Shown here: positions 1 through 64,000 of the stretch, in pieces
Numbering within the stretch: position 1 is the first letter of the stretch
How the letters are laid out: each line of letters starts with the position of its first letter
NCBI GenBank assembly: GCA_963922205.1
Contig: CAWUHX010000004.1
Span: 1,364,001 to 1,428,000 of the forward strand
Length of the DNA: 64,000 bases
Direction of reading: 5' to 3'
Source: Romanomermis culicivorax
Lineage: Eukaryota > Nematoda > Enoplea > Mermithida > Mermithidae
Notes under the pieces: generated by a model
Database searches by the model: none
What the model saw: only the letters and a program-made list of their open reading frames with translations
What the model was told of the DNA's origin: nothing
Program-made: the position numbers and the translations under genes

Positions 1-1555
1 CAGCAGGTTCTAGGACAATTCACTCCCAGTAATTCGACCCCAGCAATTTGTGCCACACAATTCGCCCCTGGCAATTCGCCCCCATTGCAATTCGCCCCCA
101 GGCAATTTGCCTCCAACACAATTCGCCCTTGAGTAATTTGCTGCTGGTGCAATACTTACCAGGTTTTAGATTTAAAAGTAACTCCATGATATGTTACTCC
201 AGACATTTCCCCTATTAGGTAATCACCTTTTCATCACCTTTGTGTTTCACATAAAAAAATAATATATACACATATACACATATACACATAATATAAACAC
301 ATTACGAACATAAAAAATAAATAAAAAGAATAAAAAAAATAACCACAAAGAATAATCAAAATAACAACAAAAAAAGCAACTCCATGATATGTTATGTAAT
401 ATCACTCCAGAGATTTCCCCTATTAGGTAACCATATTTCATGTGAAACATAAAGGAGATAAAAACATGATTTTTCACTTCGCCCTGTCACCTCTGTTTAC
501 ATTTTCACTCTTTTTTACATTGTCTTTTTTCTTTTCTTTTGTAGTTGCACACATATTTTCTTTTTTAAACTTCATTTCTTGTGGGATCTATGGAGAGCAA
601 TTAAGATTTTGACAAAGCACCGCAATTATTCTACGTGTGACTCTATTGTGTTCTTTACTATCTTTTTTTGTCAACTTCGCGGTGTACCAAAAATAAAAAA
701 GAACAAAAATAGAAAAAACAGAAGAAAAATATTTAAAAAAATAGAAAAGGAGAATGAGTAAGAAGTGATCAAAAAAATATAGGAGAAGAAAACTATACTA
801 GAAAGATGAAAGACAAAAAGGAGGAACACAAGAAAGGAAATTAAACGAAAAATTAGCAAAAAAAATTTAAAAAAACAAGTCCAGATCGGAGAACATAGAT
901 GACTCGCAATTCTGCTTATGATATCCGTGTTTTATGTTAAAATTCTGTGTAAATTTTCTCGGGTATTCACGCCGTCAGACTAAAATTTGGCATGGTTTCT
1001 GGGGATTAGGGCATCATCATTACAAACTCGAAAAAATATGTATTAGTAAATTGGCAGTGTTGAGATTTTTTACACATTTTTGGTCGAAATTGATCATTTT
1101 CAGTCAGTTAAACTTTAGTCGCTAGCCTTCGTTTTAAACTCGAAGCCACATATTTTGTTTCAAGTGGAAAAAAACTGATTACTTCATATCCAGGGAACTA
1201 CTACTCATACGCCTGTATCGCTGACCGTACGAGCAAAAAAGGCTTCTACTGACTCAGCACTAACCGCACCAGTGAAAAAATCTCATTTTCAAAGAAAATT
1301 TAAAAAAAAATAGTTTGTGGTCCTTTATTTGGGACATTGCTGTGGATCTTTTTCTTCTTGTGCATAATACTTGCACTCTGCATGCAGAATTCATAAATAA
1401 ACATGATATTTCGGCTGGGAAAAATCACTAGGTTTTGTCCATGGATGTGTAGAAATGCTATCTGAATTTTTCAAATTAAAAAACAGTGAATTGGGACCAG
1501 TTACTGGGGCCGAATTGCTGGGGGCGAGTTACTGGGGGCGAATTGTCCGTATCCC
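1..1555. mobile_element. Foldback-like element ending in inverted CAATTCGCCCC word arrays
   Basis: Positions 1-150 are a loose array of the word CAATTCGCCCCC, with variants such as GGCAATTTGCC. Positions 1485-1555 hold the same word in reverse (GGGGGCGAATTG, GGGGCCGAATTG). Between them are AT-rich DNA, a purine-rich tract (about 690-870) and no credible gene. A TATACACA microsatellite lies at about 265-295. The left end may continue outside the window. The layout resembles the elements at 10.7-12.2 kb and 62-64 kb. Element status is inferred from the inverted arrays. Confidence 0.55.
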
Positions 1556-1573
1556 GAAGCAGCAATGGTAATT

Positions 1574-2382
1574 TATAGTCTGTTTTTTATAAAAAGCTGC
1601 TAAAATGAAAAGTGACACAAATATCAGTCGACTTGAAACCAGGCTTTTTTTCGTCAAAAATTTACAGGTCAAATGGCTCCTAGACCTAAATTTTTAGGAG
1701 CCGAACAGACATTTTTAGAGGCCATAAATAATCAATGCACAATTTTGATAAAAATTAATGCATTATATAATTCGTATAGTTTGATTGTATTTAATCCAAA
1801 TTTACTTGGTATCACAGATTGGGCAAATTTTTTGAATTCACTTTTAAAACGGAACTCATCAAAAAAGTTTATTTTCAGTCAAAACACGACACATTTATTC
1901 ATTACGTTTCTTTGCAAAATCACCAGTTTTATATCGCATTTCTTTAGCCCATATTTTGTAAGCACTTTCGAAATCAAAATTATTACAATTGCTGTGGCAT
2001 TCCTGCAAACGCATCAACACGTCCAAATGTTCAGCCTGCTTGATATAAAATATAATTATAGCAAACAACTAAAATTTGGTTAGACTTCAGCTGAATTTTT
2101 CAGAGCCAAATTGGCTCCTTGAAGTAAAATTTTAGGATGCCATTTTCGAACTTTTAGGAGCCCAGGCTGCTGAAATGACTAAAAAAAGTCGGCTTGAAAC
2201 TTCTGCACATGAAACTTTTACTGCAGATTTTTTTACTCGAAAAATTCAAGTATTATTTGAGTATCGTCACCAGATTTGAGCTCCATATAATGTACGCCTT
2301 GGTAGAAAATTCCGAATATGTAAAATAGTACTTGTATTCCTGATTCATTATTTGGAAGCATTTTATAAAAAAACAGACTATA
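1574..2382 (+). mobile_element. TATAGTCTG-family MITE, split by a hAT insertion
   Basis: The MITE starts TATAGTCTGTTTTTTAT and ends AAAACAGACTATA. Its subterminal words (GACACAAAT, ACTCGAAAAATT, ATTTGGAAGCATTTTAT) recur in about a dozen copies across the window, normally about 250 bp long. This copy is 809 bp because a 553 bp hAT-like element sits at 1640-2192. Ends in TA and the short length fit a Tc1/mariner-type non-autonomous element. Confidence 0.85.
1640..2192. mobile_element. Non-autonomous hAT-like element with 8-bp target duplication
   Basis: The exact 8-bp repeat CTTGAAAC flanks it at 1632-1639 and 2193-2200. It begins CAGGCTTTTTTTCGTCA and its other end, read in reverse, is CCGACTTTTTTTAGTCA. 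Inside, the word 'AAATGGCTCCTAGACCTAA' and its inverse occur near both ends. The same subterminal words mark a longer relative at 30.5-32.45 kb. An 8-bp duplication with CAG-starting termini is the hAT signature. The reading frame over 1673-2083 resembles no transposase. Confidence 0.8.
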
Positions 2383-2622
2383 GTCTATTTTATAGAGTGC
2401 TTCTAAAACCATAAATGACACATATATACATTGGACTAAAAGTCTTTTAATGAAGCTTTTACTGCAAAATTTTTTACTCAAAAAATTACTCAGTATTGGT
2501 TGAATTTTGTCACAAATTTTCAGTTCCATACAATTTAGGTCATGTTACAAACTGCTCAAAATATAAAATAGAACAGATTCTTTATTTAGTAGCATTTCAG
2601 CATTTCGAGAAAAATAGACTAT
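2379..2622 (+). mobile_element. TATAGTCTG-family MITE, abutting the previous copy
   Basis: A diverged second copy (CTATAGTCTATTTTAT ... AAAATAGACTATAG) begins at the last bases of the preceding MITE. The two lie head-to-tail and share the TA junction. Confidence 0.75.
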
Positions 2623-4084
2623 AGTGGGGCCAATTTATTTGTATGAAGAACGTTCACATGAGCTTATCATATGCAGGGTGTACATCGACTTCCTTTCTGC
2701 TATAAATATGATTTCACCTGTTAATGTCGACTGGAATTTCTCTAAGGTAAACATGCACATTTGGAAAGGATCTCATTTTTCACAAGTGCTCTAAAGTTAT
2801 CGCACTAAAATACTAGTACTGTTAAATTATGATATCTGTTCATGTAATATGTTTTACATTATTTCGACTGCCTTTGGTCGAAGATCAGCTATTCCGGCCT
2901 CCTGACGACCCAAATTTTTATCATTTTAAGGCATACAAGTAAGCCGATGAACAACCAAAATCATTTACATGAAAAAAAGGAAAATAGTCGGGAACTATCG
3001 TCAATGTCAGCTATAGCCAATATTATTTTGAAATTTTATACTTGTTTTGAATAATTCATACGCATTACTGTTTTTCTACTAATCTCTTTCGAAATGTCTC
3101 TAATTAGCATTAAAATATCAAAATATATCGATCATCTTCCACAGTTATTCAAATAAACGGCACACTGTTTATCATTTTTCTGGGTCCATTTGGTGTCCCA
3201 TCTATTCGGGGGCACGATGCATAAAAATTTTGCACTTCATCAGGCCACATTTTCGTCCAATCTTGTTTTTTACTCTCTCATGGAATCTCAAAGAGTGTGA
3301 CTAATCTGCAGAATCCGCATTTGGATGCGGAAATTCATAGTCATGTGGGAGGTTTGGGGGGATTTGACCTTCAGCAGATTCTTGCTGAACCCCAGCAGAT
3401 TTTACCACCCCAGCAATAAAAAAGAAGATCGATTGGAAAATGAGCAAGAGAGAAGAGAAAGTTGCCATAAAAATGGAAATGATGCTGTAGTTTAACAATT
3501 TTTCTAAACAAAGCATATATGATTCCAAAGGACTAACATTAAAAATTCAAAAAGAGCTGCCTAAGCAAATAATTTCACATATCTGACTAATAAAAGTTGA
3601 AGCATTTGCTGCTTGGATGTTAGAAGACCTATCTAAGACCTATTTTTCATGATCAAGAACGGAAAAATATTTTGTATTCAACCCCCTGTCTCAGCTGACC
3701 CCAAGCAGAATTTCTATGCTGTGCATGTATCCTCTGACAATAAACTTTGTTTTTGTTGCTCAATGAATATTATAGCAGAGGCTTATCGGGAATATATATG
3801 ATCAGGTAACCTTGGTCTGCGCATTACACAAAATGGGATTCAAGTTTAGAATATGAACCAGTAGATAACCCTCATTATCTTCCTTCATATGTATTCAAAG
3901 TGGGCGAAAAATCCTCATTGTCAATTCTCCAGGGCTGGTTTGAATAGAAAAAGTTGTTGGAAGAATGCTATTCTATCAAGATAAGGTTCGAAGTATCCAA
4001 GTAGGCTGAATGTAGCATGAAACATCACAATAATTACAATCTTCTGTTTTGAAACAATCTCACAATGCCAGATGTTTTTTTCAG
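2623..4084. other. No gene recognised
   Basis: AT-rich DNA without a convincing exon. Positions 3300-3420 carry a few degenerate copies of a CAGCAGATTCTGCTGAA-like word, which gives a spurious reverse-strand frame at 3301-3528. Confidence 0.5.
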
Positions 4085-4364
4085 ATTGCAGAAAAAAGAG
4101 AAGCGAGAAGTGCGGTGTGATGTTGAAGATTTGAACAACAGCCCAAGACATTTTAAAATTATTAATGAGGCTGTACAGAGTCAAGTTGCCGAATGCCCGC
4201 CTTTCAATGATGGCTCAAGATCAGAACATGCTGTTTTGGCGTTGTGTCAGGCTGCAGATTACCCTTTGAATTGTGGTAGTAAGGAACTTTTGTCCAAATT
4301 TCTTAGACTTACCCTACACTATGTTACCCAAAGAATGTATTCTAGTGAGGCTTCTCCATTGTAA
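4085..4364 (+). CDS. Possible terminal exon, unknown protein
   Basis: A strong acceptor (TTTTTTTTCAG, ending 4084) is followed by a frame open for 92 codons, read with one base left from the previous exon (phase 2), to TAA at 4362. Composition is balanced and hydrophilic, unlike the surrounding low-complexity DNA. Residues include RCDVEDLNNSPRHFKI and NDGSRSEHAVLALCQ, with four cysteines. AATAAA lies just downstream (about 4374). I recognise no family. It could be a real 3' exon or an old transposon-derived fragment; no upstream exon was found. Confidence 0.3.
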
Positions 4365-5852
4365 AGGGTGGGTAATAAAAATTTCGTGAAAACAACCAAG
4401 ATTGAAAATCAAGAGTTATGAGAATCACACTATTTATAGTGAATAATGCCACGGTGAGACAAGTAAATCTGGCTGGGACAATGACCTGAAGGCCCTAAAT
4501 TATGCTTACAAGCTTGGTGCCATGGCCAGTAATGGTGTGTTCAGCTCCACATCATACTTATGGCACCATGTACATCAGCACCACTCAACTAATAATTTCT
4601 AAACTGGCATCTATGCCACAGATATAACAGCAGTGGGTCGATTCCTCTAACCTTTGGTCCTCTATCACTATTCATTTTATTTCTAAAGTTCTTTGTAGTT
4701 AAAGGATGTTGACTCTTGATTAGGTAAAAAAATATGTCAAGACAGTTTGTGTTATTAAATCTTTGGTCCAAAAAACAAATGGCAGGCGAAATTTTGCATA
4801 GTTTTGAAAAATATTGCTTGACGTCCTTGGTTTTGTTTGTTGAGTAGAGTTAGACCTGTCTCATTTTGCACCTCATGCATCAAGCAGAGTCCTGTCACTT
4901 GCATCATAATTTTAGCATATTTCTCTGTGTGATTTCCCGATTTTTTACCTGCATGATGGTGTTTTTTAGTTAATGGTTTCCACCTAATGGACTTTTCATA
5001 TTCGGTGGATGTTTTATCACTCATTCATTTTATTTCTAAGTTTAATAATAATCTCCTTGTTTACTCCCAATAAGCCCTGGTAGCATCAGGTGTACAGCCA
5101 AGTTTGGCACTTCCATAAAGTGCAGAAAAGCGAGTGGAAGATGTACAGACCAGTTATCCCACAATTTTTTACTTTTAATCTTTTATTGAAAATGTGAGAA
5201 ATGGCCACCCAAGCTTCTCATTGCACTTGCTTATGGCAAAGGGTAGGGGAGGGCGAAGCCTCGAGTACGTCAAATTTCTCTATCTGATCAATGATTAGAA
5301 CAAAATTTAGACATAAATTTGAAAAAAATGTCTGGAATTTTTTTTTATCTAAAGGCAGGTCTTCTAGTATGATGTCTACACCCTTGCTGTACTCCCTTCA
5401 TAATTTAAATCACTACAAACTGCAACAGATGAGTGGAACTTTCATGTCCTATTTCTTATGCTTGTACATCTGATCGAGCTTTCAGCACGCTATAGGTTAA
5501 TTGAAAAGTCTGGACAAACATGCACGAAACGAAGTAGTCTTAATATTGTCAAAATTCGTCAAATATTTGACCTGATTTTTGGCTTGAAATGATGATTAGA
5601 ACCACATATTTTGTTACAAAATTTGATGCGATTTTCTGAATGTTTTTTAGTGACATATTGAATATAGCAATACATTCCACAAGCAATCACATTCAGACCT
5701 TACAACTACAACATGTACTGATTTTTGTGTAATGCAGATACATTTGAATCATAACAAAACTGAAAAACTGACAGAAAGTAAACTTTTTAATCTGGTGCTA
5801 TATGTAGAGTAACAAAAACACAAAACCAATATCATTCATCTTTTTTATCAAG
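4365..5852. other. No gene recognised between 4.37 and 5.85 kb
   Basis: Short, more balanced stretches occur at 4460-4610 (plus) and 4755-5024 (minus) but have no family resemblance or matching splice sites. A word like CATTCATTTTATTTCTAA occurs twice, near 4670 and 5022. The missing N-terminal exon of the amidase-like gene should lie here or upstream, but I could not place it. Confidence 0.4.
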
Positions 5853-6419
5853 TTCTTCCACATAACTGGATGGCGATTGGAGACGACATGCAGACCCGCT
5901 GTCAAAAGAATATCAGTGTGGATGGAATTTTCCCTATAGCAACTTTCAGATGGAGAAAAATGCCCTATCCCAGTGATAACTATTATCGATTTTATGATGG
6001 TGGACATTCCGCGATTTTCTTGGGTTGCTCAAAATCAGGAGCAGCTTTCGTAAGCTTTAGGCCTCAAAAAAACATTTTTTGTAATGAATTATATTTAGGT
6101 GGCTGATCAATGGTGTGAATCACAATTCGGTGTTAGACGGCTGAATAGTGGGGATTTGATTCGTTATTTTGAAATTGGATCTTTCAGAAAAAATCCATAC
6201 CAAAGGGCTGTAATCCATGGTATTCAAGAAGTTGCAAAAAGTTTTCTTGTAGAACTCGGACAGAGATTCGAAGATCTCATTGAAGTTCGTGGTAGTAGAC
6301 ATTATTTTGTACGACCTGTCATGGATTGGCAAATTATGGAAGAATCGACTTGTTCACCAGAGTTCTCGGGTCCCTTTAAAGAAGAACAAATTATGCCACG
6401 TTTAGGTGAATTTCTGTAG
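5853..6419 (+). CDS. BPSL0067/NlpC-P60-like amidase, last two exons
   Basis: Exon 5853-6049 and exon 6099-6419 are joined by a 49-nt phase-0 intron (donor GTAAGC, acceptor ATATTTAG). The joined frame runs open to TAG at 6417. Residues NW..IG, GIFPIATFRW, YYRFYDGGHSAIFLG and AAFVADQW follow the order of the C-terminal half of bacterial BPSL0067-type proteins: W..G, GTAIATF, Y, GHAAIYLG, VDQW. In NlpC/P60-like enzymes the histidine of GGHSAIF would be catalytic. The nucleophile cysteine of the usual GQC motif should lie in an upstream exon that I did not find, so the gene is partial or broken at its 5' end. About 95 residues after ADQW are unlike the bacterial family. The acceptor before 5853 is ATCAAG rather than CAG, so that boundary is less sure. 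The function is inferred from motifs only. Confidence 0.6.
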
Positions 6420-7854
6420 TGACATTATGGTTGGGAAGTTACTAACGACCTGTGCTCACATCCTCCTACCGCTCTTCATGTGTGTTGTATTTTCTTCCAT
6501 AGTATGGTGGGAAAACATTGCTGCAGCACTGGTGTTAACTGTTCGAGTTAAGTGACCTTATCCACTGACAATTTAGAGTAGCTTGTTGCCCCGTGGGACC
6601 TCAACCATCATGTTGTTTGAGAGACAATTGCATTTCAGCCACTGTCTCCATTGTGTGTTATGTTTAAATCACTGCTTAGATCCAAAAACATCAGACATTT
6701 AACTAAAAGGTCAATTTGCTTGTATCCAAGCAATTACCATAGGTCACTCAAAGGAGCCTCCCATAGGTAACCAGCTAAACACAGTGCTACAGTTAATTAA
6801 ACATAATCTTCAGTTACTAATCAGTAACTGAAACAATTAACTCTTGCAATCGAAAAACAATCAGGGTTGCCCCAAATGCTTCCTAATGGCTAACACGAAA
6901 ACACAAAGGACTCACTACCATAATGTCAAGGAAAAGCTGGGTCCTACCTTGGTATTCAGTCCCAGTGATAGGCGCCCTCCTCTGCTAAATGCGTAAGAAT
7001 ATAATGATAGTAGATAATGAATAATAAGTAAAATATTATTTAACTGAGTTGGCGATGTCAATGTTCCACTTTATTGGGCTGGAGTAAATGCAATTGTAAT
7101 GTTTACAGATGTGACTTGCTCACAACCCAAGAAAGTATAATGAATGATAACTTATTCTTTTCTCAATCGAATTTGGGCTTCACCCAATTCACCAATTTCC
7201 CATAGATGTGGGATGAATGCTATGGTAAGTGCATCTCCAACATGGGCCACGCTATGTTACATATAGATATGTGTACGCATGCGATCCTGGGCAAAACCCT
7301 GGCCGAGCTGCAGCACAATCCTGGCTTGCCTCGCCAGAATTTTTTCTTTTTCTGAAAAAAATATCTCAAACTCAGCAGAATTTCATAGAATGGCCTCAAA
7401 ATTAGGTAAAAAATATTCTGTAATGTATTGGAGGTAATTAAATAATTCAAAGACTCGAAAAATTTAGGGAACATGTATGTTTTCGGGTATAAATTTTGTG
7501 TCAACATTCTCAAATTCTGAGCTTTTTCGCAAAAAAGGGTCGGACCTTTCAAAATTTCAATGACGTAAGATGAATTGAATCATCTGAAAAATGAATGTTC
7601 TGCCGGACTTAAATGATTTTTTCAAATAACATCAATGTTATGTTTTAACTTTATTTGGAAAAAATGTCATATGAAATTCACTAATTTACCTATGTAACTC
7701 TTAACACTTTTTATGAAAATCACTGCTAAAAATGAACCCGAGCTTTATTGAATCACGACCCTATGAAACGCCCTTTCTTCATAACATCTAATGACTGGCG
7801 GACATAGTATGAGTCATTTATTACCCTTCACATATTTCTCTTCTGAATGTACAG
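6420..7854. other. 3' flank and intergenic DNA, no gene recognised
   Basis: Follows the amidase-like stop codon. Unique-looking AT-rich sequence with no splice-compatible exon; the reverse frame at 7220-7552 is not protein-like. Confidence 0.5.
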
Positions 7855-8555
7855 GATGTTACATGATGATTGGAGACACCCTGGCAGCCAAATAGGTACA
7901 TGCTAGAGCAAAGTGTAATATACCGCCTTGTAGAAAATTCAATTCTGCATCAGATAGGCTACATTTTATTGTTTACAATTCAAATTTACATGTGAGGAAA
8001 AAAATTGAAATAAAACTGGTCAGAAATTTGCTTTGTGTTTTAATTTTCAAACTTTAAAATTAGCCTTGATTCTCTGCTTCGAGACCAGGGTCTCAAATTC
8101 TGGGGAAACGACATGAGGCCGGGTAACAGTCCAGATTTGGATCCCACTGAAAATTTGGGAAAAATTGTTGAAAATCAAATGCAATGTTTGATGCATCTGG
8201 AGGTTGGTCAATGATCTTACTCAAGGGAAGCATTGTAAAAAACTGGCTCCTCATTTCAACCACCTTTGAATATGAAATGGAACTTTTCCAAAACCTTTTG
8301 TGTTCGATGTCAGAACGTTTTTGATAGGTTAGGGAGGTGAATTGCAGTGAAACTGATTATTGCTGTATTTAAATTCACATTTTCTTGTTGATTTTACGGT
8401 AGATTTTGTTTTTAACCCATAAATTGAGTCGAATTTGGTATTTCAAATTAGAAAATAGTTCATAAAATGCAGAAATGAATTCTCGCTAGTATATGATGAT
8501 TATTTGTAGCTTATACCTATACGCCTGCAAGGGTGTCTCTAATCATTATGCACCT
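7855..8555 (+). mobile_element. Internally deleted Tc1-like element
   Basis: Inverted ends match: ATGATTGGAGACACCCTGG (about 7865) against a right end that in reverse reads ATGATTAGAGACACCCTTG (about 8535). Positions 8095-8175 encode MRPGNSPDLDPTENLGKIVE, the 'SPDLNPxEN' segment with the third catalytic acid of Tc1-like transposases, followed by stops and shifts. The rest of the transposase is gone. Confidence 0.75.
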
Positions 8556-9285
8556 TATTTTAAACCAAACTAAAAAATATCATGTCAAATAAGTGATCCA
8601 AATAACAAATGAATCGAGTACACTATGATCATTATGCATTATAGGAAAAAAATTTACCAACTATGCATTATGCAGATGATCATACTCCTATATCTTAATT
8701 GAATTTGTGTTTGTTGCAAACGTACCAGGATAAAAAAATCCCATTTGCTGTAATGAGGCAGTAGCTGAATCGCAATGTTCCCACCCATGTTGGCTAAACT
8801 GATTCACTTTTCATCCCAAAAAGTATTCCAGTTTTCAGCCTGGTGTGTCATGGCAAGTTAGATGCATCCGAAAACTGATAAAATCCCATTTGTAAAAAAC
8901 TTTCAAAACTGCATTCTGCAACAACTCCATGCATGAGACTGTTGATTTTATAGGTTTTTATCCAAATAGCTAAATTTTTATCCAAATGCTAACTACTAAA
9001 TCAGACTTTACAGAACTGTATGGTCGCATAAGTGGCCACTTTATATGAGAGGTGCTCTTTGGATACTTTTTACAGACTAGTGGAGGCCACATTACACAGG
9101 CTGGCATCAGCTCAGCAAGCAGGACGTGTTTAGCAACCTACGTCACAATGGAATGGGTACACCACCTCATTTTCAGCACTATCGTCAAGATTCTAATTGG
9201 GCTGAGGCAAGCTGGCCTACACAATTTATCTACCCAGAGAGGATAAAATGCTGTGTTTGCGTGGATCAGCTTCCAGAAATTGAAC
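8556..9285. other. No gene recognised
   Basis: Intergenic AT-rich DNA. The short frame at 9052-9246 has no splice context. Confidence 0.45.
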
Positions 9286-9365
9286 TCCAGGTTACACCCT
9301 GAATCGAACTCGATTCTGGAGACTAGTAGCTGGAGGCAATAACCACTAAACCAAATTGCTAGAGC
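9286..9365 (-). repeat. tRNA-like sequence (SINE head or tRNA relic)
   Basis: On the reverse strand a box-A-like TTTGGTTTAGTGGTTA is followed about 35 nt later by a box-B-like GAGTTCGATTC, with the spacing of a tRNA promoter. The stems pair poorly, so this is a tRNA-derived repeat rather than a working tRNA. Confidence 0.5.
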
Positions 9366-9960
9366 TAGAACCTTGGTTTTTTCATGATTCCGGCTTTAGC
9401 AGCAAACTGTGGGAGCATGTGGTCATTCAATGACAAAATACTTGCTTGAATAGTTGCAGAGCAAGAAAAAGAGGTGGACTGGGTTTTTGGGAACTTTGGT
9501 GAAAAAAATCCAGCTTCCCAATATTGGATTTTCATTCTTTTTCATTCAAAATATTTTCCATGTCTATGAAAAAGGATATTCTGCAGCTGGGTTTAATCCA
9601 ACATTACAAAACTGGTTTTTTAAAACTCTCATCCAAGTTTCCAAAACCTAGTCCACATCTTTTTCTAGCTTGGCAACTATCCAAACAAGCATTTTCTCCT
9701 TATTCTGTTTCGTCGGGGCATTTTCCAATAAACTGCACCTGTTTTTCCTGCCGAACTACTTAATTTTCGAGGTATTTTCCACATTGGTTAGGCTATGTTG
9801 TACAGGAAGTATTGCTTCTAACATGCTCATCAAATGTGAAATTTGAAAAATCGGGCTATAGATACAGGCAGGAAAAGAACCACATTGAATAGAAAACAAG
9901 AAGTTTTTAACATGCTGCTAACACTATTCAATGATTTCCCCATCTATAGTGATTCCATAC

Positions 9961-10200
9961 TATAGTCAGTTTTTGTTGAAGTGCTTGGAAATAAAGAAAA
10001 TGGAAAGCAAGTAGTCTTTCAGATTTTCACGATTTTCTAATTTCATATAGGAATGAAATTTTGTGAGCACACTGATCTAACCCTTAACCATTTATTGAGT
10101 GAAAAGTTTACAGTAGGAGCTCTATGCAAACGATTTTGACAAGGATACTGATTTATGTCACTTTTCTATATGGAAGCATTTCATAAAAAAATATTATAGA
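9961..10200 (-). mobile_element. TATAGTCTG-family MITE
   Basis: Begins TATAGTCAGTTTTTGTTGAA and ends near ATATTATAG. It carries the family words GGAAAGCAAGTAGT and GTCACTTTTCTAT in reverse orientation. Diverged at its right end. Confidence 0.75.
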
Positions 10201-10296
10201 TAAGGCAACAATCAAACTTAGCACCCATCTCTCTGGTACCCAGAAGTATGTATTTATTTTTCAGATTTAATTATGTGATGCAGATTCTTTTCTCAG

Positions 10297-10491
10297 ATGA
10301 ACTACGCTTTGGTCCTCTGGGCAACCCAATTTGCCATGAAAGTTCCCCTGGCCAGTTTACACACAAAACGGGAGCATATCATAAAACTCATTATTTGATC
10401 AATCTGACTCTGGAGACCAACTGTCGACTATTGGTGGAAATCAAACTTTTGTCCAATGACTCTCTGATTATGCTGGAAGAATGGGGACCAA
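10297..10491 (+). CDS. A/B-domain gene: domain A exon 1 located
   Basis: Acceptor TTCTTTTCTCAG and donor GTGAGT bound a 195-nt exon, phase 1 on both sides. Its 65 codons encode a domain with NPICHESS, then YLINLTLETNCRLLVEI and a closing EEWGP. The later exon at 15499-15693 has the same length and phase, a matching CRL.I core and the same WG ending, so both encode one domain type. N-glycosylation-like NLT and paired cysteines suggest an extracellular fold. I recognise no known family. The upstream (signal peptide) exon and the linker exon after it were not found; the 2.3 kb intron downstream carries a foldback element. Confidence 0.6.
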
Positions 10492-10689
10492 GTGAGTGAT
10501 ATCTCATATTCAGCATGTGTTTACCGATTGAGCCAGTTAAGCTAGCAAAGCAATCATCCTATGTGATCATTTTTTCAAATTTTGAAACAAAAGTGGTGCT
10601 CACCTCCACAATTTTTCTGTTGGATAAGTTGCCTGTATAAACATCACACATTACCATGCTAATCCTCCTTCGGTTCACAGAAGTCCAAT

Positions 10690-12165
10690 ACTCAGTTCTG
10701 AATCCATGACTGGACATTAGAGCTTAGGGATATTAGAGGCATTACGTTAGAGTGCAAGGAAATTACAGTGCAGGACAACAGAAGGCAGGCAAAATAGAGG
10801 GCAGTACAATAGAGCACAGGGACGTTGGAGTGCAGGAAAATATAACACATGGACATTAGAGTACAGGACAATAGGAGCAGGAAAATTAGAGCACAGTACA
10901 TTAGAGCACATGACATTAAAGCGCAAGGGCATTACAGCACAGGACAACAGAGGGTAGGGAGATTATAATGCAGGAGATAGAGCCCAGGGATGTTAAAGTG
11001 CAGGACAATATAGTGCAGGGACATTAGAGTGCAGGACAATGGAGTGCAGGTACATTAGAGCACACGAAATTACAGCACATGGACACAAGAGCACAGGACA
11101 ATAAAGCACAGGATAATAAAGTGCAGGAAAATAGAGTGCAGGGACATTAGATGTCAGAGACATTAGAGCACAGGACAATAGAACACAGGACAATAGAACA
11201 CAGGGAAATTTCAGCATAGGGCCATAAATGCACAAAGACGTTGGAGTGCATTTTGGAAAAAATGACTTTTTTGGGCAAACCTACCATGATCTGTAGTGAA
11301 CGTGAATTTTGAATTGATTTTAAACATAAAGGAATATTTCAAGCATGCAGATTTATTTCAAAAGCTGAAAAGAAACTCTGTGTGTCATTCAGAACGGGAG
11401 TTAGAAATTCAAGATGAATTTGGAAATAGCAAATCGAGACAACTTGATTTGTAGGCTTATAGGTCGAATATTTGTGATTTTTTGTGTTTTTCTCAATTTT
11501 TGAATTAAAGACGCCATTTTTTTATTAACAACTAGGACAAGCATTGATTTCCTGTTTATGAACTCACAAAATGTTTTTTAAATGGATTAGAGTTAACTCC
11601 CATAAGAGCAGCTTAATAAAAAAATATGAGTAATAAGAAAGTGAACAAACAATGAGACATAAAAATAAAAGAGAAAAGGCACAAGAAAATGAAAACAGAG
11701 AGGGAAAAATATTCAATAAAACATAGGAGATGGAAAGAGTAAGAAAGGTGAAATAAGAAAAAAAGAAAAGGAAAGAATTGAAAAGGAAGAAAAACTTGAA
11801 AAATACTCGATACTGGGGAAATAATTGAACTTCAAGATCTCCTGAGTCATGAAAAAATGCGAAGAAAGCATTTTTGAGCTGAAATGCAGATATATTTCAA
11901 ATTATTTTATTTTTGGCTTTTTTGTTCTACTCTGATCTGGTGTTTCTGTGCTCTTTTGTCCTGCAATCTATGGTCCCTGGGGCTCTATCGTCCTGTGCTC
12001 TATTGTCTGTGTGATCCATTGTTTCTGGCAATCTATTGTCCTGTGCTCTAATTTCTTGCACTCTGATGTCCTACCCTCTAACGTACCCATGCTCCAATGT
12101 TCCCACTCTAATGTCCATGCTCTATTCTCCCATCCTCTAACGTCTCAACACCCCTAGAATCATGG
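10690..12165. mobile_element. Foldback-like element with inverted GTGCAGGACAAT word arrays
   Basis: 10690-11250 is an array of an alternating 10-14 bp word (AGTGCAGGACAATAGAG, GCACAGGGACATTAGAG). 11940-12165 carries the same words inverted (CTCTATTGTCCTGTGC). The middle has a purine-rich tract (11590-11800). A second copy, split by nested insertions, spans 52.43-56.11 kb and matches the interior on both sides of the insertion. The element lies in an intron of the A/B gene. Long frames in the arrays are repeat artefacts. Confidence 0.7.
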
Positions 12166-12592
12166 CACAATATGGACCAGACCAACTCTACAACAAATGC
12201 CACCAAGAGAGGGATAGAAACCTCAATCAGTCGGCTGAGTCACACAATATCTTCTGACTTTAGTGCAAAAAATTAACAACAGCAAAAATTTGGAAAAAAA
12301 TTTGATGCAAAACTTTTGTCTGTTGTCTCTTTTTGCAGACTAACTTCAATGCTCAAAAAAATGTTGGAGTTAATTTTAAACCACTTGTGTATGAGGACGC
12401 CATTCTTCCTCCAATCAACTGAAGCAGTTAGACAAACAACAGCTCTACTTTTTATGTTCCTGTATTTTGGTTGGCAAAGCTATTTTCTATTGTCTACAAA
12501 AATTTGTAAGTTTAAACTGCTTACATTCAGATCTGCCAAAAAAATTTTAGAAACATCTTTGATCAGAGATTTTAAAAATTTTATGTTAACTT

Positions 12593-12655
12593 ATGTCAAT
12601 GCCTTTATTTCTGTACAAAATATATGTCAATGCCTTTATTTCTGTACAAAATATG
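12593..12655. repeat. Two-copy 30-bp tandem repeat
   Basis: ATGTCAATGCCTTTATTTCT plus ten further bases is repeated once, immediately and almost exactly. Confidence 0.85.
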
Positions 12656-12840
12656 AATATCTAAATCAAATTCAGAGACAAAATTAAAACAACAGATATG
12701 TCAGATTGTAAAACGTCAGATTGTAAAAAGTTATTTCTTACTTAGATGATGGTACGACCAAAAAGCAGTTGACTGGCTCTTGTATGAAGTAAAAGTTTAA
12801 ATTAATGATCCTTACAATTAACAATGTCATTCTTCACCAG

Positions 12841-13618
12841 CTCTATTTGTTACCGATTCTTGGAGTTCAACTTCAATGACCATGGCTGTTACCAAGGTGT
12901 AATCATCATGTATGAACTTCTGAAGAATTTTGGAGAAATGACATTCGCCATGACACCATTCGAAGTTTGTCCCACAACTATGGATTGTACGTATGAAAAA
13001 TTCAACATATTCATCCTTGACATAGAATGATTATCTTTTGCTAATGATCTACAGATGTAACCCACAACCACTATCACGAGTATCCACTAAGAGACGAGTA
13101 TGGCTATTCCAAAACTATAAATGTTAGAGCAGAACAATGCAGTACTGCCAGTGTGCCAAAGAGAAGACTATTGGATATAGAATGGACTGTCAATATGTCC
13201 ACTGAAAAACATATTGGCGATGTACTTTTCTTTGTTGACAACAGAAACTGTTTGCTGCAATTCGATTTCTACACAGAAGATAAAGGAACGGTATCAAAAC
13301 ACATGGGGCACATCTGCGAACTTTGCGAATGTAAGTTATAGTATACTTATATCATGATTTCTAAATGCCATTTTATTGTAGACTATGCATTTCCAATGAG
13401 GTTTGATATACACGAATGTTATGTGGATGATTCTGTGGATAGCAGTGGGGGAGCAGCAGTAATGTGCCACTGTTTCAAATGGATTAATGAATATACAATT
13501 CATGGAGATAAATGTTTCGAGGGCGAATTGATTGTCCAAAGTGGTATTTTCAAGAACCATTCTCTCATACCAACAAATTATATAATATACCCCTTTGACC
13601 TTTGTGCCAAAATTAAAA
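12841..13618 (+). CDS. A/B-domain gene: B, A, B exon cluster
   Basis: Three exons: 12841-12986 (B; acceptor TTCACCAG, donor GTACGT), 13055-13330 (A; acceptor TCTACAG, donor GTAAGT) and 13382-13618 (B with its linker; acceptor ATTGTAG, donor GTGAGA). The introns are 68 and 51 nt, both phase 1, and the joined frame has no stop. B is marked by C(Y/F)(R/K)(F/W)xE, then a C(Y/F)xG step and a late PF..(V/L)C, as in ICYRFLEFNFND...GCYQGV and CHCFKWINEY...KCFEGE. The A exon is longer (92 codons) but keeps a LFFVDNRNCLLQFDF core. The second B starts with EYYAFP, matching the separate linker exon DEIFP at 15753. If the donor at 13619 is not used, the frame stops at 13642. Cysteine-rich and probably secreted; family unknown. 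Confidence 0.65.
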
Positions 13619-13699
13619 GTGAGATGCGAATCATTTGCTGTTAATTAATTTCAAAGGCCAAGGAAATATTTTTGTGACTGTGATTCTTTCTTTGATCAG

Positions 13700-14900
13700 A
13701 GCTAAAGTATGTTTGGTAATCTGAGTGAATGGGGATTGCTTAGCAATGACTGGACTCGCTTCATTACAATTATGAGACACAATTTCTGGAGACTAGTCCT
13801 TTTATTACATTCACTTATGATGAGTTGAAAAATGATAATATCTTAAAATGAGGTCTTTTGAGTAGTTTTATGTGGTGAATATTGTGGAACCATACATTCA
13901 GCATGAAAGTCTATATTCTGATAGCTAATGGTCCAATTAAGTGCAGAATTTCTCCTCTTACAGTTTTAGTCAATCCCCTAACTTTGTAGTCAAATGATAA
14001 TTAAGTGTGCATCCTAGTCTATTATGCAACACCTATAATGTTATTTTCAAATTTGAAAATTAGGTTAAAATCAAGCTGAGAAACTTATTTGGAGTTCGTT
14101 TTTTGCATAACATTAAGCATAAGTTTTTTCTTTATTTCTGTACCCACTGATACTCAACATTTTGTGTTAAAATTTTAGTCAGATTTGTCAAACATGTTGA
14201 GAACTGTATGTGTCTGCACATTCTCACAGTTGATTCAAAAAGGATAAATATTGAAAACATACATTTAGGAAGTAAACATATGGGTCAAATTGCTGGTAAA
14301 TTGATCTATAGACAACAGATGTATGAATAGATTCTTACAGATGATGCTACAAAAATATGTTATTTTAGTTCGATTGAAAAAATTCCATGCCATAAGTTGA
14401 ATGTTACAAAATAAACGTCAGCTGTCTGACTACATCCTATGTAATAAGCTGCAAGAAAGTGATCTACAGTCAGATGCACCCTCTATAACACAATGTGACA
14501 TCAATCAAATAAAAATAGAACCAATTATGGATAACTGCTGCACATTTCAAATGCACCAAAGGCAGTGGATTTCAAGCAATTACTCACGGAAATTTATTAA
14601 ATTTTCAGTAGTCAACTTCTCATTTGAAGCATATTGTACAACCACCAAGAAAGCTAGTTCAATGAAAATCTATCAAGATTTTGTGCCACATTTTTTCTTC
14701 AAAGTTATACCCAAAAAACGATTTCTGTGTTCTCTGCACTTTATTTCTTGGAAAATAATATTGATTTGAAGAACATATTGTATGACTGTGCAGTGTATGT
14801 GACTCCAAAAATAAAACCAGATTGAATATTAAACACAAAATGCTCATCATAAGAGCCTAATGGAAAATTTTATGGCATAGTTTCGTTCAGTACCTGGATA
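13700..14900. repeat. Intronic relic of a dispersed repeat
   Basis: Stretches at 13800-13900, 14090-14240 and 14590-14700 resemble 33.84-33.95, 34.14-34.27 and 34.42-34.53 kb in the same order and orientation (for example TGTCTGCACATT and CATTTGAAGC). This marks an old transposable-element copy filling the intron. The 122-codon frame at 14401 falls in it and is not counted as a gene. Confidence 0.5.
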
Positions 14901-15498
14901 CAGGTTGAAAGGAGTTTTATGTTTTTCCACCTTATTTTAACACTTTTAAATAATGTAAAAAGTGTAAATTACGAGATTATAACATTTTTTAGATCCAAAT
15001 TATGAAAAAAACTTCGAATGTTTCCCTACCCTAGTGATATTATGAATACAATACATTGGAAATTGGTGGATTTCTGTTTCAGATACAGTACAATACTTTG
15101 AACTTTCATGCAAATCATGGAATAAAATTACCATGTGAAACCAAACCATAGACATTTTTCAGGTATGATTAACATTTAACTTAACATAGTCAAGGTTGAG
15201 TTTCTCAGAAAGAGGATTTTCTGACAGTGGTCATTCACACAATCATTGCCTTTTGAATTGTACAGACTGCGTTCCGTAAGCAGAATGTAGGATTGCAACT
15301 ATGTTCAAAGTCAAAGTGTAGCAAGTTCATACTGTCATTTAATTCCCAGATTTCAACATCAGAAAATGTTTTTGGTCTTACTACTCACTGTTTCAAAATT
15401 TGCATGCCAGCTCGTGTTTCACATGGATTCACTTGTTTCATCTTCCATATTCCTTCAGCACTCTAAAATGAATCCTCTTTTTATTTTTTCCTTTTTAG

Positions 15499-16055
15499 AA
15501 AATCAATCATTGCCATGTCTGTATAGCGGATATGCTGAAACAAATACCACTGTGTTCTTTACCTACTCCAGAACAGGTGAAGATACATCAGCTAATGTTA
15601 AAATAAAGATCAGCAAACATTGTCGTTTACATATTTCAATCAAGAAGAATTTTGTACCAATTGGATTTAATGATCATATGGATTGGGGTTGGGGTAAGAA
15701 AGTGTACTTCAAATGGATGTTCAGTCCATATTGAACACTTCTTAACATTCAGATGAGATATTCCCTTCACATTACAGCAATTCAAGGTGCAGCATTGGAA
15801 ATGCAAAGTAAAAAAAAGATACTAAATCTCTTGTGACAAAATAATTTATTTGTTAGATTTTCAGGTTCGCAAGGAATGGTGAATGGTACAGAGAACAAAT
15901 ATGCTTCAGATTTGCTGAAAGTCGTTTCAGCGACTATTGTTATAGTGGAGTACTTATGCTACAGAAAAGTATCATATTAAATGCAACAAACACCAGGATT
16001 CAGGAGTCAGCCATTCCTATAATGTATAACTTGTGTGCACCACCTAATGACATAG
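15499..16055 (+). CDS. A/B-domain gene: A, linker, B exons
   Basis: Exon 15499-15693 (A, 195 nt, acceptor CTTTTTAG, donor GTAAGA) encodes NQSLPCLYSGY ... ISKHCRLHISI ... DWGW. A 34-nt exon at 15753-15786 (acceptor TTAACATTCAG, donor GTGCAG) encodes DEIFPSHYSNS and shifts the phase from 1 to 2, which is what the next exon needs. Exon 15865-16055 (B, acceptor GATTTTCAG, donor GTAACA) encodes EQICFRFAESRFSDYCYSGV ... YNLCAPP. The B exon at 12841 also needs phase 2, so a linker exon probably exists there too. The small exon is inferred from phase and from its match to EYYAFP in the fused exon at 13382. The GTAACA donor is weak. Confidence 0.6.
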
Positions 16056-16349
16056 GTAACAGGTCAAACTCAAATATACATAGTTTTACCCTCGCAACCA
16101 CTTTTCAAAAACACAAGTGAGTCATCCAATTCTGCACAAAGAGTCGATGATAGTATACAATTTACTCTAGGTGTATCTCAATTAAGTCCTTAATCTTCCT
16201 CTGACCTGACAGGCCACTCATTTGGGGTTAATAAATTATGAGTTCCCATGAATATGACAATACAAGTCATGACCTCTTAGTGTTATCACATGAGAACAAT
16301 AAACTATGCATCCTGCTGCTAATAGATAGATGTCAATGCCTATTTTCAT

Positions 16350-16447
16350 AAGTGACATTGCTGTCATTTCTTTCCTGGTACCATACAAGTGCACAGTGCA
16401 TGTGTGTACTTGTATGGAGACAGGAAAGAAATGACAGCAATGTCATT
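16350..16447. repeat. Near-perfect 98-nt hairpin inside an intron
   Basis: Arm GTGACATTGCTGTCATTTCT (continuing through TTCCTG and CCATACAAGT) pairs over about 40 bp with the downstream arm ACTTGTATGG...AATGTCATT, with about four mismatches and a 17-nt loop. It lies in the intron 16056-16833 of the A/B gene. It could be a palindromic MITE or a small-RNA precursor. Confidence 0.8.
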
Positions 16448-16833
16448 TATTAATGCATAATTGATGCCCAATTTTTTTATTTGAATGTAGACCTGGGCTG
16501 TACTCAGGCAGACCAGGAGAATAATTTTCCAATGCATACCCTAACTTTATACACAAATCCGGATTCAGATTATATAGTTGATAGGTTTTTCATCCAATTC
16601 TGATTTGTTATCCGCACTGAGCACCTCTCAGTCAACATTTCTGGAATTATTCAATAATCGGAATCTCTTCTGCTTGTCTTCCTTTTACTGTTTGCTTTGA
16701 ATCAGAGATGCTGCAAGCAAGCATAACTATAGCATTGACTCTGATTCTGCATTCATGGGAACATTAACCCTCTTTTTTGTGAGCCTTTTCAATTTTCTGC
16801 TGATGTCTGGCATAAAAATTGAATTCATTGCAG

Positions 16834-17140
16834 ATCCTCCACCCTTATCTGCAAGCTACAGAGAGATGTGCTATGCCATACTTGATGCACACCATACAAT
16901 GCTAGTCTGGCAGAACTTTGATGGTGAAACGCATTATGAAAATGTGACAATTCAAATACACAGGAGTATGAACTGTGAATTACGAATGAATGTAGTATGG
17001 AGAGAAAAAGTTTACAAAACAACGTTCGGAGCCACAAGTCAGTTAATCCATTACGTTATGGGATTGTTGAATAAATCCTCGTTTTTCAGATATCAAAGTT
17101 GAAGAACAGAATATGAATGATAAAATATGCATGGGGTAGG
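16834..17140 (+). CDS. A/B-domain gene: last A exon and terminal exon
   Basis: Exon 16834-17037 (acceptor GAATTCATTGCAG, donor GTCAGT, phase 1) encodes a third complete A domain: REMCYAILD ... IQIHRSMNCELRMNV ... TTFGAT. A 52-nt intron ending CTCGTTTTTCAG leads to exon 17090-17140, which encodes IKVEEQNMNDKICMG and then stops (TAG). The tail has no membrane segment, which fits a secreted product. If the GTCAGT donor is skipped, the frame runs to TGA at 17100. Confidence 0.6.
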
Positions 17141-17510
17141 AAATTTAATTTTAGGTAGATATCAGTGGAAGATCTGATTTTTTAAGGCCGGATGCTGTCA
17201 TCGTTTGCTTCACTCTTCACCAGCAACAAAGCACCAACATGGGTTGTCTCACAGCTACACTGCATCTAAGTGTAGTGCAGAGACACAGCTATGACTTTTA
17301 TTCCTTGTTGACGAGCCAGAATATTCACTTCAACTCATGTCCTCTCCATTGCCTAGTGATATGAAAATGGAAATTACTTTCATGTAAAAAGTATCGAATT
17401 GATATATCCTTCAAATTTTTTAAATAGAATGTGTTTCCTAGTATTCTTCTCCACCTTTTGAGAAATGAATAAACTGACATCAACGTTAAATAATCTATTG
17501 AATTGTGAAT

Positions 17511-17759
17511 TATACTCTGTTTTTCTTGAAATGCTTCCAGATAATGAAAATGGAAAGCAAGTAATATTTCAGACTTTTGCGATTTTCTGACAAACAAAAT
17601 GTTCTGTAGGAGTGCAAGTTTATAGGCATACTCATTTTACTTTCAACAATTTTTCGTGTTGAAAGTTTTACAGTAAGAAATTTTTGAAAACGATTTTGAC
17701 CACAGTACTAATTTGTGTCACTTTTCTATTTGGTAGCATTTTATTAAAAACAGACTATA
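17511..17759 (-). mobile_element. TATAGTCTG-family MITE
   Basis: TATACTCTGTTTTTCTTGAA ... AAAACAGACTATA, about 249 bp, reverse orientation relative to the copy at 1574. It follows a gene-free gap after the A/B gene (17141-17510). Confidence 0.88.
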
Positions 17760-17808
17760 GTATATTGAATAACAGTAAATTTGATATGATCGTAACTTAT
17801 GTTACACC

Positions 17809-18057
17809 TATAGTCTGTTTCTTATGAAATGCTTCCAAGTAGAAAAGTAACATAAATCAGTACTGTCGTCAGAATCGTTTATATAGAGCTTTTACTGTCA
17901 AATTTTTTGCTCGAAAAATTGTTAAAGGTAAGCTCAGTATGCTCAGAAATTTCCAGACCTATATGTTATATCGTTCCTTGGGAAATCGTGAAAATCTAAA
18001 ATACTACTTGCTTCCCACTTTTATTATTCGGAAGCATTTCAAGAAAAATAGACTCTA
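17809..18057 (+). mobile_element. TATAGTCTG-family MITE
   Basis: TATAGTCTGTTTCTTATGAA ... GAAAAATAGACTCTA, about 249 bp, forward orientation, 50 bp from the previous copy and in opposite orientation. Confidence 0.88.
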
Positions 18058-18354
18058 GGTCACAAGTTTTGAAAAGTATACACATTGTGAAACACAGTTT
18101 GCTCAAGGAACCTATAACCAATCTAAACATGAAAGAAAACTCCTCTAAAATGTGTAATTTATGTTGGTGATTCAGCCATAAGGTAGAAGTTTTTTGGTTG
18201 TATCCCAATTCCTCGTTAAGAGGGTAAAATTTCTGATGCCTCAAAACATTCTTTAGTGCATCATGAATTTGCTTTTCCTATCCTTGAAAGTTCCAAGGTT
18301 CATCGAAAAGAAGATAAATTTATGATTCATCGAACATTGGTGCATCACAAATCC

Positions 18355-18603
18355 TATAGTCTGTTTTTTGTGAAAAGCTTCTAAATAGTGAAAGTGGAAA
18401 GCAAGTATTATTTCAGTTTTCCACGATTTTCTGGTAGACAAGATATCATGTTGGACTGGAGATTTGTGGGCCTACTTATCAAACCTTTAGCAATTTTTAG
18501 AGTAAAAAATTTCATAGCAAGAGCCCTATGTAAGCGATTTTGATGACAGTACTGATTTGTGTCACTTTTCTATTTGGAAGCATTTTATAGAAAACAGGCT
18601 ATA
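18355..18603 (-). mobile_element. TATAGTCTG-family MITE
   Basis: TATAGTCTGTTTTTTGTGAA ... AAAACAGGCTATA, about 249 bp. The 18058-18354 spacer shows no gene. Confidence 0.88.
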
Positions 18604-18785
18604 GTTCATCGAAAGTACATACACAAACAGATCGATTTTCTTGACACGTCTGTATATTTGATTGTAAATACTATCGTTCCAAAATTACCATATCTGATGG
18701 TATGAAGACTCAACTATATTAAAAGATTTTTTGTTGATGGCTATTCATGCACATTTCTGATCATTTACAGAGTGCTCTACTTTAA

Positions 18786-19435
18786 TGCTTAGGCATAGCC
18801 TTAGGCTTAGGCTTAGGCTTAGGCTTTGGCTTAGGCCTGGGCTTAGGCTTAGGGTTAGGCTTAGGCTTAGGCTTAGGCTTAGGCTTAGGCTTAGGCTCAG
18901 GCTTAGGCTTTGGCTTAGGCTTAGGCTTAGGCTTAGGCTTAGGCTTAGGTTTAGGCTTAAGCTTAGGCTTAGGCTTAGGCTTAGATTTAGGCTTAGGCTT
19001 AGGCTTAGGCTTAGGCTTAGGCTTAGGCTTAGGCTCAGGCTTAGGCTTAGGTTTAGGCTTAGGCTTAGGCTTAGGCTTAGGCTTAGGCTTAGGCTTAGGC
19101 TTTGACTTAGGCCTGGGCTTAGGCTTAGGGTTAGGCTTAGGCTTAGGCTTAGGCTTAGGCTTAGGCTTAGGCTCAGGCTTAGGCTTAGGCTTAGGCTTAG
19201 GTTTAGGCTTAAGCTTAGGTTTAGGCTTAAGCTTAGGCTTAGGCTTAGGCTTAGGCTTAGGCTTAGGCTTAGGCTTAGGCTTAGGCTTAGGCTTAGGCTT
19301 AGACTTAGGCTTAGGCTTAGGCTTAGGCTTAGGCTTAGGCTTAGGCTTAGGCTTAGACTTAGGCTTAGGCTTAGGCTTAGGCTTAGGCTTAGGCTTAGGC
19401 TTAGGTTTAGGCTTAGGCTTAGGCTTAGGCTTATG
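18786..19435 (+). repeat. Interstitial telomere-type (TTAGGC)n array
   Basis: About 650 bp of TTAGGC in register with scattered variant units (TTTGGC, TCAGGC, TTAAGC, TTAGAC, GGGTTA). TTAGGC is the nematode telomere unit. Single-copy-looking DNA lies on both sides, so it is internal in this assembly. A variant block (TTAGGCCTGG, then GGGTTA, then TCAGGC) recurs 276 bp (46 units) downstream, which points to tandem duplication inside the array. Long frames encoding LSLSLS or RLRLRL are artefacts. Confidence 0.95.
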
Positions 19436-20228
19436 CGAAAGATGTTGCTCAATTGGAGGTGGAGGAGCAGAGGCGAGTGGTTAGGTGGAACCAGTTAGGA
19501 CGTTTGATGGAGCAGGCTTCCGGTAGGCGACCATGGGAACCTTATGTCACCGTCACGTTACAATATGGTAAGTTATCTTTTTCAAAGAAACATGATGTTT
19601 CGAAAAGAAAAATTTTGGGGGTGATCGGAACTTTCGCTAAAACGGGACTTTGTAGCAACCTTGTAGTAACCTACTTTGTGAATAGTCTAAAAGTTTTGTA
19701 CTTGTTCATCCAGTCCAGTTTGTGCCACCAGTGGTTCCACACATGACACACTCTGTGTGTCCTGCACTAACTGGTTTTCTCCTACGATAGTTCACCTCCC
19801 ATGTTACGCACACTCAAACATTATTTTGAACAACAATAGCAATGAATAACCTCCCTGATATTCAGTTCCATGTGACACATGGTTTCACAGAAAATCGTCA
19901 AAACATGAAATAGTCTTTGCTTTTTAACTGTTATTGTTTACGAGCTTTTCAAGAAAAGCAGACTATAGTGACAGATTGGCAGCTCAGACACGTAATGCTG
20001 CACAAGCATTAGGCCTGGTCAATGGTGAAGTCTTGAAGAACTGCTAGCATGGATGTTTTGATTTTTTTGGCCATAACTAATGAGAAAGTAAATTGGCAGA
20101 TTCAACAAAACTTTAGCTTCAATATATTGATGTACTTCGATGTTTCTTATTATAGATGAAAAATTGTATAACTTGTTGATACAGAGTTGTCAATCAAACT
20201 ATAGTAAAAGGAGTTTGCAACAGATAAC
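19436..20228. other. No gene recognised; MITE fragment at its centre
   Basis: Positions about 19870-19968 hold the right part of a TATAGTCTG-family MITE (ending AAAGCAGACTATAG). The 97-codon frame starting at 19453 next to the telomeric array has no supporting features. Confidence 0.5.
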
Positions 20229-20477
20229 TATAGTCTGTGTTCCTTGAAATGCTTCCAAATAATGAAGGTGGAAAGCAAGTAGTATTTCAGATTTTCGCGA
20301 TTTTATGTTGAACAATATTTCATGTAGGACTGGAAATTTGTGAACATACTGATCTAACCTTTACCAATTTATTGAGTGAAAAATTTTACAATAAGAACTT
20401 TAAGTACATGATTTTGACGTCAGTACTGATTTGTGAACTTTTCTATTTGGAAGCATTTCATAAAAAAACCGACTATA
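20229..20477 (-). mobile_element. TATAGTCTG-family MITE
   Basis: TATAGTCTGTGTTCCTTGAA ... AAAAACCGACTATA, about 249 bp. Confidence 0.88.
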
Positions 20478-20804
20478 GGAATCAGCTTCAATATACACTG
20501 CTTACTCGATTGTAGCATAAAATTCAATGCCTGAATTTTTACCAAGTTTTGTGAGCAAAAAAGGATATTTTTTGCTCCCAAAATGGGCTTTACAAAACTA
20601 GGATATTTGTCACTGATGGCCACTGATTGTTGCTTGCTGTCAATGTTGTAATTCGATTGTCCGACTATGAATCGTTTTTTTCAGTTTTCGATTGTTCGAC
20701 TTCTTCGAAAGTCCGACTACACTACACTTACCCAATGTTTTTCATTTGTTTTTTCGTTTAATTGTTTTTCGATTTGTTTTTCATTTTTGTTTTTCGTTCG
20801 TTTT

Positions 20805-21250
20805 GTCACGTGTCGCATGGCCGTACATCACCCCTTTGTACCAATCACAGCACTGGCTCGGTGCTGCGATTGTCATTGTCACTATAGTCACAGAGACCCG
20901 GGTTCGAATCCCCGTCGAGCATTATTTTTCGAACAGTGTTTGGCGATGGTTACGATGGCAACGCATTTACCCATTACGTGTCATGGCGAGGTTTGGATTG
21001 GTCCCACATTGGTGAGCCGCAGAACCTGCATCTTCAACGGACGAGGTCCTCCTTCTTTCAAAGGGGGAATGTCACGTGTCGCATGGCCGTACATCACCCC
21101 TTCGTACCAATCGCAGCACTGGCTCGGTAGTTCAATCGGAAGAACGCTGCACTATAGTCACAGAGACCCAGGTTCGAATCCCGGTCGAGCATTATTTTTC
21201 CAACAGTGTTTGGCGATGGTTACGATAGCAAGGCGTTTACCCATTACGTG
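20805..21250 (+). repeat. 266-bp tandem repeat carrying tRNA-like heads
   Basis: A unit starting GTCACGTGTCGCATGG repeats at 21071, a period of 266 bp. The second copy is incomplete and ends CATTACGTGTCAG. Each unit holds a tRNA-like stretch followed by the same non-tRNA body. The overlapping 200-codon frame (20667-21269) arises because the period leaves the frame open; it is not a gene. Confidence 0.8.
21122..21190 (+). tRNA. tRNA-like unit (probable SINE head or pseudogene)
   Basis: GCTCGG at the start pairs with TCGAGC at the end. TAGTTCAATCGGAAGAAC resembles a D arm, and AGGTTCGAATCC is an exact box-B/T-loop. The anticodon stem has mismatches (CTGCA against CACAG), leaving a CTATAGT-like loop, so a working tRNA is unlikely. 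The sister copy at 20852-20922 keeps the T arm but has lost the D arm. Confidence 0.45.
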
Positions 21251-21889
21251 TCAGTTTGTAAGGTTTTAATCATTTGTCAAAATTAAATTGTCAAACAAAA
21301 ATTCTTAAAATTAATCATTATGAATAAAATTCGGCAATTTTGATCAAATATCATAGAATATTAATCGGAAATCATGAAATCTTGAAATTTTTGATAAATT
21401 TAAAAAAACTTCAATTAAATTTTCAAGAATAAAAATTTAAAATTATCGAGAATTGGATAATAGATGTTGAATTTTAATGAAAATATTCAAAAATGTTGAA
21501 TTTTTACCAAAAAATATTCAAAATTCTGAACCAAAAATGCTGAAGATTATTTTTGCTCAAAGCTTCGAAAATTTGGAATTTAAAGAATCTCGAATTTAAA
21601 AAATCTCGAAATTGAATAAATTTAGAAATTCCTAAAATTTCAAAAATTTGAAAAATTCGAAAAATAAATTAACATCCAAAAAAATTTCTAAGATTTCATA
21701 ATGTGAAATATTTGGAAATTTAAAAGATTTCAAGATTTAAAAAATTAAAAAACTTAAAGCATTCCAAAGTTCGAAAAACTTCAAAATTTGAGAATTTTCA
21801 AAATTCATAAAATTTCAAAATTTGAAAAATTTTAAAATTCAAAAAATTTTAAAATTCAAAAAATTTCAAGATTTGAATTATTAAAATTT

Positions 21890-23480
21890 TGTAAAATGAT
21901 GAATTCTTGCTTGCACTAGGGTTTGATCCTTGAACTTTAATCTTCTGAGTTGGGGGCTTCTACTTTTTACCATCATTAAAGGTTCATTAAACTTCATTAA
22001 GGGATGCAATGGCTCACCCGGTTGAATAGAAGATCTAACCAAGTGAATAACTCTCATTTTCATACATGTTACACAAAGAATATTCTACATTTGGAGTTTA
22101 AACAAAATCTATTAGATGCAGAATTTTCTCATGTGTCTGTTGATAATTCTAACATTGTGCAATCTTTTATATTTACTGTTGTTTGCCATGAAAAGTCGTG
22201 ACCTCCAAAAACTTGTACTTTCTAAATGGCAGAATGGCGAAATAGAGACAAAAATTAGCAGCAACTTAAGCAATATTATCAGCCTAGCTACAATCAAGCG
22301 ATGGATTCAAAAGCTAAACATGGAAGGCCAATTAATTTAGTCAGTCTTCCAGTCGACCTCACACTGTCTGATCAAGGGTGCTGATCAAAAAGGTGAAGAA
22401 TCGTATTGGATGAAAATGACAAATTTCAACTCGAATTTTGGTGAAGGAACTTAGCATTTCCCATTCATCAATGCAAGGCGCCTTATCAGGTGACCTTAAT
22501 CTTAAGCCCTATAAAAAGGTTGTGCAGCCTCTCCTAACTGATGGTCACAAAACGAAGCATGGACAATTTGTCAACTGGTTCCGCAACAATTTTTGCAAAC
22601 AAGACACTCTGAAATTTTTGTTTTCTGACGAAAAAATGTTCAGCACTGACGGAGCTTCAAATTCTCAAAATGACCATGTCTGGGCAGTCGATGGAGCTTC
22701 TGCTGATCAAAATGGCGGCATAAAGCAAAATTGGAAATTTCCACAGTGGGTTATGGTTTGGCTTGGTGTCAGTTCAAAAGGTGAGTGGGTTTGTTTTCTC
22801 ATCTCTCCATTGATTGTTGATGACTTTCTTCACCATTTGAAGGTGTTACTGACTTGGTTATCCTCCAAGGAAAGGTTGATCATCAGCAGTATATTAAAGA
22901 AGTGTTGCTCATGGCCTCAAAATGTGGGAATGAATTGTTCAGAAATGATTGGACCTTCCAGCAAGATGGGACCTCGATTCACACTAACCGAAGATCACAA
23001 GCATGATGCAGCGACTATTTTCCGAGGTTCATTGACAAAGAGCATTGGCCTCTGACTTCTCTCGACCTGAATCCTTTGGATTATTCTATTTGGAATGAGT
23101 TTGTCAGTCAAATGCACTGGAATCGTATGAAAAACATGAAAACCTTGATCGAAGAATTGAAATGTGCTGTAAAATGAATTGGGCCTGAAATTTGTTTAGA
23201 AAGTTGTGAATCTTCTACTGTTTGTTCGAACTGTGTTTTTCAAAACAAAGGCAATTATTGTGAATAGTGGCTTATTGTTGCTTATATACAATAAAATTGT
23301 CTTTAAAGTAAGCCATTGATGAATGCTTTAATACATAAGGAAGCTGAGAAAAATTCAAGGAGAGTAGAGGTTCATTTATTATGACTCACCATTTTGGCTC
23401 ATATGGCTGAGTAGTTACAGCTCCCAAGTCACAAGCTCAAGGTTGAGGGATCAAATCCCACTGTAAGCAAGAATTTATGA
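21890..23480 (+). mobile_element. Mariner-like element flanked by inverted tRNA-like repeats
   Basis: A degenerate transposase gene (22116-23180) sits between two inverted tRNA-like sequences. One lies at about 21900-21970 (reverse; ends CAAGCAAGAATTCATC). The other lies at about 23400-23480 (forward; box A TATGGCTGAGTAGTTA, box B GGGATCAAATCCCA, ends AAGCAAGAATTTATG). The outer repeats could be SINEs or could belong to the element. Confidence 0.65.
22116..23180 (+). pseudogene. Tc1/mariner-superfamily transposase, broken
   Basis: The N-terminal part encodes LQKLVLSKWQNGEIETKI and LATIKRWIQKLN, a helix-turn-helix-like segment. The frame is then lost near 22340-22430 and resumes at 22438 with the catalytic core: LFSDEKMFSTDG (first acid) and QWVMVWLGVSSKG. 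A shift follows near 22790. The second acid (DWTFQQDGTSIHT, about 22950) and the third (SLDLNPLDYSIWNEF, about 23060-23105) are both readable in another frame. At least three breaks make it inactive. Family assignment is secure from the DEKMF / QQDG / DLNPLDYS order. Confidence 0.88.
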
Positions 23481-24189
23481 AAAATTATTCTAATTCTCAT
23501 TGCCTGAAGAAGGTAGTAGGTACAAAATGTCGCTCACCACTCTATTATTGCGTGATATATCATGTTATTCTAATGAAGGTGTTTCACATTTTTATGCAAT
23601 TGTAAGGCCAAGTATAGCCAACAGTGAATTCTTAGAAGAGAATTTTCTTTAATCCTCTGTTTATTTGCTAGTAATCGTAGGTTTTCTCTTTTTAGCAGGA
23701 CAATGCCATCACTTTTTTAAAATCACTTTTCTTTGGGATGGGCGATAGAAATCACATAACCTGGTCATTCTCAGGCTAATTTTAACATCAAAGTGCGATC
23801 ATGTATACTTGCCATGATATTGATGCTCATCAATGAAGTCCTCAAACATGATTCCCTAATACTATCAAAGGTTTTGCCATAATCTGATGCTAAATTTTTC
23901 TTACCGTTTGTAGCAAAGGTACGAAAAAAGAATATTGTCCAATCACATGATCAAATCATTACAATGCCCATCAACTTGATCTTTCTCTTTAATATTTTGA
24001 AAATTCTTTACAGATCAAAAGTAGGTGGGAATAAATTAGCTTCCACCTGATCACCACTACAAAATGAGTAGAACTGCAGCCATGACATAGCCAGTCATTA
24101 GACTGAGTCATAACATTTGAGATCCTGCCACGCTAATTCATCCTGGTCATACAATGACATGAATTTTATGTGTAGAAATCGATATGTCC
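23481..24189. other. No gene recognised
   Basis: AT-rich intergenic DNA without splice-compatible frames or repeats that I could match. Confidence 0.5.
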
Positions 24190-24495
24190 CAGAAGTTCGT
24201 TGGGCCAAATGATGAAAGGGCCAAAGTGTAAAAGATAAATGTGGTGTGAATTGGGAGCTAAAGTGTGAGGCAAATCACAGGAAAAATCAAGGGGCAAGTC
24301 CTGGGCTGTTTGGCAGTCTAAACTTAGGGAAAAGTGTTGCCTTAATCTTGGGGCAAATTTCGAACGAAATGACTGACTAAAGTCGGATAAAATTGTGGGG
24401 CAAAATGTGATGCAAAATCGTGGCTAAATGACAAGTTAAATTTAGGGGCCAAATCTGGGACAAACTGGGGATTAATAGTGGACTAAACAAAAGAT
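24190..24495. repeat. Degenerate GGGCTAAATC / GGGGCAAATC word array
   Basis: About twenty degenerate copies of a 10-14 bp word such as GGGGCAAATC and GGACTAAAC. The same word fills the core of the inverted-arm element at 25.97-26.4 kb. Confidence 0.65.
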
Positions 24496-24524
24496 TGCCC
24501 GCTGCCCTATGATGAAAAGTGGGC

Positions 24525-24772
24525 TATAGTCTGTTTTTTATAAAATGCTTCCAGATACAAAAGTGACACAAATCAGTACTGTTGTCGAAATTGTTTACAT
24601 AAAGTTCTTACTGTAAAATTTTCCACTCGAAAAATTGCTAAGGTTAGGTCAGTATGCTCACAAATTTCCAGCCCTGCATGATATTTTGTTTATCAGAAAA
24701 TCGCAAAAGTCTGGAATACTACTTACTTTCCACTTTCATTATTCAGAAGCATTTCAAGAAAAACAGACTATA
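24525..24772 (+). mobile_element. TATAGTCTG-family MITE
   Basis: TATAGTCTGTTTTTTATAAA ... AAAAACAGACTATA, about 248 bp, among the best-preserved copies. Confidence 0.9.
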
Positions 24773-25964
24773 GGTTTAGTTGTGGCATTTTTGGGTGAAA
24801 ATTTGGATCACAAAATAGCCCAGTATGAAGAGGAAGATTTCATTCGACGAACAAATTGATGGATTTGCTAGAATACACAAATCTTCTAGATGAGGCGGTT
24901 GATGAAGATTGGGAAGAAGAAAATCAAATTACAAGACCAACAAGTAGAAAAGATACGTTCCAGATGTCAAGTTCAAATTGGAATATGCATTAGGAAAAAA
25001 GTAATTGATATGATTTTCTACCATCTAGCACACTATATCAAAGAAATAATGCATTCAATCCTGCAAGCTGGAGTATTTTAGTTCTGATCATCATCAAGTA
25101 AATATGTTGTATTTTCCTGTTTCATTGTTTCACAATGCATCTAACAGTCTTGGAGCTACAGTTATTAACTGTGCAGACCTGTGTTTACTGGCATCAACTT
25201 TTCATATCTGAAAATCATACGCTACATACAACGATAACTATCAACATCTTACAGTGTAGAAATGTCTTTTAATCAATAAATGTTCATTCTTTAGAGTAGT
25301 CGCAGGTTGGATGATGTATTCCACTATAGGCTACCCACTACACTAACATTGTTTGAATCATGTACATTCAGCGGACAATGTGAAAAATACATTAGCCCGG
25401 CATGTGAGCATATATTTTACTGGGATAGCTGACTCTTTTCTGCCCCACTTTCAGTCATATGATGATGATGTCCAAGTGAGACTTGTGTTGAAAATAATAA
25501 AGAGAATGAAAGCACCTAATCAGCTACTCACCAGACCACCTAATCAGGCCAAAACCTTAAGTAGAAATAGTGTGCAACAGTTCATGTCAATCCTAATCTC
25601 AACAGATGATCAACTGCTTTCATTCTAATGAACTGCAGATCGTCTGATAACTCTCTGAGCTCATATACCACCCAATAAACGGGTAATAACGAGAAGTCAG
25701 GCCAAGAATTGAGTTGTAAATTTAGATTTGTAGGCAGGAAGGTACTCTAGAAATCCAGGTCCCAACCTGCATTCCGCTGGGGGTAATAACATAAATGTTC
25801 AGGTGCCGGACGTTATATTTGGGCTAATCACCTCCACATGATTCTAAAATCAATATAATATAAAATATTGGTCAGTCAGGTCGCCGATTTTCTTCATAAA
25901 AATAAACAAACAATGCCCAAAAAGAAAAACGCACGGGCCTTTTATGTAAGTCCTCTATGCAAAT
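24773..25964. other. No gene recognised
   Basis: Contains a short acidic frame (about 24875-24990: EYTNLLDEAVDEDWEEENQI) and a 91-codon frame at 25353. Neither has splice signals or a recognisable family; they may be transposon debris. Confidence 0.4.
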
Positions 25965-26405
25965 CGGCATCGACTTTGGCTATTTTCACAACCTGGAGAT
26001 AGACTATGTCCATCCCTGACAATGAGGCAATTCTCGAGAAAAAAAGTGGACTGCTGCTGGGCAAAATGGTCGAATAAATCGAGAAGCAAATACTGGGCTA
26101 AATCGCAGAGCAAATTGCGGGCTAAAGTCCAGTGAAAATTACACGACAAATCATGGGAAAATTTGTGGGATAAATCTAGGGTTAAATAATGGGCCAACTC
26201 TCAAGACAAATCCCATGCTGAATTGCAGGCTAAACAGTGAGATATTTGGCCTACTATTTGACCCCAGCCTGTCTCTAGCCTACTCTTCCTTCATCATCCA
26301 AGCCTTAGAGGCTTTTCCATTTTATGCTGTCATCATCGCAGTGCCGAGGATGGACATTGTCTATCTCCAGGTTATACAAATTAGCCTGGAAGTCGATGGG
26401 AATTG
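25965..26405. mobile_element. Inverted-arm element with GGGCTAAATC word array core
   Basis: The left arm AACCTGGAGATAGACTATGT (about 25990) is the inverse of the right arm ACATTGTCTATCTCCAGGTT (about 26353). The outer words CATCGACTTTGG and GAAGTCGATGG also pair. Between the arms, 26080-26240 is an array of GGGCTAAATC-like words. The 80-codon reverse frame with LDL repeats (25955-26197) is an array artefact. Confidence 0.65.
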
Positions 26406-26867
26406 TGCTGGCGCCAATTTGCTTTGACAGGAAGCATAATAGGCCCATGTGTTGATGTTTTTGGTTTTGTTTTTATTCTTTTTTTGAATGAAAGCAGAAG
26501 TAGGCGGCTTTACTCGCCATTTACTCTATTGACTATTATTTTTATATTGTATTTGAGGAGTTAGTAATCCCTCATACATCCCGTGCCTTTAACATATTTA
26601 TTAGAATTCTTAAGGAAATGAGAATGCAGGTTAAAACCCGGATCTTAGGAGTACCACCCTGTGTGCAAGTCCAGATTTATGACTCATTTTTGACTCCTTC
26701 ATATTACCTGCTGATATTAGAAATCCTTTGAGCTCAGAGAGTTGTGGTGTCATCTGCAGTTCAAGTGAGTAAAAGCGGATGATCAAGTGTAGAGAATGGG
26801 ACACACTAAACTGTTGCACACAATTTCTATCAAAGGATTCGTCCTGATTGGTTAAGTAGCAACGTAG

Positions 26868-27184
26868 CTACCGTACTACTCCAAATAAACGTACCCCCTC
26901 GAATTAACGCATCCCTCCAATAGACGCACCCTCTAGAGAGCATTTGAAAAAGTAGACGCACCCCCTGGATTTAATGCACCGGGTGCATCTTTGTCGTTGA
27001 ATTTGAATAAAAATTGGAAAATGATGGTTGCACTCATTGTTACCTCGAATTAACGCACCCCGAAATTGAGGGTTGGAGGAACAAACGCACCCCCTCCAAT
27101 CAACGCACGCCTTGAATAGACGCACCCTCCAGTGACAACTTGAAAAAATAAACGCACCGTGCGTTTATTTGGGGTAGTACGGTA
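26868..27184. mobile_element. TACCGTACTAC-ended element with internal ACGCACCCCC words
   Basis: The left end TACCGTACTACTCCAAATAA and the right end, which in reverse reads TACCGTACTACCCCAAATAA, are near-perfect inverted repeats of more than 20 bp. The 317-bp body repeats AACGCACCCCCTCGAATT-like words. It contains no gene; the 73-codon reverse frame is read through the repeats. Confidence 0.85.
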
Positions 27185-27609
27185 ATTAGGTGCTTTCATT
27201 GTTTAAACTACCCAAGTCCCATTTCTGCAGCAGGACTTTTGACCCTTTTGATTTTTATGATTTTGTACTTCCGATACATAGTTGTACTCTCTAGAAACGT
27301 GGTATGGTCATGAATCAAAAAAGTGCTGTGCAAACTGCTTCTGTGAAAATACAGTGCCGGTGGACTTTTTCCATTTCACTTCAGTGTAATCGAAGACTAT
27401 GAATCGGTCATATATGGTCTATCTTGCTATTTTCTAATTTCTCTTGAAAGCAACAGCAGGCGGCCCTGTAAGCTATAGGGCATGTCAGGTAAAATGGTGT
27501 CATGATGAGGTTTTTACCCTATCCTGAAATATAAAATATTTCACTAGTGGAATGTCTTTTTACTCTATTTGAAATTCCAGAGGCGGAGACGAGCTAAGGC
27601 CTGCATACT

Positions 27610-27802
27610 TATAGTCTGTTTTTCTTGAAATGCTTCTAAATAATGAAAATGGAAAGCAAGTAGTATTTCAGATTTTCACGGTTTTCTGATAAAGGACACA
27701 TCGTATAGGACTGGAAATTTGTGAGCATACTGCCCTAACCTCTAAAAATTTTTTGAGCGAAATATTTTACCGTTGGAAGCTTTTCACAAAAAACAGACTA
27801 TA
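27610..27802 (-). mobile_element. TATAGTCTG-family MITE, internally deleted
   Basis: TATAGTCTGTTTTTCTTGAA ... AAAAAACAGACTATA. About 50 bp shorter than full copies, with a gap between the TTTTACCG and GGAAGC words. Inserted in the intron of the secreted-protein relic. Confidence 0.88.
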
Positions 27803-27885
27803 ATTAACTTTTTGTTTGATGAGTGATGCATTGGAGGATCTTTGGGCTTAGAGGACATTCCCTATGTTATGACTGTTAAAAGACC

Positions 27886-28134
27886 TATAGTGTGTTTTTT
27901 ATAAAATGCTTCCAAGTAGAAAAGTGACACAAATCAGTACTGTCGTCAAAATCGTTTATATAGAGCTCTTACAGTGAAATTTTTCACTCAAAAAATATTT
28001 AAAGGTGAGTTCAGTATGCTCTCAAATTTCTAGTGCAATACGATGTATTGTTAATCAGAAAATCGTTAAAATCTAAAATATTACTTGCTTTTCACCTTCA
28101 TTATTTAGAAGCATTTCTAGAAAAACAGACTATA
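27886..28134 (+). mobile_element. TATAGTCTG-family MITE
   Basis: TATAGTGTGTTTTTTATAAA ... AAAAACAGACTATA, about 249 bp; second MITE in the same relic intron. Confidence 0.88.
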
Positions 28135-28379
28135 TAATTTGAAAATATGAACTTAACTTTCAAAGTTTTCTTGAGGATAATAAAGTTTAATGTGTATTCT
28201 CAATTTAATCGTGTACGACCCCAGTTAATAGGGCCTATTTCATTTCGTCACTCACAAAAAAATTTGGTTTTATTTGCATTTGATCTGCAAGGTTTTGCAC
28301 ATCGAGATACGAGATATGTGATGCAATCCGTGTTCAGTATACTGTAGAAAACGGCGCTGAATTTCTCGTCAGTGTTGCC

Positions 28380-29400
28380 AACAATAATTTTTTTGTGCCG
28401 AAACATAAGTTTTGGCACAAATAATTCGGAATTGCAGAAAAAATTTTGAGTGTTTGTACCAATTGGCACAAATTTTTTGACTGGTCTAAGCTAAATTTCC
28501 ATGAGTTTTAGTCATTTTTGGGGCTGGAAATGCAAAATTTTTTCGGCGCTTGGCGCCGAGTCGATGAGTAGAATATTAACTCCTTTTATTTCTCGAATGC
28601 AAGCATATTCCATTCGAATAATATATTTGTATTATCGCAACAGACTTTGAGATTATCAATATGTGCTGGATGAGTACAAATTGTTAACTTCCTCTGTTCA
28701 TGCGGTTAGATTGAGGAGAATCGTAATTTTTATTTTTGGGTTTTGATTCGAACAGAAAATAGACATAGATGTGGCACAATTGTTCAACCAGAAATTTACC
28801 CGGCACGACTTGAAAAAATTCTTAATTTAATTTTCACATCGTTGTCAGGAGGAACTTCGCTGCCAAAAATTGAAGAAAAAATAAACTTCCTCTTAAATTC
28901 TATAGAAATATTAGAATTGTTTTGACATTCGACTTCTTTCCGAATCATGTAAACTATTTTTTCGATCCGTTTTTGTTATTTCACTGACGTGGTTAGATTA
29001 AATGAGGTAGGCACGATTTTTAAGCACATTAGTTCGGCGAAAATATCTTTTGTTTCGTTTTTATCAAACTTCTGGCACAAAACTTTTTAAAGGTTTTCAG
29101 TATGTTTTCGGGGTGGAAAAGTGTTTTGTGCCATTGGCCCAAATTTTTTTGGCCCTTTGTGCATTTTTTTGGCCCTTTGTGCATCAAATGGGGTCTTTTT
29201 AGGAAAAAATTTCGGGGAATTCAAAACGAAAAGATGCATTTTGATGGACTTGAAAAGGTCAAAATCTCAATTTTCTGTCGCTTGGCGCCGGTCATGAGTA
29301 TAATGATGATAACTATTCCTATCAGGCGCGGCCGTTAGCATATTTACTTCGACTTACTAATTAATGCTCAACATTTTCTATCAATCAAGTTAGCTCGTTT
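28380..29400. repeat. GGCACAAAAAATTTTTT repeat with GC hairpins, copy 1
   Basis: Contains hairpin words at about 28545 (CGGCGCTTGGCGCCG) and 29276 (CGCTTGGCGCC), low-complexity GGCACAAATTTTTT sequence, and a 20-bp tandem pair TTTTTTTGGCCCTTTGTGCA (29145-29185). 29276-29400 is the inverted match of 44520-44640 (TCAGGCGCGGCCGTTAGCAT). Confidence 0.7.
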
Positions 29401-29985
29401 CATTTACCAACATAATTGGGAGGGGGGTTCAGGGGTTTTATTTTTCTGATGTTCTTTGTTCCCTTTTGTAATCCAGCTAATAGTTATAATCATATTATTC
29501 TTATTTTTAAACACTTTTTTCATTGCACTGCATTTAACATGGAAAATATTCAAAACCAAGGAAAATATAATTTTCTGAAATTTGTTGCTATTTCATCATC
29601 TAGAAGAAGTTGTCTTTGGCTTTTTAAATGAAAATTTAGCTTATAGTGCAATATTTCGGTTTCATCTTGCAATAAAAACTATTACATTATAACAATCCAA
29701 ATAGAAATTCTGACTTTTCCAGGTTTTCCAGGCAGCTGGACACTGTGCTAAGAGCAAAAAAATATAGCAAAGTTGCACCAAAATGATGTTTGTAAAAATT
29801 TTGTACTCCTTGCATGCAAAAACAGAAAATTTGATTAAGGGCCTTAAAAAAGGCATTTTTCAAAAATACGCTATAGAATTTTTAGCAGCCCTGGGTGGCC
29901 GCCCACTTCGCCCTCCAACAGCCCTGATTGCGAGTTGATCTAAAGATGAGCTGGAGCCTGAAAATATGCATGTCAATATATGAAC
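29401..29985. other. No gene recognised
   Basis: AT-rich DNA; no repeat relation noticed beyond short words. Confidence 0.4.
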
Positions 29986-29989
29986 AATC

Positions 29990-30330
29990 AAAAGCCATTG
30001 TTTTGGCATACATTGCTGAATCAGTACTAGACTTGTCACTAGAATAATGGAAGGTCAATCCTGCAACAAAACCGGAATTAGCTAATGTAAGTGAAAATAG
30101 TGTGCAGCTAAAAAATGAGTTTCATCATGAAAAAAAGTTTCTTCAGCTTGCTATGAAGTTTTTATCAGCTCCAATTAGGTCAGTAGCTAGTGAATGATCA
30201 TTTTAAAAAGCAAAAGATGCTAGAAGTGGAAAAAGATCCCGCTTATTGCTGAGATTGGATTCAATAGTGCAAACTGGAAAAACAAGCTGAAGTTGAAGGT
30301 AGTACAACAGATGCCTTTGTTGATGACAAA
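29990..30330 (+). pseudogene. hAT transposase C-terminal (dimerisation) domain relic
   Basis: The plus frame reads LSLE, stop, WKVNPATKPELA, then LQLAMKFLSAPIRSVASE, stop, SF, stop, KAKDARSGKRSRLL. This is the hAT dimerisation signature (W..N...P.LA ... A..YLS.P..SV.SER.FS.A......KR.RL) with three in-frame stops, at least one where an arginine codon is expected. The rest of the transposase was not found. Confidence 0.8.
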
Positions 30331-30487
30331 TTGGATGAATGAAATGTTGTTAATTATTGAATGTTGAAAATATCAGTAGAACTTGGTGAATAATTCATAA
30401 TTATTTTTTAATTCATTACAGTGTAGCAACTTCAGGTTGCATTTTGTACATGTTACAGCTCATGCATCAGCAATTTGGGAATGCCAT

Positions 30488-32453
30488 CAGTGGGATTTTT
30501 TGATTTGAAAACCAGTGGCCAAATGGCTCCTAGGCCTAAATTTTTAGGGGCCAAATTGAAACTTTGGGAGCCAAAAATTTTTAATTGAAGAATATCGAAA
30601 AACGGGCTTGTAGTACACTGTAGAACGTACTATATAATAAAATTATACAGATATTCAATCAGTTGATACGAGTTTACAAAAATTGCTGTTCAGAATTTAA
30701 TTTCCGCGTAAGGCTTTCAGTTACATGCTTATCTTCCGAAAAATCTTTGTGCAAAAAAAATTTTTTATGCAAAAAACACGATATTTCATTTATTTTTGTA
30801 CAAACCTTCTTCCAAGATAGCACTTGAGTTCATTTCTATTTCCATCTTTTTCTATATATATATATATATCCGGCGCTATGCAACAAATTTTTTTCAGATT
30901 TTGATACTCTATGCTGGAAAATCAATTTAAGGATAACTTATTCAATCAACGTACAAGGTTGGAAAACATGTAATATATCATTTTACAAACTATGTTCATA
31001 CTTTCATAAGTTTGACAAATTCAAATTAAACTTGAAATTTATGAAAATCACTTCCATTATGATCATGAAAACTCAGCTCCATATTTAAAATTTTGACTTG
31101 TAGAAAAACAGTGAGTAGACTAATTTGAAAAATTATCTAATGAGATCCGGTGCAAAGTGCTGGAACATTTTCAATGTTTAATGATTTTGGTGCCTGTAAA
31201 ACACTTACTTAAAATCTAAAATTGAATGAAAATAACTGCAGTTCACTATAATATAAATTAGGGTTGCCCTGGTTCGGGGCCAGACTACAAAAAATTAATA
31301 TTTTTGATAGCATAACAAGCTCGATTTATAATAAAATTGAAGGTTAGACTGTGACAAGTAAATATTCAGTAGTTAGTCTGACAGTAATACTTTTAGGAAT
31401 CACTAAATTCATGTTCCATTTGGATAAAAGTTTAAAAGTTTTCATTATATCCGGAACTGCACTTCAACTGTAATTGATTTTTTCAGAAAACGTACAATTA
31501 TATTAGCTATTCATTATTACTGATTTGCCTAAACTTCAGCATACATGTCAAAACATGTTTTCAAATTATCTAAGTAGTGTCCAAGAACTTAGAGTTGAAG
31601 CGAATTCAGATTCGAGCCACAGTCATTCACTATGCAAAAGTGACAAAGAGAATGAGGATGTTGACAAAGTTGTTATTTGGGAAAATGATGATTTTTGATT
31701 TTTCACCACAATTTTGTGATATATCCAACTTTCTTCTCGAACATTTTTCAAAAGTTTCTCCCTTCCAGTGAGGGTTTTTTTCCGTACCAGATGGAGTTTT
31801 TTGGGCTGGCACGGATCCGTACTGTACAGATATTTTGATGTACAGTGCAACCTAAAGCCTGACGATTCTTTTGATTACGTTATAGGATTTCCTGTCTGGA
31901 AAATCATCTTCATGCATTTTGAAACAAATAATCCTGAAAATTTTCTGGCACTTTGCGCCGGATTCAAATGATTTATAATTTTGAATGTTAGTTCTGATTC
32001 ACGGTTGAAAAATGTCGTCCTATCTCGTGGAGGATGTTCAATCTTGTATAGTTTCTTGACATAGTTGAAAAAATCAAGATTTTTCTCTATCCTTTTGCAG
32101 TGTTTGAATATTTAATTTTTTTGTCTGCATCAGACCCTATCTAACCTATCAATCAATGCAGTATCATAGCTGACATGAAATAAAAAGAAAAAGAATCACC
32201 TTAAAAATTTTTCGATGTGTTACATGAAGTATGGTACCACTGTGACGTATATGTTAATATGTTATATGTCTGCCCCGGCCCTGGCATTGGGGCAGCTGCC
32301 CTGGCTAAAATGTCTGCCCCGGGACAACCCTAATATAAATGAATAAGTCAAAATTTTAGGAGCCAAAATGGCTCCTACCTAGACCTAAAATTTTAGGAGC
32401 CATTTCCAAACTTTTACGGGTCCAAGCCCCTGAAATGACTAAAAAAAAGCCTG
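30488..32453. mobile_element. hAT-like element related to the one at 1.64 kb
   Basis: The left end CAGTGGGATTTTTT and the subterminal CCAAATGGCTCCTAGGCC match the start of the 1640-2192 element. The right end (AAATGACTAAAAAAAAGCCTGG, shortened here to its last part GACTAAAAAAAAGCCTGG) matches its other end. The 2 kb interior has no recognisable transposase. It contains a TATATA microsatellite (about 30855), a GCACTTTGCGCCGG hairpin word (31945) and CCCGGGGC-type words (32270-32320). No clean 8-bp duplication was seen. Confidence 0.6.
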
Positions 32454-32499
32454 GCCATCGGTGACCCTGGCTGATGGCGAATTTTGGGCCATTGGTCCA

Positions 32500-32774
32500 T
32501 TACTACTACTAAGTAATACATAATAATTCTAAAATGCATTAAATTGCATTCTTTCTGTATCCAATCCCAAAAATGTTGTTACCCTAATGGGGGAAGAGCC
32601 CAAATTTTTATCCTTTTTTAAAATTTTTTCCCCATGAAAAATGGAGGGAGACATGGTGGCTATACTGATGCTTGCTCCAAAGTTGATTTTATGAATCTTG
32701 TTGGCATTTAAGAGACAATGAATGAGAGAAATTATCTTCTTATACAAAGAGTTGTGATAAGTACAAAGTTAACC
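32500..32774. repeat. TTTTTTCCCC-type dispersed repeat fragment
   Basis: Words AAATTTTTTCCCCATG and GCATTCTTTCTGTATCC resemble 45.7-45.8 kb; it looks like a fragment of the composite repeats found at 44-46 kb. No gene. Confidence 0.4.
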
Positions 32775-33589
32775 CTACCTGAAAATCACATATTTGGTGT
32801 AACTTGATGCCCTAGAAATAAAAATGATATTCATTTCGTCTGAAAATCAAAACTTGCATTGCTTCAGTAAGACAAAAATCGAAATTGACAATTTTTGATT
32901 TTTTCGGTTTTCGACATACACTTCTTTTAACTTTTCCAAACTTAGGTACATCAGACATTGTGTTCTGAAAATTTACCCAATATTAGGCAAATGGATGGGC
33001 CACAATCTACTATAGGATTCATTAGTGTAGAATGCTTATTAGGAATACAATAGTCTTTAACATCAAATTTTGGGACAAAAAAAAGTCATTTTTCACAAAA
33101 ACCACCATATATACTGCCAAAGCTTAGGATTACCAAAAAAATCCCTATACCATAGGTACCTCACGATGTCTTCTACCTGCTGGAAAAAATTCTGGAAACT
33201 CCTGTACTGCTAGAGGGTCCCACAACCTTGAATTTGAACACTGTCTTATAATTGTGTTTTCTGGAAGTTCGGACCTCTACTGTGGAACCTAGTGCTTGAA
33301 AAATTTTAAAAATGAAACAGTAACACAAATTTTGTATGGGGAATGATAATATAATTCCGAAATTCATTTTTAAAAAAATTCGTGGGGCTACAGTGTCCCA
33401 AGTATGAAATATTCACATTTTTCTATATTTATGTGACTTGCAATATATCAGCCTAGGCTTTTAGTAATTTTATTATTGACTGTGTCTTTGATGTGTCAAT
33501 TATTAGAAGTTGGAACATAAATAGAAAAACAAAGCATCACAAGCTTTCAAAACAATCAATTTGGACCAATTCACTTTCCATCTGCAAAT

Positions 33590-33775
33590 TTGGGTCACAA
33601 AATTTTAAGAATATCAGGTCCAGGTCCAAAATTGTAGGAATATCAGGTTGGGGTTTGGTCCAAATTTTTAAGAATATCGGGTCCCATTCTGGGTATAAAA
33701 TTTTGAGAATTTCAGGTCCATGTCTGGATTCAGCAAAATAGTCAAGTAATTTCGGGTCCGGGTCTGTTATTTTTT
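33590..33775. repeat. CGGGTCCGGGTC / AAGAATATC word array, copy 1
   Basis: Degenerate units of the form 'AAATTTTAAGAATATCGGGTCC'-like sequence, four to five copies. A second array in the same orientation lies at 35310-35450. Such arrays often mark ends of non-autonomous hAT elements, but no ends were resolved. Confidence 0.6.
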
Positions 33776-35309
33776 TCTACACGCTATTCTGTGTGACTTT
33801 ATTCAGAAACAATCTATAAAAGATTCAACTTACTGATGGATTAACCTATGATGTGTTGGAAATTAATAATATCTGAAAATGAGATATTTTCAGTGGTTTT
33901 ATATGCTGAGTATCTGCATATATTCGGCACAGAAATCAAACTTTGCATACCTACAGTACTTCAAAACTTGGAAGTTTTACATTTTTTGGCATTTTTCAGT
34001 CTCCATGCGAGTTCGAAAATATAAATCTTCAAATGTTCATTATATGTAGAAGGTATGAAAGAAATTTTCTGACATGTTACTCTCTTGAGTGTCAAAAATG
34101 AATTCGAAATAACCTGAAAGAGTTATTTGAAGGTTTTTGTGGCATCTTCCTATAGGATGCCACGTGATTTTACCTCTATTTCTGTAGCCACTAGTACCCT
34201 GGACATTGTATTAAAATTTAAATCAGGTTTGTTTACCCTTTTGGGAGCTGTAGATGTCTGCACATTTTGACAATTGATACAAAAATGCTGTTTGCTGCCA
34301 CTAAATATGTCACCAACAGGATACAGGAAAGATTAAAAACGTTGATTGGGATAACTCTTGCATTTTAATGTGAAGAAACGTCAGAATGACTCGATTTCTC
34401 AACTTTAATGAAATTGAAAAAAAACTTTAGACTTTTCATTTGAAGCGTGTCGTTCAGCAAATATCAAAGCTGGATGAATCAAAATTTATCTAGATTTGAA
34501 GCCACATTTGTTCTTATTCATTAAATAGGTGTTGGCGAATCATATTTTTTTCGAACTTTATTGGTTGAGAATTCGTTCGGATTCAAAAATGGCAGTGCAA
34601 TGTGTGCCAATCCCAACAACGCACACACATCATATTGAAATTCGAAAGAAAAATTTGAAAGCTGTCAGACATTAGTCTCTACAAAAGTGATGAAAACATT
34701 CTGCTGTACCCTATGGGAAGATGTCCGTAAAGATGCCCAAATGAGTTTACCGGCTTTTTTCTGCCTATTTTGGACACCTTAAAAAGTATAAAACGTGAAA
34801 AGAGTATAAAACGTGAAAAATTTTCAAACACAGTATGTATAACCACACAATATACCATATTTTCGGGTATGATTCATTTTCAACTTATCATATTCATATT
34901 CGAACTTCTCACAATTGCATCTCAAAACGGATGTGAGAGAAACAACATCATATTGAAATCGTATGGTTTGGTTGAGACACAATAAACCGAATCGAGTCAC
35001 TAATCTCTCGTGAAATATTAGTGAGTAAACATCTCTACAATTTAATTTTTGATCCCTAAAGTTTATAAATTAAAAATTCAAGATTGAAAAGATGACGACT
35101 ACAAGGAAAACGGCCGAAAAATTATTCCTGAAATATAACTTGGTTGCTGTAGATTTTAAATCTAGTCAGTCTCAAGATGATCTAAGCAGTAAACTGTTGA
35201 TTTGTTATTTTTTATATTTCATTACATAATTGATATTTTTTCATGGGTATTTGTTCTCAGCTGAATGACTATGTTAAACATCAGGCCCGAATCAGAATTG
35301 TGACAATTT
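33776..35309. repeat. Dispersed repeat shared with the 13.7-14.9 kb intron
   Basis: 33840-34560 matches the A/B-gene intron repeat in order and orientation. A 17-bp tandem pair (AGTATAAAACGTGAAAA) lies at 34785-34817. No gene. Confidence 0.5.
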
Positions 35310-35450
35310 CTTTGGGTCTGTGTCCAGGTCCAAAATTTTAAGAATATTGGGTCCGGGTCAAAAATGTTGAGAATATTGGATCGGTGTCCAACAAAATGGT
35401 CAGGTAATTTCAGGTCTCATTTCGGGTCCGGGTACCCAATACATCTCTGA
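35310..35450. repeat. CGGGTCCGGGTC / AAGAATATT word array, copy 2
   Basis: Three to four units of the array described at 33590, same orientation, ending CGGGTCCGGGTACCC. Confidence 0.6.
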
Positions 35451-35499
35451 TAGCTACATACACCTTCTTCACACAACCTGCCTGCTTCGGGAGAATCAT

Positions 35500-36690
35500 A
35501 GTATGTTCCTTGACAATGGTGACTTGCTTCCTGTGACTAGAAGCTTGCGATTTTTTGGCCTGTTAGAAATTCATTGTTGGAAAACTGTCAATTTTTATGC
35601 ATCAGCCTGGATATCATTTCAACATCAAATTTTTGTCTTAGACGGATTCCTTCATCAAATTTGCTCAGTAGAAACTGCTTCTGCTTTGTTGTGAGCGTCT
35701 TACATCTTCTCTGACTTTAAAGTGTTCATCCTTCGTCTACAATATTTGTTCTATATGCAGTTTAGAAAGCTTGTAATGCTTCTTGAAGATCTGGAAGTAA
35801 TGGCATCAAACAGGCCACTTCCAGTTTCCTGCTATATGCATTTATAGCCACGTCTCTCAGGCTGACTCTTTGTGGTATCAGTTGATGATTACTGATAAGT
35901 AGATGTCAGAGTAGGTTACCATATTTGAGGAAAGACTTGACACATCATTCATCTGCCAATCAAAGTGACTGTTCACATTGTTGGTTTACGTCCTCCATTA
36001 ATCTTCGAAGTTCAAAGATGCTGCTGTTTGATCAGTATCCTCTGCTGGTGCAGTACTCCCATTGCTTCCATCACTCATTGATTGCCACATGCTTGAAGCA
36101 CCAGATGAGGCAAGTTGCCTATCCTTTTGGTGAACAACATTTATCACAGCCATTTCCGAAAGCTGGACATCTTTGGAACTAACTTCTCCAAGGGATAATA
36201 GGATGCCAGGGCTGATCTGATAAGGACACCATGCTCAGATATGGTCAATATCAAAATTGAAGTTGAAGTAGGTGCTTATTCTTGGCAGTTGAATTTTCAT
36301 TACTTGAGAGGATAATTGACTCGACTTTGAATAAGGGCTGCATCTTTGACCCCATCAAAACCTGTTGCACACTGAATAAATTCTTTTGAGTTGGTGCATT
36401 CATTATTTTGATTTGCAAACGGCTGAACTTACCGCTTCACCTGTGCTGCAATATGATCACAGGGTCCTTTGCCAACCTGAGGTTAAGAAAAATCCCATTC
36501 TGTAACTGCCAAGCCCATTTTTTAAGATTAAATGCGTGAAGTCGATAGCAACCAGCATTGTCTGAGCAGATATATGTCCGACGTATGTTCTGAAGTTCTT
36601 GTTTGACTCGCAGTATTCTATCACTGATGATTGCTATGACTGCATCACTACCTTGTGATAGTGGACCAAATGATACATGTATGTAAGTTC
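35500..36690 (-). pseudogene. DNAGCYH-type transposon-like protein, broken
   Basis: Reading the reverse strand from 36690, a frame encodes GPLSQGSDAVIAIISDRIL and then YICSDNAGCYRLHAFN. This resembles the 'QD...AVL.I......RQDNAGCYH' block of an uncharacterised, transposon-like invertebrate protein family. Further on, after breaks, about 35640-35700 encodes TTKQKQFLLSKFDEG and about 35540-35590 encodes FSNNEFLTGQKIASF, matching the C-terminal 'EKQK..L...F..GE ... FST.EFLT..QIASF' block of the same family. Stops and lost segments in between make it a pseudogene. The family comparison is from memory. Confidence 0.65.
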
Positions 36691-36714
36691 TTGAGTTGAC
36701 GTATCCATGCATAC

Positions 36715-37120
36715 ATGTAATTGGGGGGGGAGTGCTATGGGACCCTCCCCCGGAAATCATTGACCATATGGCTAGCTATTGGGTGACCAACCCCACCCGG
36801 GATTTTCGACCCCAATAGCTAGCTACATGGTAGCCATAGGTACCCCAATACTTTTGGTCGAAAAAATACTGAAAAATTCAGTTTTTAAACAAAAAAAGGT
36901 AAAAAAAGTGAATTTTTTGGCACTTCACACCATGAATACATTTTTTGGTCTTTTTAGAGAAAAATTGCTATTTTTTTAACTATTTTTCGGACTTTGTGAA
37001 GAAATCGATTTTTTCCCCTTGAGAGACCCCTCCTACAAAGATCTTGGGAATTACTGATTCCTGGCACAAAAAGGGTCGCCCAACCCAGCCCCAGACCTCG
37101 GGGACTTGTTACGTGTATGT
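36715..37120 (+). mobile_element. CATACATGTAA-ended G/C-capped repeat (family G), copy 1
   Basis: A block of about 0.4 kb bounded by ACATGTAA with a G run and GGACTTGTTACGTGTATG. Shared inner words are TGACCATATGGCTAGC, CATGGTAGCCATAGG, AAAAATACTGAAAAA, a 'TTTTTTGGTCTTTTTAG' block and GGGAATTACTGA. Four further copies lie at 38.64, 50.26 (partial), 50.5 and 58.69 kb. No coding capacity. Confidence 0.75.
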
Positions 37121-37509
37121 CTCCGCGGATATTAGCTAGGATGCATGTAATATGCCAAGATATCCCTCTCTTGCTATACCAGTTTGATTGATCTTCATGG
37201 CCACTGATTGGTAGAAATTTCATCATTTCCTATGCTAGTAATCAAATCACACCATACCATATCTGCATGCATTGTACAGAGGAATTTTTTTGCACACAAC
37301 TAGCAGACATCGTAATATAGCATTTGTGTAGATAAATTTTGGGTGCTTTCAACTTTAACAGTACACATAATCATTTTTGTGGAGAGAAACCTGCTTTTTC
37401 ATCATTTTTATGGTCTCGTTTTTGACATTTCAAAACTTTGTAAAAAGTGTAAAATGCAAACTTCAAAAAACATTTTCATATCACGCTATGAAACATTGCA
37501 TTCTGTATC
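37121..37509. other. No gene recognised
   Basis: Short stretch between family G copy 1 and the right inverted arm; nothing identifiable. Confidence 0.4.
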
Positions 37510-38310
37510 AAATACACAGTCAATAACAAAGTTACCCCATGCCTAGGCCATCTCAAGTCATAAAAGTAGACAGAAAAATGCTGAAAAATGCGAAAATCCT
37601 AAATTTTGGGATACTGTAGCCCCGCGAATTTTATTTTTTTCATGAGTTTGGGAATAATATTAATATTCACCATATGGAACTTGTACTACTGTCTCATTTT
37701 TAACATTCATCTAGCTGTAGTAGTTCCACAGTGGAGGTTGAAACTTCCAGAAAATACAATTATAAGATAGTGTTCAATCTTCAGGTTGTGCAACCTTCAA
37801 GCAGCACATTAGTCTCTGTAATTCTTGTCAGCAGGTAGGAGGAATCATAGGCTACCTATTGTATAGGAAATTTTTCGGTCCTTTTGAGCTTTAGCAGTAT
37901 GTATCGTGATTTTTGTGAAAAATGACTAATTTTGCTCTCAAATTTTTATATTTCAAGCACCACTGTATTCCTAATAAGCACTTTACGCTGATGAATCCTA
38001 CAGCAAATTTTGGCCCGTCCATTGGCCTGATATTGTGTAAATTTTCAAAACACGACGTCTGATGTACCTAAACTTGCAAAGGCTAAAAGAAGCGTATGCC
38101 AAAAACCAAAAAAATCGAACATTTTCAACTCGCTGTAGCTATGTGAGTTTTAATTTTCAGACGAAATGAATATCATTTTCGTTCCTAGTTCATTAAGCTA
38201 CACCAGATATGTGATTTTCAGGTTGGGTTAATTTCTTGCTTATCACAACAAAGCTGAATCTTCTCAGAAATTGTGTCTTAAACATTTAGGGCTGTTTTTT
38301 TAATGTTTAG

Positions 38311-38607
38311 AAACAGCTTTGTCTTGTTATGTTAAGCATTGAAAATTTGGCATTCTTTGAAATCGATCTGGCAATACTGTTTCTCATTCCAGCATCAATT
38401 GTCTTTTTGTTTTTGATACTTTCTCGGAGGACTAAAGTTGATATGGCCAAAATCGATGCACTTAAAAATGAATCCATTTGCCCACAGAATTATATTTATT
38501 GCGTCACATTATCTCTCATAATGATCTTTTCAATAATATTTTTGTTTTTTAATTTTGTGAACATTTCTGGCACTCTGATGGCAATTTGGTCTGACATGAA
38601 ACTATGA
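38311..38607 (+). CDS. Possible membrane-protein exon with two transmembrane segments
   Basis: Acceptor TTTTTTAATGTTTAG (ending 38310) opens a frame encoding about 98 residues. Two hydrophobic segments (LAILFLIPASIVFLFLIL; VTLSLIMIFSIIFLFFNF) are separated by a polar loop, SRRTKVDMAKIDALKNES. This could be the first membrane region (TMD0) of an ABCC-type transporter, whose loop has a similar basic start, but the match is weak. The frame stops just before family G copy 2. After that repeat another hydrophobic frame follows (about 39035-39235: IGLLCVILRFYCWNIGNWVY), as if the repeat separated two coding parts. Confidence 0.35.
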   Translation, partial: KQLCLVMLSIENLAFFEIDLAILFLIPASIVFLFLILSRRTKVDMAKIDALKNESICPQNYIYCVTLSLIMIFSIIFLFFNFVNISGTLMAIWSDMKL

Positions 38608-38640
38608 AAATTCGATATATAATTCGACAAGGACAATCTT

Positions 38641-39045
38641 ATGCATACATGTAACGGAGGTCTGGGGGTTGGGCCACTTTTTTGGGGCCGGGGGTCAGTA
38701 ATCCCCAAGATTTTGGGGGGAGGTGTCTCTGAAGAAAAAAAATTCGATTTTTTCACGATAAAAGTCCGAAAATGGTTAAAAAATAGTAATTTTTGTCTAA
38801 AAACGTATTTATTGTGTGGTGCGCCGTGAAAATTGATGTTTTTGACCATTTTTTGTTCAAAAATTGACTTTTTTCATCGAAAAATTAACATTTTTCAGTA
38901 TTTTTCTGACTAAAAGTATGAGGGTCCTTAGGGCTACCATATGGCTAGCCATAGGATTGGAAAATCCTGGGGGGTTCGCCCAATGGCTAGCCATATGGTC
39001 GACGATTTCTGGGGGGTTCCCATGGCGCTTCCCCATGTGCATTTT
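38641..39045 (-). mobile_element. Family G repeat, copy 2 (reverse)
   Basis: Begins ACATGTAACGGAGGTCTGGG, runs through GGCTAGCCATATGGTCGACG and ends GGCGCTTCCCCATGT. Flanked by GCAT on both sides (TATGCAT / GTGCAT), a possible 4-bp target duplication. Confidence 0.75.
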
Positions 39046-40212
39046 TATCGGACTTCTATGTGTAATTTTGCGTTTTTATTGTTGGAACATAGGTAATTGG
39101 GTCTATTTGATCACAATCGGTACATTAGGAGTAAAAAGCGTCTTGAATATTCGACCCGTCAGCCTAGGTATTCGAAAACATCATTTTCTCCTTTTCTGGA
39201 TACAATTGAAACATTTTACAAAATCTTCACGTTGAACAAATATTATTAGCCATTTTATGTTGAGTTATAAACTTCTTTGTGAGTATTGCTTTTTTCATTT
39301 CAGTTCTTGGTATTTGAAGACTATGAAACTGTCATTTCTGCTCACGATTCTAATTTTCCTATTGCTTACTGGAAGCAACAATGCCGGCCCTTTTACTTAT
39401 GGGGCATGTCAGGTAAGATGGTGTCATGTGATTTCAACCTGATCCTGAAAAATAGTGTAGAAAGTCCATTTATTCTGAATGAGATTTGGGAAGAAAATAG
39501 AAACCAAGGCCTGCATATTTGAATACCTTTTTCTTTAAGTAAATGATGCATTCGAGGTTCTTCGGGCTTAGGGAAAATTTATCTATGTTCTGAGTGTTAA
39601 AAGAGCCATGATTTGAAGTTACAAACTTTAAAATTTTTTTGTAGATAACGAAGGGTACCATATGATCAACATTTAAAAAAGTATGACCCCTGTAAATGCA
39701 GCATTTTTCAATGAATTTTCCACGAAAAATTGGGATTTTATTTGTATTTGATCCACAAGGTTCCCAGCTTACTTGCATATTTTGGACACCTGGGTAAACC
39801 TGAGTACCTGGGTACTATATGCAAGTAATTAGAAAGTCAGTGAATGAACGCTTTTCATGAGAGTTTTTAGGAAAATTGATGGATTTTAAGGTATGAACCT
39901 TGCAAAATGCTAAGAAAACAGACGTTGAACAGACTACCCATTATAACTATCTGATGAAAACACAATGCAGTTCTGCCACTTCTATTTTTTTCTAGTGCTC
40001 TATCCAGTACGGCAGGCAAAAAAATCATGGTTATCTCACTCAATTTACAACTAGCCCGAGTTCTATATCATAAATGGACATGCTAAATTTAAAAATTTTA
40101 TATGGATCCGGGTTGAGATGTCAAAAAGTGCTAACCAACTGACCTTAGGCTGGATCTCTCATACCTTGAGCTTGATCCTGCCCTCTCAATGGAAAAAAAC
40201 CACACTATGTAC

Positions 40213-41189
40213 CAGAGCACCCCATGGGGGGGTATTACCCCCCTCTTAGATTTGGAAATTCATTTACTACCCCTATGAAAGCAGCTCACTATAGCAAAAA
40301 ATTTTGGTAGACCTCATCCTCTCCCCAGTAGGTTATAGTAATTCGAGGAAAATTGCACAATGTGTGATTCTGAGGAATTACTCACTGCTGTTTTTGACAC
40401 ATTTACTGAGCAAATCATAGTGGGAAAGTATGCAACTTCTGTGCCATATAGCGATTTTTAGGAAAGGATATCAGCACATTAATATATACTACTTGTAGGA
40501 AATCATTATAAATATAATTGGGAGATGAAATAATGACTTATGTATATGTGATTTATCGAAAAATCGCCTTTTGGGATGTCTTCTTCTTCATGCTCTCCTT
40601 TCCTTTTCCCCGCTTCTGCGTTGGGTCTTCTGTGCGCATATGATTACCCAAGCTGTGGCATACTTTCCTGCTATGAGTTGAGACATGTGAGGTCTGTTGA
40701 CGTGGATCAGGAGTGGTACTTGGTTTCAAACTCATAGGTCATAATGTAATGGGATTAACAATACTAAAGCCCCATTCAGCATCAGGACTTTCAAAGCACT
40801 GTTCCAAGCCTTAGCAGGGATGGAATAAGCCCATACTGCTGCAGATGCTAGTTCAAATAATGTTTCCAAAAGTATGTTCTGTCTGATTATTGAAATGTGC
40901 AGGACTCAGTTGGCTTGACAATCTTCAAAGTGTGACTATTCCCTACATATAATTAGTGCATTTGAAGTTGCATGATTGGGAGCTGGAAAAGGGAGCTGAA
41001 ATAGTGAATTTTTTTTGACTAAAAAACATAAAGTTCATTTTTGTCAGTTGTATGTGGTTAGAGTACTGCAACAACCCCCCCTCTGCAAAAAAGTTGTGAG
41101 CAAAAAAAAAGGTCACGGCATATTTCAAGTACTACCCTTAAAATTTACGATTTTACCCCTACCTAAATTTTCGACCTTGGGGACCTCTG
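40213..41189. mobile_element. Non-autonomous hAT-like insertion with empty site in the paralogue
   Basis: Flanked by CTATGTAC at 40205-40212 and 41190-41197. Ends CAGAGCACCCCATGG and, in reverse, CAGAGGTCCCCAAGG. The paralogous intron at 60183-60190 has one copy of this site (CTGCGTAC) with nothing inserted. No transposase frame. Confidence 0.82.
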
Positions 41190-41204
41190 CTATGTACCCA
41201 GACA

Positions 41205-41415
41205 TGCACAGCAAGAATTTTTCAGGGGAAGGGTCGGTGGACTTTTTCCCTGGGGGTGGGGGGGGGGTGGGTGAGCAAAAAACAAAAAAAAGTTCTGCAA
41301 GCCTGTTCTTCATACAAAATATGCACAAAATCATGCGAAAAGCTGTCTTGGAAAAAGTTCAGGGAGGGGTGTTTCACGATTTCACGGCCAGGGCCCCAGG
41401 TATAGGGGTTCACCC
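41205..41415. repeat. CAGGGG...GGACTTTTT intronic repeat, copy 1
   Basis: A 0.2-kb block (TTTTCAGGGGAAGGGTC, then AAGTTCTGCAAGCCTGTT, then AAAATATGCACAAAATCATG). It recurs at 57510-57735, in degraded form at 58510-58720, and at 60200-60420. Two copies are in paralogous introns, two are free-standing. Confidence 0.7.
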
Positions 41416-41690
41416 CCTTAAATGCATGTATGTGTGTACCTATGATGAGCTTTTTTTATTTGAAAAACATTTTTCAGACTGTCTGTGCCGCAGAAGTTGT
41501 TACCTGTTACACAGCGGCCGGGTTTATATTCGGAACAGTAGCTGCTTCGCCTGCGACACCGGCCTGGGCTGTAACGCAGCGTTTGGCGCCTGTTCGGCAA
41601 AATGCGCCTTGCTGCTGCTCTTGCCAACGCCTTGAAGCGATACATGAATTTATTTTTTATTTCGTAAATTTGTTCTGGAAAGATGTTTGA

Positions 41691-42130
41691 TATGGCTTGT
41701 ATCGTTTTTAAATTCGTTTCCGTCTTGGGATCTGCATACCTGTAATTCTGGAGATTGTGGGACTGCCTAACTTCGTCAAACCCTGTATCCAAATTCAAGA
41801 CGTCCACAACTCGGAAAATTTCGGAAAAAAGTAGCTTTTTTGGGTAAATTCTCAAAAAATTCGGGTTCTTTTAGACATTTTTTGAGACCACCCGAAATTT
41901 CAGAAATTTCATTATACGAACCTCAAAATTCTGGGTTTAGCCCCACCCCCTAACCAGTCAAACCTCTTGGTTATCGGGAAAATTATTTCCAACTCAATTC
42001 GTGGTATTTTAAGTTTTTGCATTAAATAAAATTGAGAAAAGTTGAATGCTCCTCAAAACTGGGTATTCTCAAGTGAGTGATTCCCATGTGAGTGATGTCT
42101 TTGCACTCTATTGTCATTTTCTAGTTTTTA
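41691..42130. repeat. Downstream part of the secreted-gene duplication
   Basis: Matches 60690-60796 plus 61912-62240 (ACTGCCTAACTTCGTCAAAC, TGGGTATTCTCAAGTGAGTG). It shows the uninterrupted state of the site into which a 1.1-kb hAT-like element inserted in the other copy. Confidence 0.8.
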
Positions 42131-42299
42131 GTTCTATATGTCATTTTCTAGTTTTCCACAACTTTCTGAATTTCTTTTTAAATTCTTGCAATTTTTACAA
42201 CCAGAGATAAGCTTGTCCTTACCCATGCTATCTGAATTCCAACCGGGCATGCAATTACTGTAGTCATTGCATAATGTGCTCGGAGAAATTCGTGAGTAA

Positions 42300-43320
42300 T
42301 TAATTCTTCTACCAATGTTGCCAGATGCGGCCGCATTGCGGCTATTTCCCGCCATTCGCGGTTTTCGGTCCCACTCCCCTCTGACAGTTTTTGCGGCGGT
42401 TTGACTATTTGGCGGTTTTTTCCGTGGTTTTTGGCAGCGTTTTTTTTGTGCACGGACACTTGTGCCAATCGGCACGAAGGGCAAAAAAAATTTGTGCCAA
42501 TGGCACAAAAAATTTTTTCCCTCTAGAAACGTATGAAAACCATAAAAAAGTTTTGTGCCAAAAGTTTGATAAAAACTTAACTAAAGATGCTTTCACTGCA
42601 TTAATTTGCATAAAAATCGGGCCTGCTCTATTTTCTCTAACCACGTCGGTGAGATGAGGAAAACTGATCTAGAAAACGGTTTCCACGATCCGAAAAGAAA
42701 TCAAATGCAGCGAAAATTCAGATATTTTTATAGACTTTGTCATGAAACTTTCCTTTACTTTTCGGCTTCGTTCCTAACAACTATCAAAGATTAAATTAGG
42801 ATGTCTTGTCTATAATTGCTTTCTCCTGAAAAAAGCTAAGTCGAAAGTCGCAAAAACCATGTTTTGGCACAAAAAAAACACTAGTTTTTGGGCTTTTGCC
42901 GTGGTTTTAACGGTTTTCAATTTTTTGCTTACCACGTGAACGCACCATCAGAGTTGGCGGCACCGTTTTTTTTTCCTCGAAAATTTTTTCCACATGAGAA
43001 CCGGACCCAAAATTTTTTTCCTAATTTTCCAAAAATTTTCATCATCTTTAAAAACGTTTATAATGTGGCTATGGTTGCTGTTTTATGCATTTTAGGAGCA
43101 TACTTGAGCATTTCGTTGTATTTGGAGTCAGAAACCTGCAAAAATGAGAAAAAAATTGAGAAAATTCTGGTTACGTTAGTTAAAAATGAGCTCATGAAGA
43201 ATATATTGGTGTTGTACAGAAGCAGAAGCATGTTAACGATAGAGTTCTCAGGAATTTATCCGCTCTATATTGACATTTCTGTGGTTCCGATTAGAATCAT
43301 CTAATTTTATTCAGTTTTTG
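42300..43320. repeat. GGCACAAAAAATTTTTT composite repeat, copy 2
   Basis: Low-complexity blocks shared with 28.4-29.3 and 45.7-46.0 kb (TTGGCACAAAAAATTTTTTCC). The frame at 42888-43304 has a hydrophobic part, VAMVAVLCILGAYLSISLYL, but begins in repeat sequence and has no splice support. Confidence 0.6.
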
Positions 43321-44640
43321 GTCCGGCGCAGAACGCCAGAAAAATTGTTTGATTTTCACTCTCTAAAACGCTGGAAAATGAATCTTCACAACGTTGAGAA
43401 ATAAATTAAAATCAAAATGATGAACTGTAATTCGTTTCGAATTCCGGCGCCGAGCGCCGGAAAAATTTTCGGGTTTTTATATTCTAAAACGCTGGGAAAT
43501 AAATCTCTCTAACAGATATTCATGAACAGATCGCAGTCTAGTAGTGTCTTCGATCTCCATCTTCAATAAAGGCAAAAGTTCAGGTTGCAAACGCTTAAAA
43601 AATTCCAAGTATCGAGAGAAAAACTGAGAATTGATGAAAAATTTCAATTTTGGGCGACATATAGAACCAGGCTTTTTTTGCACAGGCCAGGTTGCAATGT
43701 GCAACTTAGGGAAAAATTTTGGTTGCGCAGATAAATTTTTAGTTGCCCACTCTAAAATCGATAAATTTGCTTAAATTTATCGGAAAAACCATCGCAAACT
43801 GTTTTCTTGACATTTCATTCGATTCGCGTCGGTTTTAGGCATTTAAAACCCAATTTTTGAGTTTTGGAGACCAAATGAAAAAGTTGATTGAACTAGACTA
43901 GAGTAATTTTTTCGGGATTTCAATATTCTGGAACGCTGAAAAATGAATCTTTTCACCTTTTATTTCCCAGACAGAAGGTTTGATTTCTCAGTGAATTTAA
44001 TGAATTTTCAGTGGGACAAACTCAAATCCAAAAACTAGGCCAGCGGCTTTCAACCGCCAAAAATTTCTAGCATTGTCTTACACTCAAAATGTTTTAATCA
44101 CATGAAAGTCAAAATTCAAATTTTTTGTGAAGATCGCAAACAATTTTGGGAAAATTATGGAGAAAAATGTTGGTTTTCATCAACTTCGTCAAAAAACAAT
44201 ACAGGATCAAACATTTAACCATAATATGATGATAATTGAAACCTTAAGCACTAACTAGAATGACCTTTTCTAACCGCGTATTAGAATAATATAGAAAATT
44301 ATAAATTAATTGAAACTCGGCGCGAAGCGCCGGAAAATTTTTTTTTTACATTTTAGAACGCATAAAAATGCATCTCCGGACAGAAAACCCAATAACTTTA
44401 TCAAAAGAGCGGTCGGGCCTCAAGTTGCACTGTGCAACTTGGCAGAAAAAATTTGGTTGCACAGCCCGGAATTTGGTTGCGGTGTGCAAAATAAACCCTG
44501 TGATGAACTGTTAACGATTAGAAAATGGAACGAGCTAACTTGATTGATGGAAACTGTTGAGAATTAATTAGTAAGTCGGAGTAGATATGCTAACGGCCGC
44601 GCCTGATAGAAAATAGTTAGGATTATACCCATGACCGGCG
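43320..44640. repeat. Composite repeat with GC hairpin words
   Basis: Hairpin words at about 43323 (CCGGCGCAGAACGCC), 43443 (CCGGCGCCGAGCGCCGG), 44318 (CGGCGCGAAGCGCCGG) and 44636 (CCGGCGCGCGCCGG), each followed by AAAATTT. The words TTGCACTGTGCAACTTGG (44425) and GTTGCAATGTGCAACTT (43690) recur. 44520-44640 is inverted relative to 29276-29400. Confidence 0.7.
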
Positions 44641-46020
44641 CGCGCCGGAAAATTTCGAGATTTTGACCCTTTCAAGTCCACCAAAACGCATCTTTTCGGT
44701 TTTGAATTCCCCAAAATTTTTTCCTCAATGAGAACCATACCCAAAATTTTTTTCCTCATTTCGAAATTTTTTTCCTCAAAAGACCCCATTTGAGGAAAAA
44801 AACGGTGGTTGGCGGCAGCGTTTTCTTGTGCACGGACCACTGTTTTTTCCCCCGGGCCTTTTCCCCAAATGGGGAAAGGGGTCAAAATTTTTTTCCCCAT
44901 TTTCCCGGAGTCGTTTTTTCCGCTTAAAAATGCTCACAGACGCTTTATTTAGGTGTTTTTGAGCCTTTTCAAGCCTCCTGGTGTTTTTAGACTTGTTAAT
45001 TAATTAAAATTGAGGAAAAAATTGAAATTTTCGAGTTCAAAATTTAATGTACAAGCATTGGAACAAATTTTCAAGCAAACTATCCAAAAGCATAATGACT
45101 TTGAGAGTTACATGAGAAATCGATGGTTAAGTTTCTATAATGACAAGTGTGAACCCAAAATGAACGTTAATCTTTCCGGCGCAATGCGCCGGAAAAATTT
45201 TTAGGGTATTGATATTCTGCGATGCTGGAAAATCAATTTTCCGAACATTTATTTCAAGAATTACATTTGAATTTTGTGTTCAAAAGTCGTAATTTCTAGA
45301 ATTTTACTTGAAAAATTTTAAAACCAGTATAATTTGTTTGTAAACTCTCATACTTGGTCGAAAATATATGAGTAAGCAGAGTATAAATTTCCGAAAGATA
45401 TTTCCATGAAGCGTTTGAATTGATTTTACGTTAGAAAAGAAATAATCGCATCAAAAAGCTTAGAGACTTGACGTATTGATCTTTCTCAAAAGGAAAAAAT
45501 GTGAATCTTCATTAGATATCATGATAAAATATTGAAGATGACTAATGAAAACATGAGATAATACACGTTCAAGATGATGAAAACTATTATAGATTATATG
45601 ATAAATGAAGGTAGACGTGCTAAAAGCCGCGCCTGAGCTAAGTAATGCATAATAATGATTATTAAAGTTATAATCGGCGCGAAGCGCCAGAAAATTTTGA
45701 GATTATGACCTTCTAAAATGCACCAAAATGCATCTTTTCTGTATCCGATGCCCAAAATTTTCTTCCCCAAATGAGGGAAGAGCCCAAAATTTTTTCCCCT
45801 TTCCGAATTTTTTCCCCAAAAGGCACGATTTGGGGGAAAAAACAGTGGCACAGACATTTGTACCAATTGGCACAGGAGGCCAAAAAAACTTGCATCAATA
45901 GCACAAAAAATTTTTTAGTATCAGAAACATATAGAAAACTGGGAAAAAGTCAGGCCAAAAGTTTGTCGAGAAGTTAACGTTTAACGCATTAATTTTTTGT
46001 AAAAATCGTGCTCAACCTAA
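44641..46020. repeat. Composite repeat, inverted relative of 60.9-61.65 kb
   Basis: 45000-45700 is the diverged inverse of 60950-61650 (GCGCCGGAAAAATTTT, AATCAATTTTCC, AAAAGGAAAAAATGTG, GCCGCGCCTGAGC). Hairpin words sit at 45176 and 45674. The 45010-45204 frame (QALEQIFKQTIQKHNDFESY) is repeat-derived; its relative is read at 61410-61616 on the reverse strand. Confidence 0.65.
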
Positions 46021-47125
46021 TTTTCAGCTATGTCAGTGAGATAAAAACACTGCGCAACAAAATAGTTCCCGACGACTCAAAAAGATATGAATGCTGAGAG
46101 AATGTAAATAACTCTAGATTTGTTCAGGAAGTTCAAATTTATTCAATTCTCAACTGCGAATATGAATAGGATATATTTAACAATAATGTTAAGACTAGAG
46201 AAAACAAAGTCGAAAATTGTGTAAATCTTCGGTTGAAACGTTGTACAATCACCAACGATGTCGATTTTCCTATTTGAATCAATTAAACACAAAAAAAGTT
46301 AGACTTTCAGTTTCAAATCCGCATCTGACAGGATTCTCTTTTTAACCTACAGTATGCTTAACTGATCTGTATAAAATTAAATTTTTGTTGTCTCATTTAT
46401 ATTATGAAATTTCTAGCTAAGAAAATTGAAAAGCTTACCGTTACAATAAATTCAGGATATTAAACTCAATCGGATTTAATAACATTTTGATGATGATATG
46501 GATCAATGGATGTCACCCCGTATGGTCAGAGTACACTCTACGAAAGATATAGCGTCTACTTTTTTGTGGGCAAATTATAGCAAAGTTGACTCATATGCTA
46601 AATGTCTGCTTGCAAGATGGATACAAAGGATATGGATTGATTTATATTACATCTTTTGAGCATGAATGAAGAAGATTTATTGCCTGTCAGGCGAAATAAA
46701 ACAAGAAAAGAAGAAAGGTTAAAACGCAAGAATAAACGATTAAAATGAAATGAAAAAACAAAGAAAAGTTCCGAAAACTCAATCGACGGCTACTTAAAAA
46801 CAACAAACAAAAACAATTTTGGTTTTTTTTTCAAAAAACCAAAAAATCAATCAAACACAAAAAAATTGAGAATTTCGGTTTCAAATCCAAATCTGATAGG
46901 ATTAACAGATAATATTCAGACTTTCTTTTCAATCATCAGTCATTGACAGCCTATAAAGTTTGCTGCCATGATACTAATGCACTGTTGGAAGAGAAATCGT
47001 TCGTGTTCAAGTCAAGTATACGAATAGGAAATATTATATTCATTGATGTTGCGCAAAGGGGCCAAAAGTTTTTGCATTTTCAGCCCATAAAACATCTAAA
47101 AATCAAGGAAATTTAATGTTTGACT
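46021..47125. other. No gene recognised
   Basis: AT-rich DNA with many short direct and inverted words (AACACAAAAAAAGTTAGA / AAACACAAAAAAATTGAGA near 46285 and 46855). No exon found. Confidence 0.45.
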
Positions 47126-47129
47126 GCGC

Positions 47130-48740
47130 AGTGGCTTGTCATACTCCGCCGTGCCACTTTTTTACTTTTGGATTTTACTCTTCTCAAAAAGTGTGTATTG
47201 CTCGTCTCAACAGATGCAAAATAAGAAAAACGTGAAAAAGATGAAAAATAAGAAAATCGGAAAACAAAAAGCGCAAAAGAAAAATAAAAATCAATCATTC
47301 CTTCTCAGTGCAGGTAGAAGTTTGCAAAAAAACCAAGTCTGAAGATTTTGGGCTCTTGCTTCAATTCGCTTCTCATTCCAACGATTAATAGCTCTTGAAC
47401 TGCTGAGAAATATCAACTTATATTGATTGATTTTGAAAAATACACAATTATTCATCCACATATGTGTTATATGCAAGGACCATACCTGTAAGACCTCTGA
47501 CCAGTTGGGGGGGGGGGTAGAAAAAAGTCGAAATTTTTCCCAAAAAAGGCCAAAAAACATACACTTTCTTGCTCATTTTTTTAATTTCTTCTAAACTGGG
47601 AGGAGGGTTGAATGATGTTGGGTACATGGTTGGCCAAGTTTGGGGGGGGGGCCAAGTAAATGTATGGCAAGGATCCAGATTTAAAGTGGATCTATCCTTT
47701 CCCTAGTATTCGGGAAACCGGGACGTTTAGGGAATAAGGACTAATGCATTTTTGTGGAAATTGGAAATTTGTTTATTATGCAGGAAATCAGGACCAACGG
47801 GAAATGTGGACTTTCAAACAAGTGGGATGTTTGCCCAAAAGGGACGTTGGGGGAATAAAGACACAATCGAAATGTGAGTACACTTGCTGTAGGAACATGT
47901 TTACACCTACTTTGCATATTCATAATTTTTACACATTAATGTCTTCATTGCAAATTGAGTAATAATTTGACAAGTGTCAGAATTTACCATTCAAGTGAAA
48001 AATATGATTCTACTATATGTATAGATGTCACAGTATGCAACAATATGTTACAACAACAGTATGCTGCAACTTTTCAACACATAGCTTGTTGGAAAATTTC
48101 GTTTCGGTTAAAACCTGATGGCAGCACTGCATGGCGCCACAAAAATTACAAAAACCTATTCATACTTCGAAGGTTCAAAAATCCACTTCAAATCTGGGTC
48201 CTAAACAGCCGATCCGACGGGTCCGGGATCAGACCTGGATCATGTATATAGCACATACAGGGCTGTGCACAAGGGGGGGCAGGGCGGTGGCTGTGCACAA
48301 GGTGGGGCATGGGGCGGCCGCCCTCCCCCCATTGAGGAAGCATGCACACAGTGTACCGCATAAAATCAACATTTTCTGGGGCTATTCAGTCAATAAATGT
48401 AGTCCGCCCCCCCTCCCATGGAAAAATCCTGGCCCTGAGCACATATGTGAAAATTTTTCAAAATCAATTTATATAAATTGATATTTCTCTCCAGTTTAAG
48501 AGCTATTAATCGTTGGAATGAGAAGCGAATTGAAGCAGGAGCCCAAAATATTCAGACTTGGTTTTTTTGCAAGCTTCTATCTGCACCGTGCAGGAATGAT
48601 TGATTTTTATTTTTCTTTTGCACTTTTTATTTTTCCTCTTTTCCGCATTTTTCATATGTCGTCCAGACCAGCAATACACATTTTTTTGAGAAGAGCAAGT
48701 AAAAAAGCGGAAAGGCAGAGTATGACAAGCAACCGCGCGG
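47130..48740. mobile_element. Foldback-like element with about 0.32-kb inverted arms
   Basis: 47130-47470 and 48425-48740 are inverted copies (CTTGCTTCAATTCGCTTCTC against GAGAAGCGAATTGAAGCAGG; AACGATTAATAGCTCTT against AAGAGCTATTAATCGTT). Between them, 47690-47880 is a word array of GGGAAAnnGGGACGTT type. G-rich runs lie at 47505, 47640 and 48270. No gene; the frame at 47955 lacks support. Confidence 0.65.
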
Positions 48741-48799
48741 GGCTGCTTTTCAGTATGGATAGAACAACTGGCACCATGCGGTGAAGTATTACAGGGCCG

Positions 48800-50120
48800 T
48801 AATCCACTCAAATCCCCACTCCTGACATGTAATTGTCAGCCACAATGGCCTGTCCCCGATTTTAATTCTAGGAGTCGGGAATGAAATCCTGGAAAGAGAA
48901 CATTGTTCTATTTTTGATGAATGTCACTAGCTAGTAGGCAGTCAAGATTGCTCAGGGCATCACGAAGTTCAAATCAATCAATTGTGTAGTAAGGGACTAA
49001 AAATTCAACCAAATTCACTCCCAAAAAAAAGCCTGGGCAAAAAACCATGGTCCAGGGAATACGTATATCCATGACGGATATACGGAACCAATCAAAATAG
49101 TCATGTGATTCGGTCAAAGTGAAAATGCAAAAAATTTTCCCGGATCCGTCACAATTCTGTGATGGAAAGTATATCCCGGATGTTTAGAAAATTTTCTGAA
49201 CATCCGTCATTTTTCGTCCATGACAGACAGTTGCCCAGTCGGTTTTCTTCCATTTTTTGAACTGATATCATCCCTTAATTCGAAACGCGTTTTCAATACC
49301 ACGATATGTTGTAAATGTGGTCTGTTTAATGAAATTCAATAGGAACATTCAGTTTGGGAGTGGTGATTGGGAGTTATTGTGTGAATGGTAGTCTTGAAAT
49401 ATATTTTTTGTTTTTTAATGTCTGGTTTTATTGAATCAGTTTCTCTAAACTAATGCTATTCATCGTCACGTAAATTATTTCTGCCGATCAAAATTTCGAT
49501 TAAATTATTCATTTCTTTCTTGTAAATTTAAATTTATTTTTGAATTTTTTCATATTTTTAAATTAAAAATTCTTTTTCTGTTTTTTTTTTAATTTTAGAA
49601 TTAAATTTTAAATTTACGTAAATTTTTTTCGAATTTAAGCCTAGATAAAATTTTAAATTAAATTTTGAATTTAAAAGATTAAATATAAATTAATAATTTT
49701 TTTTTAAATTTCGATTAAATCAAATTCAAAATTAGATGTTAGAAATAATTTAAAACGTAAATTGAAACTGCTGATCATGTTGAATATGATTAACGAATTA
49801 AATCGATTAAAACAAGAACGAACAATTTATTGCTACCTACCTCATTTAATTAGAAAAGGAGAAGGCTAATTTAATATATTAGTTGAAATTTGATTAAAAT
49901 TAAATTAGTTTTAGTAAACAGGAGTCGAATCGCGGCTAAAAACAAAGTTGAAAAAAATACTTAAAAATCAATAGCAACATCCATTTCAAATGATTATACG
50001 GAGAAGTCACGTGATCCGTTGGGTAAACGGAAAGTCTAAACATCCCTTTAAAAAGGCGTGGTTAGATGATGAATGGTGATTGACTAGTTGGGTATCCGTC
50101 ACGAATCCATGACCGAGATC
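48800..50120. other. AT-rich intergenic DNA, no gene recognised
   Basis: 49490-49760 is almost pure A/T (TTAAATTTATTTTTGAATTT-like). Diverged matching words at 49070-49220 and 49990-50125 (GGATATACGGAACC; ATCCGTCACGAATCC) suggest another decayed element. Confidence 0.45.
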
Positions 50121-50255
50121 CGTTGAAGTAGGGATGGGCCGGATCGACTTTTTTGATGACAGTGCATCCGGATCTTGAAAAATTTGGTTCAGCGGATCCG
50201 AATCCAGATCCAGATCTTGAGGAACAGATCCGACTGGATCCAGATCTTTCAAGCA

Positions 50256-50425
50256 TATATGTAATTGGGCATCTCTTGAAAAAATTTTCGGACTTTTTTC
50301 TCGAAAAAATCGAATTTTTTTCCTTCAGAGACCCCTCCCCCCAAAATTTTGGGAATTACCGACCCCACGCCCCAAAAAGTGGCTCACCCCCCCCCCCCCC
50401 AGATGTCAGGGCTCCGTTACATGTA
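50256..50425 (+). mobile_element. Family G repeat, copy 3 (right part only)
   Basis: Carries only the right half: TTTTCGGACTTTTTTC, GGGAATTACCGACCCC, CTCCGTTACATGTATG. Confidence 0.7.
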
Positions 50426-50495
50426 TGCTTTCAACGAGTATATGTACTATGCCTAATTTGTCGAAATTTATATTCATTAGTGCCAATAGATTAAT

Positions 50496-50895
50496 AGGTT
50501 CCCATAGCGCTCCCCCCATAAATCGTCGACCATATAGCTAGCCATTGGGCGACCGCCCCCCCCCAGGATTTTCCAATCCAATGGCTAGTCATATGGTAGC
50601 CTTAGGAACCCTCACACTTTTGATCGGAAAAATACTGAAAATTGTCAATTTTTGAACGAAAAATGGTGAATATTTTAATTTTCTTCGCGCTTCGCGCCAT
50701 GGATACATTTTTTCGATCTTTTTAGGGAAAAAATTACCATTTTTTGAACTAGTTTTCGGACTTTTTTCGTGGAAAAATCTAATTTTTTCCTTGAGAGGCT
50801 CCCCCAAAATTTTGGGAATTACTAACCTCCGGCCCCGAAAAAGTCGCCCAACCCCATCCCCCCACCAGACCTCGGGGTCCGTTACATGATTGATC
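50496..50895 (+). mobile_element. Family G repeat, copy 4
   Basis: Full-length: TTCCCATAGCGCTCCCCCC to GGGTCCGTTACATGAT. It includes a CGCGCTTCGCGCC hairpin word at about 50690. Confidence 0.75.
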
Positions 50896-50960
50896 GGATC
50901 CGGATTATAAAATTTAGGCGGATATCCGATGATCCGGATCCGAATACCCGGCCCATCCCT

Positions 50961-51649
50961 AAAAACACACCTTTAGATATAATGTTTGGTTGCTTTTATT
51001 TCTTTTTCCATCATATGGTTGACGTCATGCTTCTCATCTTTAGAATGAACGTTTAAAACATTTCGGAGCAAAATAATGCGAAAAAATTGGAATGAAACCA
51101 AAAAATTTGAACGTTTGTTTTTGGCACCAATTTTTTGACTCTTCTAAAGCTTTTAGGCATTTTACGGGCAGACGACGCAAAATTTTGTCGGTGCTTAGTA
51201 CTGAGTTTAACGAACGTAATTATTAGCCGCTCTTATTTGGACCGAAAGTAAGCAAGCTTGTAAGCACACAGCAGTGTTGTAGCTTGTCCATGACAAGAGA
51301 TCCAAAATGTAATATATTTACTGAGTAGAATGTGAAACTGAAATTTTGATTTTCGATGTTTCATTGGAGCAGGAAAAATGACGTTTTTTGCACAATATTA
51401 CGACAAAAAAAATAATTTCGTTCGCTTCAGAAGCACTTTTTTCGCGCAGAATATTTTTTAGCAATGAAGTCCAAACTTCAACGATTGTGAGAAGTTTCTC
51501 TGACCATGTCGTTTCGATTCTTCGACCATGTCGTTTCTCCGGCCTTATGCAAAAATACTAAAAATAGAATGGTCGTTTTGTTGTGTTTCTTTTTTGATTT
51601 TTGATGAAAATTCATGATTATTGCATCAAAAAAAGATACCAAAAATCGG
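50961..51649. other. No gene recognised
   Basis: Shares the words 'GGCACCAATTTTTTGACT' and TTTTACGGGCAGACGACG with the 28.4-kb repeat region (28490-28550), so it is probably a decayed repeat. Confidence 0.4.
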
Positions 51650-52420
51650 GTTTTCAAAATTATTTTTGTTCAAATTTTTGATTTAAAATTTTTAATAATT
51701 CAAATTTGAAATTTTTTGAATTTTGAATTTTTTCAAGTTCGGAAATATTTTAAATGTAGTTTTTGAAATTTTTAAATTCTTCTAATTCTGAAAATTTTCA
51801 AATCTGAAAGTTTTTTGAATTTTCAAATTTTAAAATTTTCCAAATTTTGAAATTTTTCAAAATTTGAAGTTTTTTGAATTTTTAAACATTTTGAATTTTT
51901 TCAATTTTCAAATTTTTAAAATTTATTCAATTTCGAGATTCTTTAAATTTTAGAAATTTTGAACAAAAAAATCTTCTGGATTTTTGGTTCAGAATTTTGA
52001 ATATTTTTTTGGTAAAAATTCAACATTTTTGAATATTTTCATTAAAATTCAACATTTTTTCAAGTTTTCGATAATTTTAATCTTTTGATTTTTAAAAACT
52101 TATTTGCGGTTTTTTCAAATTTATCGAAAATGTCAAGATTTCATGATTTCCGATTAAGATTCTACGATCTTTTATCAAAATTGCCGATTTTTACTCAAAG
52201 TGGTTAATTTTGACAATTGATTAAAACCTAACAAACGAAAAACATTAGGTAAGTGTATAATGTAGTTGGACATTCGAAAACCGGAACAAACGATTCATAG
52301 TCGATGAAACGAAACAGTCAAAAAATCGAGATAGTCGGGGAATCGAAGTACGACGGATAAACGACGTTAGTAGAAAACAAGTTCAGTAGTGGAAAGTCGT
52401 GGAAAATATGCAAATTGTGC
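51650..52420 (-). mobile_element. AT-rich repeat, inverted relative of 20.64-21.89 kb
   Basis: Reads as the reverse complement of the 20.6-21.9 kb element without the tRNA-like tandem insert. A long AATTTTGAAATTTTT-type tract is followed by TTAAAACCTAACAAACGAAA and GATTCATAGTCGATGAAACG. Confidence 0.65.
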
Positions 52421-53011
52421 CTGGCCAGACATTCGAGTGCGGGACAATAGAGCGCAGGGCAATAGATCACAGGGACATTAAAGTGCATTTGGAAAAACTG
52501 ATTTACTCGGTTTCAAATTTTGAATTGTTTTCGAACATGAAAAAAATATTAAGCAAGCAGCTTTACTTCAAAACCTGACAAGAAACTACGTGTGTCAATC
52601 TTAAGGCGGGTTAGAAATTCAAAATGAATTCGAAAATAACAAATTGAAACAATTTGATTCCCAGGGGCCGATTCGTATGTACTGGGAATTCCAAGTCCCT
52701 AGTCTTGGAAAATCAGTGATTTTTCCAAATTTCGGTTCATATGATTTTTTACTTTCCGAGTCCCAAGTCTTTGAAAATCGGCAATTTTCCAAGTTTCAGT
52801 TTGTATGCTCAAAAAATTTCTAATTTCCAAGTGATTCTACCCAGTAAAACTGCATATTTACAAGCGTCAGTTCGTATGCTCTGAAAATTTTTAACTGGGA
52901 TTCCAATACTTGGAAAATATCAGAATTTTCTCCCGGTCAAATTTCAATTGGAAATTTGTTTCCGAGTGTGCCAGTTGCATCTTTGACAGTTTATGTCTTT
53001 GTTTTATTATC

Positions 53012-53305
53012 ATGGATTACATGTTTGATGAAGCGCTTCAGCTACAAACAAGGCAATATTCGTCTCGAATTAATTTTTACTTGACCCTCAAACCATTAAA
53101 AGAATGGTATCGATCAAGTCCAGTTCACACTCGTTTACTGATTGATAAGATTTCACCTTATTTCGACCTGTGTGGTAAACGAAATTTTGATTTGTCTATC
53201 AATCAAAGAATCTTGATTGGACTGCAGTGTTTGACGTCCAGTTTGTTTTACCATGTTATTGGCGATGCTCATGGTAACATTGCTCGGAACTTCTTAACAA
53301 AATAG
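53012..53305 (+). pseudogene. Harbinger transposase N-terminal fragment
   Basis: A 97-codon frame from ATG 53012, MDYMFDEALQLQTRQYSSRI and onward. NQRILIGLQCLTSSLFYHVIGDAHGNIARN matches the 'R.L..L..LA.G.....(V/I)GD.HG.S......' region before the catalytic domain of HARBI1-like transposases. It ends at TAG 53303. The catalytic DDE region is missing or scrambled, and a MITE starts at 53474. Residue runs are quoted only in part. Confidence 0.7.
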
Positions 53306-53526
53306 TATCCCAGAAAAATCTCCAAACATAATGTCTCTTCGTTCCTCTATCGCTTTCAAACACGCAATTTTCTGTGCGCATTTTGTCATTTGCTTTGGCA
53401 AATTTTTGACAAGCCATTTTGCCAAAAAACAAGGTCGATTGATTTTGATACAATTAATAACAATCACTGATTTTATAGTTTGTTTTTTATAAAATGCTTC
53501 CAAATAGAAAAGTGACACAATTCAGT

Positions 53527-55086
53527 GGGGATGGGCCGGGTATCCGGATCCGCGGATATCCGCCTAAGTTTTAGGATCCGGATCCGATCCGGATCCGCTA
53601 AACCAGATTTTTTTGGATCCGATCCGGATCCGCTGAACCGAATTTTTTAAGATCCGGATCCGCTGTTGTCAATGATTAAGATCCGGTCATAATCGGATCT
53701 TTATTCATTATTATTCACATAAAATTTTACAGTATTAGAAAACACAAAAAATTTTCCGGTGCTTCGCGCCGGATTTTGTAATTCTTTCCAACACTATTTT
53801 TCTGCAAATCGTGCTTTCTGGAGAAAAATTCCCAGTAAAGGAAAAAATGTTGGTGGTCCTCCTGTATGGAAAAGGCGAATTTCGGTCCATTTCAGAACAT
53901 CAAAATCTATTTTCCCAACGTTTTTGCAACTGTAATTTTAAACATGAAGCCGAGTTTGAATTGAGAAGCATCATCGAACTAATTTTCAGAAATTTCAGGT
54001 TTAACTTGAAGTTTTTCAGATTTATGAAAGTTATGAGTATATTTTCTTAATTTGTAAGATGATTATGAAGGACGGGAACTCGAGTGCTAGATCATGGTTT
54101 TTTCAGTGTATAAAAAACTTTTTCTTCATACAAAGACTTTTTGGCCGATCTTTGTACAAGTAAAAACAGGCTTGTACAAAAAAAAACACTGCAACGGTAG
54201 CAAAATTATACTTGAGAAACAGTCATTTTTCAACAGTATCACCCTTCAAACGATTTTTGGTAAGATCATAAATTTGACCAGCACACTGAATAGCTGTTCA
54301 TAGGGGACACTTTTCGCTGGTGCTAATTTAAGTTTACTTTCTGCATGAAGCAATTCCAGAGACGTTTGAGATTTAAGTTCATGCTCTAATTTGGTTTTTG
54401 AGTTGCTAGGTTCATTTTTTTGGCTATCTTCAAAGAAAACACAAAAATTAATTCTTTAACATTTCTATACTAGTAGCAATTTGTTCCACAATTACTTCTA
54501 TTTTCATTATCTTCTTTTTATTTAGCCGCAAACTGCTTATATATTGCCATATGTTTCCTCTTCAAATGTTTTCTCTGACATCCAGTACCACAACTTTTTC
54601 CGGATAACCGGATTCTGCATTTATTGCACTTTGCCTTTTCTTCATCATCTGGGGGCACTGTGAAGTAGTCCCACACTCTGCTAGTGAAAGAAAAACTTGA
54701 ATCCATAATTTCTGAAAAAACTTTCCATTTCTATCTATTTCCTTTGTGATGAAACCAATATTAATCTGAGCATCGATACAATTTAATGAATAAAAATTAC
54801 TAATTAGTAATTAGTACATGTTAACTGTCTCAATAAACGAACACCTCAATCATTAATAATCTATTGATCTATTGACACCAATGAATATAAATTCATACAA
54901 CTCAATTTCAGACAAATTAGACATAGTACATATACTTATTGAAAGATCCGGATCCGCTCGGATCTGTTCCTCAAGATCCGGATCCGCTGAACCAAATTTT
55001 TTTGGATCCGGATCCGCTAAACCAAATTTTTCAAGATCCGGGTCCGGATCCGCTGTCGCCAAAAAAGTCGATCCGGCCCATCCCTA
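53527..55086 (-). mobile_element. hAT element with GATCCGGATCC arrays and a BED finger
   Basis: Flanked by CAATTCAGT at 53518-53526 and 55087-55095 (8 bp plus one ambiguous base). The ends read GGGGATGGGCCGG and, in reverse, TAGGGATGGGCCGG. Arrays of GGATCCGGATCCG with AATTTTTT spacers lie at 53535-53700 and 54940-55080. Inside are a GCTTCGCGCC hairpin word (53760) and, on the reverse strand, a BED zinc-finger frame. The catalytic hAT domain is missing. Confidence 0.85.
54518..54706 (-). CDS. BED-type zinc-finger exon of a hAT element
   Basis: A 62-residue frame with the BED finger in order: VWDYFTVP (aromatic pair), KCNKCRIRLS (Cys-x2-Cys), then HLKRKHM (the two late histidines). BED fingers bind DNA at the N-terminus of many hAT transposases, so this is probably the first coding exon of the element's lost transposase. 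The frame ends at TAA next to 54518. It might be domesticated, but its position between the element's own arrays argues for transposon origin. Confidence 0.8.
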   Translation of the reverse strand: MDSSFSFTSRVWDYFTVPPDDEEKAKCNKCRIRLSGKSCGTGCQRKHLKRKHMAIYKQFAAK

Positions 55087-56115
55087 CAATTCAGTACTGT
55101 TGTCAAAATCGTTTACATAAAGTTTTTACTGTAAAACTTTTCACTCGAAAAATTTCTAAAGATTAGCTCAGCCCGCTCACAAATTTCCAGTCCTATATGA
55201 TATTTTGTTTATTAGAAAACCACAAAAATCTTGAATACTACTTGCTTTCCACTTTCAATATTTGGAAGCATTTTAGGAAAAACAGACTATAAAACCGAAT
55301 AAACAGGAAATGAGATAACCTGTTATTCACACACATTATGAATTTCAATATTTGGTGCACTAAAAATAGCCTTGTGCAAAATTGAACTTGGAAATTCTGA
55401 GTCATTGGAAAGAGCATACGAACCGATACTTGGAAACTTGAAAAAATGACGTGGAGAACTGGAAAATTTTTAGTCGTTTTCCAAGTCGGAAAAAGAAAAC
55501 GACTAGCTATTTTCAGTTGAGCATACGAATCGAAACTTGAAGACTTGAAATTCCAAGTCCTTGGGAACTTGGAACTTGAAATTCCAAATACATACGAATC
55601 GGCTCCAGGTCCAAAGGTAAAATATTTGCGGTTTTTTGTGTTTTTCTCATTTTTTGTATGAAAGATTAGCATATCCCATCTTTTTACAACTCGCTATTAA
55701 CTCAGTGTTTTTTAATATCGATTAGAAAGAAATCGCATATTAGCGACTGAATAAAAAAATATGAGTAATAAGACAATAGATGAACAATGATACAGAAAAA
55801 GAATAGAAGAGAAAAACATAAGGAAATGAAAACAAAAAAAGATAATATATGTAAAAAATAGGAACCGGAAGAAAAGTGAAATGAGAAAAAGACAACTCAA
55901 TGGTGGAAAATGATTCGAAGTGAGCATCACAAGAATCATGAAAACTGTGAAGGATGCATTTTTGAGCTGAAATGTAGTTTTTTCAAATTATTTTTTTCGG
56001 CTTTTTGATTTTACTCTGATCTGGTGTTTCTGTGCTCTATTGTCCTGCAATCTATTATCGCAGATGCTCTGTTGCCTCTGCACTCTAATGTCCTGCCCTC
56101 TATAGTTCTGCGTTC

Positions 56116-57505
56116 ACAAATTTTATAGGAGTAAGTCTTTACATGTTTTTCCAAAAAAAAATAATCCAAAGTTCAATCAAAATTTATTCTTGCACAATTT
56201 AGTCACATTTTTATCAGACTGAGGGGAACCGACGGTGTAGTCCCAACATTGCCACCATTTTTCAAAGTGGAATCTTGGATTAAAATTTGGCATAACATAA
56301 CATAATTCTAGGGGTATCCTCTACGGGGGTTTCACACCCTCCCAAGGAGCAAGTGGACGTCTATAATTTTTCTGCAATTTTCAAGTCTTGTCCCACTTTT
56401 TTAAAATCATGGACCCTTTTATCAAATCATGTCTCACTTCGTGCACTTCTTGGCCCGCTATTTCATATTTTTAAACTTGGTGCGAAAAAATTATATTTAT
56501 AGCTTAAGCAGCTCTGAAACCCAACTATCGAATATGGGTGGGTACCCTCTCCATTGATCTTTTTTCCTCTTTTACGTATTTTAAGAACTTTTTCTATAAT
56601 TCATAGATCCTCAACATCAGTTTAAATTTTCTGCGGCTTAGATTCATAGAAAATTCCTTCTTATTTTTCGCCTAATTGGTCTTCTAAAAATGTGAACAGG
56701 GTGTTCGGGCATGTCTCTCCTCAACTAGGAAATGCTCTTCTGTCCAGTTAGGCCAGAATCCTTGCTCAAGTTCGTTTTACTTTAATCAGACGGACTTTGG
56801 TAGCTATAGAGACCATGGTAGATGTAGAGGCTCTGGTGGCTATAGAGACCCTGGTAACTGTATGGCGGCACTGTCGGGATGGTGGCAATGTTGGGATTTT
56901 TTGGTGGCAATTTTGAGACGGTGGCAATGTTGGGGCACAATCAAACTGACGAGCTATTTCTGCACACATAGCATTGAATGGCGTATCGGTGTGCATGTTT
57001 TTCCACCAATACTCGGCAAGTTTCCCAGCAAAAGGTTTGGCAAATCAATAAACTAGGATTGTCCCGGACACCAGCACCCATGTAATACTATTCTGCAAGA
57101 TTTTTTTAGCACGAGTCCAACTAGCATTCGTGCTAATCAAAAAATATTTCATTAGCATTATTAGGATTGTTGGAGAATGTTACTTTTTTAATGTCAAACT
57201 TTTGTGTGAGTTTATCAATTCTGATAACATGCTATTGCTTTTATTGTATTAACTCATGGAATCATGCTTGATATGGGCACTTTTAAAAGGAATAAGACTC
57301 ATCTGATTCTAATTAAATCAGCTCATTATTACCTTATGCACTTGATTAGTTGACCAACAAGTAAATGTTTAGTAGTTATGTCGACAGTGATACCTCTAGG
57401 AATCACTGAATTCGCGTTCAGTTTGGATAAAAGTTTATATTTTTTCATTGTATCTGTAGCTGCGCTTCAACTTCAGTATAATTTTTTCAGAAAAGATACA
57501 ATTCA
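56116..57505. other. No gene recognised
   Basis: Contains repeated GGTGGCAATGTTGGG / AGAGACCCTGGTAACT-like words at 56790-56940, a small degenerate array. The short opposed frames there are not convincing genes. Confidence 0.45.
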
Positions 57506-57509
57506 GACG

Positions 57510-57735
57510 TGAACGGCAGGAATTTTCCAGGGGAGAGGGTCCATGGACTTTTTTCCAAGGGGGTAGAGGATGGGTGAGCAAAAAAAACAAAAAAAAAAAG
57601 TTCTGCAAGCCTGTTTTTCATACAAAATATGCACAAAAATCATGAAAAAGACTGTTTTAGAAAAATTTCAGGGGGTGATTGACAATTTTTTTGGCCAGAG
57701 AAGGGTGACCAGGGTCTCTGGTGAATCGCTTGTAT
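57510..57735. repeat. CAGGGG...GGACTTTTT repeat, copy 2 (free-standing)
   Basis: Matches the block in both secreted-gene introns: GAATTTTCCAGGGGAGAGGG, AAGTTCTGCAAGCCTGTT, AAATATGCACAAAAATCATG. No exon of that gene was seen next to it. Confidence 0.65.
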
Positions 57736-57944
57736 CAGCAAATGTTGCTGTATAACTTGGGGCCTAAAGAATCATTTTGCTAAAGCTAAGACAGAATCAA
57801 GTCCCTGACCTGCAGCACCTGCCTAGCCAAATAAGCTTGGGGCTAGGAGTCGGTCATACCTCAGACCGGACCTAAGCCGTTTAGTTATATGCATCTATAA
57901 ATCTTTCACTTGTAATTTTATTGGAAACTAAGCAATTTATACGT

Positions 57945-58370
57945 GTGTCGATACCCCGACCATCCCTTTACCCAGGCCATCCCGCTACTCCGACTAATGT
58001 TAAAAGTGAAATACAAAAAATTCCTTCATCTCGACCGTCCCTTTACCCCGACTGTACCGTTACCCGGACTAACGTTAAATACGCAGTATTACACAACTAA
58101 TGTAAGTCAGAAAATTTAAAATGATCTACATATTTTCCCACGGGTATTTTTCCCACAGTTTACAAAACTTGAAACAGTGCAGATAGATATATATTTATAT
58201 ACACTTGTGTTAGGCTAAGCCTAAGCCCAACGTAAATACAGACTTACAAAAAGCAACACTCGGAGTAACGGCATTATTATAAAAGAGGAGCCTTTCATGA
58301 AAATTTGCATTGGTCGGAATATCGGGAATTTAATGCATTACTCGGGGTAACGGGATGGTCGGATTTATAC
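57945..58370. mobile_element. Small foldback-like element with inverted CCCCGACCATCCC arrays
   Basis: 57945-58080 repeats ACCCCGACCATCCCTTTACC-like words. 58255-58370 carries them inverted (GGAGTAACGGC, TCGGGGTAACGGGATGGTCG). The middle is unremarkable. Confidence 0.7.
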
Positions 58371-58509
58371 AGTTACATCTATAAATACAAACAATGCACC
58401 AGATTACAGAATTTTTTTGAATCACATATCCCCACAAGCTCAACAATTGATCAATCTGCAAGAGCTTCCAAGACTTCAGGTACAGTAAGGTCGCCAACAG
58501 ACTTGCAAG

Positions 58510-58720
58510 ACCAGAATTTTCCAGGTAGGAGGATCCTTGGATTTTTCATCGATAAGGTTCAGAGGGCTGAATGAGCGAAAGGACAAGAAACCTTCACAAG
58601 CACGTTTATGACACACAGATATGCATTAAAATAATATAAAAACTGTGCGAAAAAGTTCATGGTGATTTTTGACGATTTTTTTCAACCAGTGGGGGTGTCA
58701 AGGGCTGGGGAGGGAAGTGC
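58510..58720. repeat. CAGGGG...GGACTTTTT repeat, copy 3 (decayed)
   Basis: Keeps AATTTTCCAGG, ACACAGATATGCATTAAAAT and AAAAGTTCATGGTGATTTTT in the family order. Confidence 0.45.
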
Positions 58721-59125
58721 TATGGGAACCTCCCCCTCCAGAAATCGTCGACTATGTGGCTAGCCATTAGACGACCGCTCCGCCCCCAGGATTTTCCATT
58801 CCTATGGCTGGTAGCCCCTGGAACCCCCATACTTTTAGTCAGAAAAATACTGAATAATGCAAATTTTTTGATGAAAAATGTCGATTTTCGAACAAAAAGT
58901 GGGCGAAAACGTCAATTTTCTCGGTGCTTCGCTCCATTAATAATTTTTTCGGTCTTTTTCGGGAAAAATTACTGTTTTTTAAAATTATTTTTCCGACTTT
59001 GTTCCTGAAAAAAATCGATTTTTTACCTTCAGCGACCCAATCCGAAAACTTTGGGAATTCTTGACCCCCGGCCCATAAAAGTAGCCCGATACCCCCAAAC
59101 CTCAGGACCTCGTTACATGTATGGC
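58690..59125 (+). mobile_element. Family G repeat, copy 5
   Basis: AAGTGCTATGGGAACCTCCC to GACCTCGTTACATGTATG, with the TGGCTAGCCATTAGACG core and a GGTGCTTCGCTCC hairpin remnant (58922). Confidence 0.75.
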
Positions 59126-59237
59126 AAGGGTCTCAGGTAGAAGGTTCCCCCTTCACAATTCTGCTGTGTGTGAGTATGGTCGCCACTCAGAAAATCGGTG
59201 TGCAAATTGTTTCCGTAAAAATTCAATCCTATTTGAC

Positions 59238-59252
59238 TTTTTTTCATTTCAG
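59238..59252 (+). promoter_or_regulatory. Splice acceptor just before the ATG (possible spliced-leader site)
   Basis: CTTTTTTTCATTTCAG ends 19 nt before ATG 59272. The frameshifted paralogue keeps the same site at the same distance (ending 39303). In nematodes such sites usually accept a trans-spliced leader; an ordinary 5' UTR intron is the alternative. Confidence 0.55.
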
Positions 59253-59271
59253 TTCTTGGTATTTGAAGACA

Positions 59272-60657
59272 ATGAAACTGTCATTTTTACTCCCGCTTCT
59301 AATTTTCCTGTTGCTTACTGGAAGCAACAATGCCGGCCCTTTTACTTATGGGGCATGTCAGGTAAGACGGTGTCATGAGATTTCCACCTGATCCTGAAAA
59401 ATAGTGTAGAAAGTTTATTTATTCTGAATGAGATTTGGGAAGTAAATAGATGCCAAGACTTAGACAAAATTTCTCTATGTTCTGAATATTGAAAGAGCGA
59501 TGATTTGAAACTACAAACTTTACTTTAACAATTGTTTGAGGATAACTAAGGGTGCCATATGATTAACATTAAAAAAATATGACCCCTGTAAATATGGCAT
59601 TTTTCATTCGATTTGCAACGAAAAATTGTGCTTTTATTTGTATTTGATCCACAAGGTTTTGCACTTTAAAATAAGATATGATTTGTGATCAGTGTAAGTG
59701 CTGACACTCTGAAATTTTTAGGACCTGGGTATGCATTTTTCAGGATGCCCAGGTTACCTGGATAGTTTGGATACCTGGGTGAACCCGAGTACGCGGGTAC
59801 TATATAGTCAGTGATAAATGCTTCTCATGAAAGTTGTAAGGAAAACTCATGGATTTTAAGGTATCTTTGCAAAATGCTAAGAAACAAAAATTGAACAGAC
59901 TAATAGCCCACCCCATTATAACTATCTGATGAAAACAGAATGCAGTTTTCCCACTTCTATTTTTTTGTAATGCTCTATCCAGTACGAACGCAGGCAAAAC
60001 ATCATAGCTATCTCATTTAATTCACAACTGGCCCCAGTTCCATGTCATAAATGGACATGCTATATTTAGAAATTGGATATGGATCCGGGTTAGCATATCA
60101 AAAAGTGCTAACCAACTGACCTTAGGCTGGATCTCCCATACCTTGAGCTTGATCTTGCGCTCTCAATAGAAAAAAAACCACACTGCGTACCTAGACACGC
60201 ACGGCAAAAATTTTCCAGGGGCAGGGTCCATGGACTTTTTTCACAGGGGGATAGGGGGGGGGGTTGGTGAGCAAAAAAACATAAAAAGTTATGTAAGCCT
60301 GTTTTTTCTATAAAATATGCACAAAAATCATGAAAAAGCTGTATTAGAAAAAGTTCAGGTTGCCGGGTGTGCTACGATTTTTTAACCTGGGAGGTGGCCA
60401 CTGTGTCAGGTATGGGGTTTACCCCCCTACTCCCTTATGTGCATGTATGTGCGTACCTATGATGGGCTTTTTTATTCGAAAACATTTTTCAGACTGTATG
60501 TGCCGCTGGCGTTGTTTCCTGTTACTCACTCGCTGGTTTTACATTTGGAACAGTGGTTGCTTCAGCTGCGACACCGGCAGTTATATTAGGCTGTAATGCA
60601 GCGTTTGGTGCGTGTTCGGCAAAATGTGCCTTGCTGCTGCTCTTGCCAACGCCTTGA
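59272..60657 (+). CDS. Six-cysteine small secreted protein, intact two-exon gene
   Basis: Exon 1 (59272-59361) encodes a signal peptide (MKLSFLLPLLIFLLL core), cut probably after SNNA, then GPFTYGACQ. The donor is GTAAGA. A 1131-bp phase-0 intron ends AACATTTTTCAG. Exon 2 (60493-60657) encodes TVCAAGVVSCYSLAGFTFGT, VVASAATPAVILGCNAAFGA, CSAKCA and a hydrophobic LLLLLPTP end before TGA. Total 84 residues. The pattern GPxxYGxCQxxC...CY....TFGT...P....CN...G.C...C matches, from memory, a widespread family of tiny secreted proteins in invertebrates and other eukaryotes, with all six cysteines present. Their role is unknown to me; a secreted, disulfide-bonded peptide is the safe statement. The intron carries a dispersed 0.2-kb repeat (60200-60420). 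Confidence 0.85.
60200..60420. repeat. CAGGGG...GGACTTTTT repeat, copy 4 (in intron)
   Basis: TTTTCCAGGGGCAGGGTCCA, then a G run, then AAATATGCACAAAAATCATG. Same position in the intron as copy 1 in the paralogue, so it predates the gene duplication. Confidence 0.7.
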
Positions 60658-60795
60658 AGCGATACATGAATTTCTTTTTTATTTCATAAATTTGTTCTGA
60701 AAAGGCTTGATATGACTTGTATCATTTCCTAATTGGTTTCCATCTTGGGAGTAATCTGCATACCTGTAATTGGCAGAGATTTAAGGACTGCCTAA

Positions 60796-61911
60796 CATAG
60801 TTTTTTAGCATTTTACAAGCCATGGCTTGTTGGACTGGCAAAATGGCTTGTAGAATTTTAGTTCAACAAGCCAAAATGGCTTGTCAGAATTTTTTGAGTC
60901 ATGTGTTTGATCATATTGGATATAGGAAAGATGCATTTCGGTGCATTTTCGAAGGTCATAATCTCAAAATTTTCCGGCGCTTCGCGCCGGTTATAGCTTA
61001 AATAAGCATTATTATTTATTTCCTAGCTCAGGCGCTGCTTCTGACATGTCGACCTTCACTAATCATTCAATCTTTAATAGTTTTAATCATCTCAAACGTT
61101 CTATCTCATGTTTTAATTGGTAATCTTCAATATTTCATCTTGATATTTAATGATGATTCACATTTTCCCCTTGACACATTTTTCGAGAAGGATCAATACG
61201 TCAAGTCTGTAAACTTTTCGAACCGATTACTCCTTTCTTAACGTAAAATCAATGCAAAAGCTGCATGGAAGTAGTTTTCGGATATTTCTACTCTTCTTAC
61301 TCATATCTTTTCGGTTAAGTTCATGAGAGTGTGTGAATAAAATAATGGTTTTAAAATTTTTCAAACATAAAATTCTGAAAATTACGACTTTTGAACAGAA
61401 AATTCTAATCTAATTCTTCAAATAAGTGTTTAGAAAATTGATTTTCCAGCATCGCAGAATGTCGATACCCAAAAAATTTTCCAGGCGTTTCAGGTAGGAA
61501 AGATTAATAGTTTTTTTTGGGCTCTCACTTGTCATCATAGAGGACTTAACCGTCGATTTATCATGTAATTCAAAGTCATTATGTTCTTGAATAGTTTGCT
61601 GGAAAATTTGTTCCACAATGCTTGTAGATTAGACTTTGATCAAACTCCAAAATTTCAAATGTTCCCTGAATTTTAGTGAATTAACGGCTCTAAAATGTTA
61701 TTGAATAAATGTTGAAAGACATCTCTTTTTTGATCGATTGTCGTGACTCGTGATGCTCAATATATACATTTCTTTAAAAAATAACCTAGCATTGGAATTT
61801 ATTCACGTATACTGATATTATAAAATCGGCTTGTAAAAATTTGGAATGGCTTGTAAAATTTTAGGTCAACAAGCCACTCGGCTTGTGACTCGTAGGTCAA
61901 AAAAAACCCTG
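60796..61911. mobile_element. Non-autonomous hAT-like element with empty site at 41.77 kb
   Basis: CTGCCTAA is duplicated at 60788-60795 and 61912-61919. The paralogous site at 41763 has it once. Ends CATAGTTTTTTAGC and, in reverse, CAGGGTTTTTTTTGACC. Both ends carry several GGCTTGT words. The core (60950-61650) is an inverted relative of 45.0-45.7 kb with a CCGGCGCTTCGCGCCGG hairpin at 60973. No transposase. Confidence 0.85.
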
Positions 61912-62205
61912 CTGCCTAACTTCGTCAAACCCTATATCCGAATTTTAGGACGTCCACAAATCGGAAAAATTTGGAAGAAAGTAGCTTTTTGTGGGAAAAT
62001 TTTCGAAATATTCGTTTTCTTTTAGACTTCACCCGAAATTTCATTATACCAACCTCAAAATTTGGGGTCATCCCCACCCCCAACTAGTCGAACCTATTAC
62101 AGGTGTGCTAATCTGGAAAATGATTTCCAGCTGAATTCGTGGTGATTTTAGTTTTTGCATTAAATAAAATTTAGAAAAGTTGAAGGCTTCTCTAAACGGT
62201 GTATT
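61912..62205. repeat. Downstream part of the secreted-gene duplication, second copy
   Basis: Continues the match to 41764-42095 (GACGTCCACAA.TCGG, CCAACCTCAAAAT) after the hAT insertion. No gene. Confidence 0.75.
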
Positions 62206-63060
62206 CTCAAGTGAGCCATTCCCACGTGAGTGAACTCCCAACGCGATTCTAACACTTTCTCCATATCATCTTGCTTCTTTATCACATATTTTTTTATATG
62301 TATTTCTTTTTTCTTACGTTTTATGTGTGTTTTCCTCCTATTTTTGTCCATTGTGTTTATACATTATCATCTTTTGTGTCTGCTTTCTTCCATTTCATTT
62401 TTCTTGTCATCAACTTTTTTCTTTTTGCTAATAATGAAACGATGCATTACAAGTTGTTATTTTGAATAACTCTAGTCTCCCATATAATTCCTTTACAGTT
62501 CGGCATGCTCTATTTCCTATTCAAATTTCTCCTTTTCGTGTTTTCATAATTCTTTTTTCATCTTAGTTTTTTGATTTTATTTCTTTATTTTTCTTTTTCC
62601 ACCATTTTCCTGCTCCTTTCTTTCGTTCGTTTTCCACCTTTTCTTTCTTGTTGCTTTCCCCATGTTGGTTTTCCTTGTTTTTCAGTTCTCATCATGTTTT
62701 CATTTTTCTCTAATGCTTTTCTAACTTCTTCCATGCTTCCATTTTTGTTCACGTTTTCTTCCTCTCGATCTTTTGTTTCTTCTATTGTCCTTAGTTTACG
62801 TTTTTTATAAAAATTTTACCACCTGACCAAAGACAAGTTTCATTAAATCGGCCTATATCCTCATTTTTCCTGAAAGAGCTGTTTTTCTCGTGGCTGTGCT
62901 AAATTTCTGAACTCCTGAGGCAACTGAGCGATTACCAAGTATTCCCAATTGAGAGAATTCGCAAATAAGTCAATTCCTAATTGAGAGAATTCCCAAATGA
63001 GCGAATTCCCAATTGAGCGATTCCAAACGAGCGATCGAGAATTTAACAACACTCTCCTCA
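62205..63060. mobile_element. Foldback-like element with AATTGAGCGAATTCCC words
   Basis: The left end has a few GAGTGAnTTCCCA words (62205-62250). The right end, 62920-63060, has an array of AATTGAGAGAATTCCC / GAGCGAATTCCCAATTGAGC. The middle is strongly pyrimidine-rich (62260-62800), which produces leucine/phenylalanine/serine-rich frames that are not genes. Confidence 0.55.
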
Positions 63061-64000
63061 GATTTTTTTTCTTCACCTTACATTTTTCTTTGTATGTGTT
63101 TCTTTTTTCTTTCGTTTTCTGTGTGTATTGCTCATGTTTTCGTTTTTCATCTTTTATCTGTGCTTTCTTTCATTTTACTCCTTGTCATCTAAGTTTTTAT
63201 TTTTTTGCCCATGATACAATACTTTAAGTTGTCATTTTAGATAACCCTAGTCTCTCGTATAATTTTTGAACATTCCGGCATGCTTGAATCTTTCATCGCT
63301 GTAAGTGTTAAACAAAACAATGCAGGAAGAAAGAACACATCAAGAGAAAAGAAACGTCAGCAAAAATGGAGACAGTGAAAATAGGTAGAAAAGCATGAAA
63401 AAAGTGACAAGAAAGAAGAAGCATGGAAGAAAGAAAAAATAATGTGAAAAGGAACAAAAAAAGAAAGAATCGGGAGAATAGAAAAAGATGGAGATAAAAG
63501 AATAAAAGCAAAAAACTAAGATGAAAAGTAGATAAGAATGAGGAAGAAATCCCGAAGGATAAAATTAGATAGCAAATGGAGAGTGCCAAATTGTACAACA
63601 TTTATACATGGGAGGCAATTCTTACTAAAAATCACAACATGCAACGTATTGCTTCATGAGCAAAAAAACTAGGTGACAAGAATAAAGAAAATGAAAGAAA
63701 GCAGAGACAGAAGATAAAAATGAAAAACAGATAAATAAAAACATAATTGCAACACACGCAATGAAATAAAAAAGAAGTATATGCAAAGAAAAATATAATG
63801 TAAAGAAGGATAATCTAAAGAAAATGTTATTGAATTTTCAATTGGAATCACCCAGTAGAGAATTAGCTCATTTGGCAATCGCTCCATTGAGAATTCGCTC
63901 ACTTTGGAATAGGCTCAATTAGGAATCCCTTTGGGAATTCACTCAGCTGGCAATCGCTCAATTGAGAATTCGCTCAATCGGGAATAGTTCATATTTGAAT
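63061..64000. mobile_element. Second AATTGAGCGAATTCCC foldback-like element, runs off the window
   Basis: A pyrimidine-rich tract (63060-63230) and an opposite purine-rich tract (63310-63830) are followed by an array of the inverted word (CAATTGAGAATTCGCTCA, 63830-64000). It probably uses the array at 62920-63060 as its left end and continues past the window. Confidence 0.5.

Follow-up and report, generated by a model that had tools for sequence, protein, structure and literature searches.

A nematode multigene family that may encode lysin-like proteins, with an amidase-like N-terminal domain ahead of four A-B modules

Bacterial lysins combine a catalytic domain with accessory modules, and the domesticated amidase effectors (Dae) are small single-domain secreted proteins; to our knowledge, the domesticated bacterial amidases of animals are all small and single-domain. 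In the portions of the reports consulted, tick Dae2 is described as a horizontally acquired antibacterial protein (PMC7962413; PMC11347951), and the accessible part of a study on Trichomonas vaginalis describes secreted NlpC/P60 enzymes with SH3b modules (PMC6299479). Here we analyse a gene in a 64,000-nucleotide stretch of the Romanomermis culicivorax genome (contig CAWUHX010000004.1, positions 1,364,001 to 1,428,000; the window), to which these systems are the closest described. We give a probability of about one half to the reading that it belongs to an amplified animal gene family encoding a lysin-like antibacterial protein, in which four putative binding modules follow an amidase-like head.

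When spliced in silico, exons N1 to B4 form a single open frame of 812 residues, laid out as an N domain followed by (A-B)x4, with AG/GT at each internal border. The features, in window coordinates, are as follows.

2618..2746, + strand: candidate upstream exon or conserved 5' element; ORF end ...VDWNFSK, donor AAG/gtaaac
4085..4275, + strand: exon N1; N domain, cysteine candidates LC and NC; conserved upstream of paralogs
5853..6049, + strand: exon N2; N domain, histidine motif GGHSAIFLG
6099..6405, + strand: exon N3; VADQWC... to GPFKEEQIMPRL; phase 1 end, fits A1
10297..10491, + strand: exon A1; 195 nt
12746..12788, + strand: linker exon L1; DGTTKKQLTGSCM; phase 1 to 2; conserved in P1, P3, P4 and P5
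12841..12986, + strand: exon B1
13055..13330, + strand: exon A2
13382..13618, + strand: exon B2; linker built in
15499..15693, + strand: exon A3; 195 nt
15753..15786, + strand: linker exon L3; DEIFPSHYSNS, 34 nt; phase 1 to 2
15865..16055, + strand: exon B3
16834..17037, + strand: exon A4
17090..17135, + strand: linker exon L4; IKVEEQNMNDKICM; phase 1 to 2; donor GGG/GTAGG
17187..17364, + strand: exon B4 and stop codon; PDAVIVCF...CPLHCLVI, then stop; present in 11 of 13 copies

The initial annotation had recognised seven main exons in an A-B-A-B-A-B-A order, and these are real: all have canonical splice sites, and paralogs elsewhere in the genome have the same exon order. It was correct on the length of two A exons, exactly 195 nt in both A1 and A3, and on the role of the small DEIFP exon, L3, in reconciling the phases, and the linker exon that it predicted between A1 and B1 was found as L1, with no candidate in P6. 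The observation was nonetheless incomplete, since N1-N3 and the fourth B exon were missed, L1 was a prediction and L4 was misread as the gene end; the actual pattern is four A-B pairs after N1-N3. The reading of KICMG plus a stop as the terminal exon was rejected, because the paralogs reveal a linker at this point, followed by B4. The proposal that all domain borders are in phase 1 holds for the A exons, but not for B1, B3 and B4, which are entered in phase 2 via linker exons. The search that it suggested for a signal-peptide exon gave no convincing candidate upstream of A1 or of N1, and a start exon was likewise not found. The element at 2618-2746 shows few differences from P1, inside a block with an overall identity of 86.5%, and occurs at six places including that in the window, five of which have an N1 1.3-4.2 kb downstream; it is a candidate for inclusion in the mRNA.

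There are 13 copies of the gene in the genome, with the exon order kept. An animal source is supported by 26 matches to nuclear-receptor zf-C4 exons, while the 22-mer of the nematode spliced leader gave 0 hits. The seven exons are not a chance pattern, because the paralogs with identical exon order give dN/dS values of 0.25-0.27 against the window copy (P1, 0.25; P3, 0.27; P4, 0.27). Across copies, dN/dS is 0.15-0.35 for 14 of 18 pairs; the P2-P3 pair gives 0.76, P2 carrying a frameshifted exon, and dS is saturated for the window copy compared with P6, P7 and P9. Exon N2 has the lowest values among the exons compared (0.07 with P1, 0.11 with P4), and B4 gives 0.48 with P4 and 1.64 with P1, the latter on seven changes (six against one). 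The module repetition, together with purifying selection in the paralogs, agrees with the initial proposal of an old internal duplication under constraint.

In 9 of the 13 copies (the window copy, P1, P4 and P6-P11), N1, N2 and N3 lie ahead of A1 with order and strand kept, N1 being read in its second part alone at P6, P8, P10 and P11; P12 has N2 and N3, P5 has N1 only, and no N exons were detectable at P2 and P3, the latter with its eight A/B exons all open. The 3.9 kb that separate N3 from A1 in the window, and the existence of loci such as C24, where an N-only gene stops soon past a GP motif, would fit two adjoining genes, one small and encoding the N domain, the other carrying the A/B repeats, that move together in a tandem unit. 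We regard this arrangement as very improbable, given that the phase 1 end of N3 exactly matches the need of A1 and that at two distant loci, C268 and C94, the reading frame runs without a break from N3 into A1. The N and A-B exons therefore constitute one gene, which in the window reaches upstream to at least position 4085.

The A-B unit comprises approximately 125 residues, and the conservation of cysteines noted initially extends to five that are invariant across 18 aligned modules, three of which are from a distant paralog (~26-40% identical by exon). The three B exons first recognised are significantly alike in pairwise Smith-Waterman comparisons (z 5.6, 6.2 and 11; 500 shuffles each), and leave-one-out profiles recovered the left-out B in three of three cases (E 0.002-0.02). 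By the same type of comparison with shuffles, the A exons are marginal (best z 2.9 for A1-A3 and 2.7 for A3-A4), one A-B pair, A3-B1, scores above all A-A pairs (z 3.9), and among the matches listed A3 was the only left-out A exon recovered, with E = 1. With paralog profiles, four of six A-A pairs gave E values under 0.004, and none of the 16 A-B pairs came down to E 0.04; without the distant paralog, the corresponding results were three of six below E 0.01 and 16 of 16 above 0.03. These profile tests excluded identical rows as well as exons that were broken or mis-assigned, namely A1, A4 and B4 of P2 and B1 of P12. The initial annotation took A and B to be two separate domain types; because they alternate in all copies, it may be that they form a single A-B module divided by introns, which is probably rich in beta-strands.

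The failure of the initial annotation to name a known domain was borne out, in that searches of the A/B exons, the joined protein and the modules against Pfam, the PDB and PHROGs gave nothing usable; weak matches to a PHROG endonuclease (E 0.053) and to discoidin-1 (E 0.081) were set aside. Viral contigs searched with the A/B protein yielded no relative, and the sole structure model, made from the window sequences only, had a pLDDT of 39 and was unusable. The best family match is to CBM56 (PF22184), in 2 of 18 modules (19.9 and 13.7 bits, under the 27-bit gathering score; best E 0.00087). The resemblance is weak, concerns a stretch of A3 and spans 36 of 75 positions; the other 16 modules are unmatched. 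This sub-threshold match is the only tie of the A-B modules to glycan binding.

Comparison of the N profile with the PDB gave one match up to E = 10, to Type 6 secretion amidase effector 2 (6win_A; E 0.0023). In an NCBIfam search, 9 of 13 N members matched BPSL0067 (NF033857; best E 0.0028), with no other family listed and the remaining four members giving no match; these scores lie below the 27-bit curated cut-off (best 17.9 bits; window copy 12.4 bits, E 0.14). A family search with NF033857 in the same genome gave nothing, but is uninformative, since its control genomes gave no signal either. The reversed control gave no PDB match and one unrelated family, for 1 of 13 members (E 0.18). Post hoc, pairwise hhalign comparison with the matched Tae2 stretch gave a probability of 94.7 and 45% identity over 40 columns, in a register that aligns IATF, GGHSAIF/GNHAAFF and VxDQW. 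The histidine strand motif of Tae2/BPSL0067, G-H-x-A-I-F then VxDQW, is present in register with 6win_A, and H107 is kept in 12 of 13 aligned relatives, with serine at this position in the C24 relative. The N domain matched nothing in Pfam and nothing significant in PHROGs; tblastn searches of plasmids returned one chance match (E 3), and viral contigs searched with the N alignment returned none. This weak but specific homology points to a distant relationship between the N domain and the Tae2/BPSL0067 amidases of bacteria.

The similarity to Tae2 is mostly limited to the histidine half. Two candidate catalytic cysteines, C46 and C55, occur without exception in the 10 rows that cover them; HMMER aligns C55 with the Tae2 cysteine, and hhalign at default confidence leaves the cysteine half unaligned. 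By eye, the helix-like SEHAVLALC is the better fit to the cysteine helix, an assignment that would place a histidine (H40; histidine in 9 of 10 rows) at the catalytic cysteine position. The cysteine nucleophile is thus not assignable, which, with the relative that has lost the histidine and with P2 and P3, where N exons are undetected, would be explained if the N domain were a dead amidase fold and the A-B repeats the working part of a multivalent recognition or adhesion protein (serving bacterial pattern recognition, or the adhesion of gametes or matrix). With four cysteine modules and nine N-glycosylation sequons, the window protein also resembles an extracellular adhesive protein. We consider this explanation unlikely, however, in view of the dN/dS values of N2 and of the stand-alone N relatives, without A/B modules, in the same genome, which indicate a function of the domain's own; one of these, C24, has a signal-peptide-like start as judged by eye. 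Permuted-core papain-like NlpC/P60 relatives act on lipids, according to the accessible part of one report (PMC12994826), and this, together with the bias of the likeness toward the histidine half, leads to a further proposal, in which the N domain would be a papain-like enzyme, either hydrolase or transferase, that acts on a different substrate, e.g. lipid or protein, and is only superficially similar to Tae2; we judge it improbable, as Tae2 and BPSL0067 are the sole matches in the PDB and NCBIfam, respectively.

On the preferred, lysin-like reading, the product would probably be a secreted, cysteine-rich, N-glycosylatable protein. Its N1-N3 head may be a descendant or distant cousin of the Tae2/BPSL0067 papain-like (NlpC/P60-like) peptidoglycan amidases, comparable with tick Dae2, and the A-B repeats may attach to glycan or to a cell-wall surface, or else drive multimerisation of the protein. 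By binding, the repeats could anchor the amidase-like head to bacterial peptidoglycan in the manner of a bacterial lysin, the protein being an antibacterial factor with an immune or gut role; it may be a home-made antibacterial enzyme. More tentatively, it is possible that an animal lineage acquired a bacterial Tae2-type amidase, added a targeting array of four copies of a cysteine module not described before and amplified these self-made lysins beside a stand-alone amidase-like family. If true, this would be a case of an animal turning a transferred bacterial weapon into a modular lysin and expanding it to about a dozen loci, and the A-B repeat would be a new extracellular domain family, the ligand of which is directly testable. 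A literature search, covering titles and abstract starts with most subscription journals outside its coverage, returned no case of an amidase joined to repeats of this kind in an animal.

With respect to known systems, the N domain resembles Tae2 and Dae2 in that its IATF, G(G/N)HxAIF and VxDQW motifs match the register of 6win_A, but differs in that it continues into N3 and is fused to four A-B modules. The window gene therefore lies outside the small, single-domain, secreted type of the Dae proteins, into which the C24 relative fits. As in bacterial lysins and, from what is accessible of the report, the Trichomonas NlpC/P60 hydrolases, a proposed papain-like catalytic domain is found with repeated accessory modules (PMC6299479). 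In the Trichomonas enzymes, as the same partial account describes them, the catalytic domain is C-terminal and the accessory modules are of the SH3b type, which are unmatched here, whereas in the window gene the catalytic-like domain is N-terminal.

The seven main exons proposed in the initial annotation, which had described an A-B-A-B-A-B-A gene of unnamed domains at 10297-17140, are correct, with AG/GT borders. Comparison with paralogues located the linker exon expected between A1 and B1, and revealed that what had been taken for the last exon is another linker, beyond which lie a fourth B exon and the stop codon. Upstream of A1 are three exons (N1-N3) encoding an N-terminal domain, here termed the head:

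4085-4275, + strand, exon N1
5853-6049, + strand, exon N2
6099-6405, + strand, exon N3
12746-12788, + strand, linker exon A1-B1 (paralogue comparison)
17090-17135, + strand, linker exon A4-B4 (paralogue comparison)
17187-17364, + strand, exon B4 with stop codon (paralogue comparison)

Joining the 14 exons in silico yields a single 812-residue frame whose sole stop is terminal, with AG at all acceptors, GT at all donors and compatible phases. The predicted protein contains 35 cysteines, nine N-glycosylation sequons and no transmembrane-like stretch. No start exon was found for the window gene; an element at 2618-2746, which changes little between tandem copies and occurs at six places including that in the window, five of them 1.3-4.2 kb upstream of an N1, may represent a first exon or, alternatively, a regulatory element. 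The A1-B1 intron holds a minisatellite (10748-11210; ~15-bp units, consensus CAGGACATTAGAGCA). The 359 Mb genome containing the window (C4:1364001-1428000) has 26 exon matches to the nuclear-receptor zf-C4 family, and is thus an animal genome.

A protein search of the genome, together with fetched loci, gave 13 copies of the gene, i.e. three in tandem on contig C4 (one being the window gene), five on C103, two on C5 and one each on C85, C2 and C222. Contig C85 resembles a second haplotype of C4, because its N1 is identical to that of the window and P3, the C85 copy, is almost the same as copy P2. The exon order B1-A2-B2-A3-B3-A4 is kept in all 13 copies; A1 is present in 12 (not found in P5) and B4 in 11 (not found in the C5 copies, P6 and P11). 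Three copies are damaged: P5 (C103:154394-161043), a decaying copy, is interrupted in A2 and A4 by in-frame stops where its nearest relatives have tryptophan; P2 has a frameshifted A1 and a 100-N gap within its stretch; and P12 has a frame break in B1. A distant copy on C268, with a similar locus on C94, has ~26-40% identity over most exons; tblastn located N1, N2, N3-A1, B1, A3 and B3 there, inspection by eye added A2, B2 and A4, and B4 was not identified.

Nei-Gojobori dN/dS values (our own script; up to 534 codons, 18 copy pairs, some including damaged copies) were 0.25, 0.27 and 0.27 for the window gene versus P1, P3 and P4, respectively, and lay between 0.15 and 0.35 in 14 of the 18 pairs; P2-P3 gave 0.76, and dS was saturated for the window gene versus P6, P7 and P9. 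By exon, values ranged from 0.07 (N2) to 0.40 (A4) against P1, except for B4 (1.64, from 7 changes), and from 0.11 to 0.48 against P4.

That the N exons and the A/B exons belong to two separate genes is nearly excluded. N1-N3 precede A1 on the same strand, in unchanged order, at nine of the 13 copies (N1 being only partial in P6, P8, P10 and P11), as do N2 and N3 in P12 and the N exons at C268 and C94; moreover, N3 and A1 form a single uninterrupted frame at C268:149026-149541, which was fetched and read, and likewise at C94:1075836-1076348, the sequence having been read at C268 only. P5 has N1 alone among the N exons, and none were found in P2 or P3.

Near the single gene thus favoured, a TTAGGC array of ~108 units (18787-19433) begins 1.4 kb past its end. 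Exact matches to the motif, at C4:1345264-1345492 and from C4:1360239 onward, also start ~0.4 kb past the other two C4 tandem copies, so that the array seems to belong to the duplicated unit. Across the genome, the five-unit motif is matched 12229 times in forward and 13202 times in reverse orientation. Further along, an open frame (22420-23055, 211 aa) resembles a Tc1/mariner-type transposase by eye, with no Pfam match at E 0.1, and tRNA-family matches at 21121-21192 and 23397-23469 (37.2 and 31 bits, not far above the gathering score of 29) could be tRNA-derived repeats.

An alignment of 18 A-B modules, selected from five of the 13 copies (the window gene, P6, P7, P9 and P10) and the C268 gene, has six invariant columns, five cysteines and one leucine (C6, C41, L43, C89, C101 and C133), G104 being nearly invariant. 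Profile comparisons support homology in four of six B-B pairs (E 2e-7 to 7e-4) and four of six A-A pairs (E 9e-4 to 4e-3), with A1-A2, A1-A4, B2-B4 and B3-B4 non-significant by themselves; all 16 A-B comparisons were worse than E 0.04. The A exons scored weakly when single sequences were compared, A3-B1 (z 3.9) exceeding the best A-A pair (z 2.9). As every copy alternates A with B, their sequences are as likely to represent one intron-split module as two domains. The module is without a name in the libraries searched, i.e. Pfam, PDB and PHROGs (the last with the joined protein): no solved structure matched (best discoidin-1, E 0.081), and CBM56 matched two of the 18 modules, below its cut-off. 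A structure model from the window sequences only had a pLDDT of 39, its better part, B2 (50-64), being drawn as strands.

The N-domain motifs suggested, ahead of any search, the BPSL0067/T6SS amidase family. A profile of 13 relatives, three being N2 or N2-N3 pieces only, matched a single PDB sequence at a limit of E=10, namely Type 6 secretion amidase effector 2 (Tae2; 6win_A, E 0.0023). Among NCBIfam families, BPSL0067 alone was matched, by nine of the 13 members (best E 0.0028), and by six of nine submitted singly (maximum 17.9 bits versus a cut-off of 27); Pfam matched none of the 13. With all 13 sequences reversed, there was no PDB match, and one unrelated family was matched by a single member (E 0.18). 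An hhalign comparison with the matched Tae2 stretch, chosen post hoc, gave a probability of 94.7 with 45% identity over 40 columns. From the profile, family and hhalign matches, a histidine motif, present in 12 of the 13 relatives, is therefore common to the N domain and Tae2. Two candidates for the catalytic cysteine, C46 and C55, occur in all ten rows covering them; HMMER aligns C55 to the Tae2 cysteine, whereas a by-eye alternative aligns neither. The head is remotely related to a known type of protein but is not classed as a member, because its score falls short of the curated cut-off.

The N domain also occurs without A/B modules, on C24, C260, C231 and C145; the exon order is start-N1-N2-N3 at C24 (659245-660055), and C260 and C231 show all or some of it. 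The C24 relative, the only stand-alone locus read, has a start that is signal-peptide-like by eye, ends shortly past the GP motif and has lost the motif histidine. The main rival to a functional head is that the head is dead and the repeats are the working part.

The combination of an amidase-like head with A-B repeats was not found in the literature searched, most subscription journals lying outside its coverage. By analogy with tick Dae2, which was acquired from bacteria and acts against bacteria (PMC7962413, PMC11347951), and with secreted NlpC/P60 enzymes bearing SH3b modules (PMC6299479), the head would probably cut or bind peptidoglycan, with the four A-B modules probably serving to anchor the protein to surfaces.
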